Assembly: GCF_014197855.1 (NCBI RefSeq)
Contig: NZ_JACIGJ010000013.1
Span: forward strand, 62,001-126,000
DNA length: 64,000 nt
DNA from: Roseospira marina
Lineage (GTDB): Bacteria; Pseudomonadota; Alphaproteobacteria; Rhodospirillales; Rhodospirillaceae
Reading direction: 5' to 3'
The position numbers and the translations under genes were made by a program. Below, piece after piece: positions 1 to 64,000 of the stretch. The notes beneath the pieces were generated by a model. It worked only from the letters and a program-made list of their open reading frames with translations. It made no database searches and had not been told where the DNA came from. Position 1 is the stretch's first letter; each line of letters opens with the position of its first letter.

Positions 1-1
1 T

Positions 2-1405
2 GACCCGCGGGAGTTCGAGGCCTTCGACCGGACCTACGGCTACAGCAGCCGGTCGCATCTGGCGGTTCCGCTGCGCACCCGCGGCGGCGAAATCATCGGC
101 GTGCTGGAGCTGTCCAACGCCATCGACCCGCGGACCCGGAGGGTCGGGCCGTTCGACGAGGTCGATGAATCCATCGCCCAGGTCCTGGCCGCGCAGGCCG
201 GCGTCGCCCTGGAAAACCAGATCCTGATCGAAAGCCAGCGCCGCCTGCTCGACTCGTTCATCGAACTGATGGCCGGCGCCATCGACGCCAAATCGCCCTA
301 CACGGGCGGCCACTGCTCGCGCGTGCCGGAACTGACGCGCCTGCTGACCGAAGCCGCCTGCCGCGACACGGAGCAGTTCGCAGACTTCGACCTGACCGAA
401 GCCGAGTGGTACGAACTGCACATCGCAAGCTGGCTGCACGACTGCGGCAAGGTGACCAGCCCGGAATACGTGGTCGACAAGGCCACCAAGCTGGAAACGA
501 TCTACAACCGGATCCACGAGATCCGCACGCGCTTCGAAGTTCTGTGGCGCGACGCGGAGCTGGCCGAGTGCCGCGCCCGCCTGGCGGGCGCGGATCCCGC
601 CACCGCCGCCGCCGAACGCGACCGCACTCAGGCCGCGCTGCTGGACGATTTCGGCTTCGTCGCGGCGTGCAACGTGGGCGGCGAATACATGGACGACGAC
701 AGCATCGAACGCCTGAATGCGATCGGCGCCCGCAGCTGGACCCGTCACTTCGACGACCGCCTGGGCCTGTCCATCGCCGAGACGGAGCGTCTGCGGGGCA
801 TTCCGCCCCGCCCGCTTCCGGCCACGGAGCGGCTGTTGAGCGACAAGGCGGAGCATGTCGTCCCGTGGCCGAACGACACCCCGCCGATCCAGGAGAACGA
901 CCCGCGCGGCTTCACCATGGTCGCGCCGCCGAAGCAGTTTAACTTTGGGGAACTGTACAATCTGTCCATCCGGCGCGGCACCTTGACGGAAGAAGAGCGC
1001 TTCAAGGTCAACGACCATATCGTGCAGACGATCGTCATGCTGGAAAGCCTACCACTGCCCAAGCATTTGCGCCGCGTGCCGGAATACGCGGGCGGTCATC
1101 ACGAAAGGATGGATGGGTCGGGCTATCCCCGTGCGCTGATGGCCGGCAGCATGTCGATCCCGGCCCGGATCATGGCCATCGCCGATATCTATGAGGCCCT
1201 GACGGCCGCCGACCGGCCCTACAAGAAGCCCAAGGCGGTGTCGGAGGCCCTCGGCATCATGGCGAAAATGCGCGATACCAACCACATCGACCCAGACCTG
1301 TTCGACCTGTTCCTGCGCGCTGGCGTGTGGCGCAGCTACGCGGAGATGTACCTGCGACCCGAGCAGATCGACGCCGTGGACGTGTCCGCCTACCTCAAAC
1401 GATAG
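2..1405 (+). CDS. GAF/HD-GYP cyclic-di-GMP phosphodiesterase, 5' truncated
   Basis: The reading frame is open from base 2, so the N-terminus lies outside the window. The first ~70 residues look like the end of a GAF sensor domain, followed by a linker helix and an HD-GYP domain. The HD pair is in WLHDCGK (about base 433) and the GYP signature in GHHERMDGSGYP (about base 1100). HD-GYP proteins hydrolyse cyclic-di-GMP with a metal centre, so this is probably a soluble phosphodiesterase controlled by the GAF domain. The HD and GYP motifs are about 225 residues apart, far more than in a standard domain, which implies an insertion of roughly 150 residues between them. It converges on the glycosyltransferase gene 11 bp downstream. 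Confidence 0.9.
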   Translation, partial: DPREFEAFDRTYGYSSRSHLAVPLRTRGGEIIGVLELSNAIDPRTRRVGPFDEVDESIAQVLAAQAGVALENQILIESQRRLLDSFIELMAGAIDAKSPYTGGHCSRVPELTRLLTEAACRDTEQFADFDLTEAEWYELHIASWLHDCGKVTSPEYVVDKATKLETIYNRIHEIRTRFEVLWRDAELAECRARLAGADPATAAAERDRTQAALLDDFGFVAACNVGGEYMDDDSIERLNAIGARSWTRHFDDRLGLSIAETERLRGIPPRPLPATERLLSDKAEHVVPWPNDTPPIQENDPRGFTMVAPPKQFNFGELYNLSIRRGTLTEEERFKVNDHIVQTIVMLESLPLPKHLRRVPEYAGGHHERMDGSGYPRALMAGSMSIPARIMAIADIYEALTAADRPYKKPKAVSEALGIMAKMRDTNHIDPDLFDLFLRAGVWRSYAEMYLRPEQIDAVDVSAYLKR

Positions 1406-1416
1406 CGTGCCCCGGG

Positions 1417-2529
1417 TTAGGCGTCGGCCGCTGGCGACCGCGCCGCGGGCCGGGCCGCCGGGAGCGACAGTAAGCCGCGCCAAAGCCCCCGAAGGATTGC
1501 GCCCGCCTTGGCGCGCCCATCGGCCTCCCACAGCAGCACGCGCAGGATCTGCGCCAGCAGCGCGGCCATGTCCTGCAGCGCCCACCCGGGATGCACCCTC
1601 GCCCAGCCGCGCCACAGACGCGCCCGGTTGCGGGCCATGGCGTGATAGCGGAAGGCCGTGTGGTTGCTCGTCCACACGGTGCGGCCGAGCAGCCGGTGCG
1701 CGCTCTGCCGCCCGAGCGCGTGATCCAGCACGGCCGCCCCCGCCACCGCGATCCGCCCGCCGGCGCGCCGCAGACGGAAGCTGTAGTCCACGTCGAGGTA
1801 GTCGATGAAAAAGTCCTCACGCATCGGCCCGACCGCGCGCGCCGCCGCCGCCCGGATCAACGACCCGGACGCAATGACGAACACCGGATCCTCCAGCACG
1901 CCCTGGATCGGCGCCGGAGCCTTGCGCACCCGCCAGCCCAGCCCGGTCACGAACCCCGGCACACGGCCGATGTCTGGATAGCGCAGGCGCGGGGCCAGCA
2001 GGTCAAAGGCACCGGGCCGCGCCGCCTCCACCGCCGCGAGGACAGCCACCATGTCCGGGGCGGGCGTGCTGTCGTCGTCCATCAGCAGGACCCAGGCGAA
2101 CCCGGCCCCCAGAACGGCCGCCAGACCCTGATTCTGCGCGGCCGCAAGACCCCGGTTGTCCGGATTGCCGATCCAGCGCAGGGCCGGATCATCCGCTGCC
2201 GCCGCCCGCAAAGCCTCCACCGTCGCCGCGTCAGACCCGTTGTCGACCACCACCACCGCATCGACCTGCGCCGACAGGCGCCGCAGCCGGTCGCCGACAC
2301 CGGGGCCGGCGTTGTAGGTCACCACCACCGCCCCGATCGGTCCCAAGGCCGGATGACGTGGTGTGTCCGGCCGCAGGAGGCCTTGGGGGATCCCGTCGGG
2401 CGACGTCCCCTCCCCGCGCGAGGAGGAACCGGGAGCGGAAGCAAACATGAGCGTCGGACGGGCGAGAGGAACGAAGCGGACCGTCGAAAGGGCCGCCGGG
2501 ACGGGCCTTAGGATGCGGACAGGAGGCAC
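1417..2529 (-). CDS. Glycosyltransferase family 2 (rhamnosyltransferase-like)
   Basis: A GT-A fold family 2 glycosyltransferase. Visible motifs are VVVTYNAG (about residues 68-74), VVDNGSD (94-100), GNPDNRGLAAAQNQG (121-135) and the metal/nucleotide-sugar aspartates in LLMDDDST (148-154). The NRG...N pattern resembles rhamnosyltransferases of O-antigen or exopolysaccharide assembly, but the sugar cannot be named. The GT domain starts only near residue 65. The first ~60 residues are Pro/Ser-rich and the most upstream start is a GTG with no clear ribosome site, so the true start may lie downstream (an ATG near 2448 is one option). No polysaccharide cluster surrounds it. Confidence 0.85.
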   Translation of the reverse strand: MPPVRILRPVPAALSTVRFVPLARPTLMFASAPGSSSRGEGTSPDGIPQGLLRPDTPRHPALGPIGAVVVTYNAGPGVGDRLRRLSAQVDAVVVVDNGSDAATVEALRAAAADDPALRWIGNPDNRGLAAAQNQGLAAVLGAGFAWVLLMDDDSTPAPDMVAVLAAVEAARPGAFDLLAPRLRYPDIGRVPGFVTGLGWRVRKAPAPIQGVLEDPVFVIASGSLIRAAAARAVGPMREDFFIDYLDVDYSFRLRRAGGRIAVAGAAVLDHALGRQSAHRLLGRTVWTSNHTAFRYHAMARNRARLWRGWARVHPGWALQDMAALLAQILRVLLWEADGRAKAGAILRGLWRGLLSLPAARPAARSPAADA

Positions 2530-2841
2530 CCGCTGTCCAGCGCGTTGAGCCGAGACGGCACCGCGACCCTGGATCCAACACCGAACCGTTGCACCGTCGG
2601 TTTCGCATCCCCATTGTCAACATATACCTTGGCGGAATGAACCGGACGAGCATCGACGCTCGACCGGATCCCAACAAAAAGCGCATGGCCAGGGATCGCG
2701 CGTCTGACGACGGGAGAGCTTCGACACACACACCTCGCCATGGGTCCGTTCGTGGAGCTGACGTGATGCGACATAACGAACAGCATGGCGCCCGCGCGTC
2801 AGCGCCATCCTGGCCGGCACCAAGAGGGGACAAGGCTGGCC
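2530..2841. other. Gap between glycosyltransferase and cfa (divergent promoters)
   Basis: The two flanking genes diverge, so both promoters should lie here. The segment around 2612-2640 is less G+C-rich and carries a TTGACA hexamer on the minus strand, but no matching -10 box is convincing. No coding or repeat signal is seen. Confidence 0.3.
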
Positions 2842-4140
2842 ATGATCCTGCAAACCATCTTCAAAAGGGTCCTGCGCGAAGGTAGCGTGACCCTGATCGA
2901 CCATGATGGGCGTCGGCACACGTTCGGAGGATCGCCGATTGTCACCAGCACGACCACCGGCCCGGCACCGGGCCCGGTCACCCTGCGCATCACCGATCCG
3001 CGGTTCGCACGGCGGTTTCTCGCCGGCCCGGAAATGGCGATCGGCGAGGCGTACATGGACGGAACCCTGATCCTGGAGGAGGGGTCCATCTACGACCTGG
3101 TCGCCACGCTGATCCACAACGTGTACCGGCATAGTCGGCGCACCGCGTTTTTCCGGCTTCACTGGGCGTTGAACCGGGCCCTGCGGTGGTTCCATCAGTA
3201 CAACCCGATCGAACGGGCGGAGCGCAACGTCGCCCATCACTACAATCTGTCGGCGGAAATGTACCGCCTGTTCCTGGACGGAGACCGGCAGTACTCCTGC
3301 GCCTACTGGCCACCGGGGATCGAGACGCTGGAGGACGCCCAGCGTGCCAAGAAGCGCCACATCGCGGCCAAGCTGCGCCTGGAGCCCGGCCAGTCGGTGC
3401 TCGACGTCGGCTGTGGCTGGGGTGGGCTCGCGCTGCATCTGGCGCGGGAACACGACGTCCACGTCACCGGCATCACATTGTCGAGCGAGCAGTTCCATGT
3501 CGCGCAGGAGCGTGCGAAAGCGGAGGGATTGGCGGACCGCGTGACCTTTCGGCTCCAGGACTATCGGCATGTCACGGAAACGTTCGACCGCATCGTCTCC
3601 GTCGGAATGTTCGAACACGTCGGCGTGAACCACTACAGGGACTTCTTCGAGGCCACCCGGGCGCGCCTGAAGGAGGACGGCATTTTCCTACTCCACACCA
3701 TCGGCCGGGCGGAGCCGCCGGGCGGCACCAACGCATGGCTGCGCAAGTACATCTTCCCGGGCGGATACACCCCCGCGCTGTCGGAGCTGAGCGCCGCCGT
3801 CGAGCGCGCGGACTGGATCCCGACCGACGTGGAGGTGCTGCGGGTGCACTACGCCGAAACCCTGCGGCACTGGCGGGCGCGGTTCGAGGCGCAGCGCGAG
3901 CGCATCGTCACGCAGCTGTACGACGCGCGGTTCTACCGGATGTGGATGTTCTATCTGGCGGGCTGCGAAGCCGTGTTCCGCTTCGACCGGCAGGTGGTGT
4001 TCCAAATGCAGATGACCCGCAGCCTGGACGCGGCGCCGATCACCCGCGACTACATCACCGACGCGGAGCGCGCCGCCAACGCCGCCGCCGCCGACGCGGC
4101 GGAACGCCCGGCGCCGACGCTGGTCCGCCGGGTCGGCTGA
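2842..4140 (+). CDS. cfa: Cyclopropane-fatty-acyl-phospholipid synthase
   Basis: 432 residues. It methylenates cis double bonds of membrane phospholipid acyl chains with S-adenosylmethionine. The SAM-binding glycine motif VLDVGCGWGG is at about residues 186-195. Other family signatures follow: ITLSSEQ, SVGMFEHVG, HTIGR and FPGGYTP. An N-terminal CFA lead domain of about 120 residues precedes the methyltransferase. The ATG at 2842 was chosen because AAGAGGGGA sits upstream and homology starts there; an in-frame start at 2785 would add 19 unlike residues. Monocistronic. It converges on the nitrilase gene, with 115 bp between them. Confidence 0.93.
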   Translation: MILQTIFKRVLREGSVTLIDHDGRRHTFGGSPIVTSTTTGPAPGPVTLRITDPRFARRFLAGPEMAIGEAYMDGTLILEEGSIYDLVATLIHNVYRHSRRTAFFRLHWALNRALRWFHQYNPIERAERNVAHHYNLSAEMYRLFLDGDRQYSCAYWPPGIETLEDAQRAKKRHIAAKLRLEPGQSVLDVGCGWGGLALHLAREHDVHVTGITLSSEQFHVAQERAKAEGLADRVTFRLQDYRHVTETFDRIVSVGMFEHVGVNHYRDFFEATRARLKEDGIFLLHTIGRAEPPGGTNAWLRKYIFPGGYTPALSELSAAVERADWIPTDVEVLRVHYAETLRHWRARFEAQRERIVTQLYDARFYRMWMFYLAGCEAVFRFDRQVVFQMQMTRSLDAAPITRDYITDAERAANAAAADAAERPAPTLVRRVG

Positions 4141-4255
4141 TCCGACACAATGGGCTGTGGGCAGGGGGCAATGCCAGCGGCTGAAGCCCGCGGTTGATGG
4201 GAACCGGAGAGGTGGAGGCCGAAAGCCCCCGCCCCTTCGCCCCGTCGCCCCGGCC

Positions 4256-5092
4256 TCACGGCGCGGCAAAGACTCGGTCGTGACTCAGCGCGGGGACGCG
4301 GCGGCGTGCCTCGTCGACCTGCTCCGGATCGATGGTGGCGTGCAGGATCTCGAAATCCGCCTCGCCCGCATCCGCCAACACCTGCCCCCAGGGGTCAATG
4401 ATGAGCGCGTGACCGTACGTCCGCCGGTCGCGCGGGTGCGTGCCGCATTGCGCCGGGGCCAGGACGTAACACCCGGTCTCGATGGCGCGGGCGCGCAGCA
4501 GCACATGCCAATGCGCCTGCCCGGTCGGCACGGTGAACGCCGCCGGGACCGCGATCACCTCCGCCCCCGCCTGCGCCAGTGCGCGGTGCAGGGCCGGAAA
4601 ACGCACGTCGTAGCACACCGTCAGCCCCAGCCGCGTCCACGGCAGGTCGGCCACCACGGCGCGCTCCCCGGGCTGGAACGTGTCCGACTCCTGGTAGCTT
4701 TCGGTCGCACTCAGATCGACATCGAACATGTGGATCTTGTCGTAATGCGCCGCCACCGAGCCATCCGGCGCGATCAGATAGGTGCGATTGGCGGCCCGGC
4801 CGTCCTCGGTCAGGATCGCCAGCGTGCCGCCGTGGACCCACGCCCCAGTCTCCCGCGCCACACCGCGGAACGCGGCCAGGGCGGGATGCTCCGCCTCGGT
4901 CCGCGCCTGGGCCAGCACGTTCTCGCGCCCCAGTTCCATCATGGCGACGTTCTCGGGCAAGAACACGATCTCCGCCCCGGCGGCGCGCGCCCGGCGCACG
5001 GCATCCAGTGCGCGCCATATGTTATGGTCCATGTCGTTGCCGGCGTTCACCTGCACGACGGCGGCGCGAAACGAGCGGCGGTCGGACGCCAT
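4256..5092 (-). CDS. Carbon-nitrogen hydrolase (Nit family)
   Basis: 278 residues, a nitrilase-superfamily amidase. The catalytic triad is visible: Glu in VFLPEN, Lys in HYDKIHMFDV and Cys in LTVCYDVRFP. The last motif and overall length match the Nit1/Nit2 branch, whose known members hydrolyse omega-amidated dicarboxylates or deaminated glutathione. The gene follows grxC directly. Its ATG overlaps the grxC stop as TGATG, so the two are translationally coupled. Proximity to glutaredoxin fits a deaminated-glutathione amidase role, but that is inference. A GTG one codon upstream is an alternative start. Confidence 0.88.
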   Translation of the reverse strand: MASDRRSFRAAVVQVNAGNDMDHNIWRALDAVRRARAAGAEIVFLPENVAMMELGRENVLAQARTEAEHPALAAFRGVARETGAWVHGGTLAILTEDGRAANRTYLIAPDGSVAAHYDKIHMFDVDLSATESYQESDTFQPGERAVVADLPWTRLGLTVCYDVRFPALHRALAQAGAEVIAVPAAFTVPTGQAHWHVLLRARAIETGCYVLAPAQCGTHPRDRRTYGHALIIDPWGQVLADAGEADFEILHATIDPEQVDEARRRVPALSHDRVFAAP

Positions 5093-5355
5093 CACGACGC
5101 CGCCTGCAGCAAAGGATCCAGGCCGCCGCGCGCGTCGAGCGCGTACAGTTCGTCACAGCCCCCGATGTGCTGGCCGTCGATGAAGATCTGCGGCACAGTG
5201 TTGGCGCCGCCAGAACGGGTACGCATCTCAGCGCGCCGCCCCGGGTTGAGCATGACATTGTGTTCGTCATACGACGCACCCTTGCGCTGCAGAAGCTGTT
5301 TGGCGCGATGGCAGAAGGGGCAAATGGGGGTCGTGTACAGTTCGATATGAGCCAT
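5092..5355 (-). CDS. grxC: Glutaredoxin 3 (GrxC)
   Basis: 87 residues, a single thioredoxin fold with the dithiol active site CPFC near residue 12, the TVPQIF cis-proline segment and the GGCDEL glutathione-binding loop. It reduces disulfides using glutathione in the cytosol. A strong GGGAGGGAG ribosome site lies 6 bases ahead of the ATG. It is first in a two-gene unit with the Nit hydrolase. In many alphaproteobacteria comF precedes this pair, but no comF is found here. Confidence 0.95.
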   Translation of the reverse strand: MAHIELYTTPICPFCHRAKQLLQRKGASYDEHNVMLNPGRRAEMRTRSGGANTVPQIFIDGQHIGGCDELYALDARGGLDPLLQAAS

Positions 5356-5602
5356 GGGGGCTCCCTCCCTCGGGGATCACGAAGACCTTCGGTCGCGCGG
5401 GGCGAATCCGGTCACCGGCATGTTGGCCGTTCGCCGGACCGGGTCAAGGACGACCGCAGGGGCACGGATGAGGGTCCGGACCACACCGCGCCGATGCCGA
5501 CGCCCTCAACCGGCGGACAGCCGATTTTCTTCAGCGCCCGATTGGGTTAGGATGACGTTCGGCACAGGGGGGTGAGGCCGGCTCGATGGAGGAGCGCCCG
5601 CT

Positions 5603-7732
5603 TTGGTAAAATTGCCCGGTAAATCCAAGACCCGTGGCCAGAATCGGTCCCGGGACCCCTTGGGTGATCCGTTTGACGGTCTTGATCTCGCCGACGACGA
5701 GATGGAGTCGTCCAGCGATGATGACGCCGGATCCGCGGGCACGCGGGGCGCAACGAGACGCATGGCGGGCACCGACCCGGACCTGAGCGTCCCGCTGACG
5801 CCGCCTGGCGCTGGCGATATGGATATGGATCTCGACCTCGATCTGGACGATGGGGGCGGCCCGCGCCGCGCGCCCGGCGTGGTCGCCCGCCTATTCGGGG
5901 CCGGGCGAGGCCGATCCCGGGGGCCGACGCCGGGCGCAGACGACCCGTTTGCCGGCCTGCGTGATATCGACGGCGGGCCACTGCGCGCTTCCGGCAGACG
6001 CGGCCCCATGATCGCCGCCGGTCTTGGGCTGCTGCTTCTAGCCGGGGGCGGCTACGCGCTCTACGCTAACGGCGTCTTCGGCGGCGACGAGGCGCCACCG
6101 GCACCGGCCACAGCGACCGCCGAGCCCGACGCCAACGGCGTTCAATATGTGGCCCCGGATCTGGTGGTGATGACCCTGCCGCCACGCCCGGCCCCGGGAT
6201 CCATGACCCCAGATACGACCGCCGCCACCGACCGGTCACCGGCGCGGCGCCCATGGCTCACCGCGGACGCGCAGGACGGCGCGCCCGCCCCCGAATCGAA
6301 CACCGGCGACGCGCGCACCCCAGACGCCCCGTCCCCCGATTCCCCCTCTCCAAACGCCCCCTCTCCAAACGCACCGGAGAGCGATCCCGCCTCCGACGCC
6401 GCGATGGCCCCGGAACAAACGGATCCCGCAGAGCCCGCGCACGCCCCGACAGAGTCCGCCCACAACGGAACCGCCATGGCCGAGGCCGGACATGGGCCGG
6501 CCGCCGAGGCCAACCATGGCGCGGACCAGGGAGCGGCCCCGGGGGCAGCCCAGGAGGGCGAGCACGTCATGGATCATGGCGCCGCCGCCCCGAGCGACGG
6601 CGTCCGCGCGCAGTCCGGTCCCGCAACGCCCGACGTTGCCCCGCCCGACGTTGCCGTGTCCGACGTTGCCGTGTCCGACGTTGCCGTGTCCGACGTGCCC
6701 GGCCTGCAGCCGGTGCCCCCGGGCGTCCAGGGTATCGTGGAGCCCGAGAGCCCAAGGCGCCTGGGCGAGCCCCCGCCGGTCCCGTCCTACGACGCGCTGA
6801 CGCCGGCGTCGCGCGGCGAGGCGCTGGCGCCGTCGCCGATCCCCGCCCTTCAGGCCGACAGCCCCTATGGCAAGGTCCCGACCGTCGCGGCCGATGGCCG
6901 GCGGCCCTGGCAGGTCTATGCCGCGCCCGACCCGGCCCCGGCCGGTCAGCCGCGCGTCGCCATCATCGTGCGCGACTTGGGCATGATGAGCGACGCGCTG
7001 GAGGCTGCCACGGTCAAGCTGCCGCCCGCCGTAACCCTGTCGTTCACGCCCTACGCGCGCGACCTCGGCGACAAGATGGCCATGGCGCGGCGCGCTGGCC
7101 ATGAAACCCTGCTCGACCTGCCCACCGAGGCCGCGGCCTATCCCGCCGCCGATCCCGGTCCCATGGGCCTGCTCACCCTGCTGCCGCCCGACGACCTGAT
7201 GGATCGGCTGCAGCAGGTGCTCGCCACGTCGCACGGCTACGTCGGGGTTCTGGCTCACGAGGGGGACCGGCTGTCCGCATCCACCGAAAATATGCAAAGC
7301 GTCCTGACGGCCCTGCGCCAGTCCGGCCTTTTGTACGTCCACGACGGCCCGATGGTGGCGCTGGCCGCCAACCGCCAGACGTTGCCGGCCCGGACCGTCG
7401 TCGATGTGGACATCGACAAACACGGCTTCGCGGAAAGCATCAAGGCCCGCCTGGGATGGCTGACCGAGGCCGCAAAGGCGCGCGGTACCGCCGTCGGGGT
7501 GATGCGCGCCACGCCGCTTGGGTTCACCCTGCTGCGCGAGTGGATCGCCGGCCTGGAGCCCACGGACGTTGCCCTGGTCCCGGTCTCGGCCGTGATCCGC
7601 CGGGCGGGCGGGACCGAAGACGCCCCGCTCAGCGGCGCGCCCGCGCATTCCGAGGCCGAGGCGGACGCGGGACACAGCCCCGAGTCCGGGGCCGACGGCC
7701 ACGCAGGCGAAGGAACACGGGAGCATGGGTAA
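5603..7732 (+). CDS. Divergent polysaccharide deacetylase with long disordered region
   Basis: 709 residues from a TTG start preceded by GGAGGAGCG with good spacing. Residues 1-135 are charged and low-complexity. Residues 136-157 form one transmembrane segment ([16 protein letters not shown]). Residues ~160-430 are Pro/Ala/Asp-rich and repetitive. From about 433 (RPWQVYA... [10 protein letters not shown]) to 690 the divergent polysaccharide deacetylase (YibQ-type) domain is recognisable, with [10 protein letters not shown] and GVLAHEGDR. YibQ-type proteins are periplasmic and linked to envelope maintenance; activity is not established. In related genomes the gene follows an S41 peptidase and precedes rppH. 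Here only rppH is kept. It overlaps rppH by 8 bp. Confidence 0.85.
6631..6698 (+). repeat. 15-bp in-frame tandem repeat (VAVSD)
   Basis: Inside the deacetylase linker, a 15-bp unit (GCCGTGTCCGACGTT) is tandemly repeated three times, with a diverged unit ahead of it. It encodes Val-Ala-Val-Ser-Asp. A shorter SPNAP repeat occurs at about 6350-6375. Slippage here would change linker length without breaking the frame. Confidence 0.9.
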
Positions 7733-8234
7733 ACAGAACGGCGACGGCACCGCCTACCGGCGCGGGGTCGGCATCATGCTGGCGAACGCCGACGGGGCGG
7801 TGTTCGTCGCCCAGCGCATCGATTTCAAAAGCGACGCTTGGCAGATGCCGCAAGGCGGGATCGACCCCGGAGAGGACCCGCGCGACACCGCCGACCGCGA
7901 ACTGGAGGAAGAGACCGGCATTCCGCCCCGCCTGACCGAGGTGATCGCCGAATCGCCGGGCTGGCTGCGCTATGACCTGCCGGACGACCTGCGCCCGCGC
8001 CTGTGGGGCGGCCGGTACCGGGGCCAGGAGCAGAAATGGTACTTGATGCGCTTCCTGGGCCGGGATACCGACATCACCCTGGAGACCGAACACCCCGAGT
8101 TCTCGGCGTGGCGCTGGGCGCCGCCGGATCAGGTCGTCGATCTGATCGTGCCGTTCAAGCGCGGGCTCTACACCCAGGTCCTGGACGTCTTCGCGCCGGC
8201 CCTGGCCGACCTCCGCCTCCATGCCGGCGCCTGA
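7725..8234 (+). CDS. rppH: RNA pyrophosphohydrolase RppH
   Basis: 169 residues. A Nudix hydrolase that removes pyrophosphate from 5'-triphosphorylated mRNA and so starts decay. The Nudix box runs from GGIDPGEDP to RELEEETGI (about residues 43-65), and YRRGVG and WQMPQGG match the RppH/NudH subfamily. GGGAG precedes the ATG. It overlaps the deacetylase gene by 8 bp and the protease gene by 14 bp, so all three are probably co-transcribed. Confidence 0.95.
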
Positions 8235-8751
8235 GGGGCGCGTCCTCCCAGACCGCCCCCGTCCCCTCGTCATCGGCGTCGGGCACCCCGACCGGGGCGA
8301 CGACGCCCTTGGGCTAATCGCCCTGGCTCACCTTCCCGCCTCACTTGATCTTGGTCGCGTGGCCCATGTCGGCGAGGGGCTGGGCCTGATCGCCCTGTGG
8401 GAGGCACGCGGGACCGTGGTGGTGATCGACGCCATGGACGCCGGCCGGCCGCCGGGCACCCTGCTGCGATTCACTCCGGACAGCGGCCCGATGATGGCCC
8501 GTGCCTTTCGCACCTCCTCCCATGCTTTTGGGGTGGCGGAGGCCGTGGAAACCGCCCGCGTTCTGGGCCGTTTGCCCGACAGGCTGGTGCTGCTGGGCCT
8601 TCAGGGCGCGTGCTGGGACCTGGGCGCCCCCCTGAGCGCCCCGGTCGCCGCCGCCCTGCCCACCCTGCTCGCGGAGGTGCAGAAGGGTCTCAAGGATCCG
8701 GCGGGATCGGCCCCGGCGTCGCCGGTTCGCCCCGCCGCAGCATCGCCTTGA
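8221..8751 (+). CDS. Hydrogenase maturation protease (peptidase M52)
   Basis: 176 residues of the HyaD/HybD/HycI family, which clip the C-terminus of the [NiFe]-hydrogenase large subunit after nickel insertion. The glycine-rich start [13 protein letters not shown] (19-31), VVIDAMDAG and TSSHAFGV supply the three expected nickel-sensing ligands (Asp, Asp, His). The last ~20 residues are Ala/Pro-rich. No hydrogenase structural or hyp genes occur in the window, so it is displaced from its usual cluster. The 3' end overlaps murJ (opposite strand) by 62 bp. The ATG lies inside the end of rppH, implying coupled translation. Confidence 0.85.
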
Positions 8752-10270
8752 TTTCGCCGAGGCGCGCCGCGCCGGAGACCTGCGCCACACCGGCGTAGAC
8801 CACGGCCCCCACCACAACCAGCGCAGCCAGCGCCAGCGGCCGCCATGGATCCCCGGCCGCCAACAGATCGGCCACGACCAGGGTTCCACCGGCCACCGCG
8901 CCCGCCATCACCACGGTCGCCAGTGCAATGCGGGGCAGCCGCTCCAGGAAGCGCGCGTCGAGGCCAAGCTGGCCGCGCCGGTGCAGGACGACCCCCAGCG
9001 CGATCGCGTTGCCCCAGTTCGACAGCGAGGCCGCGAGCGCGATCCCCACATGCCCCCACACCTGCATCAACGCGACGTTCAGCGCTATGTTGGCGGCCAT
9101 GGCGGCAGCGGCGATACGCACGGGCATCGCGGTGTCCTCCCGCGCGAAGAAACATTGCGCCAGGATCTTGACCAGCACATAGGACGGCAGACCGCTGGCG
9201 AAGGCGACCAGGGCCGCCGCCGTTGCGGCGGTGTCGGCGGGGCTAAACGCGCCCCGCTCGAACAGCGTGCCGATGATCGGCCCCGGAATCACCATCAGCG
9301 CCGCCGCCGCCGGAAGGGTCAGCAGCAGGGCGACCTCCAGCGCGCGGTTCTGGTTGTGGCGCGCGTGCTCCCATTGGCCGCCCTTGAGCTGGCGCGACAG
9401 CAGCGGCAGCAGCGCCGTGCTCACGGCCACGCCCACGACCCCGAGGGGGAGTTGGGTCACGCGATCGGCGTAGTACAGCCACGACACCGCGCCATCCGCC
9501 AGCAGCGAGGCCAGGATGGTGCCGATCAGCAGGTTGATCTGGTACAGGCTGCCGCCGAGGACCACCGGCACGATGCGCCGACCGAGCAGCCGCACCCGCG
9601 CCGTCAGTGCGGGCCGGATCGGCGCGATCGTCATCCCGGCGCGGAGGCAGTGCCACGCCAGCCACGCGAACTGGATCACACCGGCCGCGAACACGCCCCA
9701 GGCCAGCGCGTGGCCGGGCGTTTCCATCATCGGCGTGAACCCGACCAGGGCGGCGATCAGCGTGAGATTGAGCAGGATCGGCGCCGCCGCCGCCGCCGCA
9801 AAATGCCCCAGGGAGTTCAGAACCCCCGATTGCAGCGACACCAGCGAGATGAACAGCAGATAGGGAAAGGCGATGCGGGTCAGCTCCGTCGCCAACTCCA
9901 TCTTGCCCGGCACCGCGTCGAACCCCGGCGCCATGACGATCATGGCAAACGGCATCAGCACTTCCAGCGCCGCCGTGAACACCAGCAGCACCAGCGCCAG
10001 CACGCTGAAGGCACGGCGGGCGAACAGCCGGGCTTGCTCCGGCCCGTCCGTTTCCAGCGTTCCGGCGAACAGCGGCACGAAGGCGGCCTGGAACGCCCCC
10101 TCCGCGAACAGACGCCGGAACAGGTTGGGAAAGCGGAACGCCACGAAGAAGGCATCCGACACGGTGCCGGCGCCAAGCGTTCCGGCCACGAGGATGTCAC
10201 GGGCGAACCCGGTCAGACGGCTGAGCAGCGTATAGCCGCCGACCGTCGCGATGGAGCGAAGCAGAGCCAT
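8690..10270 (-). CDS. murJ: Lipid II flippase MurJ
   Basis: 526 residues, a MATE-like multi-spanning protein of the MviN/MurJ family with about 14 hydrophobic segments. It moves lipid II across the inner membrane for peptidoglycan synthesis. Diagnostic parts are the N-terminal TLLSRLTGFARDILVA, then DAFFVAFRFPNLFRRLFAEGAF and the central LPLGVVGVAVSTALLPLLSR. Length is typical. ATG at 10270. It faces the Pro-rich secreted protein gene across a 322-bp divergent gap. Confidence 0.95.
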   Translation of the reverse strand: MALLRSIATVGGYTLLSRLTGFARDILVAGTLGAGTVSDAFFVAFRFPNLFRRLFAEGAFQAAFVPLFAGTLETDGPEQARLFARRAFSVLALVLLVFTAALEVLMPFAMIVMAPGFDAVPGKMELATELTRIAFPYLLFISLVSLQSGVLNSLGHFAAAAAAPILLNLTLIAALVGFTPMMETPGHALAWGVFAAGVIQFAWLAWHCLRAGMTIAPIRPALTARVRLLGRRIVPVVLGGSLYQINLLIGTILASLLADGAVSWLYYADRVTQLPLGVVGVAVSTALLPLLSRQLKGGQWEHARHNQNRALEVALLLTLPAAAALMVIPGPIIGTLFERGAFSPADTAATAAALVAFASGLPSYVLVKILAQCFFAREDTAMPVRIAAAAMAANIALNVALMQVWGHVGIALAASLSNWGNAIALGVVLHRRGQLGLDARFLERLPRIALATVVMAGAVAGGTLVVADLLAAGDPWRPLALAALVVVGAVVYAGVAQVSGAARLGEIKAMLRRGEPATPGPIPPDP

Positions 10271-10592
10271 GCCCGCTTCCTACCCGATCCCGGGGAGGCG
10301 CGGAAGAGGCGCCGGTGACCGCCCAAGCACGGTGGGCTCGCAGGGGAGTCACCGGGGAGAAGCCGGCAACGATCTCCGCACCGGTCAGCGTCCCCGCCCT
10401 CGGCCACAGATGCCCGCCTGGCGGCCCCCCTGACGGGCGTTCGGACACGGATTTACCGCACACCCGATTGCGGGTATCGTATGAAGAGTGCCCTGCGGGA
10501 CTTTATGAGATTTGTCACCCATGATTGCACAGGGAGCCCATCGGGTGCCCGCAGGGACGTCTTCGGCGACGTCGTCCACGGAGGACACCGGC
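10271..10592. other. Divergent intergenic region murJ / Pro-rich protein
   Basis: Non-coding by context. The stretch around 10445-10535 is more A+T-rich than its surroundings and holds short inverted repeats (for example ACCCGATTGCGGGT). It probably carries both promoters. No assignable -35/-10 pair stands out. Confidence 0.3.
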
Positions 10593-11669
10593 ATGGGACA
10601 TCGCTCCCCTCTCAGGCGGACGCGGACCGGACGCGCCGGCCTGATCCTGGGTGCGGCCCTTTTCACCGGCCTCATGCTCGGGTCCCCCCCGGGTGTCCGG
10701 GCGGCCGAGCTGTCCGAGGTCCTGGCCTCCGTCACCGCCCGCCTTGCGCCGGGCGAAACGGTAACCGCGGTGGATCCAGGTGCCCTGTACGTCGCGGCCC
10801 GCTCGCTAACCTTGGAGCGCGCGGTGTCGGATCCGGGCGCGGTCGCCCTGCTCGGGACCCTGGCGTCGCGCACACGGCCGGACCCGGCGGGCCGCGATGC
10901 CGTCCTCGCGGGCGTGCGGGCGGGCCTGGACGACTTGGCGCGCGGGGGGCGGCTCGCCCCGACGGCCCAATCGGACCTGCTGACGCGCACGATGGTCAAC
11001 GCCGGCCTACCCGCCCCCGCCCCCGGCCCAAGCCCGGCGGCCCGCCCGATGCTACCGGACCCGCCGCTTCCCGTGATCGGAGCCCCGAAGGCCCCGCCGT
11101 CGCCGGTCCCGCAGGCCTTTGATCGGTCGACCCCGCTGCCGCCCCGGCCGCCGATGCCGTTGGCGCCGCCGTCCGCCCACCCGCCTGCCCCGCCGAGTGG
11201 TACACCCGACGGCTTCCCGTTCCGCTACCCGATGGCGTATCCGCAGCCCCAAACGCAGCCGCACCCTCAGCGCCAAGTGCAACCCCAGATCCAACCAGCG
11301 CAGCCGTTCCCCTATCCGACGCCGCCCGGCTATAGCCCCCCCTACATCGCGGCTCCCGCTACGCTTCCGCCCGGTTATCCCCAACAGGCATACCCGCAGC
11401 AAGCCGCCCCCCAACCGGCCTATCCCCAACACGTCACACCGCCGTCGGCCTATCCGCAACCGCCGACCGCACCCCCGGGGTATCCAAACGCAGCACCGCT
11501 CCCCCCCGGATACGCGGGCGCACCCTACGGACCCACGCCCACCCCCTGGATCGGCCCCGAGAGCACGGGCGTGCCGGCCCCTCGTTCCCTCGGGGCCGAT
11601 CCCGGTATCATGGACCTGCCCGATCTTGTGCGGTCGCCCCCAGCCGTGCTCGCCGACAGCGGTTTTTAA
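10593..11669 (+). CDS. Secreted Pro/Tyr/Gln-rich protein of unknown function
   Basis: 358 residues from the ATG at 10593, chosen for GGAGGA 8 bases upstream and because a signal peptide begins there (Arg-rich n-region, AGLILGAALFTGLMLG core, cleavage near VRAAEL). Residues ~40-150 could form a small helical domain. Residues ~155-330 are low-complexity, with repeated YPQQA, PPGYP and AYPQ units. The C-terminal ~30 residues look ordered again. No known domain is recognised. Such Pro/Tyr/Gln tails can be envelope-spanning or adhesive, but this is a guess. Divergent from murJ and followed by nadE 117 bp on. Confidence 0.75.
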   Translation: MGHRSPLRRTRTGRAGLILGAALFTGLMLGSPPGVRAAELSEVLASVTARLAPGETVTAVDPGALYVAARSLTLERAVSDPGAVALLGTLASRTRPDPAGRDAVLAGVRAGLDDLARGGRLAPTAQSDLLTRTMVNAGLPAPAPGPSPAARPMLPDPPLPVIGAPKAPPSPVPQAFDRSTPLPPRPPMPLAPPSAHPPAPPSGTPDGFPFRYPMAYPQPQTQPHPQRQVQPQIQPAQPFPYPTPPGYSPPYIAAPATLPPGYPQQAYPQQAAPQPAYPQHVTPPSAYPQPPTAPPGYPNAAPLPPGYAGAPYGPTPTPWIGPESTGVPAPRSLGADPGIMDLPDLVRSPPAVLADSGF

Positions 11670-11786
11670 CCGCCCGCGCCCCCCTCGACGCAAAATCCCC
11701 TCTGGCCCCACGGACTCCCCCTGCCGTAAGACGGGGGACCACGGTGCCTCGAAGGCCCGCCCCTCACCGGCGCGGAGGAGCCCCGC

Positions 11787-13481
11787 ATGTCCGATCGCCT
11801 CGACCGTCTGGTCATCGCACTCGCGCAGATCAATCCCACCGTCGGCGACGTAGCCGCGAACGCCGACCGTGTCCGGGCCGCGCGCGCGGACGCGGCGGCG
11901 CAGGGGGCCGATCTGGTCGTGTTCCCCGAACTGGTGCTCAGCGGCTATCCGCCCGAGGACCTGGTGTTCCGCCAGGCGTTCCTCGACACCGTGCAGGCGG
12001 CCGCGCTGGCGCTGGCGGCGGAGACCGGCGACGGCGGCCCGGCCCTTCTGGTAGGCGCGCCCTGGCGCTTCACCGATCCGGACGACGGCCGGCGCAAGCT
12101 GGGCAACGCGGCGCTGCTGATGGACGGCGGCGAGATCCGCTTCATCGGCTTCAAGTACCTGCTGCCGAACTACGGCGTGTTCGACGAGGTCCGGGTGTTC
12201 TCACGCGGTCCCCTGCCCGATATTGTCACACTGAAGGGCGCCCGGCTGGGCATCATGGTGTGCGAGGATATGTGGGGGCCGCAGGTCACCCGGCATCTGG
12301 CCGAACAGGGCGCGGACATCCTGCTGGTGCTGAACGGCTCCCCCTTCGAGGTCGACAAGCACGGCCAGCGCCTGGAAAACGCCCGCCCGCGCGTCCAGGA
12401 CGCCGGGCTTCCGCTGGTCTACGTCAATCAGGTGGGCGGCCAGGACGAACTGGTGTTTGACGGCGAGTCGTTCGTCGTGGGCGCGGACGGGCAGATGGTG
12501 GGGCGGCTGCCGTCCTGGACCGAAGCGGTTGTACCCACGACCTGGACGCGCCCCCAGGGCACCGATCGCCCCTGGACCTGCGAGGCCGCGCCCCTGGCCC
12601 CGGCCCCCGATACGGACGAGGCCATCTATCGCGCCCTGGTGATGGGGCTGGCCGACTACGTCAACAAGAACGGCTTCCCCGGCGTCATTCTTGGCCTGTC
12701 GGGCGGCATCGATAGCGCCCTGTCGGCGGCGGTGGCGGTGGACGCGCTCGGGCCGGAGCGGGTGTGGTGCGTCATGATGCCCTCGCCTTACACCTCTCGC
12801 GACAGCCTGGAGGACGCGGAGGGCGTCGCGCAAATGCTCGGGCTGCGCTATGACACCGTCAACATCGGCCCGGCCATCGACGCCTACGATCAGATGCTGG
12901 GCCGTCTGTTCGAGGGCCGCACCCCCGACACCACCGAGGAAAACATCCAGTCGCGCGCGCGCGGGATCACCCTGATGGCGCTGTCGAACAAGTTCGGCCC
13001 CATGGTGCTGTCAACCGGCAACAAGTCGGAGATGAGCGTGGGCTACGCCACGCTGTACGGCGACATGTGCGGCGGCTTCTCGGTGCTCAAGGATGTCTAC
13101 AAGACCACCGTCACCCGCCTCAGCCACTGGCGCAACGCGCAGGGCGTACCGAGCGGAATGCTGGGACCGGACGGGCCCGTCATGCCCGAGCGCGTCATCA
13201 CCAAGCCGCCGACCGCCGAATTGCGCCCGGACCAGAAGGACGAGGACAGTCTGCCGCCCTATCCGGTGCTGGACCGCATCCTGAACGGCCTGATCGAGGG
13301 CGAACAGGGCGTGTCCGACCTGATCGCCGCTGGCCACGACGACGCCACCGTGCAGGCGGTGTGGCGACTGCTCAATATCGCCGAGTACAAGCGGCGTCAG
13401 GCCCCGCCCGGGGTCAAGATCACCCTGCGCGCGTTCGGCCGCGACCGGCGCTATCCCATCACCAACCGCTTCCGGGGGTGA
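11787..13481 (+). CDS. nadE: Glutamine-dependent NAD+ synthetase
   Basis: 564 residues, last step of NAD biosynthesis, converting deamido-NAD to NAD with ATP and glutamine. The N-terminal carbon-nitrogen hydrolase (glutaminase) half has the Glu in VVFPELVLSGYPPEDL, Lys in GFKYLLPNYGVFDE and Cys in IMVCEDMW. The synthetase half has the ATP-binding P-loop LGLSGGIDSALS (about residues 302-313), then STGNKSEMSVGYATLYGD. A GGAGGAG ribosome site precedes the ATG. Full length. Followed by a long region without genes. Confidence 0.97.
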   Translation: MSDRLDRLVIALAQINPTVGDVAANADRVRAARADAAAQGADLVVFPELVLSGYPPEDLVFRQAFLDTVQAAALALAAETGDGGPALLVGAPWRFTDPDDGRRKLGNAALLMDGGEIRFIGFKYLLPNYGVFDEVRVFSRGPLPDIVTLKGARLGIMVCEDMWGPQVTRHLAEQGADILLVLNGSPFEVDKHGQRLENARPRVQDAGLPLVYVNQVGGQDELVFDGESFVVGADGQMVGRLPSWTEAVVPTTWTRPQGTDRPWTCEAAPLAPAPDTDEAIYRALVMGLADYVNKNGFPGVILGLSGGIDSALSAAVAVDALGPERVWCVMMPSPYTSRDSLEDAEGVAQMLGLRYDTVNIGPAIDAYDQMLGRLFEGRTPDTTEENIQSRARGITLMALSNKFGPMVLSTGNKSEMSVGYATLYGDMCGGFSVLKDVYKTTVTRLSHWRNAQGVPSGMLGPDGPVMPERVITKPPTAELRPDQKDEDSLPPYPVLDRILNGLIEGEQGVSDLIAAGHDDATVQAVWRLLNIAEYKRRQAPPGVKITLRAFGRDRRYPITNRFRG

Positions 13482-13496
13482 CAGAGGGGCGCAGGT

Positions 13497-13632
13497 TCAC
13501 GCCCGCATCAGGATCACCCCCACCGCCATGATGCTGGCGGCGAGCCAGCGGGCGCGGCTGACCGGTCCCCACAACACCCCGGCCGCAAGAATTGGTCTCG
13601 CGCAGGGCCGCGACCAGGGCGATGGGAGACCC
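13497..13632 (-). pseudogene. 3' remnant of an EamA/DMT-type transporter gene
   Basis: On the minus strand, SPIALVAALRET (from about 13632) and, one frame over, SRARWLAASIMAVGVILMRA followed by a stop match the last transmembrane segments of EamA/DMT-superfamily permeases. The two pieces need a frameshift and are missing about 10-15 residues between them. Nothing recognisable lies upstream, where the terminator at 13657-13691 begins. I read this as the decayed tail of a lost drug/metabolite exporter gene. Confidence 0.6.
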
Positions 13633-13656
13633 GTGTGAAGGCCCGCGCGAGCGCGC

Positions 13657-13691
13657 AAAAAAAAGGCCGGCCGATGAGACACCGGCCGGCC
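13657..13691 (-). terminator. Strong rho-independent terminator, minus strand
   Basis: Read on the minus strand, a nine-pair G+C stem (GGCCGGCC arms, loop TGTCTCAT region) is followed immediately by eight T. A second perfect hairpin, CAAGGTCC...GGACCTTG with a 10-base loop (13691-13716), abuts it upstream. No minus-strand gene is found to its right before the ABC transporter, so what it terminates is unknown. Confidence 0.85.
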
Positions 13692-14384
13692 AAGGTCCAC
13701 GCCCCAGCGGACCTTGAGGGGGGCGGTCCGAAGGGGGCGTGGCGGGGAACCCCGGAAAAGTGGGGTAGGAGGAAACGGGACAGAGGAAACACGGCGCGAA
13801 GCCACCAAGGCTCTCATGCGCCCCACGGATCCGGTCCGGCACACGCCAAGCGGTGCGTTCGGGTCGCGGGAACCGTCAGGTCGACGTCACGCTCTGGGTC
13901 TGCGACTCCGGAAAGGGGAGCCGCTGGTCTGGCCGAACGACGGGACGCTCAAGCCGGCAACCCGGCGGGCGTAAAGGAGCGGACACGCGGCCAACGGACC
14001 GGCCGCAACCCGAAACAGGGTCAGACGTGCATGGGACATGGAACCGGCCCTTTCACTGACCTATCACCGACCGATTGAGCAACGCATCCCGACAACCAAC
14101 CAGCCGCCTAGGGTTCTCGCCCGTGGAGCGGGCTTATCGCGCCGCGCTCCACCTCTGCCCAACCCTACGCCAGGCCAGGGACACTGGATCACGGCGCGGG
14201 TCGAAAAAAGAGACGGCGCCGCTCTGGTATTCAGGCGAGAGGCGCCCCGCCAAACCCCCACATGGCGCGGGGTTTACCCGGCCGGGCCGCGTGCCGTACA
14301 ACGAGGACCCTCAAGGACGCGCCATGATGGCGTGGTCCGGTTGCAAGGGAGATCGCCCGGCACCCAGCGCCGGGCGTGCGTGCC
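13692..14384. other. ~690-bp gene-free region, possible structured RNA
   Basis: No open frame here looks like a protein. The minus-strand end carries two adjacent hairpins and a terminator. At 14109-14167 there is a nested pairing: TAGGGTT with AACCCTA outside, an unpaired bulge on each side, then GGAGCG with CGCTCC around a 14-base loop. This resembles a small structured RNA. I searched by eye for tmRNA tag and T-arm, RNase P and SRP RNA core motifs and found none. Confidence 0.4.
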
Positions 14385-15359
14385 ATGATTCGCATTGAGG
14401 CCCTGACCCACGTTTATCCGGGCGGACGCCGCCAGCCGCCACGCACGGCCGTGGCCGATCTGACCCTGCACATTCCAGAGGGACGGTTCACGATTCTGTC
14501 CGGCCCGAACGGCAGCGGCAAGAGCACCCTGTTCCGCATTCTGTGCGGCCTCGCCCGCCCCAGCCGGGGGCGCGTGCTGGTGGCCGGGCGTGACCTGCTG
14601 GCCGATCCGGCCGCGGCCCGCGCACGCATGGGCGTGGTGTTCCAAAGCCCGGCCGTGGACAAACACCTGAGCGTTCAGGAAAACCTGTCCATCCACGCGG
14701 CCCTGTACGGCCTGACCGGCGCGGCGTTCCGCGCCCGCCTCGACGAGGCGCTGGGGTGGACGGACCTGGACGGGCGGCTCGGGGACCGGGTCGACACGCT
14801 GTCGGGCGGCCTCGCCCGTCAGGTGGAGTTGGCCAAGTGCCTGCTGACGCGGCCGCGTCTCCTGCTGCTGGACGAGCCGACCACCGGCCTGGATCCGGCC
14901 AGCCGCCGCAGCTTCCTGTCCGCGTTGACCCGCCTCCGCCGCGAGCGGGGGATGACGGTGCTGATGACCAGCCATATCTTCAGCGAGGCGGAGGACGTCG
15001 ACAGCGTCGCCATCATGGCCAACGGGCGGCTGCTGGCGCACGACACGCCGCAGGCCCTGCGGGCGCGCCTCAACACCGACGTTCTGGTGATCGACAGCCC
15101 GGAGCCGGACACGCTGGTCGAGCGGCTGCGCGCCGATCTGGGTGTGACGGCCATCCGTCACGGCGACGAACTGCGCGTCGACGAGCCGCCCGGTCATACG
15201 GACGCGGTGGCGCTGCTGGAGCGCGTGCTCAAGGACTATCGCCCGCTGGTGCGGGGCATCACCGTCAAGCAGCCCGCACTGGAGGATGTCTTTATTCATG
15301 TGACGGCGGAAGCGCGGGCCGCCCGCTCCGGCGCCACGCCCCAGGAGACTGCCGCATGA
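14385..15359 (+). CDS. ABC transporter ATP-binding protein (DrrA-like)
   Basis: 324 residues. The ATPase has Walker A GPNGSGKST (about residues 37-45), signature LSGGLARQVE, Walker B LLLLDEPTTGLD and the switch His in TSHIF. A C-terminal extension of ~100 residues (ALRARLNTDVLVID...) is typical of the DrrA/NodI group that powers ABC-2 exporters. The ATG at 14385 is preferred over a GTG three codons upstream, but neither has a clear ribosome site. Its stop overlaps the permease start (ATGA), so the two genes form one unit. Confidence 0.9.
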   Translation: MIRIEALTHVYPGGRRQPPRTAVADLTLHIPEGRFTILSGPNGSGKSTLFRILCGLARPSRGRVLVAGRDLLADPAAARARMGVVFQSPAVDKHLSVQENLSIHAALYGLTGAAFRARLDEALGWTDLDGRLGDRVDTLSGGLARQVELAKCLLTRPRLLLLDEPTTGLDPASRRSFLSALTRLRRERGMTVLMTSHIFSEAEDVDSVAIMANGRLLAHDTPQALRARLNTDVLVIDSPEPDTLVERLRADLGVTAIRHGDELRVDEPPGHTDAVALLERVLKDYRPLVRGITVKQPALEDVFIHVTAEARAARSGATPQETAA

Positions 15360-16249
15360 CCGTTGCCGGCAAGGCCCCCGTGCACGGCGGCCCGGAAACC
15401 ACCCTGTCCCGCGCCAACGATGCGTCCCTGGATGAGTCCGAGGCGCCGCCCCGTGCCTCGCTGTGGGCCGTCGGCGCGGCCCTGGCGCGGCGGGAGTTCA
15501 CCCGCTTCATCCGCCAGCCCACCCGGGTCATCGGATCGATCGGACAGCCCCTGATTTTCTGGGTTCTGCTCGGCGCCGGCCTGACCCCTAGCTTCAGCGC
15601 CCCCGGGATGGAGGGCATGACGTACCTGGAGTACTTCTATCCGGGTGTGCTGATGATGATGATCCTGTTCGCGTCGGTGTTCGCGTCGATCACGATCATC
15701 GAGGATCGGGACCAGGGCTTTCTGCAGGGCGTGCTGGTGGCGCCCGTGCCGCGCCTGGGCATCGTGCTGGGCAAGGTGGGGGGCGCGTCGCTGGTGGCGC
15801 TGTTTCAGACCGCCATCCTGCTGGTCGCCGCGCCGTTCATCGGGCTGAGCGTGTCCATTGGTGGGGCGGTGCTGCTCGCGATCACACTGGTCCTGATCGC
15901 GCTGGGCTTCACCGGCCTGGGCTTCCTGTTCGCCTGGCCCATGAAGTCCACGGCGGGCTTCCACGCCATGATGATGGTCATCATGATGCCCATGTGGGTG
16001 CTGTCCGGCGCGTTTTTCCCGATTACGGGCGTGCCGTCCTGGCTGCACTGGATCATGATGATCAACCCCGTCACCCACGCCATGACTATCCTGCGGGCGC
16101 CGTTCTACGCCGACCCGCTGACGCTGTTCGGTCAAGGGTCGTATCTGATCGCCCTTGCCGTGGTGATCGTCTGGGTGGTCGGCTGCCTGTCGCTGGCGGC
16201 GGCCCGGGTTAGCGCCCGGGACAAGGGGATCGTTCAGAGCGCACCGTAA
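15356..16249 (+). CDS. ABC-2 type transporter permease
   Basis: 297 residues with six hydrophobic segments after an ~60-residue cytoplasmic N-terminus. FIRQPTRVIGSIGQPLIFWVLLGAGL and the central EYFYPGVLMMMILFASVFASITIIEDR region are typical ABC-2/DrrB membrane subunits. It works with the ATPase encoded immediately upstream (4-bp ATGA overlap). Substrate unknown; relatives export lipids, polysaccharides or drugs. Confidence 0.9.
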   Translation: MTVAGKAPVHGGPETTLSRANDASLDESEAPPRASLWAVGAALARREFTRFIRQPTRVIGSIGQPLIFWVLLGAGLTPSFSAPGMEGMTYLEYFYPGVLMMMILFASVFASITIIEDRDQGFLQGVLVAPVPRLGIVLGKVGGASLVALFQTAILLVAAPFIGLSVSIGGAVLLAITLVLIALGFTGLGFLFAWPMKSTAGFHAMMMVIMMPMWVLSGAFFPITGVPSWLHWIMMINPVTHAMTILRAPFYADPLTLFGQGSYLIALAVVIVWVVGCLSLAAARVSARDKGIVQSAP

Positions 16250-16373
16250 GGACCGGGGCGAAACGGTGAAACCCGCACGGACGGCGGGGTCGCCCCTGGT
16301 GATGCGCGCGGGCATCGTGTAAACACGCGGTTCCGCGACTCCGCATCCCTCCCGCCTCACTCGGTGCCCCGCC

Positions 16374-17099
16374 ATGTCCGCCGCCGCTGCCCGCTGTCCG
16401 CTGTTCGTCGCCCTCGACACACCCGATCTGGATCGGGCGCGCACCTGGGCCCAGGCCGTTGCCGAGACCGGATGCGGCATCAAGCTCGGCCTGGAGTTCT
16501 TTGGCGCCCACGGCGCGGCCGGCGTGCGGGCCGTGACCGGGGACGCGGTGCTGCCGGTGTTCCTGGACCTCAAGTTTCACGACATTCCGAACACCGTGGC
16601 CGGTGCCGTCCGGTCCGTGACCCCGCTGGCGCCCGCGATCCTGAACGTCCACGCGGCCGGCGGGACCGCGATGATGCGCGCCGCCCGGGACGCCGCCGAG
16701 GAGACCGCCACCGGCCTGGGCGCGCCCCGGCCGAAGGTGATCGCGGTCACCGTACTGACCAGCCTGGACGACGCGGATCTGGCGGCCACGGGCGTGCCCG
16801 GCGGCGCCACGGATCAAGTTCGCCGCCTCGCCGCGCTCGCGGTCGACGCCGGACTCGACGGCGTGGTCTGCTCCGCGCGCGAAGCCCCCGTGCTGCGCGC
16901 CGACCTGGGGCCGGACGTCCTGCTCGTTACCCCGGGCGTCCGCCCGACCTGGGGCGCCACCGGCGACCAGAAGCGCGTGACCACCCCGGCCGAGGCCATG
17001 GCCGCCGGCGCCAGTTCCCTCGTGGTGGGCCGCCCGATCACCGGCGCCGCCGACGTCGCCGCCGCCGCCCGGCGGGTCCTCGACGAACTCGTGGGCTGA
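16374..17099 (+). CDS. pyrF: Orotidine 5'-phosphate decarboxylase
   Basis: 241 residues, last step of UMP synthesis. The catalytic signature LDLKFHDIPNTV (about residues 64-75) carries the Asp-Lys pair. FVALDTPDL begins the barrel and the phosphate-binding end GADQ/VVGRPIT is present (SSLVVGRPITGA). Normal length for the bacterial type I enzyme. Followed 14 bp later by trpF. Confidence 0.96.
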   Translation: MSAAAARCPLFVALDTPDLDRARTWAQAVAETGCGIKLGLEFFGAHGAAGVRAVTGDAVLPVFLDLKFHDIPNTVAGAVRSVTPLAPAILNVHAAGGTAMMRAARDAAEETATGLGAPRPKVIAVTVLTSLDDADLAATGVPGGATDQVRRLAALAVDAGLDGVVCSAREAPVLRADLGPDVLLVTPGVRPTWGATGDQKRVTTPAEAMAAGASSLVVGRPITGAADVAAAARRVLDELVG

Positions 17100-17113
17100 G
17101 GGAGACCGCCGCC

Positions 17114-17797
17114 ATGCCGCCCCGCCCCGCAAAGCGCCCCCCCACGCGCCACATCGAGATCAAGATCTGCGGCCTGACCGACGTGGACGCCGTCGATGCC
17201 GCCGTGGCGGCCGGCGCGGACTGGCTCGGCGCCGTGTTCTTCCCGCCCTCGCCGCGCGCGGTGACGGCCGAGGAGGCCGCGGACCTGTTCGACGCCCTGC
17301 CCGACGATATCGGCACGGTCGGCCTGTTCGTCGACCCGGACGAGGCTCTGCTCGACCATGTGCTGAACCACGTCCGGCTCGACCTGATCCAGCTTCACGG
17401 CCGCGAATCCCCCGAGCGGATCGACGCCATCCGCCTGGACTACGGCCTCCCGGTCATGAAGGCGCTGGGGGTGTCCACACCGGCCGATCTGGAGGCCGCC
17501 ACCGTCTACGCCGACCACGCCGACCGGCTGCTGCTGGACGCCAAGCCCCCAGCCGGGTCCGACCGGCCCGGCGGGCATGCCACCGCCTTCGACTGGTCCA
17601 TCCTGGCCGGCTGGCACTCCCCCCTGCCCTGGATGCTGGCCGGGGGCCTCACGCCGGTCACGGTGGCCGAGGCCATCCGCGCCACCGGAGCCCCCGGCGT
17701 GGACGTCTCGTCCGGGGTGGAGCGCGCCAAGGGGCGCAAGGACGCTGCGTTGATTGAACGCTTCTGCGCCGCCGTGCGCGCCGCCGAGGGAGAGTAA
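17114..17797 (+). CDS. trpF: Phosphoribosylanthranilate isomerase
   Basis: 227 residues, third step from anthranilate in tryptophan synthesis (Amadori rearrangement). KICGLTDVDAVDAA has the catalytic Cys near residue 19. GAVFFPPSPRAV, VGLFVDP, LIQLHGRE, and the phosphate-binding LAGGL and GVDVSSGVE follow in order. ATG at 17114 with GAGGGAGA upstream. The usual downstream partners trpB and trpA are absent; a DUF3422 gene follows after 4 bp. Confidence 0.96.
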   Translation: MPPRPAKRPPTRHIEIKICGLTDVDAVDAAVAAGADWLGAVFFPPSPRAVTAEEAADLFDALPDDIGTVGLFVDPDEALLDHVLNHVRLDLIQLHGRESPERIDAIRLDYGLPVMKALGVSTPADLEAATVYADHADRLLLDAKPPAGSDRPGGHATAFDWSILAGWHSPLPWMLAGGLTPVTVAEAIRATGAPGVDVSSGVERAKGRKDAALIERFCAAVRAAEGE

Positions 17798-17801
17798 CCC
17801 G

Positions 17802-19103
17802 ATGTCCGTCCCCCCGTTTCCGGAGCACCCGCAGCGCGAGATGCTCATCCGGGAGCTGCACGCGCGCCCGTCGGAGCCGCACAAGGCCCCGATGCGCATT
17901 TCGCAGATCACGATCCTGTCGGGAGAGCACGGCGGAGACTCGGACCGGGCCCATCTGGCGCGGTTGTGCAGCCGCAAGGGCGCGCCGCCGCCGGCCGAGG
18001 GCGCCAAACAACATGTCGCCGACTTCGGCGGATTGACGGTGAAGTGGGAGCGCCACACCGAGTTCAGTTCGTATGCGTTTTCCCGCCGGGCCCATTTCAC
18101 CATGCCGTTCGAGCAGCCGGTCATCGAGGAGGTACCGCAGGATTGGCTCGCCGAGCTGCCCGGCGATGTGCTGTCGGCGGTGCACGTCGCCCTGCTGCCC
18201 AGCGCCGTCGAGATGCCCGACGCCGAGGAACTCTCGCTGCGCCACTTCAATGGCAATCCCCTGATCGCCAATACGGTAGCCGGCGGCAAGGCCCGGGTGT
18301 GGGCGGACTTCCGGCTCCATGCCGACCACTTCACCCGGATCCTCGTGCAGGACCTGGGTCTTGACGAGCGTCACGCCGGCCGCACGATTCAGCGCCTGAT
18401 CGAACTGAACACCTATCGCGCGCTGTCGCTCCTGGCGTTTCCCCTGGCACAGGATACCCTTCCGCAGCTGCGGGGCATCGACGAAAGTCTGGCCGAGGTC
18501 AGCACGCGCATGGCCGACACGGCGGACCCCGCGACGGACGCCGAACTGCTGTCCCGTCTGTCGCAGCTGTCCGCCGATATCGAGAGTCTGGCCGCCCGTA
18601 CCAGCTATCGATTCGGCGCCACGCGAGCCTACTACGGGCTGGTCCGCCAGCGGCTGCGCGATCTGCGCACCGACCGCCTCGAAGGCTACCTGACCATCGA
18701 CGGCTTCCTGGATCGCCGCATGGGGCCGGCGATGGCCACCTGCGAAACGGCCGAGACGCGCCAGGAAGCGCTGGCCCAGCGCGCCACCCGCATCGGCAGC
18801 CTGCTGCGCGCCCGCGTCGAGGTGGCGGTGGAAAAGCAGAACAGCGACCTGCTGACCAGCATGAACGAGCGCTCCCGCATTCAGCTCAAGCTGCAAGAGA
18901 CGGTCGAGGGTCTGTCCGTGGTGGCAATCAGCTACTACGCCGTCGGGCTGGTTAGCTATCTGTTCAAGGGCGTGGAGAGCACCGGCGTGCCGCTGAACGT
19001 CGGGATCGCCACCGGCCTGTCGGTGCCCGTGGTGGCCGGCCTCGTCTGGTACGGCATCCACACGGCCAAACACGCCGTGGTCAAGCGTAAGGACACGGAT
19101 TAA
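17802..19103 (+). CDS. DUF3422 family membrane-associated protein
   Basis: 433 residues. The N-terminus (PEHPQREMLIRELHARP) and the length match the DUF3422 family common in proteobacteria, function unknown. The body is largely alpha-helical with a probable coiled coil around residues 220-360. Two hydrophobic segments near the C-terminus (AISYYAVGLVSYLF and GIATGLSVPVVAGLVWY) suggest membrane anchoring with the bulk in the cytoplasm. GGGAGA precedes the ATG. The 4-bp gap from trpF implies co-transcription with pyrF-trpF. Confidence 0.85.
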   Translation: MSVPPFPEHPQREMLIRELHARPSEPHKAPMRISQITILSGEHGGDSDRAHLARLCSRKGAPPPAEGAKQHVADFGGLTVKWERHTEFSSYAFSRRAHFTMPFEQPVIEEVPQDWLAELPGDVLSAVHVALLPSAVEMPDAEELSLRHFNGNPLIANTVAGGKARVWADFRLHADHFTRILVQDLGLDERHAGRTIQRLIELNTYRALSLLAFPLAQDTLPQLRGIDESLAEVSTRMADTADPATDAELLSRLSQLSADIESLAARTSYRFGATRAYYGLVRQRLRDLRTDRLEGYLTIDGFLDRRMGPAMATCETAETRQEALAQRATRIGSLLRARVEVAVEKQNSDLLTSMNERSRIQLKLQETVEGLSVVAISYYAVGLVSYLFKGVESTGVPLNVGIATGLSVPVVAGLVWYGIHTAKHAVVKRKDTD

Positions 19104-19148
19104 AGGGGGCGGTGCCCCGCCCCAGGCACCGCTTTCATGCGCGTGCCA

Positions 19149-19306
19149 GCGCCTCAGGCGCGGCGTTTCGTGGCGCCTCAGGCGCGGCGTTTCGTGGCGC
19201 CTCAGGTGCGGCGTTTCGTGGCGCCTCAGGCGCGGCGTTTCGTGGCGCCTCAGGCGCGGCGTTTCGTGGCGCCTCAGGTGCGGCGTTTCGTGGCGCCTCA
19301 GGCGCC
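19149..19306. repeat. 24-bp tandem repeats in AAB-AAB order between convergent genes
   Basis: Six complete 24-bp units plus a 14-bp partial seventh. Each unit contains GCGCCTCAGGCGC, a hairpin with a TCA loop. Units 3 and 6 differ by one base (GGTGC for GGCGC), so the array is a 72-bp three-unit block duplicated once. The stop codon of the carbonic anhydrase (TGA, minus strand) lies in the partial unit. It sits between the ends of two convergent genes and could act as a multi-hairpin bidirectional terminator. Confidence 0.95.
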
Positions 19307-19939
19307 GGGGGTCTCCCGGCGCAGGCGCATCACCATGTCGAGGTCCTCAGGGCCCGCCAGGGTGCAGTTCAGATCGTGCAGGCGGCCGTTATCCAGCGAG
19401 TAAATCCATCCGTGGACCTGGAGAAACTGGCCGCGCGCCCAGGCGTCCTGAACGATCGTCGTGGCCGCCACGTTGCGGCTCTGCTCGATCACGTTCAACT
19501 CACACAGGGTGTCCAGGCGCGTCGCCTCGTCCAGGTCCGACAGGGCGTCGGCGTTCTGCGCCATGATGGTCTTGATCGGCCGCAGCCAGTTGTCGATTAG
19601 GCCGAAGGCGCGCCCGCTCATCGCGGCCCGCACGCCACCGCAGCCGTAATGGCCGGTCACGGCCACATGGCGGACCTTCAGGATCTCCACGGCGTATTGC
19701 AGAACGGCCAGCAGGTTCAGATCGGATGGCACGACCATGTTCGCCACGTTGCGGTGCACGAACAGCTCGCCCGGATCGAGCCCGACGATGTCGTTGGCCG
19801 GAACCCGGCTGTCGGAGCACCCGATCCAAAGGAACTCCGGCGACTGCTGATTGACCAACCGCTGGAAGAAAGCCGGATCGGCATCGGTCTTGCGCGCCCG
19901 CCAGGCGGCGTTGTTTGCAAACAGGCGTTCGATGGGCAT
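19298..19939 (-). CDS. Beta-class carbonic anhydrase
   Basis: 213 residues. It hydrates CO2 to bicarbonate with a zinc ion. Zinc ligands are visible: Cys in WIGCSDSRVPAN, and His and Cys in TGHYGCGGV. The Asp-Arg dyad is in CSDSR. FVHRNVANMV is the usual neighbour. The start MPIERLFANN at 19939 has GGGAGA upstream; an extra 15 in-frame residues upstream are not family-like. The gene ends in the 24-bp repeat array, and a minus-strand terminator (19966-19996) lies only 27 bp ahead of the ATG. Confidence 0.93.
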   Translation of the reverse strand: MPIERLFANNAAWRARKTDADPAFFQRLVNQQSPEFLWIGCSDSRVPANDIVGLDPGELFVHRNVANMVVPSDLNLLAVLQYAVEILKVRHVAVTGHYGCGGVRAAMSGRAFGLIDNWLRPIKTIMAQNADALSDLDEATRLDTLCELNVIEQSRNVAATTIVQDAWARGQFLQVHGWIYSLDNGRLHDLNCTLAGPEDLDMVMRLRRETPGA

Positions 19940-19965
19940 CGCTGCGAGATCTCCCAACCGGTCAC

Positions 19966-19996
19966 AAAAAAGGGGCTCGACCACGCGGTCAAGCCC
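19966..19996 (-). terminator. Rho-independent terminator after the tRNA-like remnant
   Basis: Minus-strand stem GGGCTTGACC / GGTCGAGCCC with a 4-base loop, followed by CTTTTTT. It closes whatever is transcribed from the right (the tRNA remnant or the UvrA-like gene) just before the carbonic anhydrase. Its 3' side, GAGCCCCTTTTTTGTG, nearly matches that of the tRNA-Ala terminator at 22755-22785. Confidence 0.8.
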
Positions 19997-20005
19997 GTCC
20001 TTAGA

Positions 20006-20078
20006 TGCGTGGAGTCGCGAGGATCGGCCCCCCGACCTCTACAAGGCGATTGTGCGGGGCTCAGCACGACTCGGCCAT
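20006..20078 (-). pseudogene. Degenerate tRNA-Ala-like copy
   Basis: The minus strand matches the tRNA-Ala(GGC) at 22796-22871 over its 3' half. The anticodon arm and variable loop segment agree in 18 of 20 bases (CAATCGCCTTGTAGAGGTC here), then a T-arm-like GGGGGGCCGATCCTC and CGACTCCACG in place of CGGCTCCACC. The D-arm half is poorly kept and the stems no longer pair well, so it is not expected to be functional. A terminator follows at the same distance as after the intact tRNA. Confidence 0.5.
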
Positions 20079-20260
20079 TTCCTTAGGTTCCTGCCCTCGA
20101 CGCGCCCGCAGGTCACCGGTTCGTGCCGGTATTCTGTGGCGGCATGTGACAAGGCCCGAGCTGATCGGTAGCCGAGGCTGCAGCCCCATGTCAAGGCGCA
20201 ATCTGTCACGCGAGGCCCTGGACCATGACCCGCGCGCCCCATGCCTCCCGCGGCCGCCCC

Positions 20261-22594
20261 CTATGGCACCGTCCCATGTCCCCGCTCTGCGTCTGGCCGT
20301 ACGATCTCAGAGGCGGCGGACACCGAGGACCGGGCGTCTATGGCCCGGACCAGATACGGCCCGGTGACCGAACGGGGATCGTCCATCAGCCCGGCCGGGC
20401 CTCCTTGATAGATCACGTGGCCCCCGTGTTTCCCGGCCCCCGGACCCATTTCAATCACATGATCCGCCGCCGCGATCATATCGAGATTGTGTTCGACGAT
20501 GATCAGGGTGAGGCCTTGATCCAGAAGAGCCCTGAACATCGCGATCAGCCGGGCGACATCGGCCATGTGCAGGCCGGATGTGGGCTCATCGAACACGTAT
20601 ATGCGCCCCGTGCGACCGAGTTCGCCCGCCAGCTTCAGCCGCTGCCGCTCGCCCCCGGACAATGTCGACACCCGTTGCCCGATCTGTATGTAACCCAGCC
20701 CCACCTGGTCCAGTCGAGCGAGGGCCTCCGAAATCCGCCGATGACCGCCGAACACCGCGCGAAGCTCTGAGGCGCGCATGTCCATGATCTGATCGATCGC
20801 GTAACCCGCGACACGAATGGACCGGGCTTCGGCCGAGTAGCCCGACCCCGCGCACGCCTCGCAGGGCGCTTCAACGGCATCAAGAAACGCGAGATCGGTT
20901 TTGACCACGCCACGTCCCTTGCACGCCGGACAGGCCCCTGCCGCATTCGTGCTGAAGAGGCCAACGGGCTTGCCGCTCCGGCGCGCGTAGTCCCGCCGGA
21001 CATCGTCCAGAATGCCAAGATAGCTTGCGGCGGTGGAGCGCGAGGAGCCGCGGAGTTCCGACTGGTCTATGACGACGATGTCCGCGCGAAGCCGCGGCAG
21101 GATGCGATTGGCGAGCGTCGACTTTCCGGACCCGGCGACGCCGGCGATCACGGTCATCAGACCCAGCGGGATGTCCACCGACAGGTCATGCACATTGAAC
21201 ATGGATTGGTTGGTGACGTGCACCCAGCCGGACGGCGCACGCGGCGCCGCATTGAGGTGCACGGGCCTGCGAAAACCCCGCCCGGTTTGGGTGTCGGACT
21301 CCTGCAGGCCGGCCACCGCTCCCTGATAGACGACCTGCCCGCCGGCGTGTCCAGAGCCGGGCCCGATGTCGATCACATGGTCGGCGATCGCAATCAGATC
21401 GGGATCATGTTCGACCAACAGAACGCTGTTGCCCTTGTCCCGCAAGCGGATCAGCAGCTGACCAAGATGGTGCACATCGCGGGCGTGGAGGCCGACGCTC
21501 GGCTCATCAAAGATGTAGGCAATGTCCGCAAGGCTGCTGCCGAGATGGCGGATCATCTTTATCCGCTGGGACTCCCCGCCGGACAACCCGGCCGTCCCAC
21601 GGTCCAGGCTGAGATAATCCAGACCGATATCGATCATGCTCTCGAGCTTTTCCCGCAAGGACGAGAGAACCGGTCGCATCTCAGGCTCGTGAACGCCGCT
21701 CAGGAACCCCATGAGATCCGCCGCCTCCATGGCGGCACAGGCGGCAATGTTATGGCCCGCGATGCGACAGGACAGCACGGTCGGGTTCAGACGCGCCCCG
21801 CCGCACGCCGGACACGGCCCCGTCCGCGTGATCCGCTCAAGGGCGTCGCGCTCGGGCTCCGAAAGATCCGACAGGTTGCGGTCCAGAAAGGAGCGTCGCA
21901 ACCGCGGCAGAACGCCTTCGTACACCGTGGTCTTGGGCCAGCCCGGCTTGGGGTCGGTAACGGGCGTCCCCTCGTCCACCGTCAAGCGTATCCACTCCGC
22001 ATCGGAATAGGCGGACAGGGGCTTGGCCGTATCGAAAAAGCCGGACAGGGCGTAGCGCTTCCAGCGCCACGCTCCTGGTTCGAACCCCGGAAACAGGATG
22101 GCGCCGTCGTCCAGCGAGCGCCCACGATCGAACAAGGCCAGCTCGTCGACCACCCGGACCGTCCCGAGGCCTTGGCACTCTGGGCACATCCCGTCCGGGT
22201 TGTTGAAGGAGAACAGGCTCGATTCTCCGATATGAGGCTGGCCAATACGCGAAAACAGCAAGCGTAGGAGGGCATAGATTTCGGTCGCCGTCCCGACGGT
22301 CGATCGGGTGCTCCCGCCAAGCCGACGCTGATCCACGACAATAGACGCCGGCACGTTCTCCAGGCGATCCGCATCCGGCCGCCCCATATGCGGCATCCTG
22401 TTGCGCACGAAGGTCGGATAGGTTTCCGCCAGGTGGCGCTGTGACTCCGCCGCGATGGTATCGAACAAGAGCGATGATTTGCCGGAGCCGGACACACCGG
22501 TGAACACGACAAGATGTCCCTTGGGGATATCCAGGGATACATTTTTGAGATTGTTCGTTCGTGCACGAACAATCCGCATCGCTCCCTTGGTCAT
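20261..22594 (-). CDS. UvrA-like ABC ATPase (DrrC/UvrA2-type, short form)
   Basis: 777 residues, against ~950 for housekeeping UvrA. Two ABC modules are present: Walker A GVSGSGKSS and GVAGSGKST, signatures LSGGESQRIK and LSGGERQRLK, Walker B IFDEPSVGL and FDEPTSGL. Zinc knuckles are CPECQGLG, CPACGGARL and CPACKGRG...CEACAGSGY. The short length and these motifs match the DrrC/UvrA2 group linked to DNA-intercalating drug resistance rather than general excision repair. The UvrB-interaction insert appears reduced. It stands alone between tRNA-Ala and a tRNA-like remnant, which suggests acquisition. No integrase is present. Start at 22594 has AAGG upstream; 22579 is an alternative. Confidence 0.88.
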   Translation of the reverse strand: MTKGAMRIVRARTNNLKNVSLDIPKGHLVVFTGVSGSGKSSLLFDTIAAESQRHLAETYPTFVRNRMPHMGRPDADRLENVPASIVVDQRRLGGSTRSTVGTATEIYALLRLLFSRIGQPHIGESSLFSFNNPDGMCPECQGLGTVRVVDELALFDRGRSLDDGAILFPGFEPGAWRWKRYALSGFFDTAKPLSAYSDAEWIRLTVDEGTPVTDPKPGWPKTTVYEGVLPRLRRSFLDRNLSDLSEPERDALERITRTGPCPACGGARLNPTVLSCRIAGHNIAACAAMEAADLMGFLSGVHEPEMRPVLSSLREKLESMIDIGLDYLSLDRGTAGLSGGESQRIKMIRHLGSSLADIAYIFDEPSVGLHARDVHHLGQLLIRLRDKGNSVLLVEHDPDLIAIADHVIDIGPGSGHAGGQVVYQGAVAGLQESDTQTGRGFRRPVHLNAAPRAPSGWVHVTNQSMFNVHDLSVDIPLGLMTVIAGVAGSGKSTLANRILPRLRADIVVIDQSELRGSSRSTAASYLGILDDVRRDYARRSGKPVGLFSTNAAGACPACKGRGVVKTDLAFLDAVEAPCEACAGSGYSAEARSIRVAGYAIDQIMDMRASELRAVFGGHRRISEALARLDQVGLGYIQIGQRVSTLSGGERQRLKLAGELGRTGRIYVFDEPTSGLHMADVARLIAMFRALLDQGLTLIIVEHNLDMIAAADHVIEMGPGAGKHGGHVIYQGGPAGLMDDPRSVTGPYLVRAIDARSSVSAASEIVRPDAERGHGTVP
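22549..22574. promoter_or_regulatory. Perfect inverted repeat at the start of the UvrA-like gene
   Basis: Arms GATTGTTCG and CGAACAATC (9 bp, perfect) with an 8-bp spacer lie within the first codons of the UvrA-like gene. This is operator-like or a translation-blocking hairpin. It is not the direct-repeat LexA box seen at 51432. Confidence 0.4.
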
Positions 22595-22754
22595 CGCCGC
22601 GTACCTTGGCCTGTCGCCAGGTGGTTTAAGGCCATCGCTCGGCCTCCAGCGCCCCGATCGCGCAAACCATCGCGCGGTGCCCTTGGTCGACCATGCGCGC
22701 GATCGTCAGCGCAAGCGTGATAGCAGTCCGTGGCGCATTCTGTGGCACGCCACG

Positions 22755-22785
22755 AAAAAGGGGCTGCGAAATACTTCGCAACCCC
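22755..22785 (-). terminator. Rho-independent terminator of tRNA-Ala
   Basis: Minus-strand stem GGGGTTGCGAA / TTTCGCAGCCCC with a 3-base loop, followed by TTTTT, beginning 10 bases after the tRNA CCA end. Confidence 0.9.
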
Positions 22786-22795
22786 TTGATCTGAT

Positions 22796-22871
<76 letters not shown>

Positions 22872-23294
22872 ATAGTGTCTCGTCAGGCTACCTCGCCACA
22901 GCATCCCGTGGCTTCGGTCCGGATTGGGGTCCGGATCGACCCTCTCTCGGTGGGCTGCATGGCACCCCATGTCCCGGGAGAAGGAGAGGTTTTCGCGCCG
23001 CCCGGTGCGGCGCAACCCCCTGTCGAGGCCCGGGAACTTAGGGGCTGAGCCGGCCGGGGGCAAGCGGAAAATGCGGGGTTGGTCGACTTTTTTTGCGGCC
23101 TCCCGCACGCCCCGAAACGAACCCGCTCATCCCACAACGCACACGCACCACGCACGACCTTCATCGCCGTATCCGATCCCCGGCGCGAGCGCGCTGTCGT
23201 GCTCCGCGGCACTGGCCGTGTTGAAATGGCGGCTGGCCACCCTGTCATACTCGCGACGGAGCCCGGTCGACCACCCCGCCCGACCACGGTCCGT
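22872..23294. other. Gap upstream of tRNA-Ala, holds its promoter
   Basis: 423 bp between two minus-strand genes. It holds the probable tRNA promoter (23035-23063). The rest shows no coding signal on either strand. A poly-T run (23088-23094) and A/C-rich bases to about 23160 are the only other notable compositional features. Confidence 0.5.
23035..23063 (-). promoter_or_regulatory. Putative sigma-70 promoter for tRNA-Ala
   Basis: On the minus strand, TTGCCC and TAAGTT are separated by exactly 17 bases, about 165 bp upstream of the tRNA. The assignment rests on spacing and partial consensus only. Confidence 0.4.
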
Positions 23295-23660
23295 CTATTC
23301 GTCGTCGCCTTCGTTGTCGAGGTGGTCGATCACCTCGGCCATGTCCTCGTCGTCCTCGCCGAGGTCCGAGGCGTCCTCGATCATGTCGTCGCGTTCGTCA
23401 TCGCTCGTGTCGTCATGATCACCCAGGTCGGTGTCGTCCAGTTCGGTCTCGTCCACGGACTCCAGGGATTCATCGGGCACGGGTGCCGCTTTCGGCTTTT
23501 TCTCCACCGGCGCCGGCCGAGCGCGGCGAGTCCGGGTGGGCGCCTCTTCCTCATACACCGCCTCGCACTTCGGGCAGATGATGGGCTGGCGCCGCATGTC
23601 GTAGAAGCGGGCTCCGCAAGAGCCGCAGGTTCGCTTGGATCCCCATTCCGGCTTGGCCAC
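23295..23660 (-). CDS. FYDLN-acid family zinc-ribbon protein (TIGR02300)
   Basis: 121 residues. The N-terminus GTKRTCGSCGARFYDM-like segment (here WGSKRTCGSCGARFYDM) and CPKCEAVYEEE give two CxxC pairs that should bind zinc. A Pro/Lys-rich linker and a strongly acidic C-terminal half (Asp/Glu runs from residue ~75) follow. This is the alphaproteobacterial family named for its FYDLN-acid features. Function unknown. It starts at GTG with GGAGG 8 bases upstream, and lies divergent to cmk-rpsA with tRNA-Ala downstream, the usual family setting. Confidence 0.9.
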   Translation of the reverse strand: MAKPEWGSKRTCGSCGARFYDMRRQPIICPKCEAVYEEEAPTRTRRARPAPVEKKPKAAPVPDESLESVDETELDDTDLGDHDDTSDDERDDMIEDASDLGEDDEDMAEVIDHLDNEGDDE

Positions 23661-23923
23661 CCTTAATCCTCCCTGGATCTGGCTTCCGACACATGCCCTC
23701 CCCGGGTCGCATGTGGGCGCGCCTGGGCGAGTTGGGGGCGTTTGCCATCATCGTCCCGGCAAGTCAACGCTCTTGGTTCACCCGTTCGACTCCTGCATCC
23801 CAGAGAGGCCCTAAGCCCACACACAGAGCGGAGGACGGCGGCGGTGGCTGTTGCCGGACCCAACCGCGTGCTAGACCGCCCGACAGCGTACCCGCCGCCC
23901 GCCGTCAGTCGAGAGCCGCCACC

Positions 23924-25378
23924 ATGACCGACACCGCATCTGTTCTGCCCTCCCCCGTCGAGACCGAGACGGTTGCCGCCGACACACGCGCGGCCCGCGC
24001 CGCCCTGAACGGACTGGCCGCGCTGCTGGCCACCGCCACCGTCGGTGAAAGCCGCCTGCCGGCGGATGCCCTTGCGGAGGGCCAGGACAGGCTGACGCAG
24101 GCCTTGGGAGCCACGCCGGCGGCGCCCAACGCCCCAGAGGGGCTTCCCGGACTGGCCGGATGCGGCCTCGGCGGCCTGCGCGAACCGGACGCGCCCCTTG
24201 ATCTGCGCGCCCACCCCGCCCTGATCGCGCCCTTGTGCGGCCTGCTCGCCGCGCACGACGGGACGGCCGTCATCTTGGCCGACGCCCTGCCGAAGGGACT
24301 GGTTCCGCTTCTGGAAACCATGGGCGCCGCCGTGCAGGGGGCCGACCACGGCGCCCGTCCGCCCCTGTCGCTGCGTGGGACCCCGACCCTTATGGTGCCG
24401 GCGATGGTCCCGGAGGACCAACCGCACGAACCGGTCCCGCTGGCCCTGGCGCGCCTGTTCGCCGGCCTCGCGTGCCCCGGCCGGACCACGGCCGCCCTGC
24501 CCCCGACGCTGGGCGGTCCCTTGGCCGACCTGCTGGCCGCGTTCGGCATTCCGGTCGCCCTCGCCCCCTGCGGCGCACGGCTGGCGCTGACGGTCACCGG
24601 CGAGGCGGAGACGACGCCCGCGAGCCTTACGGCGGACTGGGTGACGGCCCCGCCCTGGGTCCGAGCCGCGCAGGCCGCCTCCACGGGCGCGATCACCGTG
24701 GCCATCGATGGGCCCGCAGCGGCCGGCAAAGGCACCCTGGCCCGATCGCTGGCGGATGCCCTGGGCCTAGCCTATCTGGACACGGGGCGCCTGTACCGGG
24801 CGACCGGCTACAGCGTTCTGCAAGCGGGCGGCGACCCGTCCGATCCGGCGGCGGCGGAACAGGCCGCGCGGTCCCTCGACACCCGCGTGCTGGCCGATCC
24901 CGCGCTGCGCAGCGAGGCGGCCGGGGATGCGGCCTCCCGTGTGGCGGCCATTCCCGCGGTGCGCGACGCCCTGCTGGCGTTCCAGCGCCAGTTCGCCCGC
25001 ACTCCGCCGGATGGGGCTTGGGGCGCGGTGCTCGACGGCCGCGATATCGGGTCGGTCGTATGCCCGAGCGCACCGGTCAAACTCTTCGTTACAGCCAGCG
25101 CGGAAACCCGGGCGCAACGGCGCTTTCTTGAGTTGCGGGATGCCGGTCAAGACGTTATAGAGTCGCGCATCCTTCAGGACATGAAGGCGCGGGACGCCCG
25201 GGATTCCTCTCGCGGCATTGCGCCGCTTGTGCCCGCGGCTGATGCCGTTGTGCTGGATACGTCCGATCTTGATCGGACCGAGGCGCTCGCCGCCGCGTTC
25301 GCCCTTGCGGGTGATCGCCTGCGGGCCGCCGGCAGCGATGTCGCCCGCGCAAGCATGAGCCACACCGGCGCCTCCTGA
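23924..25378 (+). CDS. cmk: CMP kinase with a degenerate AroA-like N-terminal domain
   Basis: 484 residues. Residues ~257-480 are a full cytidylate kinase: ITVAIDGPAAAGKGT (P-loop 262-270), YLDTGRLYRATGY, LDGRDIGSVVCP and RFLELRDAG. It phosphorylates CMP/dCMP. Residues 1-255 align by eye with the first half of EPSP synthase (AroA): LPADALAEGQDRL for the LLEGEDVL region, GLGGLREPDAPLDLRAHP for G.GGLREP..VLDLGNSGT, then PLSLRG and FAGLACPGRTTA for LLAGLNTPG.TT. The active-site DKSxSHR and NSGT motifs are lost, and the second half of AroA is missing. In many alphaproteobacteria intact aroA precedes cmk, so this looks like a fused, dead remnant kept in frame. An independent internal start for the kinase is possible. 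Confidence 0.85.
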   Translation: MTDTASVLPSPVETETVAADTRAARAALNGLAALLATATVGESRLPADALAEGQDRLTQALGATPAAPNAPEGLPGLAGCGLGGLREPDAPLDLRAHPALIAPLCGLLAAHDGTAVILADALPKGLVPLLETMGAAVQGADHGARPPLSLRGTPTLMVPAMVPEDQPHEPVPLALARLFAGLACPGRTTAALPPTLGGPLADLLAAFGIPVALAPCGARLALTVTGEAETTPASLTADWVTAPPWVRAAQAASTGAITVAIDGPAAAGKGTLARSLADALGLAYLDTGRLYRATGYSVLQAGGDPSDPAAAEQAARSLDTRVLADPALRSEAAGDAASRVAAIPAVRDALLAFQRQFARTPPDGAWGAVLDGRDIGSVVCPSAPVKLFVTASAETRAQRRFLELRDAGQDVIESRILQDMKARDARDSSRGIAPLVPAADAVVLDTSDLDRTEALAAAFALAGDRLRAAGSDVARASMSHTGAS

Positions 25379-25457
25379 ACAAACGCCTTGGCAAAGACCG
25401 CCGGACCCAACCGGCTGGCCAGAAAAAACCGTGAACGACCCGAAAGGAAGACCACAG

Positions 25458-27182
25458 ATGGCCGAAGCCGCCACCCAGACTCTCGAGTCTGAATCCTTTG
25501 CAGAGAATTTCGAGGCCCTGCTCAACGAGTCCCTCGGCGAGAATGCCTCGCTGGAAGGCACCGTGATCCGGGGCACCGTGATCGCCGTCCGCAACGATCA
25601 CGTTGTGGTCGACGTCGGCCTGAAGTCCGAGGGGCGCGTGCCCTTGAAGGAGTTCACCAAAGCCGGCGAGGACCCCGAGCTTCGGCCCGGTGACACCATC
25701 GACGTGTTCGTCGAGCGCTACGAGGACCGTGACGGCAACATCATGCTGTCGCGCGACAAGGCCCGCCGCGAGGAAGCCTGGAACGAGCTCGAGAAGGCCT
25801 ACAACAACACCCAGCGCGTCAAGGGTCAGATCTTCGGCCGCGTCAAGGGTGGCTTCACCGTCGATCTGTCGGGCGCCATGGCCTTCCTGCCGGGCAGCCA
25901 GGTGGACATCCGCCCCGTGCGCGACGTCACCCCGCTGATGGGCCAGCCGTTCGAGTTCCAGATCCTGAAGATGGACCGCGCGCGCGGCAACATCGTGGTC
26001 TCCCGCCGCTCCGTGCTGGAAGAGACCCGCGCCGAAGAGCGCGCCAAGCTGCTGGAGCGCCTCAAGGAAGGCGAGATCCTGGACGGTGTGGTCAAGAACA
26101 TCACCGACTACGGCGCCTTCGTGGACTTGGGCGGTGTCGACGGCCTGCTGCACGTCACCGACATTTCGTGGAAGCGCATCAACCACCCGACCGAGGCCCT
26201 GAACATCGGCCAGACGGTTCGCGTGCAGGTGATCCGCTTCAACCCGGACACCCAGCGCATCAGCCTCGGCATGAAGCAGCTTGAGGCCGATCCGTGGGAA
26301 GGTGTCGCCGCCAAGTACCCGGTCGGCACGGTCTTCACCGGCCGCGTCACCAACATCACCGACTACGGCGCGTTCGTGGAGCTGGAGCCGGGCGTCGAGG
26401 GTCTGGTGCACGTCTCCGAGATGAGCTGGACCAAGAAGAACATCCACCCGGGCAAGATCGTCTCCACCAGCCAGGAAGTGAACGTCATGATCCTGGACGT
26501 GGATCCGGACAAGCGCCGGATCTCGCTGGGTCTGAAGCAGACCATGGGCAACCCCTGGTCCGACTTCCTGGAGCGCTTCCCGCAGGGGTCCGAGGTCGAA
26601 GGCGAGATCAAGAACATCACCGAGTTCGGCCTGTTCATCGGCCTGCCCGGCGAGATCGACGGCATGGTGCACCTGTCCGACCTGGACTGGAGCCGCTCCG
26701 GCGACGAGGCGGTCAAGGACTACGGCAAGGGCGACGTGGTGCGGGCCAAGGTGCTCGACGTCGACGTGGACAAGGAGCGGATCAGCCTGGGCATCAAGCA
26801 GCTCGGCGATGACCCGTACTCCGCCGCCACGGCCGACCTGCGCAAGGGCCAGATCGTCACCGGTGTCGTGACCCAGGTGCAGGACAACGGCATCGAGGTC
26901 GAGGTCAGTGGTGCGATCGGCTTCATCCGCAAGGGCGATCTGGCGCGCGACCGCGCCGACCAGCGGCCCGAGCGCTTCGCCGTCGGCGAGAAGGTGGACG
27001 CCAAGATCACCAACATCGACAAGGCGAACCGTCGTCTCGGCCTGTCCATCAAGGCCCGCGAGGTCGACGAGGAAAAGCAGGCGATGGCCGACTACGGCTC
27101 GACCGACTCCGGCGCGTCGCTCGGCGACATCCTGGGCGCGGCCCTGAAGCAGGCGCAGCAGGACAAGAACAGCGACTCCTAA
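25458..27182 (+). CDS. rpsA: 30S ribosomal protein S1
   Basis: 574 residues with six S1/OB-fold repeats, the last three carrying repeated ITDYGAFVEL, VHVSEMSW and RISLGLKQ motifs. It binds mRNA on the 30S subunit and unwinds structured leaders. The start MAEAATQ at 25458 has AAAGGAAGA upstream. It follows cmk by 79 bp, the conserved cmk-rpsA order, and ends in a strong terminator. Codon use is markedly biased toward major codons, as expected for a ribosomal gene. Confidence 0.98.
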   Translation: MAEAATQTLESESFAENFEALLNESLGENASLEGTVIRGTVIAVRNDHVVVDVGLKSEGRVPLKEFTKAGEDPELRPGDTIDVFVERYEDRDGNIMLSRDKARREEAWNELEKAYNNTQRVKGQIFGRVKGGFTVDLSGAMAFLPGSQVDIRPVRDVTPLMGQPFEFQILKMDRARGNIVVSRRSVLEETRAEERAKLLERLKEGEILDGVVKNITDYGAFVDLGGVDGLLHVTDISWKRINHPTEALNIGQTVRVQVIRFNPDTQRISLGMKQLEADPWEGVAAKYPVGTVFTGRVTNITDYGAFVELEPGVEGLVHVSEMSWTKKNIHPGKIVSTSQEVNVMILDVDPDKRRISLGLKQTMGNPWSDFLERFPQGSEVEGEIKNITEFGLFIGLPGEIDGMVHLSDLDWSRSGDEAVKDYGKGDVVRAKVLDVDVDKERISLGIKQLGDDPYSAATADLRKGQIVTGVVTQVQDNGIEVEVSGAIGFIRKGDLARDRADQRPERFAVGEKVDAKITNIDKANRRLGLSIKAREVDEEKQAMADYGSTDSGASLGDILGAALKQAQQDKNSDS

Positions 27183-27237
27183 GCGGTCCGATCCCGGAGC
27201 CGTCCCGAACCCCGGTTCGGGGCGGCTCCGGCCCGAG

Positions 27238-27275
27238 AAAGCCCCGGCGCAAGGACCGCGCCGGGGCTTTTTTTT
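27238..27275 (+). terminator. Rho-independent terminator of rpsA
   Basis: AGCCCCGGCGC pairs with GCGCCGGGGCT around a 7-base loop, followed by eight T. It lies 58 bp after the rpsA stop. Confidence 0.95.
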
Positions 27276-27281
27276 GGTTCA

Positions 27282-27469
27282 TCACGGAATTCCGGGGAAG
27301 GCGTCGCCGATTTTGAGGACGACCTAGCCGTCATCCCGGTAGCCGCAAACCATCCGCTTAATGACCTTGATGCGGTTGTTGATGCCTTCGAGAACGCTGG
27401 TGTTGAGGCGCCAGACGGTTGCGGCAGCGATCCTGCGAGGTAAGGCTCAAGCCGCTTGGCGAGGCGCAT
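27282..27469 (-). pseudogene. C-terminal fragment of an ISL3-type transposase
   Basis: The minus strand reads MRLAKRLEPYLAG, then after a one-base frameshift VWRLNTSVLEGINNR, IKVIKRMVCGYRDD, an in-frame TAG, and VLKIGDAFPGIP before the final stop. The NTSVLEGINNRIKVIKR block is the conserved C-terminal motif of ISL3 (IS204/IS1001) DDE transposases, including the catalytic Glu region. Only about 60 residues remain, with two disabling changes and no terminal repeats visible. It is a fossil lying just behind the rpsA terminator. Confidence 0.8.
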
Positions 27470-27865
27470 CAGGGCTGGAATGGCGCCATCAGGCGCCGTT
27501 CTCGTCCCGTTGTGCCAAGCGGTAAGGGGGACTCCGGGAAACGCTGAACCGACGCGGGAACGGAATCAACGCACCGATCGAGCACACCGATCGGACGGGG
27601 TCCAGGACTTGTCGTTCGTGTGGTGACAAACTTGGTCCGGTGTCCCCGGGGGCAAGGCGCCGGGCACGCTGTCCGCGTTCGGGCCGCACGGGTGACCCGG
27701 CGCGCACGCAGACCGGAAAAATCGTTCATCTGGAAGACGTTATCTTGACCGCAACGCAGCCCTTTGGCAGCTTAGGGTTTCTTGAGGCTGCCTGGGGGAG
27801 GCGAGACGGTTTCGACGCCGAGTCGCCCGATCGAATGTAGCCGGAGGCTCATGGGGACTGACAGG
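27470..27865. other. Gap upstream of ihfB
   Basis: 396 bp. No coding signal. A TTGACC hexamer at 27745-27750 with a weak -10 about 17 bp downstream could be the ihfB promoter. The left part may be scar sequence from the ISL3 insertion; no inverted repeat ends were found. Confidence 0.3.
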
Positions 27866-28159
27866 ATGACGAAGTCCGAACTGATCGCCCGGATCGCGGA
27901 ACTCAACCCGCATCTGTACCAGCGCGATGTCGAGCGCATTGTCTCCACCATCTTCGACGAAATCGCCGGGGCGTTGACCCGGGGTGATCGTGTGGAATTG
28001 CGGGGCTTTGGCGCCTTCTCGGTGAAGTACAGGGACTCCCGGACGGGGCGCAACCCACGCACGGGCGAGACCGTCGAAGTCGAGGCCAAAGCGGCCCCCT
28101 ATTTCAAGACCGGAAAGCAACTCAGGGAATTGTTGAACGGGGGGGAAGGTGTCCAGTAA
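27866..28159 (+). CDS. ihfB: Integration host factor subunit beta
   Basis: 97 residues. A DNA-bending HU/IHF protein starting [10 protein letters not shown], with [23 protein letters not shown] as the minor-groove-intercalating beta arm (Pro at its tip). It dimerises with IHF-alpha and acts in recombination, transcription and replication. The ATG at 27866 fits family length; an upstream ATG at 27851 would add five residues (MGTDR). LapA follows after 232 bp. Confidence 0.95.
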
Positions 28160-28391
28160 AGTGGACACCCGCCTGAGGGAGGCAGGCCGAAATCCGGCGT
28201 GTGACGGGGGCTGACAAGACCGTACCGCCGGGAATTTCGTTCTGTTTCCGGGTGGGGAACCGACGCCTGGAGCGTCTGGTTTCCTTGACACCAAGGCGCC
28301 GGGTTTCGGTGGCGGGGGTTCTCATGCGTGAATCGTGAGGCCGTGCCATGAGACGCGGGGGCTGGCAACACTCAAGAACGGGACGCGACCA

Positions 28392-28685
28392 GTGTTCAAA
28401 TTCTTCGTTTGGGTGATCGGGCTGCCGATCGTCGTACTCGCTGTTTTCTTCGCGATCTCCAACCAGGAGGCCACGACCTTCACGATGTGGCCGACGGAAT
28501 ATTCCATCGCCATGCCGCTGTTCTGGGCGGTTGAGGGCGCCCTTGTGATCGGCCTGCTCCTGGGCATCTTCTTTGCCTGGCTGTCGGCAAGCCGCCGCCG
28601 GAGCGAAGTCCGCCGCCTGCGCAGCGAGCTGAACACGGCCCGCCGCCGCGCGGATCAGGCCGAATCCAAGCTGAAAGCCGCTTGA
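28392..28685 (+). CDS. LapA domain (DUF1049) inner-membrane protein
   Basis: 97 residues from a GTG start. Two transmembrane segments (FKFFVWVIGLPIVVLAVFF and MPLFWAVEGALVIGLLLG) with the SNQEATTF loop between them, then a basic, helical C-terminal tail (RRRSEVRRLRSEL). This is the lipopolysaccharide assembly protein A (LapA/YciS) domain. Its position after ihfB is the usual alphaproteobacterial order. pyrF-trpF, which often follow, are about 11 kb away in this window. Confidence 0.85.
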   Translation: MFKFFVWVIGLPIVVLAVFFAISNQEATTFTMWPTEYSIAMPLFWAVEGALVIGLLLGIFFAWLSASRRRSEVRRLRSELNTARRRADQAESKLKAA

Positions 28686-28757
28686 GCCGGCCCGGACCGT
28701 CTGGCCGGAGGCTCCGGCGCGAGACGGCTCGGACGGCATAACACCACGTCGTGTGCC

Positions 28758-28786
28758 GGGGACCCGGCTGGCTGAACCGGGTCCCC
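28758..28786 (+). terminator. Terminator-like hairpin after lapA
   Basis: GGGGACCCGG and CCGGGTCCCC form a perfect 10-bp stem with a 9-base loop. There is no T run after it, so intrinsic termination would be weak. Confidence 0.4.
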
Positions 28787-28964
28787 GACCGCGCGAGACC
28801 TCTCCCGAAGGAAACCGTTAGACGGGGACCTCCGGGATGCATGGCGCCCATGCGCCGCAGACGCTTGCGCCTCGCGCTCCTGAGTGGCTTTGTGCATGAA
28901 TCGCCGTTGAGACGTGTCCTTTCCCGGGTGTGTCTCCGACCTTTGATCTTGCCACTCCGGTTCC

Positions 28965-29999
28965 ATGCCCAGTGAGTCCGATGACACGGTCCCCGACGGG
29001 ACCTCCCTGTCCGTGACGCCCTCCCCCGCGGACGAGCCCGCCCTCGTCGCGGCCGCCGACGCCTTGCGCGCGGGTCGGCTGGTGGCGTTCCCGACCGAGA
29101 CCGTCTATGGCCTGGGCGCGGACGCGCGTTCCGACGCCGCCGTCGCGGCCATCTACGCCGCCAAGGGACGCCCCGCGCACAACCCCATCATCGTTCATGT
29201 CGCCGATCTGGCCGCCGCCGCACCGCTGGTCGATGTGACGGGCGCCGCCGCGCGTCTGGCCGACCACTTCTGGCCCGGCCCGCTGACCCTGGTGCTGCGC
29301 CGGGCACCGGACTCCCCCCTATGCGCCCGGGTGTCCGCCGGCGGCCCCACGGTCGCCATTCGCGCGCCCGCGCACCCGGTCGCGCAAGCCCTGCTGCGCC
29401 GCGCCGCCCTGCCCGTGGCCGCGCCGAGCGCCAACCGCTCTGGAGCCGTCAGCCCGACCACGGCCGCGCATGTGGCGGCGGATCTGGGATCCGTCCCGGC
29501 CCCAATGCTGGCCCTGATCCTCGACGGCGGCCCCTGCGACGTGGGCGTCGAGTCGACGGTGCTGGACCTCAGTGGCCCGGCGCCCCGCCTGCTCCGCCCC
29601 GGCGGCACAACGCGGGAGGCCCTGGAGGCCGTGCTCGGCCACCCTATTGACGGCCCCGACGGCGGTTCCAGCCCAACACACGGGTCGGGAACCGTGCTGG
29701 CGTCGCCCGGCCTGCTCGCCAGCCATTACGCCCCGGCGCGTCCGGTCCGACTGAATGCACACGCGGCCCACGACGGTGAGGCCCTGCTGGGATTTGGTGA
29801 CACGCCCGGCGCGACTCTGAACCTCAGCCCGGCGGGCGATCCGGCCGAGGCCGCGCGCAACCTGTTCGCCATGCTGCGGGCGCTGGACCGCCCTCCCTTC
29901 CGGGGGATCGCGGTCTCGCCCATTCCCGGAGCGGGCCTTGGCCAGGCCCTGAACGACCGCCTGGCCCGCGCCGCCGTCCCGCGCCCCCCGTCGTCCTGA
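28965..29999 (+). CDS. L-threonylcarbamoyladenylate synthase (Sua5/YrdC family)
   Basis: 344 residues, long (Sua5) form. The YrdC domain shows FPTETVYGLGADA, KGRPAHNPIIVHV and PSANRSGAVSPTTA, the ATP/threonine/bicarbonate site for making the precursor of tRNA t6A37. A linker and a C-terminal Sua5 domain follow (LASPGLLASHYAPARPVRL). Expected partners (TsaB, TsaD, TsaE) are not in the window. The start at 28965 gives an ~25-residue N-terminal tail before homology. The stop codon lies in a 19-bp direct repeat. Confidence 0.93.
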   Translation: MPSESDDTVPDGTSLSVTPSPADEPALVAAADALRAGRLVAFPTETVYGLGADARSDAAVAAIYAAKGRPAHNPIIVHVADLAAAAPLVDVTGAAARLADHFWPGPLTLVLRRAPDSPLCARVSAGGPTVAIRAPAHPVAQALLRRAALPVAAPSANRSGAVSPTTAAHVAADLGSVPAPMLALILDGGPCDVGVESTVLDLSGPAPRLLRPGGTTREALEAVLGHPIDGPDGGSSPTHGSGTVLASPGLLASHYAPARPVRLNAHAAHDGEALLGFGDTPGATLNLSPAGDPAEAARNLFAMLRALDRPPFRGIAVSPIPGAGLGQALNDRLARAAVPRPPSS

Positions 30000-30035
30000 C
30001 GACGCCAACATATCTTCGTCCTGACGACGCCAACA
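29992..30035. repeat. 19-bp direct repeat spanning the sua5 stop codon
   Basis: CGTCCTGACGACGCCAACA occurs at 29992-30010 and again, identical, at 30017-30035 (period 25). Each copy contains the small inverted repeat CGTC-CTGA-CGACG. The first copy includes the sua5 stop codon. It probably arose by local duplication. Confidence 0.9.
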
Positions 30036-30150
30036 AACCGTCATGTAACCCCGGCTGGGATCGCCGCCCCTGGATCGGTACCCTATCGGGCATCAACCGG
30101 TATGGCGGCCCCAGGGTGCGACGGGAGACGCCTAAAACGCGAGGAGAGCC

Positions 30151-31086
30151 ATGACCACCGTTTCCAGCCTCGGCGTGATGCTGACCCGCTACGATGCGGC
30201 CGCGCTGCCGGGCGCGTTCGACATGCTTGAGGCCGCCGGCGCCGCGCACGTCGAGATCAACCCCGCCCTGCTGCACGCCATCGTGAACGGGCGCCCGCAC
30301 ACCCCGGTCGTGAATCAGATCGTGGCGGCGCTCCAGGGGCGCCCCCTTGGCGTGGTTCTGCACGCGCCGCTGTCGCTGAACCTGATGGACGACACCAACG
30401 CCGCCATCCAACGGTCCGTCGGTGAGGCCAGCCTGGAGATCGCCGCCGCCCTAGGCGCGCGCCGCATGGTGGTCCACCCGGGCTGGATCGAGACGTCGCG
30501 CCTGCGCCTGGAGCGCGATGCGCTAATGGCGCGGGAGCGGGATGGCCTGCGCGCGCTCGGCGACGTGGCGGCGAGCGCGGGCGTCACCCTGTGCCTGGAA
30601 AACATGCCGACCAACGAGGATTACGCCGACGGGTCCCTCATCAATCACGGGCTCGACTGCCGCAGCGTCGCCGCACAGGTGGCCGCCGTCGATCACCCCA
30701 ACGTGGCCGCCACCATCGACGTGAGCCATGCCTATATCGCCAGCCGCTGCCAGGGCTTCACCCTGACGGATCAGCTTTGCGCGCTGGCGCCGGTCACGCG
30801 CCACATGCATCTGCACGATTCCTTCGGTAAAGTACCCACGTTGCCCCGTCCCCGGGCCGGGGAGACTCTGGCCTATGGCATGGGCGATCTCCACCTCCCG
30901 CTCGGCTGGGGCGATCTGCCGTGGGAGACGGCGCTGACCGGCCTGCCACTGCCCGACGAGGTCAGCCTGACGCTGGAGATCACGCCGCGCTACGCCACGG
31001 CCGAAACGCTGGCGGACAGCGTCACGCGCGCCCGGGCGCTCGCCGCCCGCCTGACCGGCACGGCGCGACGCGCGGCGGCGGAATAG
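30151..31086 (+). CDS. Xylose isomerase-like TIM-barrel protein
   Basis: 311 residues of the sugar-phosphate isomerase/epimerase (AP endonuclease 2-like) superfamily. Strand ends carry likely metal ligands: VEINPA, VLHAPLSLN, MVVHPGW, CLENMPTNED, ATIDVSHAYI, MHLHDSFGK and LTLEITPRY. These fit a divalent-metal barrel acting on a sugar or sugar phosphate, but the substrate is not evident. GAGGAGAG precedes the ATG. phnN starts 35 bp downstream, so the pair is probably one operon. Confidence 0.8.
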   Translation: MTTVSSLGVMLTRYDAAALPGAFDMLEAAGAAHVEINPALLHAIVNGRPHTPVVNQIVAALQGRPLGVVLHAPLSLNLMDDTNAAIQRSVGEASLEIAAALGARRMVVHPGWIETSRLRLERDALMARERDGLRALGDVAASAGVTLCLENMPTNEDYADGSLINHGLDCRSVAAQVAAVDHPNVAATIDVSHAYIASRCQGFTLTDQLCALAPVTRHMHLHDSFGKVPTLPRPRAGETLAYGMGDLHLPLGWGDLPWETALTGLPLPDEVSLTLEITPRYATAETLADSVTRARALAARLTGTARRAAAE

Positions 31087-31121
31087 AACGGACACCGCCG
31101 GTGCGGCGGAAGGGGAGTTCC

Positions 31122-31751
31122 ATGGACGGCAGCAGCCCACGCCACCCCGGGACCGACGGCGGCCTCGTGTATGTCGTCGGGGCATCGGGGGTCGGCAAGG
31201 ACACGCTGATCGACTGGGCGAAGCGGCGCATCAACTCGGATTGCCCGGACCTGCCCATCGTGTTCGCGCACCGCTACATCACGCGCGCCAACAGTGTGCA
31301 GGGCGAGATCCACGTGCCGCTTCAGCCGGCGGAGTTCCGAACCCGTGAGACGGCCGGCCTGTTTGCCCTGACGTGGGAAAGCCTGGGCGACCGCTATGCG
31401 ATCGGCACCGAAATCGACGCATGGCGCGCCGCCGGGCTGACGGTGGTCGTCAATGGCTCGCGCCTTCATCTGCCGGTCGCCGCGGAGCGCTATCCGGACC
31501 TGCGACCGGTGCTCATCACCGCGACGCCGGACATGATCCGTCGGCGGCTGCAATCGCGGGGCCGCGAAGACTCCGCGGCCATCGAGGCCCGCCTGCAACG
31601 GTCGCAGGCGCTCACCGTCCGCCATCCGGCCCTCGCCCGCGTGGACAACAGCGGCCCGGTCGAGGCCGGCGGCGCCCGTCTCATGGCGCTGCTGCAGGCG
31701 GTGGCCACGGCCCCCCAGCGAAGGGCGCTGGCACACGAGACGCACGAGTGA
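31122..31751 (+). CDS. phnN: Ribose 1,5-bisphosphokinase PhnN
   Basis: 209 residues, a guanylate-kinase-like P-loop enzyme. VGASGVGKDTLIDW is the P-loop (about residues 15-28). RYITRA, EFRTRETAGLFALTWESLGDRYAIG and VVVNGSRLHLP are PhnN hallmarks. It phosphorylates ribose 1,5-bisphosphate to PRPP, normally the end of carbon-phosphorus lyase phosphonate breakdown. No other phn gene occurs here. Its only operon partner is the TIM-barrel gene. Confidence 0.88.
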   Translation: MDGSSPRHPGTDGGLVYVVGASGVGKDTLIDWAKRRINSDCPDLPIVFAHRYITRANSVQGEIHVPLQPAEFRTRETAGLFALTWESLGDRYAIGTEIDAWRAAGLTVVVNGSRLHLPVAAERYPDLRPVLITATPDMIRRRLQSRGREDSAAIEARLQRSQALTVRHPALARVDNSGPVEAGGARLMALLQAVATAPQRRALAHETHE

Positions 31752-32029
31752 CGCCTGCCCCCTCTCGCCGGGCGAGGTCACCCTGGTCGGACCCACCGAA
31801 TCTCGTGGGTGCGTTGGCGCACGATCCTATATCTATGCGCGACTCGCTGCCTCAAAGAATTATGTTGCAAAATCAGTGAGATCATAGAAAACTCTAAGAT
31901 AGACGTTTAGGCTTGTGTTCCGGCGCGGACTCACGGCGGTCCGGCCGCGAGTCCGAGCAGCGGCGACTCACCTCCCAGGGCGGGAGCGAGCGGATGGCGC
32001 AGACGACGCGCGCCACGGGGAGAGCGATC

Positions 32030-33082
32030 ATGCGTGCGACGGGTCGGAGATGGCGAGCCCTGCTCAGCGGCGCCGGAGTGGCGACTCTGATGGCGTCTCC
32101 GGCGTTCGGCGATCCGACGCCCGAGGGCGTGTACCTCGGCCTCGGCGGCGGCGTGACGTTCGACGACAGCGGCAAGGTCGAGTCCGGGGGCGTGGCACAC
32201 GACCTCGACACCGATGTCGGCGCGCTGGGGCTGGCCACCGTCGGCTATTCCTTCGGCTCCGGCCTGCGGAGCGAGCTGGAAGGCGGCTACCGGCACAATG
32301 GTGTCTCAAGCTGGGGCGGCGCGGATCTGGACGGTGACATGAGCGCCTGGCACGCGATGGTCAACGCCCTGTACGAGTTCGATACCGGGTCCGGGTTCAC
32401 GCCGTACCTCGGCGCCGGACTGGGCGCCGCCATCGTCGACATCGACGCCCGCAACGACCGCACGGGACAAAGCCTGACGGATTCGGACGTCGGGTTCGCC
32501 TATCAGGCCATCGTCGGCTTCGGATACGACGTCACGGATGGGCTGGCGCTGACCGCCGACTACCGGTTCTTCCACGCCCCCGATCTGGAGCACGACTCCT
32601 CCGACGGCAGCGTGGCCGATGGGTATGCCAACCACGCGGTGGTGTTCGGCCTGCGCTACGCCTTCGGCACGGGCCCGGCCCCGGCCCGGACCGAAACCGC
32701 GCGATCGGCCGAGGTGACCGCGCCGCAGGTGCCGGTTCCGCCGTCGGTGGTGCCGACCAGCTATCTCGTGTTCTTCACCTTCGACAGCGCGGCCCTGTCG
32801 CCGCAGGCCGTGAGCATCGTCGACACGGCGGCCCAGAACGCGCTGACCGTCGGCAAGACCCGGATCACGGTCACCGGCCACACCGATCGGGTGGGCGAGC
32901 CGTCCTACAACATGGTGCTGTCGCAGCGGCGAGCGGCCTCGGTCATGGAACGGCTGGTCTCCCAGGGCATTCCGCCCGAGGGCATCGTGGTGTTCGCACG
33001 CGGCGAGGAAGAGCCCCTCCTGCCGACCGCCGATAACGTCCGGGAGCCCCAGAACCGCCGCGTCGAAATCTATCTGATGTAA
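32030..33082 (+). CDS. OmpA-family outer membrane protein
   Basis: 350 residues. The signal peptide begins MRATGRRWRALLSGAG and ends near ASPAFG. A beta-barrel of about 190 residues (GVYLGLGGGVTFDD ... GYANHAVVFGLRYAFG) follows, then a Pro-rich hinge and a C-terminal OmpA peptidoglycan-binding domain (FFTFDSAALSPQA, TVTGHTDRVGEPSYN, LSQRRAASV, NRRVEIYLM). ATG at 32030 chosen for GGGGAGAG upstream; 31994 is an alternative. The leader from about 31825 to 31915 is unusually A+T-rich. Confidence 0.92.
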   Translation: MRATGRRWRALLSGAGVATLMASPAFGDPTPEGVYLGLGGGVTFDDSGKVESGGVAHDLDTDVGALGLATVGYSFGSGLRSELEGGYRHNGVSSWGGADLDGDMSAWHAMVNALYEFDTGSGFTPYLGAGLGAAIVDIDARNDRTGQSLTDSDVGFAYQAIVGFGYDVTDGLALTADYRFFHAPDLEHDSSDGSVADGYANHAVVFGLRYAFGTGPAPARTETARSAEVTAPQVPVPPSVVPTSYLVFFTFDSAALSPQAVSIVDTAAQNALTVGKTRITVTGHTDRVGEPSYNMVLSQRRAASVMERLVSQGIPPEGIVVFARGEEEPLLPTADNVREPQNRRVEIYLM

Positions 33083-33143
33083 GGCGCCCCTCCAGGGGCG
33101 GCGCCGTCCGTGCGGCGCGCCCCCGGACGTCGTGCTCGTGCGA

Positions 33144-33965
33144 TCAGCGCGACAGCAGCAACGGCAGCGTCAAGCCCGGCAGGATCGACTTCGTCACGCC
33201 GCCCCGACGCAGCCGCGGCGTGTCGTAGGCCCCGTGCGCCCCCATGGCCAGCATGTCCGCCGCCAGGTCCGCGCAGCGCGACAGGATCAGCTCACTGACC
33301 GGAATGTCGGTGGGGGCCTCGTGCTCGATCTGGGCCGGGATGCCGTGCCGGGCGAGCATCGCCTTATGCGCTTCCCAGCGCCATTGCTGCGCCACCGGAT
33401 CCCGGCTGACCGCCAGCAGGGTCACCATCGAACAGCCGGTCAGATACGGCAACGCATCCGACAGGGCGCGGGCACTGGCCGCGTCCTCGTTCAGGGCGAT
33501 GACGGCCCGTTCCGGCATGGCGAAGCTCTTGGTGATGTAGGGCAGCACCAGCATCGGACGGCCGGCGCTGACGGCCACCTGTTCGATGACGTCGTTCGGC
33601 ACCGTATGGCCGGCGTCGCCCTCGCGCGGCTGCGACAGAATGCCAAGGTCGGCGGTCTGGAGATTGGCCGCGATCTGAACGCCGATCACGTTGGCGTCCG
33701 CCCCCCGAATGCCGTGCCAGCCGCAGGCCATCCCGCGCTGGGCGCAGGCCTCGCGGAACGGCGCCTCGGCCGCATCCACCTTGGCCAGGAAGTCCGAAGA
33801 CACCTGACGGCTGTACGGATGCCGCTCGGTGTGATCGACCACCCCATAAATTCCGAGCACGAAGCCGGACTCCGGCGCGTCACCGAGAAGGGATCGAGCG
33901 ATATCCAGGCGCGTCCGCCAAGCGTCGGTATCGTCCACGTGAACCAGGATGGTGCGCGGCATCAT
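33144..33965 (-). CDS. Universal stress protein, tandem UspA domains
   Basis: 273 residues, two Usp folds. The N-terminal one begins PRTILVHVDDTDAWRTRL. The C-terminal one has ERAVIALNEDAASARAL and the ATP-binding-type end DMLAMGAHGAYDTPRLRRGGVTKSIL, close to GxxGxxxS(V/T). Tandem forms act in general stress survival, often binding ATP. GGGAGGA lies upstream of adjoining ATG codons (33965 or 33962). Convergent with the OmpA-like gene. Confidence 0.88.
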   Translation of the reverse strand: MMPRTILVHVDDTDAWRTRLDIARSLLGDAPESGFVLGIYGVVDHTERHPYSRQVSSDFLAKVDAAEAPFREACAQRGMACGWHGIRGADANVIGVQIAANLQTADLGILSQPREGDAGHTVPNDVIEQVAVSAGRPMLVLPYITKSFAMPERAVIALNEDAASARALSDALPYLTGCSMVTLLAVSRDPVAQQWRWEAHKAMLARHGIPAQIEHEAPTDIPVSELILSRCADLAADMLAMGAHGAYDTPRLRRGGVTKSILPGLTLPLLLSR

Positions 33966-34201
33966 GTATGATAGTCCTCCCTGTCTGACGCCCGTATTCC
34001 TGCCGTTGTTCCCGGTGTTCCCGGGCGTCGTTCGTCCCGGTCGGCGTTATACCACGGCTTATTCCCCTCCCGTAAGGGTGAAGGGGTCCGGCCGGAGCCT
34101 TGCCACGCCCTTCCCTTTGCCCGAGACTTTTCCACGGCTCGGCACTATCGGGCCGGAAACGACCGCCGAAACCGGCGGCGCACAACGCGAGGAGGGACGC
34201 C

Positions 34202-35554
34202 ATGGGACTGACGGGATTGATGCGCGAGCGTATGGCGCGCGATGAGGGGCCCATCCGGGTGGCGCTGGTGGGAGCCGGGAAGTTCGGCGCGATGTTCCTG
34301 GCGCAGGCGCCGACCAGCCCCGGCATTCGGGTCGTCGCGATCGCCGACCTGGATCCCGCTCGCGCGCGCCGCACGCTGGAAAGCGTCGGCTGGCGCGCCG
34401 ACCGCATCGACGCGGTCCGCATTGGCGATGACGCCGAAGCCGTGATGGCGGCGGACGATGTCGAGGTGGTGGTTGAGGCCACCGGCGACCCCTGGGCCGG
34501 CCTCCGCCACGCCCGCGCCGCCCACAAGGCCGGCAAGCACGTGGTCATGGTCAACGTCGAGGCGGACGTCCTGGCCGGTCCCCTGCTCGCCCGCGAGGCC
34601 AAGGCGGCCGGCGTGGTGCACTCCATGGCTTATGGCGACCAGCCGGCGCTGATCTGCGAGCTGGTGGACTGGGCGCGGGCCTGCGGGTTCGAGGTGACCG
34701 CCGCCGGCAAGGGCACAAAATACCTGCCCGGGTACCATGAATCGACGCCCGAAACGGTCTGGGACCACTACGGCATCAGCGGGGAGCAGGCGGCGGCCGG
34801 CGGCATGAACCCGCGCATGTTCAACTCGTTCCTCGACGGCACCAAGTCCGCCATCGAGATGGCGGCGGTCGCCAACGCCACCGGGCTGGCGGCCCCCGTC
34901 CACGGTCTGGGCTTCCCGCCCAGCGGCGTCGACGACCTGCCGCACACCCTGCGGCCGCGCGCCATGGGCGGGCAGCTCGACGGGCGCGGCATGGTCGAGG
35001 TGGTCTCGTCGCTGGAACGCGACGGCCGACCCGTCTTTCGCGACCTGCGCTGGGGCGTGTATGTGACGCTGGAGGCGCCGACCAACTACGCCGGGGCCTG
35101 TTTCCGCCAGTACGGGTTGCTCACCGACCCCAGCGGCCGCTTCGCCGCCATGTACAAGCCGTTCCACCTGATCGGCATGGAGTTGAACGTCTCCATCCTG
35201 TCGGCCGTGCTGCGGCGCGAGCCCACCGGCACCCCGCGCCAGTTCTCCGCCGACGTGGTCGCGGTGGCCAAGCGCGACCTGGCCGCCGGCGAAACCCTCG
35301 ACGGAGAAGGCGGGTTTACGGTCTGGGGCCGGCTGACCACGGCCCGGCGCTCCCTGTCGGACGGCGCCCTGCCGATCGGGCTGGCCCACGGGGTCCGGCT
35401 GACCGCGCCGGTCCGCCGGGGTGAGGTGGTGCGGCAGACCGACGTGGCGCTCGACGAGGCGCACGAAGCGGTCGCCCTGCGCCGCGCGCTGGAAGCGGAC
35501 AGCCGCGCCACACTTGGGCTGGATCCCCTGCCCACGCCGGCACCGGTGGCCTGA
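34202..35554 (+). CDS. NAD(P)-dependent oxidoreductase with C-terminal SAF domain
   Basis: 450 residues. The N-terminal Rossmann fold has VALVGAGKFGAMFL (about residues 18-31) and the middle resembles homoserine dehydrogenase (VVVEATGDPWAGLRHARAAHKAGKHVVMVNVEAD). The C-terminus is a SAF domain (VVAVAKRDLAAGETLDGEGG). This is the COG4091 'predicted homoserine dehydrogenase with SAF domain' group; some relatives act on sugar acids, but the substrate here is unknown. ATG at 34202 is backed by GGAGGGA. No partner gene adjoins it: Hsp20 lies 313 bp downstream. Confidence 0.85.
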   Translation: MGLTGLMRERMARDEGPIRVALVGAGKFGAMFLAQAPTSPGIRVVAIADLDPARARRTLESVGWRADRIDAVRIGDDAEAVMAADDVEVVVEATGDPWAGLRHARAAHKAGKHVVMVNVEADVLAGPLLAREAKAAGVVHSMAYGDQPALICELVDWARACGFEVTAAGKGTKYLPGYHESTPETVWDHYGISGEQAAAGGMNPRMFNSFLDGTKSAIEMAAVANATGLAAPVHGLGFPPSGVDDLPHTLRPRAMGGQLDGRGMVEVVSSLERDGRPVFRDLRWGVYVTLEAPTNYAGACFRQYGLLTDPSGRFAAMYKPFHLIGMELNVSILSAVLRREPTGTPRQFSADVVAVAKRDLAAGETLDGEGGFTVWGRLTTARRSLSDGALPIGLAHGVRLTAPVRRGEVVRQTDVALDEAHEAVALRRALEADSRATLGLDPLPTPAPVA

Positions 35555-35867
35555 GTCCGCCGCCGGACTGCGCAAATCGATACGGGGGGCTCTACCCAAG
35601 GATGGATCCGCCCTCCTTCGAAAGCAGGGACCGCATTTTTTCCCTTGCGCGCCGTTTTTCCCTCACCCAAATCATTCGCGTTCGGTTGCCCAACCGGGGA
35701 CCGGACAGAGCACAACGGGGTCATGCGGCACGTCCGGTGGCCCCGGTGCACAGCCGAACGGGCGCGATCGTGACGATGCGCCCGGCCCATAGAGCGGTTC
35801 GCAGTCCGACCTACATTCGGCGTCGGCGGAACCGTCCATGAAGTCGCTTCTGAAGGAGGACTCCATC
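35555..35867. other. Intergenic region and probable leader of hsp20
   Basis: 313 bp without a gene. It holds a possible heat-shock promoter (35644-35672). The last 60 bases before the Hsp20 ATG can fold, partly covering the ribosome site GAAGGAGGA. Confidence 0.4.
35644..35672 (+). promoter_or_regulatory. Possible RpoH-type promoter for hsp20
   Basis: CTTG at 35644 is followed 18 bases later by CCCAAAT, a partial match to heat-shock sigma promoters. It would give a leader of about 190 nt. Based on partial consensus only. Confidence 0.3.
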
Positions 35868-36362
35868 ATGCGTACCTTTGACCTCGCCCCCCTGCACCGC
35901 TTCGCCATCGGCTTCGACAACGTCAGCCGCCTGCTGGATGCCGCCAGCCGCGTCGACGAGCAGGCCACCGCCTATCCCCCGTACAACATTGAAAAGGTCT
36001 CCGAGAACGACTACCGGATCACGATGGCCGTGGCCGGGTTCGCGCCCGAGACCCTGGACGTCACCGTGCACGACAGCACGCTGGTGATCTCCGGCCGTCA
36101 GGAGCGCGCCACCGAAGAGGCGAACCGCTACCTGCATCGCGGCATCGCGACCCGGGCGTTCGAGCGCAAGTTCGAGCTGGCCGATCATATCAAGGTGCGT
36201 GGTGCGTCCATCGAGAACGGCCTGCTGCACGTCAGCCTGGAGCGCGTCGTGCCGGAGGAGAAGAAGCCGCGCAAGATCGAGATCGCCTCGACCACCGGAG
36301 CCACCGCCCTGGAGCATCAGACCGAAGACGCCCAGCCGAGCGAGCAGGTTGCCGCCGCGTAA
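35868..36362 (+). CDS. Small heat shock protein, Hsp20 family
   Basis: 164 residues. The alpha-crystallin domain spans about residues 40-130: YNIEKVSENDYRITMAVAGF, LVISGRQE, YLHRGIATRAFERKFELADHI and the ENGLLHVSLER strand. It resembles class A alphaproteobacterial/IbpA-like holdases that bind unfolding proteins in the cytosol. AAGGAGGA sits 8 bases before the ATG at 35868. A strong hairpin follows the gene. Confidence 0.95.
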   Translation: MRTFDLAPLHRFAIGFDNVSRLLDAASRVDEQATAYPPYNIEKVSENDYRITMAVAGFAPETLDVTVHDSTLVISGRQERATEEANRYLHRGIATRAFERKFELADHIKVRGASIENGLLHVSLERVVPEEKKPRKIEIASTTGATALEHQTEDAQPSEQVAAA

Positions 36363-36415
36363 CGGCCGACGCCCGATAGGCTTTGCCTGTCCGGCGTCAT
36401 AGAAAGTGTGTCTCC

Positions 36416-36446
36416 GCCCCGCGTCCGGGTCTTCCGGGCGCGGGGC
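36416..36446 (+). terminator. Terminator-like hairpin after hsp20
   Basis: CCCCGCG pairs with CGCGGGG, with an inner CCGG/CCGG stem and a short loop. Only a weak T-rich tail follows. Confidence 0.5.
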
Positions 36447-36533
36447 ATCCGTTTGCGGGCCAACCCCTTTGCGCCGCTGAACCGGATCGGTATATGAAGG
36501 GCCGCATCGTCCCCTGAACGACCGGAGCCCGGC

Positions 36534-37667
36534 ATGACCCGCCGCATCGTCTGCACCTACCACGTCACGGCCGACGCCGACACCATCGAGGCCCGCGCCA
36601 AGGGCATCGCGGTCGAGCAGTCGGTGGAGATGCCTCTGGCCGCCATCACCGATCAACGGGTGATGGACGAGATCGTCGGCAAGGTGCAGGACATCGCGGA
36701 GCTGGCGCCGGGCCTGTACGCCGTGACCATCGGGCTGGCGACGGAGACGGTGGGCGACGACGCCGGCCAGCTCATCAACATGATCTACGGCAACACCTCC
36801 ATTCAGCCGGACACCGTGCTGGCGGACGCCGCGTTCCCGCCGGAGATCCTGGAGACGTTCGGCGGCCCGCGTCAGGGCATCGCCGGATTGCGCGCCCGCG
36901 TGAACGCACCCGACCGCGCGCTGACGTGCTCCGCGCTGAAGCCGCAGGGCCTGCCGGTGCCGGGGCTGGCCGATCTGGCCTACCGCTTCGCTCTGGGCGG
37001 CCTGGACTTCATCAAGGACGACCACGGCCTCGCCAACCAGCACTACGCGCCCTATGTGGAGCGCGTGCCGGCCGTCGCCGCCGCCGTGCGCAAAGCACGG
37101 GAGGAAACCGGGGGCCAGACCCGCTACATCCCCAGCCTGACCGGCGGCCTCGACCAGTTGCGCGAACAGGCCCGCATCGCCCGCGACGAGGGCCTGGACT
37201 GCCTGATGATCCAGCCCATGATCTGCGGTTTCCCGGCCATGCAGACGCTGGTGCGCGAAAACCCGGACATGGCGTTCTTCACCCATCCGACCATGACGGG
37301 GGCCGCGCGCATCGATCCCCGGTTCCTGCACGGCACGCTGTTCCGCCTGCTGGGCGGGGACGCGGTGGTCTACACCAACCACGGTGGCCGCTTTGCCTTC
37401 ACCCGCGAGGTGTGCATGGAGCTGGGCCAGCGCGCCACGCGCTCGTGGAACGGCCTGAAGCCCGCCCTGCCCGTCCCGGCCGGCGGCATGACCCTGGACC
37501 GGGTGCCGGAGATGATCGAATGCTACGGCCGCGACGTCATGCTGCTGATCGGCGGCGGCCTGCTGCTGGCCAAGGAAAACCTGGTCGAGGAAACCCGGAC
37601 ATTCCAGGACCATGTCGCGGCCCTGAGCGCGGCGGCGCCCGCCTCGGTTGCCGCCGTCGCCGAGTAG
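36534..37667 (+). CDS. RuBisCO-like protein (form IV), probable MTA-isoprenoid shunt isomerase
   Basis: 377 residues with the RuBisCO large-subunit fold. Lys136 is in LKPQG, the loop KDDH (161-164) carries the carbamylation-type Lys and metal-ligand Asp, and HPTMTGA, NHGGRFAFTRE and the phosphate site LIGGGL follow. KDDH replaces KDDE and other carboxylase residues are missing, so it is a RuBisCO-like protein and not a CO2-fixing enzyme. In Rhodospirillum rubrum the equivalent converts 5-methylthioribulose 1-phosphate to 1-methylthioxylulose 5-phosphate, acting with a cupin sulfurylase. The next gene is a cupin 19 bp downstream, supporting that role. Confidence 0.88.
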   Translation: MTRRIVCTYHVTADADTIEARAKGIAVEQSVEMPLAAITDQRVMDEIVGKVQDIAELAPGLYAVTIGLATETVGDDAGQLINMIYGNTSIQPDTVLADAAFPPEILETFGGPRQGIAGLRARVNAPDRALTCSALKPQGLPVPGLADLAYRFALGGLDFIKDDHGLANQHYAPYVERVPAVAAAVRKAREETGGQTRYIPSLTGGLDQLREQARIARDEGLDCLMIQPMICGFPAMQTLVRENPDMAFFTHPTMTGAARIDPRFLHGTLFRLLGGDAVVYTNHGGRFAFTREVCMELGQRATRSWNGLKPALPVPAGGMTLDRVPEMIECYGRDVMLLIGGGLLLAKENLVEETRTFQDHVAALSAAAPASVAAVAE

Positions 37668-37686
37668 GATCAAAGGAGAGACGGAC

Positions 37687-38178
37687 ATGCGCGACGACAC
37701 GTCGAAGCCGGCCACCCCGCCCGTCCGCCGCCAGACAGAGCCGCAGCGCTGGGAGGGTGTGGACGTGCTCGCCTACAAGGAGGAAGGCAGCGCCCCCTTC
37801 AAGGCGGTGACAAGGCAGATCCTGTTTTCGGAGCCCTGGCTCGGCTGCGAGCTGCGCTATTTCGAGGTCGCGCCCGGCGGGCACAGCACCTTGGAGCGCC
37901 ACGAGCACGCGCACGGCGTCATGATCCTGACGGGCGCCGCCCTGTGCCTTCAGGGCGACACGGTACGCCGCGTGAAGTCGCAGGATCTGGTGACGATCGC
38001 GCCCATGACATGGCACCAGTTCCGCACCCTCGGCGATGCGCCCATGGGCTTTCTGTGCATGGTCAACGCGGAGCGTGATCGCCCGCAGTTGCCGACCGAG
38101 GCCGACCTGGAGGGCCTGCGCGCCACGCCGGCCGTTGCGGCCTTCCTGGACGGGCAGGACCCAACGACGTCTGAATAG
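37687..38178 (+). CDS. Cupin, probable methylthioxylulose-5-phosphate sulfurylase
   Basis: 163 residues, one cupin barrel with a metal site HEHAHGVMILTGAALC (His, His, His) and a second His in PMTWHQFR. AAAGGAGAGA precedes the ATG. It follows the RuBisCO-like protein gene by 19 bp, the R. rubrum arrangement in which the cupin releases methanethiol and yields 1-deoxyxylulose 5-phosphate for isoprenoid synthesis. The function here is inferred from pairing. Upstream enzymes of the shunt (MTA phosphorylase, MTR-1-P isomerase) are outside the window. Confidence 0.78.
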   Translation: MRDDTSKPATPPVRRQTEPQRWEGVDVLAYKEEGSAPFKAVTRQILFSEPWLGCELRYFEVAPGGHSTLERHEHAHGVMILTGAALCLQGDTVRRVKSQDLVTIAPMTWHQFRTLGDAPMGFLCMVNAERDRPQLPTEADLEGLRATPAVAAFLDGQDPTTSE

Positions 38179-38244
38179 CGGGCCGGCTACCGACTCCATA
38201 GGTCATCGTTCGATGCCGTTGGTCTTCAAGAGACCCTAGCGCCC

Positions 38245-40047
<1,803 letters not shown>

Positions 40048-40348
40048 GGATGGTCGAACCTGCAACGGGGGGAGCGGCGGCGCGCACAAGCAACGGGGCG
40101 GATAGCGCGGTCTGACCCGCGCCCCGCCCGATGGCGCCGGAGGTCGGCACGCGCGGTCGGTGCTCGGTGTATAGGAGCAAACCGGTTCGGGTTCAACACG
40201 CGGCCCGGGGGGCGCACGTCGGAACCGACCTGGAAACCGCCCCGCCGCGTCCATATTCGCGCCATTCTGCGGGTGTCTCTTGACGGATGGGACCGACTGT
40301 CCGAGGAACGGGCCCAGCACCGCCGCCGCGATCACAGGAGGAATCATC
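40048..40348. other. Divergent region lepA / SYLF protein
   Basis: 301 bp between divergent genes; both promoters should lie here. No convincing hexamer pair or repeat was found. It contains a ribosome site for the SYLF gene (AGGAGGAA) at the right end. Confidence 0.3.
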
Positions 40349-41431
40349 GTGGATCGCCTTCGTTCGACCCTCTGCCCATCGATCCGGACGCGGGCCACCC
40401 CGCGTGCCATCGCCCGGCACACCGGGCCGCTGGCCCTGGCCCTGGCGCTGACCGTGGCACCGATCGCGCCCACCCTGGCGCAGACTGCGGGCTCGGCGAG
40501 CGATCCCGGCGCGCCCGTGCCGCTGCTGGGTCCCTCGACCGGAACGCTGGATCCAAGCCAGGGCGAACTGGACCAACCCCCGATGGCGACGCCGGCACCG
40601 GCCGACGACACCACGGCGCCCCAAAACCCGGATCTGGGGCCGCCCCGGGTCATCGGCGGCGGACCGGGCAATCCGCCCACGACGGAACTGGCCCCGCCGC
40701 CCGCCCCGACCAGCCCGCAGGGACAGGTTCTCGCCCCCGTCGGCCCGGAGAGCGCCGGGGCGCCGATCCCGACACGCGGTAGCACCGACCCGGCCGACGC
40801 CGACGCCCTGGCCAAGGCCCTGGGCGCGGTCGCGGATGCCACGGTCACGGTTCGAGAGCTGCGCCGCAACAGCGGGTTCAAGGTGGAGCTGAACGACTTC
40901 CTTGGCCGAGCCCGCGCCGTCGTCGTGGTGCCGAGCTTCTTCAAGGGCGGTTTCGTCCTCGGCGCGGCCTACGGCACGGCGCTGCTGAGCGTCCGGGATG
41001 ACACCGGCGCCTTTTCCGAACCCGCGTTTCTGGAGATGTCCGCCGGCAGCCTCGGTTTTCAGGCCGGGGCCCAGGACTCGCGCGTGATCCTGCTGGTCAT
41101 GACCGAGGCCGGCCTTCAGGCCATCCTGAAGGACAAGTTCAAGCTGGAAGCGGGGGCCAGCATCAGCTTCGGCACCTTCGGCGGCGGGCTGTCGACCGGC
41201 AGCACGACCGACGTCAACCAGGACATCGTCGCCTTTTCGCACAGCCGCGGCCTGTTCGCCGGCGGCGCCTTCGAGGGCGCGGTGATCGAACCCCGCCCGC
41301 ACTGGAACGCCGCCTACTACGACGCGCCCACCGTGACGCCCCGCGCCATCCTGTTCGATCGCAGCGTATCCAATGCGGCGTCGAGCCCGCTGATCGAGGC
41401 GTTGCAGGAACCGGTGCCGGGCGGTGGATGA
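40349..41431 (+). CDS. Secreted SYLF/YSC84-domain lipid-binding protein
   Basis: 360 residues from a GTG start with ACAGGAGGAA 7 bases upstream. An N-terminal signal peptide ([19 protein letters not shown]) and a Pro-rich stretch of ~100 residues precede the SYLF domain ([26 protein letters not shown]..., [46 protein letters not shown]). SYLF domains bind phosphoinositides or other lipids. In bacteria the role is unknown, probably periplasmic. The stop overlaps the cobQ start. Confidence 0.82.
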
Positions 41432-42932
41432 GGCCGGTCTCCGGGGGTCCGACATCCGACGCCTGAACGCCCTGCGCGGGGGTCGCCCTGCGCGGGCCGT
41501 CATGCTTCAGGGCACCGGCTCCGACGTCGGCAAGTCGCTGCTGGTCGCGGGCCTGTGCCGCGCGTTGACCCGTCAGGGCCTGACCGTGCGGCCGTTCAAG
41601 CCGCAGAACATGTCCAACAACGCCGCCGTCACCGTCGAGGGCGGCGAGATCGGCCGGGCGCAGGCGTTGCAGGCCCGAGCCTGCGGCGTGCCGCCCTCCG
41701 TGCACATGAACCCCGTGCTGCTGAAGCCGCAGACCGACGTCGGCAGTCAGGTGGTCGTACAGGGCACGGTCTGGGGCAATGCCAGCGCGCGCGACTACAC
41801 CCGCCTGAAGCCCGATCTGATGCCGGCCGTGCTGGACAGCTTCGCGCGCCTGCGGGCCGAGGCCGACGTGGTGGTTGTGGAGGGGGCCGGCAGCGCCAGC
41901 GAGGTCAACCTGCGCGCCGGCGATATCGCCAACATGGGATTCGCCGTGGCGACGCAGACGCCGGTCGTGCTGGTCGGGGATATCGACCGGGGCGGCGTTC
42001 TGGCCTCCCTGGTCGGCACCTGGGCGCTGCTGCCCGCCGAGGACCGCACGACACTGCGCGGCTATGTCATCAACAAGTTCCGGGGCGACCCCAGCCTGTT
42101 CGATCCGGCGGTGGCGATGATTGCGGCGCACACGGCGGGCCTTCCCTGCCTGGGCGTGGCGCCGTGGTTCGACCGGGCGCGCGACCTGCCCGCCGAGGAC
42201 GCCGTGGCGCTGGAGGCCCCGGCGGCCGCCCGTGCCGGCGCCCCCCTGAAGGTGGCCGTGCCGCGCCTGTCGCGCATCGCCAACTTCGACGATCTAGACC
42301 CGCTGTCCGCCGAACCGGACGTTGCCCTGTCGGTCATCCAGCCCGGCCAGCCGCTGCCCGGCGATCTGGATCTCGTGCTGCTGCCCGGCTCCAAGGCCAC
42401 GCTGGCCGACCTCGCGTTTTTCCGCGCCCAGGGCTGGGATGTGGATCTGCTCGGCCACGTCCGGCGCGGCGGCGCGGTGCTGGGGGTGTGCGCCGGCTAC
42501 CAGATGCTCGGACGGACGGTCGCCGATCCGGACGGGATCGAAGGGCCGCCGGGCTCCGCCGAGGGCCTCGGCCTGCTCGACGTCGACACGGTCATCGGCC
42601 CCACCAAGACCTTGCGGGACGGCCCGCTGGGCTACGAGATGCACATGGGCGTGACCCAGGGGCCGGACGCCGGGCGTCCCTGGCCGGGCGCCCTGGCCGG
42701 CATCGACGGTCTGGCGGCGAAGGGCGCGGCGCGGGCGGATGGCCGCGTGCTCGGCTGCTATCTGCATGGCCTGCTGAATCGCGATGCCACGCGCGCGGCC
42801 CTGCTGTCGGGGCTGCGGCCCGGCCGGGAGACAGGGCCTGCGTTCGAAACCCGGGTCGAGGCCGCGCTGGACGCCCTCGCCGACCATGTCGTCGCGCATC
42901 TGAATGTGCCGGCCCTGCTCGACCTGGCCTAG
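41424..42932 (+). CDS. cobQ: Cobyric acid synthase
   Basis: 502 residues. It amidates four side chains of adenosylcobyrinic diamide with glutamine and ATP. The ATP-binding N-terminus has [11 protein letters not shown] and [11 protein letters not shown]; the C-terminal glutamine amidotransferase has the nucleophile in [10 protein letters not shown] (about residue 355) and His in CYLHGL. The GTG start at 41424 overlaps the SYLF stop; an ATG near 41502 would skip about 26 non-conserved residues. No other cobalamin gene and no B12 riboswitch is seen nearby. Confidence 0.94.
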
Positions 42933-43037
42933 GCGCAGGGCTGGACGACCCCACCCGCACCGACGACACTGGCGTTCGGAACCCCGGTGTGAGACCACAC
43001 CGCATCGGCCAAGAATCGTGACCAGAAAGGGCTCGAT

Positions 43038-43970
43038 ATGATGGCAGAACGGAGACGAGACGCGACCGGGGCGCGCCCTGGTCTTTTGGCGCGGCTCTTC
43101 GGACGTGGCGCGTCAGACGCCGACGCGGGAGCGATCGCCACCGACCGGTCCGCCGCCGCAACCGACTGGCGTGCCCTGGTGGACGGTCTGCGCGCGCTGG
43201 ACCTTCGGGTGGCCGCGCCCGTCCATGGCCCTGTGATTTTGGACGCAGGGCCACCCGCCGAAGCGATCGCGGCGGCGCCCCTGTCGATCGCGGCGGTCGT
43301 TCCGTTGCAGCACGCCCTGATGGTCCTGCTTCCGGTCCGGTTGGACGAGCCGGTGACCGACGCACCGCGCGCCGGCGCGTGGCAGATCGGCACGGGCCGA
43401 CACGCCCAGACGATCCCGAACCCGCTCCCGCTGCTGGACCAGGTGCTCGGTGCCCTTCGCGCGCGGGTCGGCCGCGTGCCGGTACAGGGGCTTGTCGTCG
43501 CCCTTCCGGATGCCGTGCCACATGGGGTCCCCCTGCCCGCCCGGGTGTCCGAGCCAAGCGATGTCCGCGCGCTGCTGCGGGACTTGGCCGGGGGCGGGCA
43601 TACCAGCCTCCCGACCCTTGAAGAAGCCTGGGCGGCCCTTACAGGCGAATCCCGGGCCGAGGGAAACCTGGCCGATGGACCGGACCCCTCGCCCGCGCCG
43701 CCGCCGACGCTCGGGACCGGACGGACTCGCGATGGGACCGAACCGTCCCTGGGGCTGGACACGGCGGCACAGCCCGCCCCGACCATCGCCCCGGAGGTCT
43801 CCCCCCCCAATGCGATCCGGCCCGTTGAACCAGCCGGAAACCGCACCCGCCCGCGAAACGGCGTGATCCCGGTAGACGTCGAGGCGCGCCCGGCATCGGC
43901 GCCACCGCCCTTCCGTCGCGCCGATGCCCTGGCCCTCCCGAGCGAGTTGAGTCCGGCCGCCCCGCCCTAA
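43038..43970 (+). CDS. Unknown protein with degenerate NERD-like domain
   Basis: 310 residues. Residues ~45-175 resemble the nuclease-related (NERD) domain: SIAAVVPLQHALMVLLPVRL for the beta strands around the ExK site, W.IG....QTIPNPLPLLDQVLGALRARVG for the NP(L/V)xQ helix, and VQGLVVALPDAVPHGVPLP for the last strand. The catalytic Asp and E-x-K residues of active members are not present. Residues ~200-310 are Pro-rich and disordered. No signal peptide or membrane segment. The family call is by eye and uncertain. It stands alone after cobQ with a 519-bp gap downstream. Confidence 0.6.
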   Translation: MMAERRRDATGARPGLLARLFGRGASDADAGAIATDRSAAATDWRALVDGLRALDLRVAAPVHGPVILDAGPPAEAIAAAPLSIAAVVPLQHALMVLLPVRLDEPVTDAPRAGAWQIGTGRHAQTIPNPLPLLDQVLGALRARVGRVPVQGLVVALPDAVPHGVPLPARVSEPSDVRALLRDLAGGGHTSLPTLEEAWAALTGESRAEGNLADGPDPSPAPPPTLGTGRTRDGTEPSLGLDTAAQPAPTIAPEVSPPNAIRPVEPAGNRTRPRNGVIPVDVEARPASAPPPFRRADALALPSELSPAAPP

Positions 43971-44489
43971 TGGGGAGGCACCCTCGACTCGGCACACTTG
44001 ATACGAAGGTCTCCGGCGCCAGCGACACGGTGTACGGGTGACAGCCTCGTCCCGCACCTGCGTCCCATGAAACCCAGCCCCACCCGATGCGCCACCCGGT
44101 CATCCGGTCTTGAAGAGCGATCGCCTGACCTAGGAATACACGGTGTTTCTCGCGCGATGGTAATCGGCACCGATAGAGGTCGTGAACACCCATCCTTAAT
44201 CGCTCCCAAGGACGTCTCGCGGTCAATGGGGGCAGATGGACCGCGCCGAGGGTCTATCCGGCAAGCGCGGTCCACGCATCACAGCCCCCGGCAGCCCTCG
44301 CCCCATCGGGTTCCGCAATGTTATATCAAGGGGTTGGAGACGACCGCCGTCCTCATGGCTCTGGACTCACCGCAAACCCCGGGGCACTCTTTTGGAAACG
44401 GACTCGGGTGTGTGCACGGGGACTCAGCCTGCTGAATCCACGGCGGACTCTTAGAGTCTGCGCCTGCGATCCCGCCCGGTCGCGGCATT
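43971..44489. other. 519-bp gap upstream of the REC-DHp-GGDEF-EAL gene
   Basis: No open frame looks genuine on either strand, and base composition is less G+C-rich than the genes around it. At 44443-44465 GGCGGACTC and GAGTCTGCGCC form an imperfect inverted repeat just upstream of the large regulator gene. No transposase or tRNA signature is seen. Confidence 0.4.
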
Positions 44490-47400
44490 GTGAGGGCAGA
44501 GGAGATCGAGGCGACGACCGTGCGTGTTCTTCTCGTTGAAGACAATCCATCGTTCGCCTCGCTCGTCTCGGCCTTGCTGGATGAGGGAGCGTCGGCGCAG
44601 TTTGACGTGATCGAGGCCTCAACCCTCGAAGCGGCGCTTGATGCCCTGTCCCGGGATCCGTTCGACGTTGTCGTTCTCGACCTGCAACTGCCCGATTCCG
44701 TTGGCTTGGCCACACTGGATCCGATTCTGCGGGATGCCCCCGACACGCCGATCATCGTCCTGACGGGCACGGATGATGCCTTCGCGGCGGTGGCGGCGGT
44801 GCGCCGGGGCGCCCAGGATTATCTCTCGAAGGACGGCCTTTCGGCGGAAAGCCTCTTGCGCGCCATCCATTACGCCTGCGCTCGCAAGGAAACCCTGACG
44901 ACCCTGGCGAAGGGCGGCGCCTTTCTGGAGGGCGTGGTCAACACCATCGGCGACGGGCTGGCGGCGCTGGAATGCGTGCGCGACCCCAACGGGGCTGTGA
45001 CGGATTTCCGATGCCTTCTGGTCAACCCGGCCTTCACCGCGCTGTTCCAGCGCACCGGCAGCGACGTCACGGATGCGGGCCTGCGAGCGTTGGCCGACGA
45101 TGTAGGCTGGCCCGGGCTGGTGGACGTGCTGGCACGGGTGGTGGCGGACCGCGAGCCCCGCATGCTGGAACAGCGGATCCAGCGGCCCGACGGCGACACC
45201 GGCTGGGTCCGCCTCGGCGCGACCGCGCTGGCCGATGGCGTCGCCATCACACTGACCGACATCACCGAAAGCCAGGTCCAAAAGCAGCGCGTCGCCAAAG
45301 CCCTGGAACAGGCCGAGGCGGCGGATGCGGCCAAGACCACGCTGATGCAGGCGATCAGCCACGAGCTGCGCACCCCCCTGAACAGCATCATTGGCTTCGC
45401 CGAGGTCATCCAGGCCGAGGTGTTCGGCCCGATGGAGAACGCGCAGTACCGCACCTACATCGACGACATCGTCCGGTCGGGCAATGGCATGCTGGAGATC
45501 ATCAACGATCTCCTGGATCTGCGGCGCCTTAAGGACATCGCGCATGCGGACCGAACCTACCGCCACCTCATCGATCTGGCGCCGGACCTGATCTGCGTGG
45601 TGCGCGACAACCGCATTGAGGTGATGAACGACGCTGGCGCGGCGATCCTGGGCGTCTGGCCGGCGGACTCCCTGATCGGGCGGGACTTTCGGCAGTACGT
45701 GCACGAGGACAGCCGCCCGCTGCTCGACGAGGCCGAAACCCTTCTGGTCGGGGAACATCGCCGGCTGCCCGCGCAACTCCTGGACGTGCGCGGCCGGGTG
45801 ATCGACGTGGAACTGGCCGCCGTACCCTACGACCCGGACGGTCCGGGCATCGGGTACATGCTGGTGGCCCGCGACGTCAGCGAACGCCAAAGGGCGACGG
45901 AGCAGATCATCCAGCGCGAGGAACGGCTGTCCAAGATCATGGACACCATGGTCGATGCGCTGATCATCGTCGATTCCCAGGGCACCATCGAAACCTTCAA
46001 CGCCGCCGCCGAAACCATGTTCGAGTACGAGGCGTCGGAGGCGATCGGCAAGCCGGTCACGATCCTGATGCCGGAGGAGGCCGGGGCGAAGCACCAGGAC
46101 CACATCGTTCACTACCTGACCACCGGCAAAAGCCGGGTGATCGGTATGGGCCGGGAGGTGGAGGCGCGCCGCCAGGATGGCACCACGTTCCCCGCCGAAC
46201 TGGCCCTGTCCGAGATGAAAATCGGCGGCCGGCATCTGTTCATCGGCATGATGCGCGACATCACCGAGCGCAAGATCGCCGAGCAGCGCCTGCTGTTCCT
46301 GGCCACGCGCAACCCGCTGACCGGACTGCCCAACCGCGCGCTGTTCCGCGACCGGCTGGAGGCTGCGATTTCGCGCGCGGACACGCGCGGCACGATGCTA
46401 GGCATCCTGTTCGTGGACCTGGACCACTTCAAGAACATCAACGACACGCTCGGCCACCCGGCCGGCGACCGTGTGCTTCAGATGGCCGGGCGCCGCCTGC
46501 AGGGGCACGTGCGCCCCGGCGACACCGTGTCACACCAGAGCGGCGACGAATTCACCGTCATCCTGGAGCATGTGAGCGGCGAGGACGAGGTGGCGGACAT
46601 CGCGCATCGCATGCTGATCGACCTGTCCCGCCCGTTCGAGGTGGACGGGCGCGAGATCTACACCTCCGGGTCCATCGGCGTGGTGATCTATCCGCGCACC
46701 CGGGGCGGCATCTCGAACCTTCTGCGCAACGTCGACACGGCGGTGAACTTCGCCAAGAAGAAAGGCCGCAACAACTATCAGTTCTACACCGATCGTCTGT
46801 CCGACGACATGGTGCGGCGCCTCCAGATCGAAACCGGCCTGCGCCGTGCGCTGGAACGCGATGAGTTGTTTATGGTGTACCAGCCGAAGGTGGACCTGAC
46901 CTCGCGGGCGGTGGTCGGTGCCGAGGCCCTGCTGCGCTGGCGCTCGACCGAGTTGGGCGACGTGTCGCCGGTGGAGTTCGTGCCGGTGGCGGAGGAAACC
47001 GGCCTCGTGGTGCCCATCGGCGAATGGGTGCTGCGGGCGGTGTGCAAACAGCTCCGCGTCTGGCGGGACCAGGGCCTGCCGCCGATCCGGGTGGGCGTCA
47101 ACCTGTCGGCCCGCCAGTTCCGCGACCAGCGGCTGGCCGAGACCATCAAGGGCATCCTCAGCGACACCGGGGTGAAGCCGGAGCTTCTGGACCTGGAACT
47201 GACCGAGAGCATGCTGGTCGAGAACGCGGACGAAGCCGTGGAGGCCCTGTGGTCGCTGAAGAACATCGGCATCACGCTGTCGATCGACGACTTCGGCACC
47301 GGCTATTCGTCGCTGTCCTACCTCAAGCGCTTCCCGATCGACGCGCTCAAGATCGACCGCTCGTTCGTGATGGACATCCCGAGCAGCGAGGATGACATGG

Positions 47401-47621
47401 CGATCACGCAGGCCATCATCCGGATGGCGAGTTCGCTCGGGCTGCAACTGATCGCCGAGGGCGTGGAGACCGAGCCGCAGGTCGAATTCCTGCGCGCCAA
47501 CGGCTGCCAGCTCGGCCAGGGCTACCTGTTCAGCAAACCGATCGAAAAAGAGGGCATGGCCGATCTGCTGAAACACGGATGGTCGCCGCAGCGGGCCGCC
47601 GCCATCGTCGGCAGCCGGTGA
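44490..47621 (+). CDS. REC-PAS-DHp-PAS-PAS-GGDEF-EAL cyclic-di-GMP signalling protein
   Basis: 1043 residues. Order: receiver domain (~10-130; VLLVEDNPSF, Asp in VVLDLQLPDS, LTGTDD, Lys in YLSKD); a PAS-like sensor (~140-260); a histidine-kinase DHp domain (AISHELRTPLNSIIGF, His near 290) ending at LLDLRRLKD with no HATPase domain; two PAS domains (~350-600); GGDEF (~605-765) with SGDEF at the active site; and EAL (~775-1030) with EALLRW, NLSARQF, LTES, IDDFGTGYS, KIDRSF and EGVETE all present. Phosphodiesterase activity is likely, and cyclase activity possible. No transmembrane segment. Start is a GTG; an in-frame GTG at 44520 is an alternative. Stop overlaps the next gene. Confidence 0.93.
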   Translation: MRAEEIEATTVRVLLVEDNPSFASLVSALLDEGASAQFDVIEASTLEAALDALSRDPFDVVVLDLQLPDSVGLATLDPILRDAPDTPIIVLTGTDDAFAAVAAVRRGAQDYLSKDGLSAESLLRAIHYACARKETLTTLAKGGAFLEGVVNTIGDGLAALECVRDPNGAVTDFRCLLVNPAFTALFQRTGSDVTDAGLRALADDVGWPGLVDVLARVVADREPRMLEQRIQRPDGDTGWVRLGATALADGVAITLTDITESQVQKQRVAKALEQAEAADAAKTTLMQAISHELRTPLNSIIGFAEVIQAEVFGPMENAQYRTYIDDIVRSGNGMLEIINDLLDLRRLKDIAHADRTYRHLIDLAPDLICVVRDNRIEVMNDAGAAILGVWPADSLIGRDFRQYVHEDSRPLLDEAETLLVGEHRRLPAQLLDVRGRVIDVELAAVPYDPDGPGIGYMLVARDVSERQRATEQIIQREERLSKIMDTMVDALIIVDSQGTIETFNAAAETMFEYEASEAIGKPVTILMPEEAGAKHQDHIVHYLTTGKSRVIGMGREVEARRQDGTTFPAELALSEMKIGGRHLFIGMMRDITERKIAEQRLLFLATRNPLTGLPNRALFRDRLEAAISRADTRGTMLGILFVDLDHFKNINDTLGHPAGDRVLQMAGRRLQGHVRPGDTVSHQSGDEFTVILEHVSGEDEVADIAHRMLIDLSRPFEVDGREIYTSGSIGVVIYPRTRGGISNLLRNVDTAVNFAKKKGRNNYQFYTDRLSDDMVRRLQIETGLRRALERDELFMVYQPKVDLTSRAVVGAEALLRWRSTELGDVSPVEFVPVAEETGLVVPIGEWVLRAVCKQLRVWRDQGLPPIRVGVNLSARQFRDQRLAETIKGILSDTGVKPELLDLELTESMLVENADEAVEALWSLKNIGITLSIDDFGTGYSSLSYLKRFPIDALKIDRSFVMDIPSSEDDMAITQAIIRMASSLGLQLIAEGVETEPQVEFLRANGCQLGQGYLFSKPIEKEGMADLLKHGWSPQRAAAIVGSR

Positions 47622-49120
47622 GGGCTCGCCCCCCCGTCGCGATCCGCATCCCCCTCCGGCCGGGCCAGGAGCCGGCGGCCCTCCAGACCCTCGCCGGCCT
47701 GCTCGACGACGACCCGTTGGCGCCCGGGCCACCCGTGACGGTCGCCCTGACGGGTGGCCTGAGCCGCCCCCTGCGGGAGGCACTTGCGCCCTGGGCGCCA
47801 CGTGTTCACCACAGCCAGACCGCCCTCCCCGCGCCGGCGCACGCCGAGTCCTGCGTCGCCCGGGAGCCGACGCTGGTGCTACGCCCGGGCGTGGTGGCAC
47901 CGCGCGGTCTGAACGCGCGACTGGCGACGATCGGGCCGGCGCTGGAGGCCCCGCGAGCGGTGCCGTGCGTCCCCCTGCCGCCCAGCACCCAAAACCATCC
48001 CGCCTGCTTCGGCATCCATGTGCCGGACTTTTCGACCCCAGCGGCGGCGCCCTCCCCCACCGCGCCGGTCGGCGGCGTTCTCGTGCCGGCCGGCGTTCCG
48101 CTGACGGTCGCGAATCACCCCGACACCCTGCCCCGCTGCGAACGGCTCGCGCTGGCCGGCCATCCGGCCGATGCGGCGCCAGAGCGGGTCACCACGCTTT
48201 ATGATCTTGCCGGGCTCCACGCCGGGCGCCCGGCGGTGGTGGTGGGAAACGGGCCCTCCCTCGCAACGCTCGACCTCGCGCCGCTGCGCGATGCCGTGAC
48301 CTTCGCCCTGAACGGGGCGTGGCGGCTGCATCACACGGGCCGCCTGACGCCCACATGGCATCTGGTCGAGGACCGCCGCGTCGCCGTCGAGGAGGCGGCC
48401 GCGCTGCGCGCCCTGGATTGGGCGCCCCTGATCCTGCCCGTGGATCATGCCGATGTGATCCCGCGCGCAGCTGGACGCCTGCATCTTCCGGTGGACTGGT
48501 CGTGGTACGCGCCGGATGACCGCCGGCCCGTGCCGGGGTTCGCCACCCGCGCCGACGGTCCGCTGCACGCCGGGCAGACCGTGGCCTATCTGGCGGTACA
48601 GCTTGCGTTCCTGATGGGCTGCGATCCGGTGGTGCTGGTCGGGGTCGATCTGCGCTACCGGCTGCCACCCGACGCCCGCATCGACGGGCGCGTGGTGACC
48701 TCCCACGGCCCCGACCCGAACCATGCCGATATGGATGGAAGCGGTGGGGCGGGACCGGGGGGCTACTTCGGTCCCGGCCGGACGTGGCATCTGCCCAAGC
48801 CCGACCGCATGCACGCTGCGCTGCGTCATGCGGCGACCGTGTTCGCGGCGCACGGCCGGCACCTCCTCTTCGCGGGGCCGGACGGCACGGGTCCAGGGGG
48901 CCTTGCGCGTGTGCGCTACCCGGGTTTCGCGGTGGACAGACCCCGCTTGGCGACGCGCCACCGCCACGCCACCAGCAGCCACGCCAGCGCCGCCTGCCCC
49001 AGCGCCGGGATCAACGCGCCGAAGACCGTCGGCGCCACGGTGGGCATCACGGCGGCGGAGGCACCGGGCGAGACGTTGACCAACGCCACAGGCACCAGGA
49101 TATACAGCGCCCACAGATAG
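47618..49120 (+). CDS. DUF115/MAF_flag10-type protein (motility-accessory-like)
   Basis: 500 residues from a GTG that overlaps the upstream stop. Residues ~200-400 match the DUF115 (6-hydroxymethylpterin pyrophosphokinase MptE-like / motility accessory factor) domain: VVVGNGPSLATLDLAPL, FALNGAWRL, WHLVEDRR, VGVDLRY. Relatives modify flagellin or surface glycans. Residues 1-200 have no recognised domain. The last ~65 residues lie over the 3' end of the oppositely oriented ABC permease gene and look like antisense read-through, so the natural end may have been lost. Coupling to the c-di-GMP gene suggests a motility or surface role. Confidence 0.72.
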   Translation: MRARPPVAIRIPLRPGQEPAALQTLAGLLDDDPLAPGPPVTVALTGGLSRPLREALAPWAPRVHHSQTALPAPAHAESCVAREPTLVLRPGVVAPRGLNARLATIGPALEAPRAVPCVPLPPSTQNHPACFGIHVPDFSTPAAAPSPTAPVGGVLVPAGVPLTVANHPDTLPRCERLALAGHPADAAPERVTTLYDLAGLHAGRPAVVVGNGPSLATLDLAPLRDAVTFALNGAWRLHHTGRLTPTWHLVEDRRVAVEEAAALRALDWAPLILPVDHADVIPRAAGRLHLPVDWSWYAPDDRRPVPGFATRADGPLHAGQTVAYLAVQLAFLMGCDPVVLVGVDLRYRLPPDARIDGRVVTSHGPDPNHADMDGSGGAGPGGYFGPGRTWHLPKPDRMHAALRHAATVFAAHGRHLLFAGPDGTGPGGLARVRYPGFAVDRPRLATRHRHATSSHASAACPSAGINAPKTVGATVGITAAEAPGETLTNATGTRIYSAHR

Positions 49121-50265
49121 ATCAGCCCGGCCCATGGCCCTCGCCGCGCGCCGGAGTCCAGGTTCAACGCCAGGATCACGCCGACGTCCCGCAGCAGGAA
49201 CAGCCCGCCGCTCCAGATCAGGACGGGCAGCCACGACGGCTCCGGCACCCGCAGCCAGATCACAGTCAGCACCAGCCCCAGCAGGAGCGTCACGGCCAGA
49301 CCCAGCCCCCAGGCCGGCGCCTCGGTCAGCAGGGCGCCCGGTCGGCTTCGGGCGCGCGTCGGCCCCGCCAGCCAGCGCCGCATCTCGACGCTGTTGTGCA
49401 TCCCCAGAAGGGCGGCCACGAGCGTCAGGCCGGCCACGGTGCCGATCATGATCACCAGCGGCACGGCGTCGACCGCCAGCATGGTTCCGAACAGGCTGAC
49501 GACCAGAAGCTCGTCCCCGAACCCGGCGACATAGACGGCGCAGAAGGCCAGGAACGCCAGCCATGTCCAGGGCTGAGCGCGGTAGCGCAGTTCCTCGCGC
49601 ATCAGGGCGTGAATGCCGGCCAGCACCCAACCCAGCGCCAAGGCCTTGGAGAGGAGGATGAAGTCGCGGCCGTCCACCGTCAGGGACCACCATTCAACCG
49701 GCCGCGCCTCCCACAAGCTCTCCTGCGTCGTCAGCCAGACCGCCAGACCGATGGCGAAGATCTGCGCCAGGGCGACTCCCAAGCGCTTGCCGCCCGTCCG
49801 CCGCACCCGTTGCAGCAACAGCCCGAACAGCAGCGCGCCGGCCTGCGCCACCACCCCGGTCAGCAGAAGGTCCAGCAGTTCCACCATACCCGTGATGCCG
49901 GCGATCCAGATCGCCGCCACCGCGAACGCGGCCCCGTACCACATGAAGGCGGTCACCCCGAACAGCTTGCCCCAGGTCATGGCCCAGGGGGACAGGCCGC
50001 TCATGCGCTGGGCGTCCCAGGTGCCGGCCTGGATCTCGTCGGCGACCGCGCCCGCCGTCAGCCGCGTGCCCCACAACAGCAGCAGCACGACCAGCGCGCC
50101 GTGAGCGATCACATCGACCGTCTCGGCGCCGCCCGCTTCCGCGCCCGCCAGAAACAGCAACCCCAGAACGACCGGCATGCCGAGCAGGCGTTGGGGCGAG
50201 ATCTCCACCATCAGATTGCGGCGGAACTCGGGGTTCCCCAGACGCGCGGTCGCGAATCGGGTCAT
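48916..50265 (-). CDS. ABC transporter permease, about 12 membrane segments
   Basis: 449 residues, strongly hydrophobic. It begins with a cytoplasmic N-terminus that includes NPEFRRNLMVEISPQRLLG, like other ABC-2/gliding-type permeases. The AVADEIQAGTWDAQRMSGLSPW segment resembles the coupling-helix region of ABC-2 proteins. It is coupled to the ATPase gene by a 4-bp ATGA overlap. The substrate is unknown. Its 3' end overlaps the DUF115 gene by 205 bp on the opposite strand. Confidence 0.8.
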   Translation of the reverse strand: MTRFATARLGNPEFRRNLMVEISPQRLLGMPVVLGLLFLAGAEAGGAETVDVIAHGALVVLLLLWGTRLTAGAVADEIQAGTWDAQRMSGLSPWAMTWGKLFGVTAFMWYGAAFAVAAIWIAGITGMVELLDLLLTGVVAQAGALLFGLLLQRVRRTGGKRLGVALAQIFAIGLAVWLTTQESLWEARPVEWWSLTVDGRDFILLSKALALGWVLAGIHALMREELRYRAQPWTWLAFLAFCAVYVAGFGDELLVVSLFGTMLAVDAVPLVIMIGTVAGLTLVAALLGMHNSVEMRRWLAGPTRARSRPGALLTEAPAWGLGLAVTLLLGLVLTVIWLRVPEPSWLPVLIWSGGLFLLRDVGVILALNLDSGARRGPWAGLIYLWALYILVPVALVNVSPGASAAVMPTVAPTVFGALIPALGQAALAWLLVAWRWRVAKRGLSTAKPG

Positions 50266-51275
50266 GGCGCCTCTCCGGCCGGCTCGCGCGGCTCACGCAG
50301 GTGATCGAGATAGACATCCTGGAGGTTCCGGCGCTCCACATCGAACCCACACACCGGCACCCCGGCCGCCACCAGGGCGGCCAGCAGATCGGTCCGGCGC
50401 GCGGGATCGGCGCCGTCAACCAGGGTCACGAAGACGCGCCGGTCGTCCTCCCCCAGCGGGGTCACATCGGCGATGTCGTCGCGCGCCGCCAGAACCGCAG
50501 CCGCGTCGGGGGTGGGATGGCTGAGGGACACCAGCAGCCGCGCCGGCCCGGTCCGGTCGTTCGCCACCCCGGGTTCACCGCCGGCCTCATCGCCCAGCGC
50601 ATCGTGGCGGATCAGCCGGCCGTCGCGCAGGATCATGACGTGCGTGGAGTAGTCCTCAAGCTCCGACAGAATGTGGGAGGACACCACCAGCGTCATCCCA
50701 TAGTCCGTCCGCAGGCGGCGCAGCAGCCCGGCCAGATCGGCCCGGTTCTCCGGATCCAGCCCGGACGCCGGCTCGTCCAGCAGCACCACCCGGGGCCGGT
50801 GAATGATCGTCTGCGCGGTGGCGAGACGCTGGCGCATGCCGCGCGACAGGGTGCCGGCGCGGTGCGACAGCCGCTCGGACAGGCCGACCGCCGCCGCCGC
50901 CCAGGCGATGCGCTCGGGAATCGCGGATCGCGGCACGCCGCGCGCGGCGGCGGCGTACCACAGGCCCGCCTCGACGGTCAGCGAATCATAGAGACCGAAG
51001 AAATCTTGCAGGAACCCGGTCATGCGATGGACGGCGCGCGGCCGCTCCGTCGCGTCCAGCCCGGCGACCCGAATCCGACCGGCGAACGGCAGATCCAGCG
51101 CGGCGAGGCAGCGCAGCAGCGTGGTCTTGCCGGCGCCATTGGGGCCGACCAACGCCGTCACAGTCCCGGGCGCGATGGAGAAGGATACGGCGTCGAGCGC
51201 CCGCAGGCCCGGATAATCCTGGGTCAGATTGGCCACCTCGATCAACGGCGGGGCGACGGAGGCGGCTGTGGGCAC
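50262..51275 (-). CDS. ABC transporter ATP-binding protein
   Basis: About 337 residues from the GTG at 51275. Walker A VGPNGAGKTTL, signature LSRGMRQRL, Walker B VVLLDEPASGLD and the switch His in SSHIL are present. A C-terminal extension (~100 residues) ends in FDVERRNLQDVYLDHL, typical of CcmA/NatA-type exporter ATPases. The start is uncertain. The frame stays open to 51464, but that extension would cover the LexA box and the imuA start. It works with the permease encoded downstream. Confidence 0.87.
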   Translation of the reverse strand: MPTAASVAPPLIEVANLTQDYPGLRALDAVSFSIAPGTVTALVGPNGAGKTTLLRCLAALDLPFAGRIRVAGLDATERPRAVHRMTGFLQDFFGLYDSLTVEAGLWYAAAARGVPRSAIPERIAWAAAAVGLSERLSHRAGTLSRGMRQRLATAQTIIHRPRVVLLDEPASGLDPENRADLAGLLRRLRTDYGMTLVVSSHILSELEDYSTHVMILRDGRLIRHDALGDEAGGEPGVANDRTGPARLLVSLSHPTPDAAAVLAARDDIADVTPLGEDDRRVFVTLVDGADPARRTDLLAALVAAGVPVCGFDVERRNLQDVYLDHLREPREPAGEAP

Positions 51276-51431
51276 GGGGCGGTGATCCTGATCGGGATAA
51301 GTGAACCTCTTGACCGTGGGGGTTCGCCCCGGACGGGTCAAGACCGGGAGCCAGCGTGGCCTGACACGACCCAGGGATTGAGGACGCGACCGAGGGTGGG
51401 ACGTGTTGACTCCCGGCGCGACTCTCGCATA

Positions 51432-51446
51432 GAACAAATACGGAAC
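51432..51446 (+). promoter_or_regulatory. LexA (SOS) box upstream of imuA
   Basis: GAAC-AAATACG-GAAC, a perfect GAAC-N7-GAAC direct repeat, the alphaproteobacterial LexA operator. It ends 16 bp before the imuA ATG and predicts SOS induction of the imuA-imuB-dnaE2 operon. Confidence 0.9.
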
Positions 51447-51462
51447 ACGAAGGGCTGGTCGC

Positions 51463-52239
51463 ATGTCTCACTCATCCTCGTTGGAACGGCTGCGCCAGCG
51501 GATCCAGCGCCTGGAAGGGGCGTCCCGGACCGCCGGCGCCACCCTGCCCTTGGGGCTGGAGGCCGTGGATACCGCGCTGCCCTGGGGCGGTCTGCCGCTG
51601 GGGTGCCTGCATCAAGTGGTGGGCGCCGACGCGGACCCGGCGGAACAGGCCACCGGACCGGCCGCGGCGCTCGGCTTCACCGCGCTTCTGGCGGGCCGGC
51701 TGGCGGCGCACCGGGACGCGCCGGTGCTGTGGTGCCTCCGCCAAGGGGGGACGGACGACACGCTGTATCCCCCGGGGTTGGCCCAGCTCGGCCTGCCGCC
51801 GCGCCGGATCATGATCGCCCGCGCCCGCGACGACGCGCAGGTGCTGTGGTGCCTGGAAGAGGGCCTGCGCACCCCGGGCCTCGCCGCCGTCGTGGGACAG
51901 GTGCGCGTCGCCGGTCTCACCGCTGGGCGGCGGCTTCAGCTCGCGGCCGAGGCCGGCGGCGTCACGGGCCTGCTGCTGGTGCCCGCCGGACGCGCCGGAC
52001 CGGCGGGATCGGTCGCGGCCACCACGCGCTGGCGGGTCACCCCCGTTCCGGCCGCGCCGGTGGCGTGGTCGGGGCTGGGCGCGGTGCGTTGGGACGTACG
52101 GCTGGAGCGATGCCGAAGCGGTCGGCCGGCGGGTTGGCGACTGGAGTGGAACGATGAGACGAGTGCTCTTTCTGTGGTTGCCGCGCTTCGCGACGGATCG
52201 GGCGACCCGTGCGGGAACGCCGTCCGCTGGTCCGCGTGA
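51463..52239 (+). CDS. imuA: ImuA, SOS mutagenesis accessory protein
   Basis: 258 residues, RecA-like but small. LPLGLEAVDTALPWGGLPLGCLHQVVG aligns with the RecA/ImuA start, but the Walker A Lys-Thr is absent. VLWCLRQGG, LYPPGLAQLGL and LWCLEEGLR are ImuA hallmarks. ImuA works with ImuB and DnaE2 in translesion synthesis. AAGGG precedes the ATG. It overlaps imuB by 86 bp, an unusually long same-strand overlap that may tie their translation. Confidence 0.92.
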   Translation: MSHSSSLERLRQRIQRLEGASRTAGATLPLGLEAVDTALPWGGLPLGCLHQVVGADADPAEQATGPAAALGFTALLAGRLAAHRDAPVLWCLRQGGTDDTLYPPGLAQLGLPPRRIMIARARDDAQVLWCLEEGLRTPGLAAVVGQVRVAGLTAGRRLQLAAEAGGVTGLLLVPAGRAGPAGSVAATTRWRVTPVPAAPVAWSGLGAVRWDVRLERCRSGRPAGWRLEWNDETSALSVVAALRDGSGDPCGNAVRWSA

Positions 52240-53710
52240 GGCCCCGTTCGCCCTGGTGACGGAGACGGGCACGACCGCGACTCTGTACGCCGTCAACCGC
52301 CCGGCGGAGACCGCCGGCGTGTTCGCGAACCGGCCGCTGACCGACGCCCGCGCCGCGTGCCCCACGCTGGCGACACGCCCCGCCGATCCCGCCGCCGACA
52401 CCGCCGCACTCGGCGCGCTGGCCACCTGGGCGACGCGCTACACCCCCTGGACCGCCATCGAGGGGCCGGGCCCCGGTGGCGAGGGCGGCCTGTGGCTCGA
52501 CATCACCGGCTGCGCCCATCTACTCGGCGGCGAGGAGTCCCTGGCCCGCGACCTGCGGACGCGCGTACGCGCGGCGGGCTTCACGACCGTCCGCCTGGGG
52601 CTGGCAGACACCCAGGGCGCCGCCTGGGCCGCCGCCCGCTTCCTGGCCGACGACACCACCGAGCCGCCGGGCGTCGCCCATCTGCCGGAAGGCGCCCAAC
52701 GCCAGCTTCTCATGGGCCTGCCGGTGGAGGCCCTGCGCCTACCCGCCGATGTGTGCGAAACCCTGCGACGCCTCGGCCTGACCCGGATCGGCGACCTCGC
52801 CGCCCTGCCCCGGGCGCCCCTGGCCGCGCGCCTGGGCACGGTGGTGGCGCAGCGGCTGGATCAGGCGCTCGGCCATGCGCCGGAGCCCTTCACCCCGCGT
52901 CCGCCGGCCGACCCCTGGCGCGAGGCTCTCGCCTTCGCCGAGCCCATCGGCCGCACGGAGGACATCGCCCACGCCATCGCCACCCTCTGTCGCGCCTTCC
53001 AGCCCCGGCTGGAGCGCCGCCGCCACGGCGCCCGGCGTCTGGTGCTGGAGATGGCGCGCGTCGACGGCACCATGATCCACCGGGCGGTCGGGACCAGCCG
53101 ACCGACCCGCGACCCGCAGGCCCTGGCCCGCCTGTTCCAGGAGACACTGGACGGCCTGGATGTCGGCTTCGGGATCGAGGCCATGGTGCTGACGCTCACC
53201 GCCGTGCAGCCCCTGGAGGCCACACAAATTGAGGCCGCACCGGAGTCCGCGCCGGCCGGCGTTGGCCGCTCCGGACAGGCGGACGACGCCATTGCCCTAC
53301 TGTTCGACCGCCTGCGCACGCGGCTGGGCACGACCCAGGTCGTCCGCCCGATCCCGCACCCCAGCCATGTGCCGGAAAGCGCCGTGACCACGACCGACCG
53401 CCGGCCCGGCGGGGCCCCTGCGCTCTGGCCGGCGACGGCGCTGCGGCCGCCGCGCCTGCTGGCACCGGAGCCAGTGGACGTGCTGACCGACGGCCGGCCG
53501 CCGACCCGCTTCCGCTGGCGTCGGCAGGTGTGGACCGTAGCCCGCGCCGAGGGGCCGGAGCGGCTCGTCCCCGAGTGGTGGCATGGCGCGGAAGCGCCCG
53601 CGCCGGATCGGATCCGCGACCTCTGGCGCATCGAGGACCCCGGCGGCCACCGCCTGTGGCTGGCGCACGAAGCCAATGCCCGCTGGTGCGTGCGGGGGGT
53701 GTTTCCATGA
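52154..53710 (+). CDS. imuB: ImuB, inactive Y-family polymerase-like protein
   Basis: 518 residues. It starts RRVLFLWLPRFATDR, the ImuB form of the palm, where the DinB catalytic acids are missing. LWLDITGCAHLLGGEE, RLGLADTQGAAWAAARF and LRRLGLTRIGDLAALPRAPLAARLG (helix-hairpin-helix thumb) follow. It acts as the hub linking DnaE2, ImuA and the beta clamp. It overlaps dnaE2 by 4 bp (ATGA). Confidence 0.94.
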   Translation: MRRVLFLWLPRFATDRATRAGTPSAGPREAPFALVTETGTTATLYAVNRPAETAGVFANRPLTDARAACPTLATRPADPAADTAALGALATWATRYTPWTAIEGPGPGGEGGLWLDITGCAHLLGGEESLARDLRTRVRAAGFTTVRLGLADTQGAAWAAARFLADDTTEPPGVAHLPEGAQRQLLMGLPVEALRLPADVCETLRRLGLTRIGDLAALPRAPLAARLGTVVAQRLDQALGHAPEPFTPRPPADPWREALAFAEPIGRTEDIAHAIATLCRAFQPRLERRRHGARRLVLEMARVDGTMIHRAVGTSRPTRDPQALARLFQETLDGLDVGFGIEAMVLTLTAVQPLEATQIEAAPESAPAGVGRSGQADDAIALLFDRLRTRLGTTQVVRPIPHPSHVPESAVTTTDRRPGGAPALWPATALRPPRLLAPEPVDVLTDGRPPTRFRWRRQVWTVARAEGPERLVPEWWHGAEAPAPDRIRDLWRIEDPGGHRLWLAHEANARWCVRGVFP

Positions 53711-56700
53711 CGCCCCCACCCCCATCCCCGCCGCCGTACGCGGAACTCGACGTCACCACCAACTTCACCTTTCTGCACGGGGCGTCGCATCCCGACGAGT
53801 TGGTGGTGACCGCCGCCGCGCTCGGCCTGCACGCCCTGGCGGTCACCGACCGCAACACCCTGGCCGGCGTCGTCCGCGCCTGGACCGCCGCCCGCGCCGC
53901 CGGGCTGCGCCTGATCGTCGGCTGCCGCCTCGACCTGGAGGACGCGCCGAGCGTACTGGTCTACCCCACCGACCGGGCCGCCTATGGCCGGCTGTGCACG
54001 CTGCTCACCCTCGGCCGCCGGCGCGCGCCCAAGGGGGCGTGCTTCCTGTCCCGCGACGATCTCGCCGAGCACGCGGCCGGGCTGATCGCCGCCGTGCTGC
54101 CACCAGAGGAGGGACTTACGGACGGCCGCGGGATGGACGCGTTCGAGAGGGAACTGGCCGCGCTTCGTGATCTGTTTCCGGGCGACACGTGCCACCTCGC
54201 CGCCCGCTGCCGCCTGGACGGCCGCGACGCCCGCCGGCTGGCCACCCTGGCGGCGGTGGCGGCGCGCGTTGGGGTGCCGCTGCTCGCCACCAACGGCGTG
54301 CGCCTGCACACGCCGGCGCGGCGCCCCCTGCTCGACGTGCTGACCTGCATCCGCGAGCATGTGACGGTGGACGCGGCCGGCTGGCGCCTCGCCGCCAACG
54401 CCGAGGCCCACCTGAAGAGCCCCGCCGCCATGGCCGCCCTGTTCGCGGACTATCCGGACGCGCTGACCCGCACGGTGGCGATTGCCGACCGCTGCACCTT
54501 CGACCTCGCGGATCTGCGCTACGAATACCCGGACGACATCACCCCGCCCGACCGCACCCCGCAGCAGCATCTGGAGGACCTGACCCAGGCCGGTCTGGCC
54601 TGGCGCTGGCCGGAGGGCGCTCCCGCAAGTGTCAGAGCCACCGTCGCGCGCGAACTCGCGATCATCGATCAGCTTGGCTACGCGCCCTATTTCCTGACGG
54701 TGTACGACATCGTCCGCTTCGCCCGCTCGCAGGACATTCTGTGCCAGGGGCGCGGTTCGGCGGCCAATTCGGCGGTCTGCTACTGCCTGGGGATCACCGC
54801 CATCGACCCCGCCCGCTTCGACCTGCTGTTCGAGCGCTTCGTCTCCGCCGCCCGCGACGAGCCCCCCGACATCGACGTGGATTTCGAGCACGAGCGGCGC
54901 GAGGAGGTCATCCAGTACATCTACGACACCTACGGCCGGACCCGCGCCGGGCTGGCGGCCACGGTGATCGCCTACCGCTCGCGCTCCGCCCTGCGGGACG
55001 TCGGCAAGGCGCTGGGCCTGTCGCAGGACGCCGTCTCGGCGCTGTCCGGCACGGTCTGGGGCATCTCCTCGCGCCCGCTGGAGGATGCGCAAGTGCGCGA
55101 GGCCGGGCTGGACCCCGACGACGCCCGCCTGCGGCTGGCCCTCGATCTGGTGGACCAGTTGCGCGGCTTTCCCCGCCACCTGTCGCAGCATGTGGGCGGC
55201 TTCGTCATCACGCGGGGCGCGCTGCACACCCTGGTGCCGATCGAGAACGCCGCCATGGAGAACCGCACGGTCATTCAGTGGGACAAGGACGACCTGGACG
55301 CCCTCGGCCTGCTGAAGGTCGATATCCTGGCACTCGGCATGCTGAGCTGCGTGCGCAAGGCGTTCGACCTGCTGCGGGCGACCGGCGGGCCGAACCTGAC
55401 GCTGGCGAGCGTGCCGGCGGACGATCCCCGCGTCTACGACATGCTGTGCGACGCCGATGCCCTGGGCGTCTTCCAGGTGGAAAGCCGCGCCCAGATGAGC
55501 ATGCTGCCGCGCCTGCGGCCGCGCGCGTTCTACGATCTGGTGGTGGAGGTCGCCATCGTCCGCCCCGGCCCCATCCAGGGCAACATGGTCCATCCCTATC
55601 TGCGCCGTCGCCAGGGCCTGGAGCCGGTGTCCTACCCCTCGGACGCCCTGCGCCGGGTGCTGGAAAAGACCCTTGGCGTGCCGCTGTTCCAGGAGCAGGC
55701 GATGCGGATCGCCATCGACGGCGCCGGATTCACCCCGACCGAGGCGGACCAGTTGCGCCGCGCCATGGCCACCTTCCGGCGGGCCGGCACCATCCATGGG
55801 TTCCGCGAGCGGTTCGTCGCCGGCATGCTGCGCAGCGGCCATGAGCGGGCGTTCGCCGAGAACTGCTTTCGCCAAATCGAGGGCTTCGGCGAATACGGCT
55901 TCCCCGAAAGCCACGCCGCCAGCTTCGCCCTACTGGCCTACGTCTCGGCGTGGTTGAAGCGCCATCACCCGGCGGTGTTCGCCTGCGCCCTGCTGAACAG
56001 CCAGCCGATGGGGTTCTATTCGGCGGCCCAGATCGTGCGCGATGCCCGCGACCACGGGGTCACGGTGCGGCCGGTGGACGTCACCCGCAGCGCCTGGGAC
56101 AACACGCTGGAGACGGCGCGTGGGCCGGACGGCGCCCCATCTGACGCACGAAATCTGGCGCTCCGCCTGGGCTTGCGGCAGATCAAGGGCCTGTCCGGCT
56201 CCGTGGCGCGCGGGGCCTGCGACCGCCTCATCGGCGCCCGGACGGAACGGCGATTCCGCGATGTGGAGGACCTGTGGCGCCGCGCCGGCCTGACCGGTCC
56301 CGTGCTGGACACGCTGGCCCGCGCCGACGCCCTGGCCGGGCTGGGGTTGGACCGGCGGGCCGCCCTGTGGGCCGTCAAGCGCCTGACCGCGCCGCCACTG
56401 CCCCTGTTCGCGCGCCCCGGCGCGTCGGAGCTCGGCCCCGAGCCGGAGGTCACGCTGCCCGACCTGCGCGAGGACGAATCCGTGGTGGAGGACTACCGCA
56501 GCCTCCGCCTGACCCTGCGCACCCATCCGCTGGCCTTGCTGCGCGCCGAGCTGGACCGCGACGGCGTATTGTCCACCGAACGCCTGCGCCGGGCGCGCGA
56601 CGGCGAACGGGTGCGGACGGCTGGGCTGGTGGTCTGCCGGCAGCGGCCGGGCACCGCCAAGGGCGTGCTGTTCATCACCCTGGAGGACGACCTGGGCGTC

Positions 56701-56964
56701 GCCAACCTGATCGTGCCCGCCCAAGTGTTCGAGGCGAACCGCCGCGCGGTCCTGCAAGCGCGCCTGCTGGAGGTGGAGGGCCGGTTCCAGTCGGACGGCA
56801 CCGTGCAGCACGTCATGGTGGGTCACCTACTCGACCGGTCGGACCGTCTGGCTGCCCTGACCGGTGCCCCCTCCTCCGCGCTGGCCCTGGACCCCAGCCG
56901 CGCCGATCGGGTTGGGCGCTTTCCGCCCGCGATGGGCGCCACCGTCGGCACCGGATCGGCCTGA
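53707..56964 (+). CDS. dnaE2: Error-prone DNA polymerase DnaE2 (ImuC)
   Basis: 1085 residues, C-family polymerase. The PHP domain starts YAELDVTTNFTFLHGASHPDE. The palm carries CQGRGSAANSAVCYCLGIT and DIDVDFEHERREEVIQYIY, with the catalytic acids. The finger/helix-hairpin-helix part and a C-terminal OB fold (VRTAGLVVCRQRPGTAKGVLFITLEDD) complete it. It bypasses lesions during the SOS response with ImuA and ImuB. The ATG at 53707 overlaps the imuB stop. Full length. Confidence 0.97.
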   Translation: MTPPPPSPPPYAELDVTTNFTFLHGASHPDELVVTAAALGLHALAVTDRNTLAGVVRAWTAARAAGLRLIVGCRLDLEDAPSVLVYPTDRAAYGRLCTLLTLGRRRAPKGACFLSRDDLAEHAAGLIAAVLPPEEGLTDGRGMDAFERELAALRDLFPGDTCHLAARCRLDGRDARRLATLAAVAARVGVPLLATNGVRLHTPARRPLLDVLTCIREHVTVDAAGWRLAANAEAHLKSPAAMAALFADYPDALTRTVAIADRCTFDLADLRYEYPDDITPPDRTPQQHLEDLTQAGLAWRWPEGAPASVRATVARELAIIDQLGYAPYFLTVYDIVRFARSQDILCQGRGSAANSAVCYCLGITAIDPARFDLLFERFVSAARDEPPDIDVDFEHERREEVIQYIYDTYGRTRAGLAATVIAYRSRSALRDVGKALGLSQDAVSALSGTVWGISSRPLEDAQVREAGLDPDDARLRLALDLVDQLRGFPRHLSQHVGGFVITRGALHTLVPIENAAMENRTVIQWDKDDLDALGLLKVDILALGMLSCVRKAFDLLRATGGPNLTLASVPADDPRVYDMLCDADALGVFQVESRAQMSMLPRLRPRAFYDLVVEVAIVRPGPIQGNMVHPYLRRRQGLEPVSYPSDALRRVLEKTLGVPLFQEQAMRIAIDGAGFTPTEADQLRRAMATFRRAGTIHGFRERFVAGMLRSGHERAFAENCFRQIEGFGEYGFPESHAASFALLAYVSAWLKRHHPAVFACALLNSQPMGFYSAAQIVRDARDHGVTVRPVDVTRSAWDNTLETARGPDGAPSDARNLALRLGLRQIKGLSGSVARGACDRLIGARTERRFRDVEDLWRRAGLTGPVLDTLARADALAGLGLDRRAALWAVKRLTAPPLPLFARPGASELGPEPEVTLPDLREDESVVEDYRSLRLTLRTHPLALLRAELDRDGVLSTERLRRARDGERVRTAGLVVCRQRPGTAKGVLFITLEDDLGVANLIVPAQVFEANRRAVLQARLLEVEGRFQSDGTVQHVMVGHLLDRSDRLAALTGAPSSALALDPSRADRVGRFPPAMGATVGTGSA

Positions 56965-57101
56965 AGACCCCGCACGGGCAGCCGCTGCGTCGGATCCCAA
57001 AATCGGCGCGCACAGGCCGTTGCATGCCGTCACGGGATGGGCTATGGTCCGTCTCCCTCGCGGCAGGGTCCTGGTTTTGGATCACCTCGCCGCGCGATGA
57101 T

Positions 57102-57178
<77 letters not shown>

Positions 57179-57220
57179 TTTTCTCCCCTCTCATACCGTC
57201 CGAACCATCCGCCCCCACCG

Positions 57221-58423
57221 TCAGGCAAGGGCGCGGCGGTGGCGCATCCGCGTCAGCAGCAGGCCGACGCCCACGAGACCGATCAACGCGCCTCCGTACA
57301 GATTGGTCACCGCCAGCAGACCCAGCCGCGGAATCAGCACTCCCGCAAGAATCGTCGGCAGGCTGTTCGCAAGGTAGCTCTCGACATAGAACGCGGCCAT
57401 CAGACCCGCACGTTCATGCGGCGCGGCCAAGGGTGCGAGGCGCCGCATCGCCCCCGAAAAGCCGGCGCCGAACCCAACGCCCGCGATGACCGACCCGACG
57501 ATCAGAAGGCTCGCGATCCCCTGGTTGGCGCCTGTCAACGTCACACACAGGCCGACGATCAGGGCCATCCCGCCGGCTGTCAGAGCCACCATGGGGCCGT
57601 GCCGGCGTATAACCAGGATAGCGGCCGCACCGCTCAGGGTCAGGGCCGCGACATTCCCCCCGGCCAGCAGGGCCGTCTGTGTGCCGGTGACCGCGGCGAT
57701 CAAGGACGGCATCAGCGACAGGTAAAACCCGCCCAAGGCCCAAATGGACACGTTGATGGGCGTAATGGCCAGCAGTTCGGCCCGCGCCCCGGGCGGGATT
57801 ACGAGACGCGGGCGCAGGGACCGCAGGGCGCCCGGCCGCCGCCGGACCGTCTCCGGCATGCGCCACGTCAGACCCAGGTTCAGACAGAAGACGACCAGCA
57901 GCAGAACGAACACCGATCCGAACGGTGTCGTGTCGACCAGAACGGCCGAGCCAAGGGCTCCGACGGCCATGCCCGTCATGGGCGCCACGCTGTTGATCAG
58001 TGCGCCCCGCTCCTGATGCAGGTCCAACAGGGTCGCCGCCAGGGTCGCGGTGGCGATACCGGTCGCCACCCCTTGCACCAGACGCGCGACGAGCAACACC
58101 GTCGGCGACCCGGCCACCAGGAAAACGCCCATAGCCACGATATTGAGCCCCAGGGCCAGCGTCAGCGCCGGACGGCGCCCGATATGATCGGACAACGATC
58201 CGGCGATCATTAGCGTCGCCAGCAGGGCCAGAACGTAGCTGGCAAAAATCAGGGTAAGCATCACGGGCGAGAAATGCCACGCCGCCTGGTACAGGCGATA
58301 CAGCGGCACCAGAGCACTCGACGCCGCCAGAACGGCGATAGTCGTGCCGGTGTGAACAGCCAGGGCTCCGGTCTGTGCGGAGGAGGCGGCGCGGGGCGAT
58401 CCCGACGCGGGGACGGTTGACAT
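57221..58423 (-). CDS. MFS transporter
   Basis: 400 residues, 12 predicted membrane segments. The segment 2-3 loop [19 protein letters not shown] carries the MFS signature. [22 protein letters not shown] and the central basic loop ([17 protein letters not shown]) match drug-efflux-type (DHA) families. Start MSTVPASG at 58423 with GGAAAGG upstream; longer frames upstream cover the operator region. It diverges from the TetR gene, which likely controls it. The substrate is unknown. Confidence 0.88.
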
Positions 58424-58479
58424 AGGGCGGCCTTTCCGACAAAAGCGAAAAATATGCTTTTGCGTAGATAGGGGCGACG

Positions 58480-58512
58480 CCCCTCTAATGCAAATACTTT
58501 GCGTTAGAGGGG
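58480..58512. promoter_or_regulatory. Palindromic operator between MFS and TetR genes
   Basis: CCCCTCTAATGCAAA, a 3-bp spacer, and TTTGCGTTAGAGGGG: 14 of 15 arm positions match. A partial copy, TTTGCGTAGATAGGGG, lies at 58459-58474. Position between divergent genes and symmetry fit a TetR-family dimer site that represses both genes. Confidence 0.75.
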
Positions 58513-58557
58513 CCATGCGAGCGACCAGAGGGACGAACGGGTGCGAAAGGACGGGGC

Positions 58558-59148
58558 ATGACGGGCCGATGCGGGCCACGGCCAGGGGGGCGCAGCGCTC
58601 GCGTGCAAGCCGCGGTTCATGAGGCCGTACGCGCGCTTCAGAGCGAGGGAAGCCGGCTGGAGCTGACTGTTCCGGCGATCGCCGCCCGGGCCGGTGTCAC
58701 CCCCTCGACCATCTACCGGCGCTGGGGCGATCTGGGACAGCTCTTGTCCGACGTGGCGCTGGACCGCCTGCGCCCCGACAGTGCGCCGTCAGACACCGGA
58801 TCCTTTCGCGGCGACATGGAAGCCTGGCTCGCCCAGTACATCGACGACATGGCCTCTGACTTCGGGCGCGCCCTGCTGCGGGACCTGCTCAGCAGCCCCA
58901 CCGCTCTCAATGCCGGCACCTGCGCCGATGCGCTCAAGGCCCAGTTCGACCAGATCTGCGCCCGGGCCGAGGCGCGGGGCGAAGATGTGCCCACCAGCAC
59001 GGTGCTGATGGATCACATCTTTGCCCCCTTGGTGTTTCGCTTGCTCTTCTCAACCGATTCCGTGGACATGACGACAGCGGAAACCCTCCTTAACCGCCTA
59101 TATCCGGTCGCCACCCCCTCGGACGCCGCACCGCCGCCGCGCGGATAG
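58558..59148 (+). CDS. TetR-family transcriptional regulator
   Basis: 196 residues. The N-terminal helix-turn-helix is ELTVPAIAARAGVTPSTIYRRWGDLGQLLSDV (about residues 37-70). The rest is a helical ligand-binding and dimerisation domain with a TetR_C-type DMEAWLAQYIDDMASDFGRALLRDLL helix set. AAGGAC precedes the ATG at 58558. It most likely represses itself and the divergent MFS exporter through the palindrome at 58480. Confidence 0.9.
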   Translation: MTGRCGPRPGGRSARVQAAVHEAVRALQSEGSRLELTVPAIAARAGVTPSTIYRRWGDLGQLLSDVALDRLRPDSAPSDTGSFRGDMEAWLAQYIDDMASDFGRALLRDLLSSPTALNAGTCADALKAQFDQICARAEARGEDVPTSTVLMDHIFAPLVFRLLFSTDSVDMTTAETLLNRLYPVATPSDAAPPPRG

Positions 59149-59189
59149 GCCGCGAACATGCCATCTCTCCGGTTGATGGCCGGGGCGCC

Positions 59190-59708
59190 CTACTCCGCGC
59201 ACACCGCGTCGAACAGCCCGCCCGGATAGCGCCCCTCCTGCCACGTCAGCGCATCAATGAGCATCGCGGGATCCAGCGGTGTCTGCGGCGCCAGCGTAGC
59301 GCGGCGATGCCGGACGCAATCCACCACCACCGGCAGACTCAGGGTCGGATTGCCCTCCGCGACCAGGATCATCTCCACCAGATAGACGCCCGGCGCGCGC
59401 TGATGCGCCGCCAGAGTCGCCCGGTCGATGGCCGCGAAATGGGTGACGCGAGGCCACAGATACGTCCAGGGCTCGTAGAACGCGCTTTCGCGGTAGCGCT
59501 CGATCACCGTCACGCTGTCCGGCAGGCGCGCCACCATCAGGTCGGCCCAGGTGTAGCGGCTGTAGGTCACGAACACGAGAATCGACAGGCCGATGGCCGC
59601 CGGGATCAGGACCTTGGGCGGGCGCCGCCCCAGCGCCTTGAACACCAGCAGAAGAATCCCGGCCACCAGGGCGGCCACGCAGGCGGTGACGAGCAGCGTG
59701 ATGAACAT
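59190..59708 (-). CDS. Small inner-membrane protein of unknown function
   Basis: 172 residues. Two hydrophobic segments at the N-terminus (LLVTACVAALVAGILLLVF and LIPAAIGLSILVFVTY), then a ~120-residue soluble domain (ADLMVARLPDSVTVIERYRE, GVYLVEMILVAEGNPTLSLPVVVDCVRHRR), likely periplasmic or cytoplasmic by topology. No family recognised. Start at 59708 chosen because the hydrophobic N-terminus begins there. It is 84 bp downstream of the TRAP binding protein gene, but a hairpin intervenes. Confidence 0.7.
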   Translation of the reverse strand: MFITLLVTACVAALVAGILLLVFKALGRRPPKVLIPAAIGLSILVFVTYSRYTWADLMVARLPDSVTVIERYRESAFYEPWTYLWPRVTHFAAIDRATLAAHQRAPGVYLVEMILVAEGNPTLSLPVVVDCVRHRRATLAPQTPLDPAMLIDALTWQEGRYPGGLFDAVCAE

Positions 59709-59750
59709 GGGAACCCCGGAACCCGAACGGAAACGCACACCAAAGACCAG

Positions 59751-59781
59751 CCCCCGCGCCCACGGCTCCGGGACGCGGGGG
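59751..59781 (-). terminator. Terminator-like hairpin after the TRAP binding protein gene
   Basis: CCCCCGCG and CGCGGGGG form a perfect 8-bp stem with a 15-base loop, followed on the minus strand by CTGGTCTTTGG. The T run is short. Confidence 0.5.
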
Positions 59782-59791
59782 CCGGTGAGGA

Positions 59792-60892
59792 TCAGCCGCC
59801 GAACACCTGCTGGCGCATCCGCAGCGCGGGCAGGTCGAAGTAGGCCTGATACGCCTCGGCCTGCTGGTTGAACGCCATGAAGGCCTCGTAGACCTTGTGG
59901 GTCACCTCGTCGCGCTCGGCGATCTCGGCCGCGACCTCCTTGGTCTTTTCGCCCATGGCCGCGATCACCGCGTCGGGGAAGGTGCGCAACTCGACCTCCG
60001 GGAACTTCTCCCGCATGTCCGCGAACACCTTGATGTTGTTGAAGGTGAAGTCGGCCAGCGTGGTCTCGCTGGCGGCGCGGGCGGCGTATTTGACGATGGC
60101 CTTCAGATCGTCCGGCAGCGCGGCGAGACGGTCCTTGTTCACGATCACCTCCAAGCCCGGGCCGGGTTCGTGGAAGGCCGGAACGTAGTAGTACTTCGCC
60201 GCCTTGTGCATGCCGAACGCGATGTCGAGCCACGGCCCGACCCATTCGGCCGCATCGACCGCCCCCGACATCAGCGCCGGCTGGATTTCGCCTGCCGGGG
60301 TCACCACCACCGCGACGCCCAGGCGCCGCATGACCTCGCCGCCGATGCCGGCAATCCGCATCTTGAGGCCCTTGAGGTCGTCGAGTGTGTTGATTTCCCG
60401 GTTGAACCAGCCACCCGACTGAACCCCGGAGTTGCCCGCGTAGAACGGCACGACGTTGAAGGGGGCGTAGACCTCCTCCCACAGCGCCTGACCGCCGCCG
60501 AAATAGATCCAGGCGTTCAGCTCCCAGGCGGTCAGCCCGAACGGCATCGTGGTGAAAAAGTTCAGAGCCGGCGACTTGCCGACCCAGTAGTACGGCGTCG
60601 AATGCGCCAACTGCGCCGTGTCCGCCTGCACCGCGTCCAGACATTCGAACGGCGGCACGAGTTCCCCGGCCGCGAACAGCCGGATGGTCAGGCGTCCACC
60701 GCTCATCGCGGTCACCATGTCGGCGAACCGCTGCGCATTAACCCCGACGCCCGGCGCGTTCTTGGGCCAGGTGGTGACCATCTTCCATTCCATGGTCTCC
60801 TGGGCGCGCACGATCGAAGGTGCCGCCAGGCTCGCCGCGCCGGTTGTGGCACCAGCGACGACCGCACCGGACAGGAACTCACGCCGTTTCAT
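59792..60892 (-). CDS. TRAP transporter substrate-binding protein (DctP family), Tat-exported
   Basis: 366 residues. N-terminal Tat-type signal MKRREFLSGAVVAGATTGAASLAAP, cleavage near IVRAQ. Then the DctP fold (MVTTWPKNAPGVGVNAQRFADMV, GLKMRIAGIGGEVMRRLGV, PAGEIQPALMSGAVDAAEWVGP), close to the family binding monocarboxylic or 2-oxo acids as a dimer. ATG at 60892 with AAAGGG directly upstream. The DctQ and DctM membrane subunits are not in the window, so it is an orphan here. Confidence 0.9.
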   Translation of the reverse strand: MKRREFLSGAVVAGATTGAASLAAPSIVRAQETMEWKMVTTWPKNAPGVGVNAQRFADMVTAMSGGRLTIRLFAAGELVPPFECLDAVQADTAQLAHSTPYYWVGKSPALNFFTTMPFGLTAWELNAWIYFGGGQALWEEVYAPFNVVPFYAGNSGVQSGGWFNREINTLDDLKGLKMRIAGIGGEVMRRLGVAVVVTPAGEIQPALMSGAVDAAEWVGPWLDIAFGMHKAAKYYYVPAFHEPGPGLEVIVNKDRLAALPDDLKAIVKYAARAASETTLADFTFNNIKVFADMREKFPEVELRTFPDAVIAAMGEKTKEVAAEIAERDEVTHKVYEAFMAFNQQAEAYQAYFDLPALRMRQQVFGG

Positions 60893-61037
60893 CCCTTTGA
60901 CTCTCCCTTCTTCGGACCGAACCGGCCCGCCCCGGTCAACGGAGGGACCCGGACGCGGGGTTGCATTACCGTGCTCCACCCGCGCGCATCAGGCCTAGCA
61001 TGAATTCCGGGACGCGCAAACGGACCGTGCGGGATCG

Positions 61038-63608
61038 TCACGCCCGCTCGCCCACCGCACCGGCCGTTACCCCTTGCCGCAACAGCGCTTCCAGGTCGTC
61101 CGGCGGCAGGGCGCGCGCGATCAGGAACCCCTGAACCTGATCGCAGGCCTGGGCGCGCAGGAACGCGAGTTGATCCTCGGTCTCCACACCCTCCGCGCAG
61201 ACCTTCAGGTTCAGCGCGCGCCCCATGGCGATGATGGCCCCGCAAATCGCCGCGTCGTTGGCATCAGTGGTCACGTCGCACACGAACGACCGATCAACCT
61301 TCAGCTTGGTCAGCGCAAACCGCTTCAGGACGGACAGCGACGAATACCCGGTACCGAAATCATCGATGCAGCACCCGACGCCACGCTCATGGAACATCCG
61401 GATCACCGTGCTGGCGTTCTCCGGATCGTTCATGGCCGTGCTTTCGGTCAACTCCAGCTCCAGCGCCGCCGGCTCCAGCCCCAGCGTGTTCAGAGCATGA
61501 TCTACGGTACCGATCAGCCTCTCCGGATCATGGAACTGCCGGCCGGAGATATTCACGGCCACCGAAATCGGGCCCAGACCCAGAGCGTTCCACCGCTGGG
61601 TCCAGCGACAGGCGTCTTCCAGGATGCGCAGGCATATCGCGTCGATGAGCCCATATTCCTCGGCGATCGGAATGAACTCGCCGGGGCCGACCGGCGGTCC
61701 ATCCTCCGGCACCCACCGGGCAAGCGCCTCGGTGCCGACGATCCGATTGCTGGCGAGATCGAGCTGCGGCTGGAAGTACGCCCGAAACTCGTTCCGCTCC
61801 AGGGCGACGCGCATGCGATGGCGCATGGTCAGGACCCGGGCGGCCTGTTCCCCGATGTCCTCGGTGTACAGCCACGGACGCCCCCCGCCGGCTTGCTTCG
61901 CCTGATGCAAGGCTGCGTCGGCGTGCATGATGAGCGTTTCCGGATCGTCCCCATGATCCGGCCCCACGCTAGCTCCGACGCTGACGGACAGGTCATGCGC
62001 ATGGCCGTTCGCCTCGACCGGGTGTTGGAACAGGCCGATCAGCCGGTCGCCGAGCCGGGACACATCCGCGTCCGCCCCGCAGTCCGGCACAAGGGCCAGG
62101 AAGCGGCCGCCGCCCGCCCGGAACAGCATCGCGCCCTCGGGCAGGGTCTCGCGCAACCGACGCGCCACCGTCTGTACGACCAGATCTCCCATCGTGTGGC
62201 CGAGCGTCGCGTTGATGATGCTGAGCCGATCGAGCCGGATCGACAGCAGCGCGATCCGACGGGCGCACCCCGCGTCCCCCCCCGATACGGGGGCAAGGTC
62301 GCGAAAACGCTCCAGCAGCTGGCTGCGATTGCCCAGGCCGGTCAATGGATCGTGATAGGCGAGGTACAGGACCCGTCTTTCGACCTGTCTCCGCTCAGTC
62401 ACGTCCAGCGCGACCCCTTCCCAGATCACATCGCCGCTCTCCCCCCGGCGCGGCCGTGAACTGCCGCGCAGCCATAGGCGCGATCCGTCCTGGGCGATCA
62501 GGCTGTAATCGCCCTCCATCGGCTCCAGGGTCCGGGCCGACCGTGCCATGGCCTTCATGAACACGGCACGCTGGTCCGCCGGCATGGCGCCGTACAGCGC
62601 CTCCGCGTCCTGGATTACCGCGTCCGCCGTCTGCCCGATGGCTTTCAGAACAGAGCCGCTGACGAACAGAACCCGCAGGCTTCCGTCCGGTTTCAGCGCG
62701 AACTGAAAGACGAGCCCTTGCAGGGTATCGGCAATCGTGGCCAGCCGCCTCTGACTCTCCAAAAGAGCCGCTTCGGCCGCCTTGCGCTCGGTGACGTCGC
62801 GCACGACCGCGATAAACAGCCGGCGCCCCTCCGTCAGAACTTCCGACAGAAGAACCTCGATGGGGAACAGCCGGTCGTCGGCGCGCCGGCCCAGCATCTC
62901 CCGCGGCCCGGCCCCGACCAGGGTGCGCTCGCCCTGAATCAGGTACCGTCGCAGCAGGCCCATCAGATTGCCCTGCTCAAGCTGCGGCATCAGGACGGAG
63001 ACGGGTTTGCCGATCAGGTCATCGGGATCACGGCCGAACACCCCAACCGAGGCCGCGTTCACCTGCTCAATCAGGCCGTCCTCATCGAGGGTCACGATCA
63101 CGTCGGCGGCATGGTCCATGATCATGGCCAGCCAGTGCTCGGCCCGCTTGCGATCGGTCACATCAATCAGCGTGCCATGCCAGATGACGCGCCCGTCCGC
63201 GTCCATTTCCGGCACACTCGCCCCCATCAGCCAGCGGACCTCGCCATCAGAACCGATGGCGCGGAACTCCTCCGGGCAGCGCTCCCCGGTCCGCGCGGAC
63301 TCACGGACACGATGCAGGTAGGTGTCGCGATCGGCCCAATGAATGAAGTCGAGGCAGCCATCACGCGCCACCTTCACCTCGTCGGCCCGATAGCCGACAT
63401 AGGTGGCCAGAGACGGCGACACATAGGGGTAGGACAGCGTTCCATCAGGGGCCCGCACACGCTGGAACAGGATGCCCGGAACGGTCTGCGCAAACCGATC
63501 CGCCGACACACCGTCTAGGCGGACGACATCGTCCCCGCGGACCTCGCCATGCACGCCCCCGGCGCTTGCGGTGTCGCCCCGCACAGACTTTTCAGGCGGT
63601 GATGTCAT
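61038..63608 (-). CDS. PAS-PAS-PAS-GGDEF-EAL protein with inactive GGDEF
   Basis: 856 residues. Three PAS/PAC units (about 40-160, 165-285, 290-420), ending in the PAC-like ARLIDVTDRKRAE-type motifs (TLIDVTDRKRAE, RDVTERKAAE, LDVTERRQVE). GGDEF domain ~425-590 with GGGRF in place of GGDEF (near residue 498), so a diguanylate cyclase is unlikely. EAL domain ~600-845 with TEALARW, NISGRQF, ELTESTA, DDFGTGYS, KVDRSF and EGVETE, so c-di-GMP phosphodiesterase activity is expected. No membrane segment. Confidence 0.93.
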   Translation of the reverse strand: MTSPPEKSVRGDTASAGGVHGEVRGDDVVRLDGVSADRFAQTVPGILFQRVRAPDGTLSYPYVSPSLATYVGYRADEVKVARDGCLDFIHWADRDTYLHRVRESARTGERCPEEFRAIGSDGEVRWLMGASVPEMDADGRVIWHGTLIDVTDRKRAEHWLAMIMDHAADVIVTLDEDGLIEQVNAASVGVFGRDPDDLIGKPVSVLMPQLEQGNLMGLLRRYLIQGERTLVGAGPREMLGRRADDRLFPIEVLLSEVLTEGRRLFIAVVRDVTERKAAEAALLESQRRLATIADTLQGLVFQFALKPDGSLRVLFVSGSVLKAIGQTADAVIQDAEALYGAMPADQRAVFMKAMARSARTLEPMEGDYSLIAQDGSRLWLRGSSRPRRGESGDVIWEGVALDVTERRQVERRVLYLAYHDPLTGLGNRSQLLERFRDLAPVSGGDAGCARRIALLSIRLDRLSIINATLGHTMGDLVVQTVARRLRETLPEGAMLFRAGGGRFLALVPDCGADADVSRLGDRLIGLFQHPVEANGHAHDLSVSVGASVGPDHGDDPETLIMHADAALHQAKQAGGGRPWLYTEDIGEQAARVLTMRHRMRVALERNEFRAYFQPQLDLASNRIVGTEALARWVPEDGPPVGPGEFIPIAEEYGLIDAICLRILEDACRWTQRWNALGLGPISVAVNISGRQFHDPERLIGTVDHALNTLGLEPAALELELTESTAMNDPENASTVIRMFHERGVGCCIDDFGTGYSSLSVLKRFALTKLKVDRSFVCDVTTDANDAAICGAIIAMGRALNLKVCAEGVETEDQLAFLRAQACDQVQGFLIARALPPDDLEALLRQGVTAGAVGERA

Positions 63609-63751
63609 GCCTCACGATCTTGGTCGGAGGGTTCACCCCTTGGCGACCGCAACAGGCCGGCAGGGATCGGCACAACGCTCGAGACGGACCCGAATGGAAA
63701 CGTTCGGTACTATATATAACACGACACCACCGCGATGCCATGCGGAGGATC

Positions 63752-63765
63752 GGGGGGGGGGGGGG
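63752..63765 (+). repeat. Run of 14 G
   Basis: Fourteen consecutive G upstream of the EAL-protein gene, next to a possible insertion-sequence end. Prone to slippage and to sequencing error. Confidence 0.9.
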
Positions 63766-63811
63766 AGAATCGGGGGCAGCGCCCGCCGCCCCCCTACGTC
63801 TCCGCTGAAGC

Positions 63812-63852
63812 GCGACACATGAGTTTGCAGTAGCGGCCATTTGACTTTGCAG
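63812..63852 (-). repeat. Two ~19-bp direct repeats, possible IS21-like end
   Basis: GCGACACATGAGTTTGCAG (63812-63830) and GCGGCCATTTGACTTTGCAG (63833-63852) are tandem near-copies. Multiple short terminal repeats of this kind mark the ends of IS21-like elements. This is inference from pattern; the rest of the element is beyond the window. Confidence 0.35.
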
Positions 63853-63890
63853 CACTCGATATCATGGATGGGAGGGAGCTGGAAGCGACC

Positions 63891-64000
63891 TCAGGGACGG
63901 TCCGAAGGCATCTGAGGGGGCTCTGAGAAGCGATCGAGCATCGTGGCCACATGGGTTGGGTCGCCGTCGGAGAGCCAAGCACGGCGACCGGCGGACACGG
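63891..64000 (-). CDS. C-terminal 36 residues of an unidentified protein, cut by the window edge
   Basis: Open minus-strand frame entering from the right: RRAWLSDGDPTHVATMLDRF, then PPQMPSDRP and a stop. No family can be named from so little. The gene ends ~40 bp before the possible terminal repeats, so it could belong to a mobile element. Confidence 0.3.
   Translation of the reverse strand, partial: VSAGRRAWLSDGDPTHVATMLDRFSEPPQMPSDRP

Follow-up and report, generated by a model that had tools for sequence, protein, structure and literature searches.

A truncated AroA domain precedes CMP kinase in Rhodospira and Roseospira and is fused to it in four of six genomes

The window analyzed here, a stretch of 64,000 nucleotides of Roseospira marina contig NZ_JACIGJ010000013.1, holds a 484-codon reading frame that ends as a CMP kinase and begins as something less easily named, which raises the question of what the N-terminal 254 residues are, where they came from, and why they are kept in front of a kinase. 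The C-terminal part is by its sequence a full CMP kinase: residues 259 to 455 match Pfam Cytidylate_kin (PF02224) with an E value of 8.7e-53 and 179.6 bits against a cutoff of 26, the part exceeds the cutoff of the NCBIfam family cmk (TIGR00017; 161.9 versus 135.55 bits), and its predicted model aligns with Escherichia coli CMP kinase (2CMK) in VIA-align with a Z score of 23.7 over 207 residues (rmsd of 2.4). For the N-terminal 254 residues there is no Pfam match, with none to PF00275 listed up to an E value of 10, and there are only two NCBIfam matches, NF011381 (E value of 3.8e-8) and TIGR01356 (E value of 0.033), both far below cutoff. On the fused protein TIGR01356 gives 11.5 to 13 bits against a cutoff of 287.25, which does not place it in the AroA family, and the bifunctional AroA-Cmk family NF008816 likewise does not claim it (169.7 bits against a cutoff of 943, from the Cmk part only). 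PADLOC returned no match. Two antisense open reading frames of 254 and 276 amino acids overlap the fused frame, and a 777-amino-acid UvrA-like protein with two ABC parts, recognized by eye, is encoded at 20261 to 22594 on the minus strand of the window. The features of the locus are collected in the table.

Table. Features of the fused gene and its neighborhood (positions within the window)
Feature	Position	Strand	Evidence
Fused gene, EPSP-synthase half-domain and CMP kinase, 484 amino acids plus stop	23924..25378	+	Open frame; orthologues in Rhodospira trueperi (G002), a Rhodospira MAG (G003), and Roseospira navarrensis (G004) likewise in one frame
Half-AroA domain (about residues 24 to 237), EPSP synthase N-terminal globular domain without substrate motifs	23993..24634	+	hmmsearch and hhalign with 14 native AroA, alignment, AlphaFold2 model, Foldseek and VIA-align
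Linker (about residues 238 to 256), site expected for the old aroA stop and cmk start	24635..24691	+	Alignments
CMP kinase part, P-loop GPAAAGKGT	24692..25375	+	PF02224, TIGR00017, VIA-align
FYDLN_acid/TIGR02300 gene, divergent neighbor, marker of the ancestral aroA-cmk locus	23295..23660	-	PF09538, E value of 3.2e-24; TIGR02300, 60.4 bits versus cutoff of 41.65; same position in relatives
rpsA (ribosomal protein S1), next gene in the ancestral aroA-cmk-rpsA string	25458..27182	+	Name from sequence reading and synteny

We searched 40 genomes: that of the window (G000), five others of Rhodospira/Roseospira (treated here as one genus, of purple bacteria), and 34 from outside it. The five are Roseospira visakhapatnamensis (G001), Rhodospira trueperi (G002), two Rhodospira MAGs (G003 and G005), and Roseospira navarrensis (G004). 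The original prediction had read the N-terminal region as the first half of AroA, fused in frame to CMP kinase, and profile searches bear this out. A profile of 14 native AroA sequences from relatives scores the six halves of the genus at 34.9 to 67.6 bits (E values of 2.1e-12 to 2.5e-22), while 3,000 shuffles that keep composition reach at most 8.7 bits, and profile-profile comparison (hhalign) of the halves with native AroA gives a probability of 99.5. The genus also carries an AroA of another type, described below as foreign; descent of the half from that type was rejected, since with a foreign-AroA profile the halves score no more than 5.4 bits, compared with the 34.9 to 67.6 bits of the native profile.

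In the alignment the half begins at about the position of DKSxSHR and ends at the GQPEL strand, before the native PSSAAF stretch. DKSxSHR and NSGT, whose loss had been predicted, are missing from all six halves and present in the 14 native AroA sequences aligned (as NSGT or NAGT); the native RPM, SAQVKS, and TRDHTE stretches are missing from all six as well. The DKSxSHR, NSGT, RPM, SAQ, and TRDH motifs hold the S3P and PEP contacts in AroA. The second globular domain of EPSP synthase, which carries catalytic residues, is also gone, the sequence running into Cmk at the domain boundary, as had been expected of a protein lacking the whole other half of AroA. Across all six halves, 25 of the 101 near-invariant native columns are retained. 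What is kept is mostly glycine, alanine, leucine, and proline, while lysine, histidine, asparagine, and nearly all arginine and serine are lost; counted as native cells retained in the halves, the figures are 0/12 for K, 0/12 for H, 4/36 for R, and 86/126 for G. These observations support the view that the half is a native AroA cut at a domain boundary, and it is, to judge from its residues, catalytically dead.

The half lies directly before cmk in all six genomes of the genus. It shares one frame with cmk in four (G000, G002, G003, and G004), where W239 and W245 of the linker are common to all four, and it is a separate open reading frame just before cmk in two: in R. visakhapatnamensis its stop codon and the start of cmk overlap (ATGA), and in the MAG G005 it terminates at a TGA that lies 17 codons ahead of the cmk ATG. 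The prediction that AroA here is both fused and truncated thus stands, with its order refined: since two members carry the half as a separate, also constrained, frame, the truncation most likely preceded the fusion. The fused frame presumably yields one polypeptide. In-frame starts before cmk exist in the fused members, an ATG 15 codons before DGP in G002 and GTG or TTG near cmk in the others; ribosome-binding matches at these starts are weak, and the computed energies poorly separate likely real from unused starts, so internal cmk starts, and hence some Cmk made without the half, could occur. Outside the genus, 30 of 34 relatives have a native aroA directly before cmk (with at most about 215 bases between them), in keeping with what had been said of alphaproteobacteria, and the FYDLN gene marks the aroA-cmk locus. 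The exceptions are G014 and G016, with an AroA match away from cmk, and G008 and G022, which are undecidable.

The original prediction proposed a search of the genome for a second, intact aroA, and one was found. Besides the fused gene's locus, two PF00275 loci occur in the genome of the window, a MurA and an intact AroA on contig 9 that scores 420.4 bits with TIGR01356 (cutoff of 287.25). Because PF00275 gives only these two, no separate second AroA half was detected, and a split enzyme with its other half elsewhere was rejected. The contig-9 type of AroA is present in all six genomes of the genus at 73 to 84% identity, the window's copy being nearest to that of R. navarrensis (88% over 448 columns); AroA matches in the other 34 genomes (found in 33) are only 30 to 37% identical to it. 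A second AroA-like gene in one genome (G033:C5:52415-53644, L059), present besides the one before cmk, is closer to the foreign type (E value of 2.5e-44) and only 31% identical to it.

A genome scan for the foreign type, built on two short patterns that bound any statement on donor and distribution, returned 54 loci, including five of the genus, one of an unplaced bacterium, seven records of other alphaproteobacteria (57 to 60% identity), 39 of Bacillota (47 to 56%), and two of Muribaculaceae (32 to 33%). The nearest relatives found outside the alphaproteobacteria thus appear to be mostly Bacillota. The AroA tree has 41 rows, among them 32 of the 54 scan loci and 8 of the 14 native AroA sequences; the inner stops of L106 (two) and L110 (one) were read as X. 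In it the copies of the genus are monophyletic (support of 100) and group with those of the other alphaproteobacteria (99), and the eight native AroA stand separate from them (100). Around the five named genus loci and L001, no neighbor of the foreign aroA is shared by at least three, besides aroA itself and overlapping frames.

The half is apparently not an automatic relic of AroA replacement. Eight records from outside the genus were examined, of which that of the unplaced bacterium RSA8 (L106) was set aside; in six of the remaining seven, all alphaproteobacteria with the foreign-type AroA, no AroA remnant was found beside cmk, which adjoins the FYDLN gene, and it is on this ground that we take retention of the half not to be automatic. 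Flanks of up to 1,500 bases were inspected, with larger stretches in four; each of the six has 2 to 4 PF00275 matches, unsorted between AroA and MurA, and a remnant or native aroA may lie farther away. These six records (L088 to L092 and L123) carry Bacillota-like AroA and have the arrangement that a clean loss of native aroA would leave. Two of them are titled Asaia bogorensis and Rhizobium sp. Q54, which is at odds with their position in the tree, where they are adjacent and stand among MAGs whose titles say no more than Alphaproteobacteria or Rhodospirillaceae. The seventh alphaproteobacterium, Arenibaculum pallidiluteum (G047; L125, L201, and L202), has the foreign-type AroA together with a whole native aroA beside FYDLN, its cmk being on another contig; two AroA may coexist in this genome.

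In the family outside the genus, no half-AroA was found among the 60 of 67 genomes with a match (G080 judged by coordinates only). Short frames in G078, G066, G086, and G022 were rejected as halves as they lie at contig ends, and G101 was rejected as a frameshifted whole AroA, its native aroA occupying two overlapping frames before cmk (L193, 3459 to 4902), as by frameshift or assembly error. At the level of the order (248 genomes, 229 with a match), no half-AroA appeared among the rows listed, all open frames given there for non-genus genomes having at least 423 amino acids.

The retained half could be a decaying pseudogene, neutral in itself, its frame kept because stops and frameshifts would cut the fused cmk or unsettle the downstream one. 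Its fast divergence, altered loops, and alanine- and proline-rich replacements would fit such decay. The open frame, from which the original prediction had argued for selection, says little by itself: in this stretch of 76% GC, 1,384 of 5,000 codon-position shuffles and 233 of 5,000 full base shuffles are free of stops, the former being in keeping with a pseudogene and the reason why we rejected the open frame alone as proof. Pairwise codon models (GY94, F3x4), on alignments built at the protein level, reject omega = 1 in all 15 pairs of the six halves (likelihood ratio test [LRT] statistics of 43.0 to 105.5), where omega means only "far below 1" since third positions are near saturation; because the null model forbids stops, it is in effect that of a frame kept open and otherwise free. 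The unfused pair, G001 and G005, in which a stop would not truncate Cmk, gives the value of 105.5. In 72 neutral simulations that kept the composition of the one half they started from, contained no indels, and were aligned pairwise at the protein level and not six-way, the LRT never exceeds 34.0. Simulated pairs with a third-position difference of about 0.45 are about 30% identical in amino acids, against 59 to 61% in G002-G003 and G001-G005 at third-position differences of 0.46 to 0.47. Since the neutral simulations fall short of both the observed LRT and the observed identity, the constraint acts on amino acids, in the fused as in the unfused pair.

The half is thus evidently under purifying selection on its amino acid sequence, and a neutral pseudogene, for which the well-folding six-half model is a further difficulty, is unlikely. 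The constraint is loose, since identity among the genus members is 38 to 61% for the half, compared with 66 to 83% for cmk and 73 to 89% for the foreign AroA. Called vestigial and dead in the original prediction, the half is dead as to catalysis, its sequence still being held by selection in 15 of 15 pairs; selection, inferred there from the intact frame, is upheld by the codon models, and the case that would have told against the prediction, an N-terminal region unconserved in relatives, does not apply to the six genomes. The case rests on homology, fold, and codon-level constraint, to which the open frame adds modest evidence.

Another explanation takes the peptide to be secondary: the half-frame would be kept as a leader that brings ribosomes to cmk by translational coupling. 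The ATGA overlap in R. visakhapatnamensis, which recurs in several native aroA-cmk pairs, is what such coupling would look like. The constraint falls on amino acids, however, with third positions near saturated; the half of G005 ends well short of the cmk start; six other lineages have cmk with no aroA before it; and the fused clade has nothing left to couple. We regard this as quite unlikely.

The original prediction had called for the predicted structure to be superposed on AroA. AlphaFold2 models the half from an alignment of the six halves only, with no native AroA included, at a pLDDT of 81.8 and a pTM of 0.81; as AlphaFold2 was trained on EPSPS structures, it may recall the fold. The best Foldseek match of the model in the PDB is EPSP synthase (E value of 1.4e-11), and the 50 rows listed are EPSP synthases and MurA with the sole exception of a designed hydrolase (4N3P). 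VIA-align places the model on CP4 EPSPS (2GGD) with a Z score of 24.5 over 222 residues (rmsd of 3.3), and on isolated EPSPS N-terminal domains with Z scores of 19.0 over 208 residues (3TI2_A; rmsd of 3.4) and 17.2 (1P88, covering its residues 25 to 240). The predicted model thus has the fold of the EPSPS N-terminal domain. A model of the whole fusion, from a 28-row alignment, has a pLDDT of 89.8 and a pTM of 0.88, with the linker block at a pLDDT of 84 to 92, with its N-terminal part matching EPSPS and its C-terminal part CMP kinase; the pTM suggests a fixed arrangement of the domains.

A kept fold might also serve a regulatory domain that still binds S3P, PEP, or a new nucleotide ligand and so sets CMP kinase activity. 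PDB entry 1P88, by its title, concerns substrate-induced changes in the isolated EPSP synthase N-terminal domain, and for the truncated AroF remnant of Pseudomonas syringae conversion into a regulatory domain has been suggested as a possibility (PMC1173090). The halves do have invariant residues of their own: of the 44 invariant across the six, 28 recur in half or more of the natives and 16 in fewer than half, 12 of the latter occurring in none of the 14. The sole charged residue among these 16 is R44, and the motifs for substrate are gone, which makes ligand sensing quite improbable. Since the fold is kept without newly conserved charged residues, R44 apart, a structural role is favored over a ligand-sensing one. 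That the half acts independently of Cmk, the fusion being incidental, would agree with its constraint where unfused and is very unlikely given its place directly before cmk in 6/6 genomes and its fusion in four.

The reading that we prefer is a well-supported history joined to a more conjectural role. An ancestor of Rhodospira and Roseospira would have had a native aroA directly before cmk and taken up an AroA of another type from elsewhere. The native aroA would have been cut down to one of its two structural domains, with the substrate-binding motifs gone as well. The remaining domain would have persisted as an open reading frame just before cmk, and loss of the stop/start junction in one clade would have joined the half and cmk into one reading frame. 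As to role, adjacency in all six genomes, fusion in four, constraint without fusion, and the confident joint model lead us to infer that the half works together with Cmk, in a structural or regulatory capacity. It may be a non-catalytic structural partner that folds alone and packs against the kinase or holds the kinase's oligomeric or soluble state. Selection would be on its fold, at the outset in a stand-alone protein translated from the transcript it shared with cmk and, after the fusion, in a domain covalently joined to the kinase. For the whole, history and fold-only partner domain of CMP kinase, we put the probability at roughly 0.55. That the displaced enzyme's bare domain, recruited as a non-catalytic Cmk subunit and then fused, now controls kinase assembly or activity by a mechanism unseen in other CMP kinases is a tentative extension.

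Half-enzymes left by gene replacement are usually regarded as debris. The half described here resembles a piece of an enzyme put to new use as a building block, its fold retained while the substrate motifs were lost. Since the stages are preserved in living species (a whole aroA before cmk in outgroups, a half before cmk in two genomes, a fusion in four, and none in other lineages with the same AroA type), the path from a dead enzyme domain to a working part of another protein is directly testable.

In the open-licence literature we found no report of an AroA half fused to Cmk, nor of aroA in Roseospira; several known systems share parts of the arrangement. The bifunctional 3-phosphoshikimate 1-carboxyvinyltransferase/cytidylate kinase (NF008816/PRK11860) also has AroA ahead of Cmk in one polypeptide, but there AroA is whole. 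The structures 3TI2 and 1P88 are of the same EPSP-synthase N-terminal domain, solved alone; to judge from the entry titles, they are pieces cut from active enzymes, whereas the half of the genus is natural and has no substrate motifs. The aroA-cmk-rpsA string of alphaproteobacteria, also stated in PMC1173090, is the same locus with the same flanking FYDLN gene, with AroA complete and separate. Closest is TyrA-AroF of P. syringae, in which a fused EPSP-synthase (AroF) domain is reported to be partly deleted and a separate aroF to have been acquired by probable lateral transfer (BMC Biol 2005, 3:13, PMC1173090); section 23 and Table 5 of that paper place the loss at the N terminus, and section 30 places it at the C terminus. 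A truncated AroA remnant after replacement is thus already in print, and the genus case is a variant with another partner. Both are truncated EPSP-synthase remnants left after AroA replacement; in P. syringae, the one species named there, the partner is TyrA, whereas in the six Rhodospira and Roseospira genomes it is CMP kinase, the N-terminal domain is the part retained, the fusion most likely followed the truncation, and selection on the remnant has been measured.
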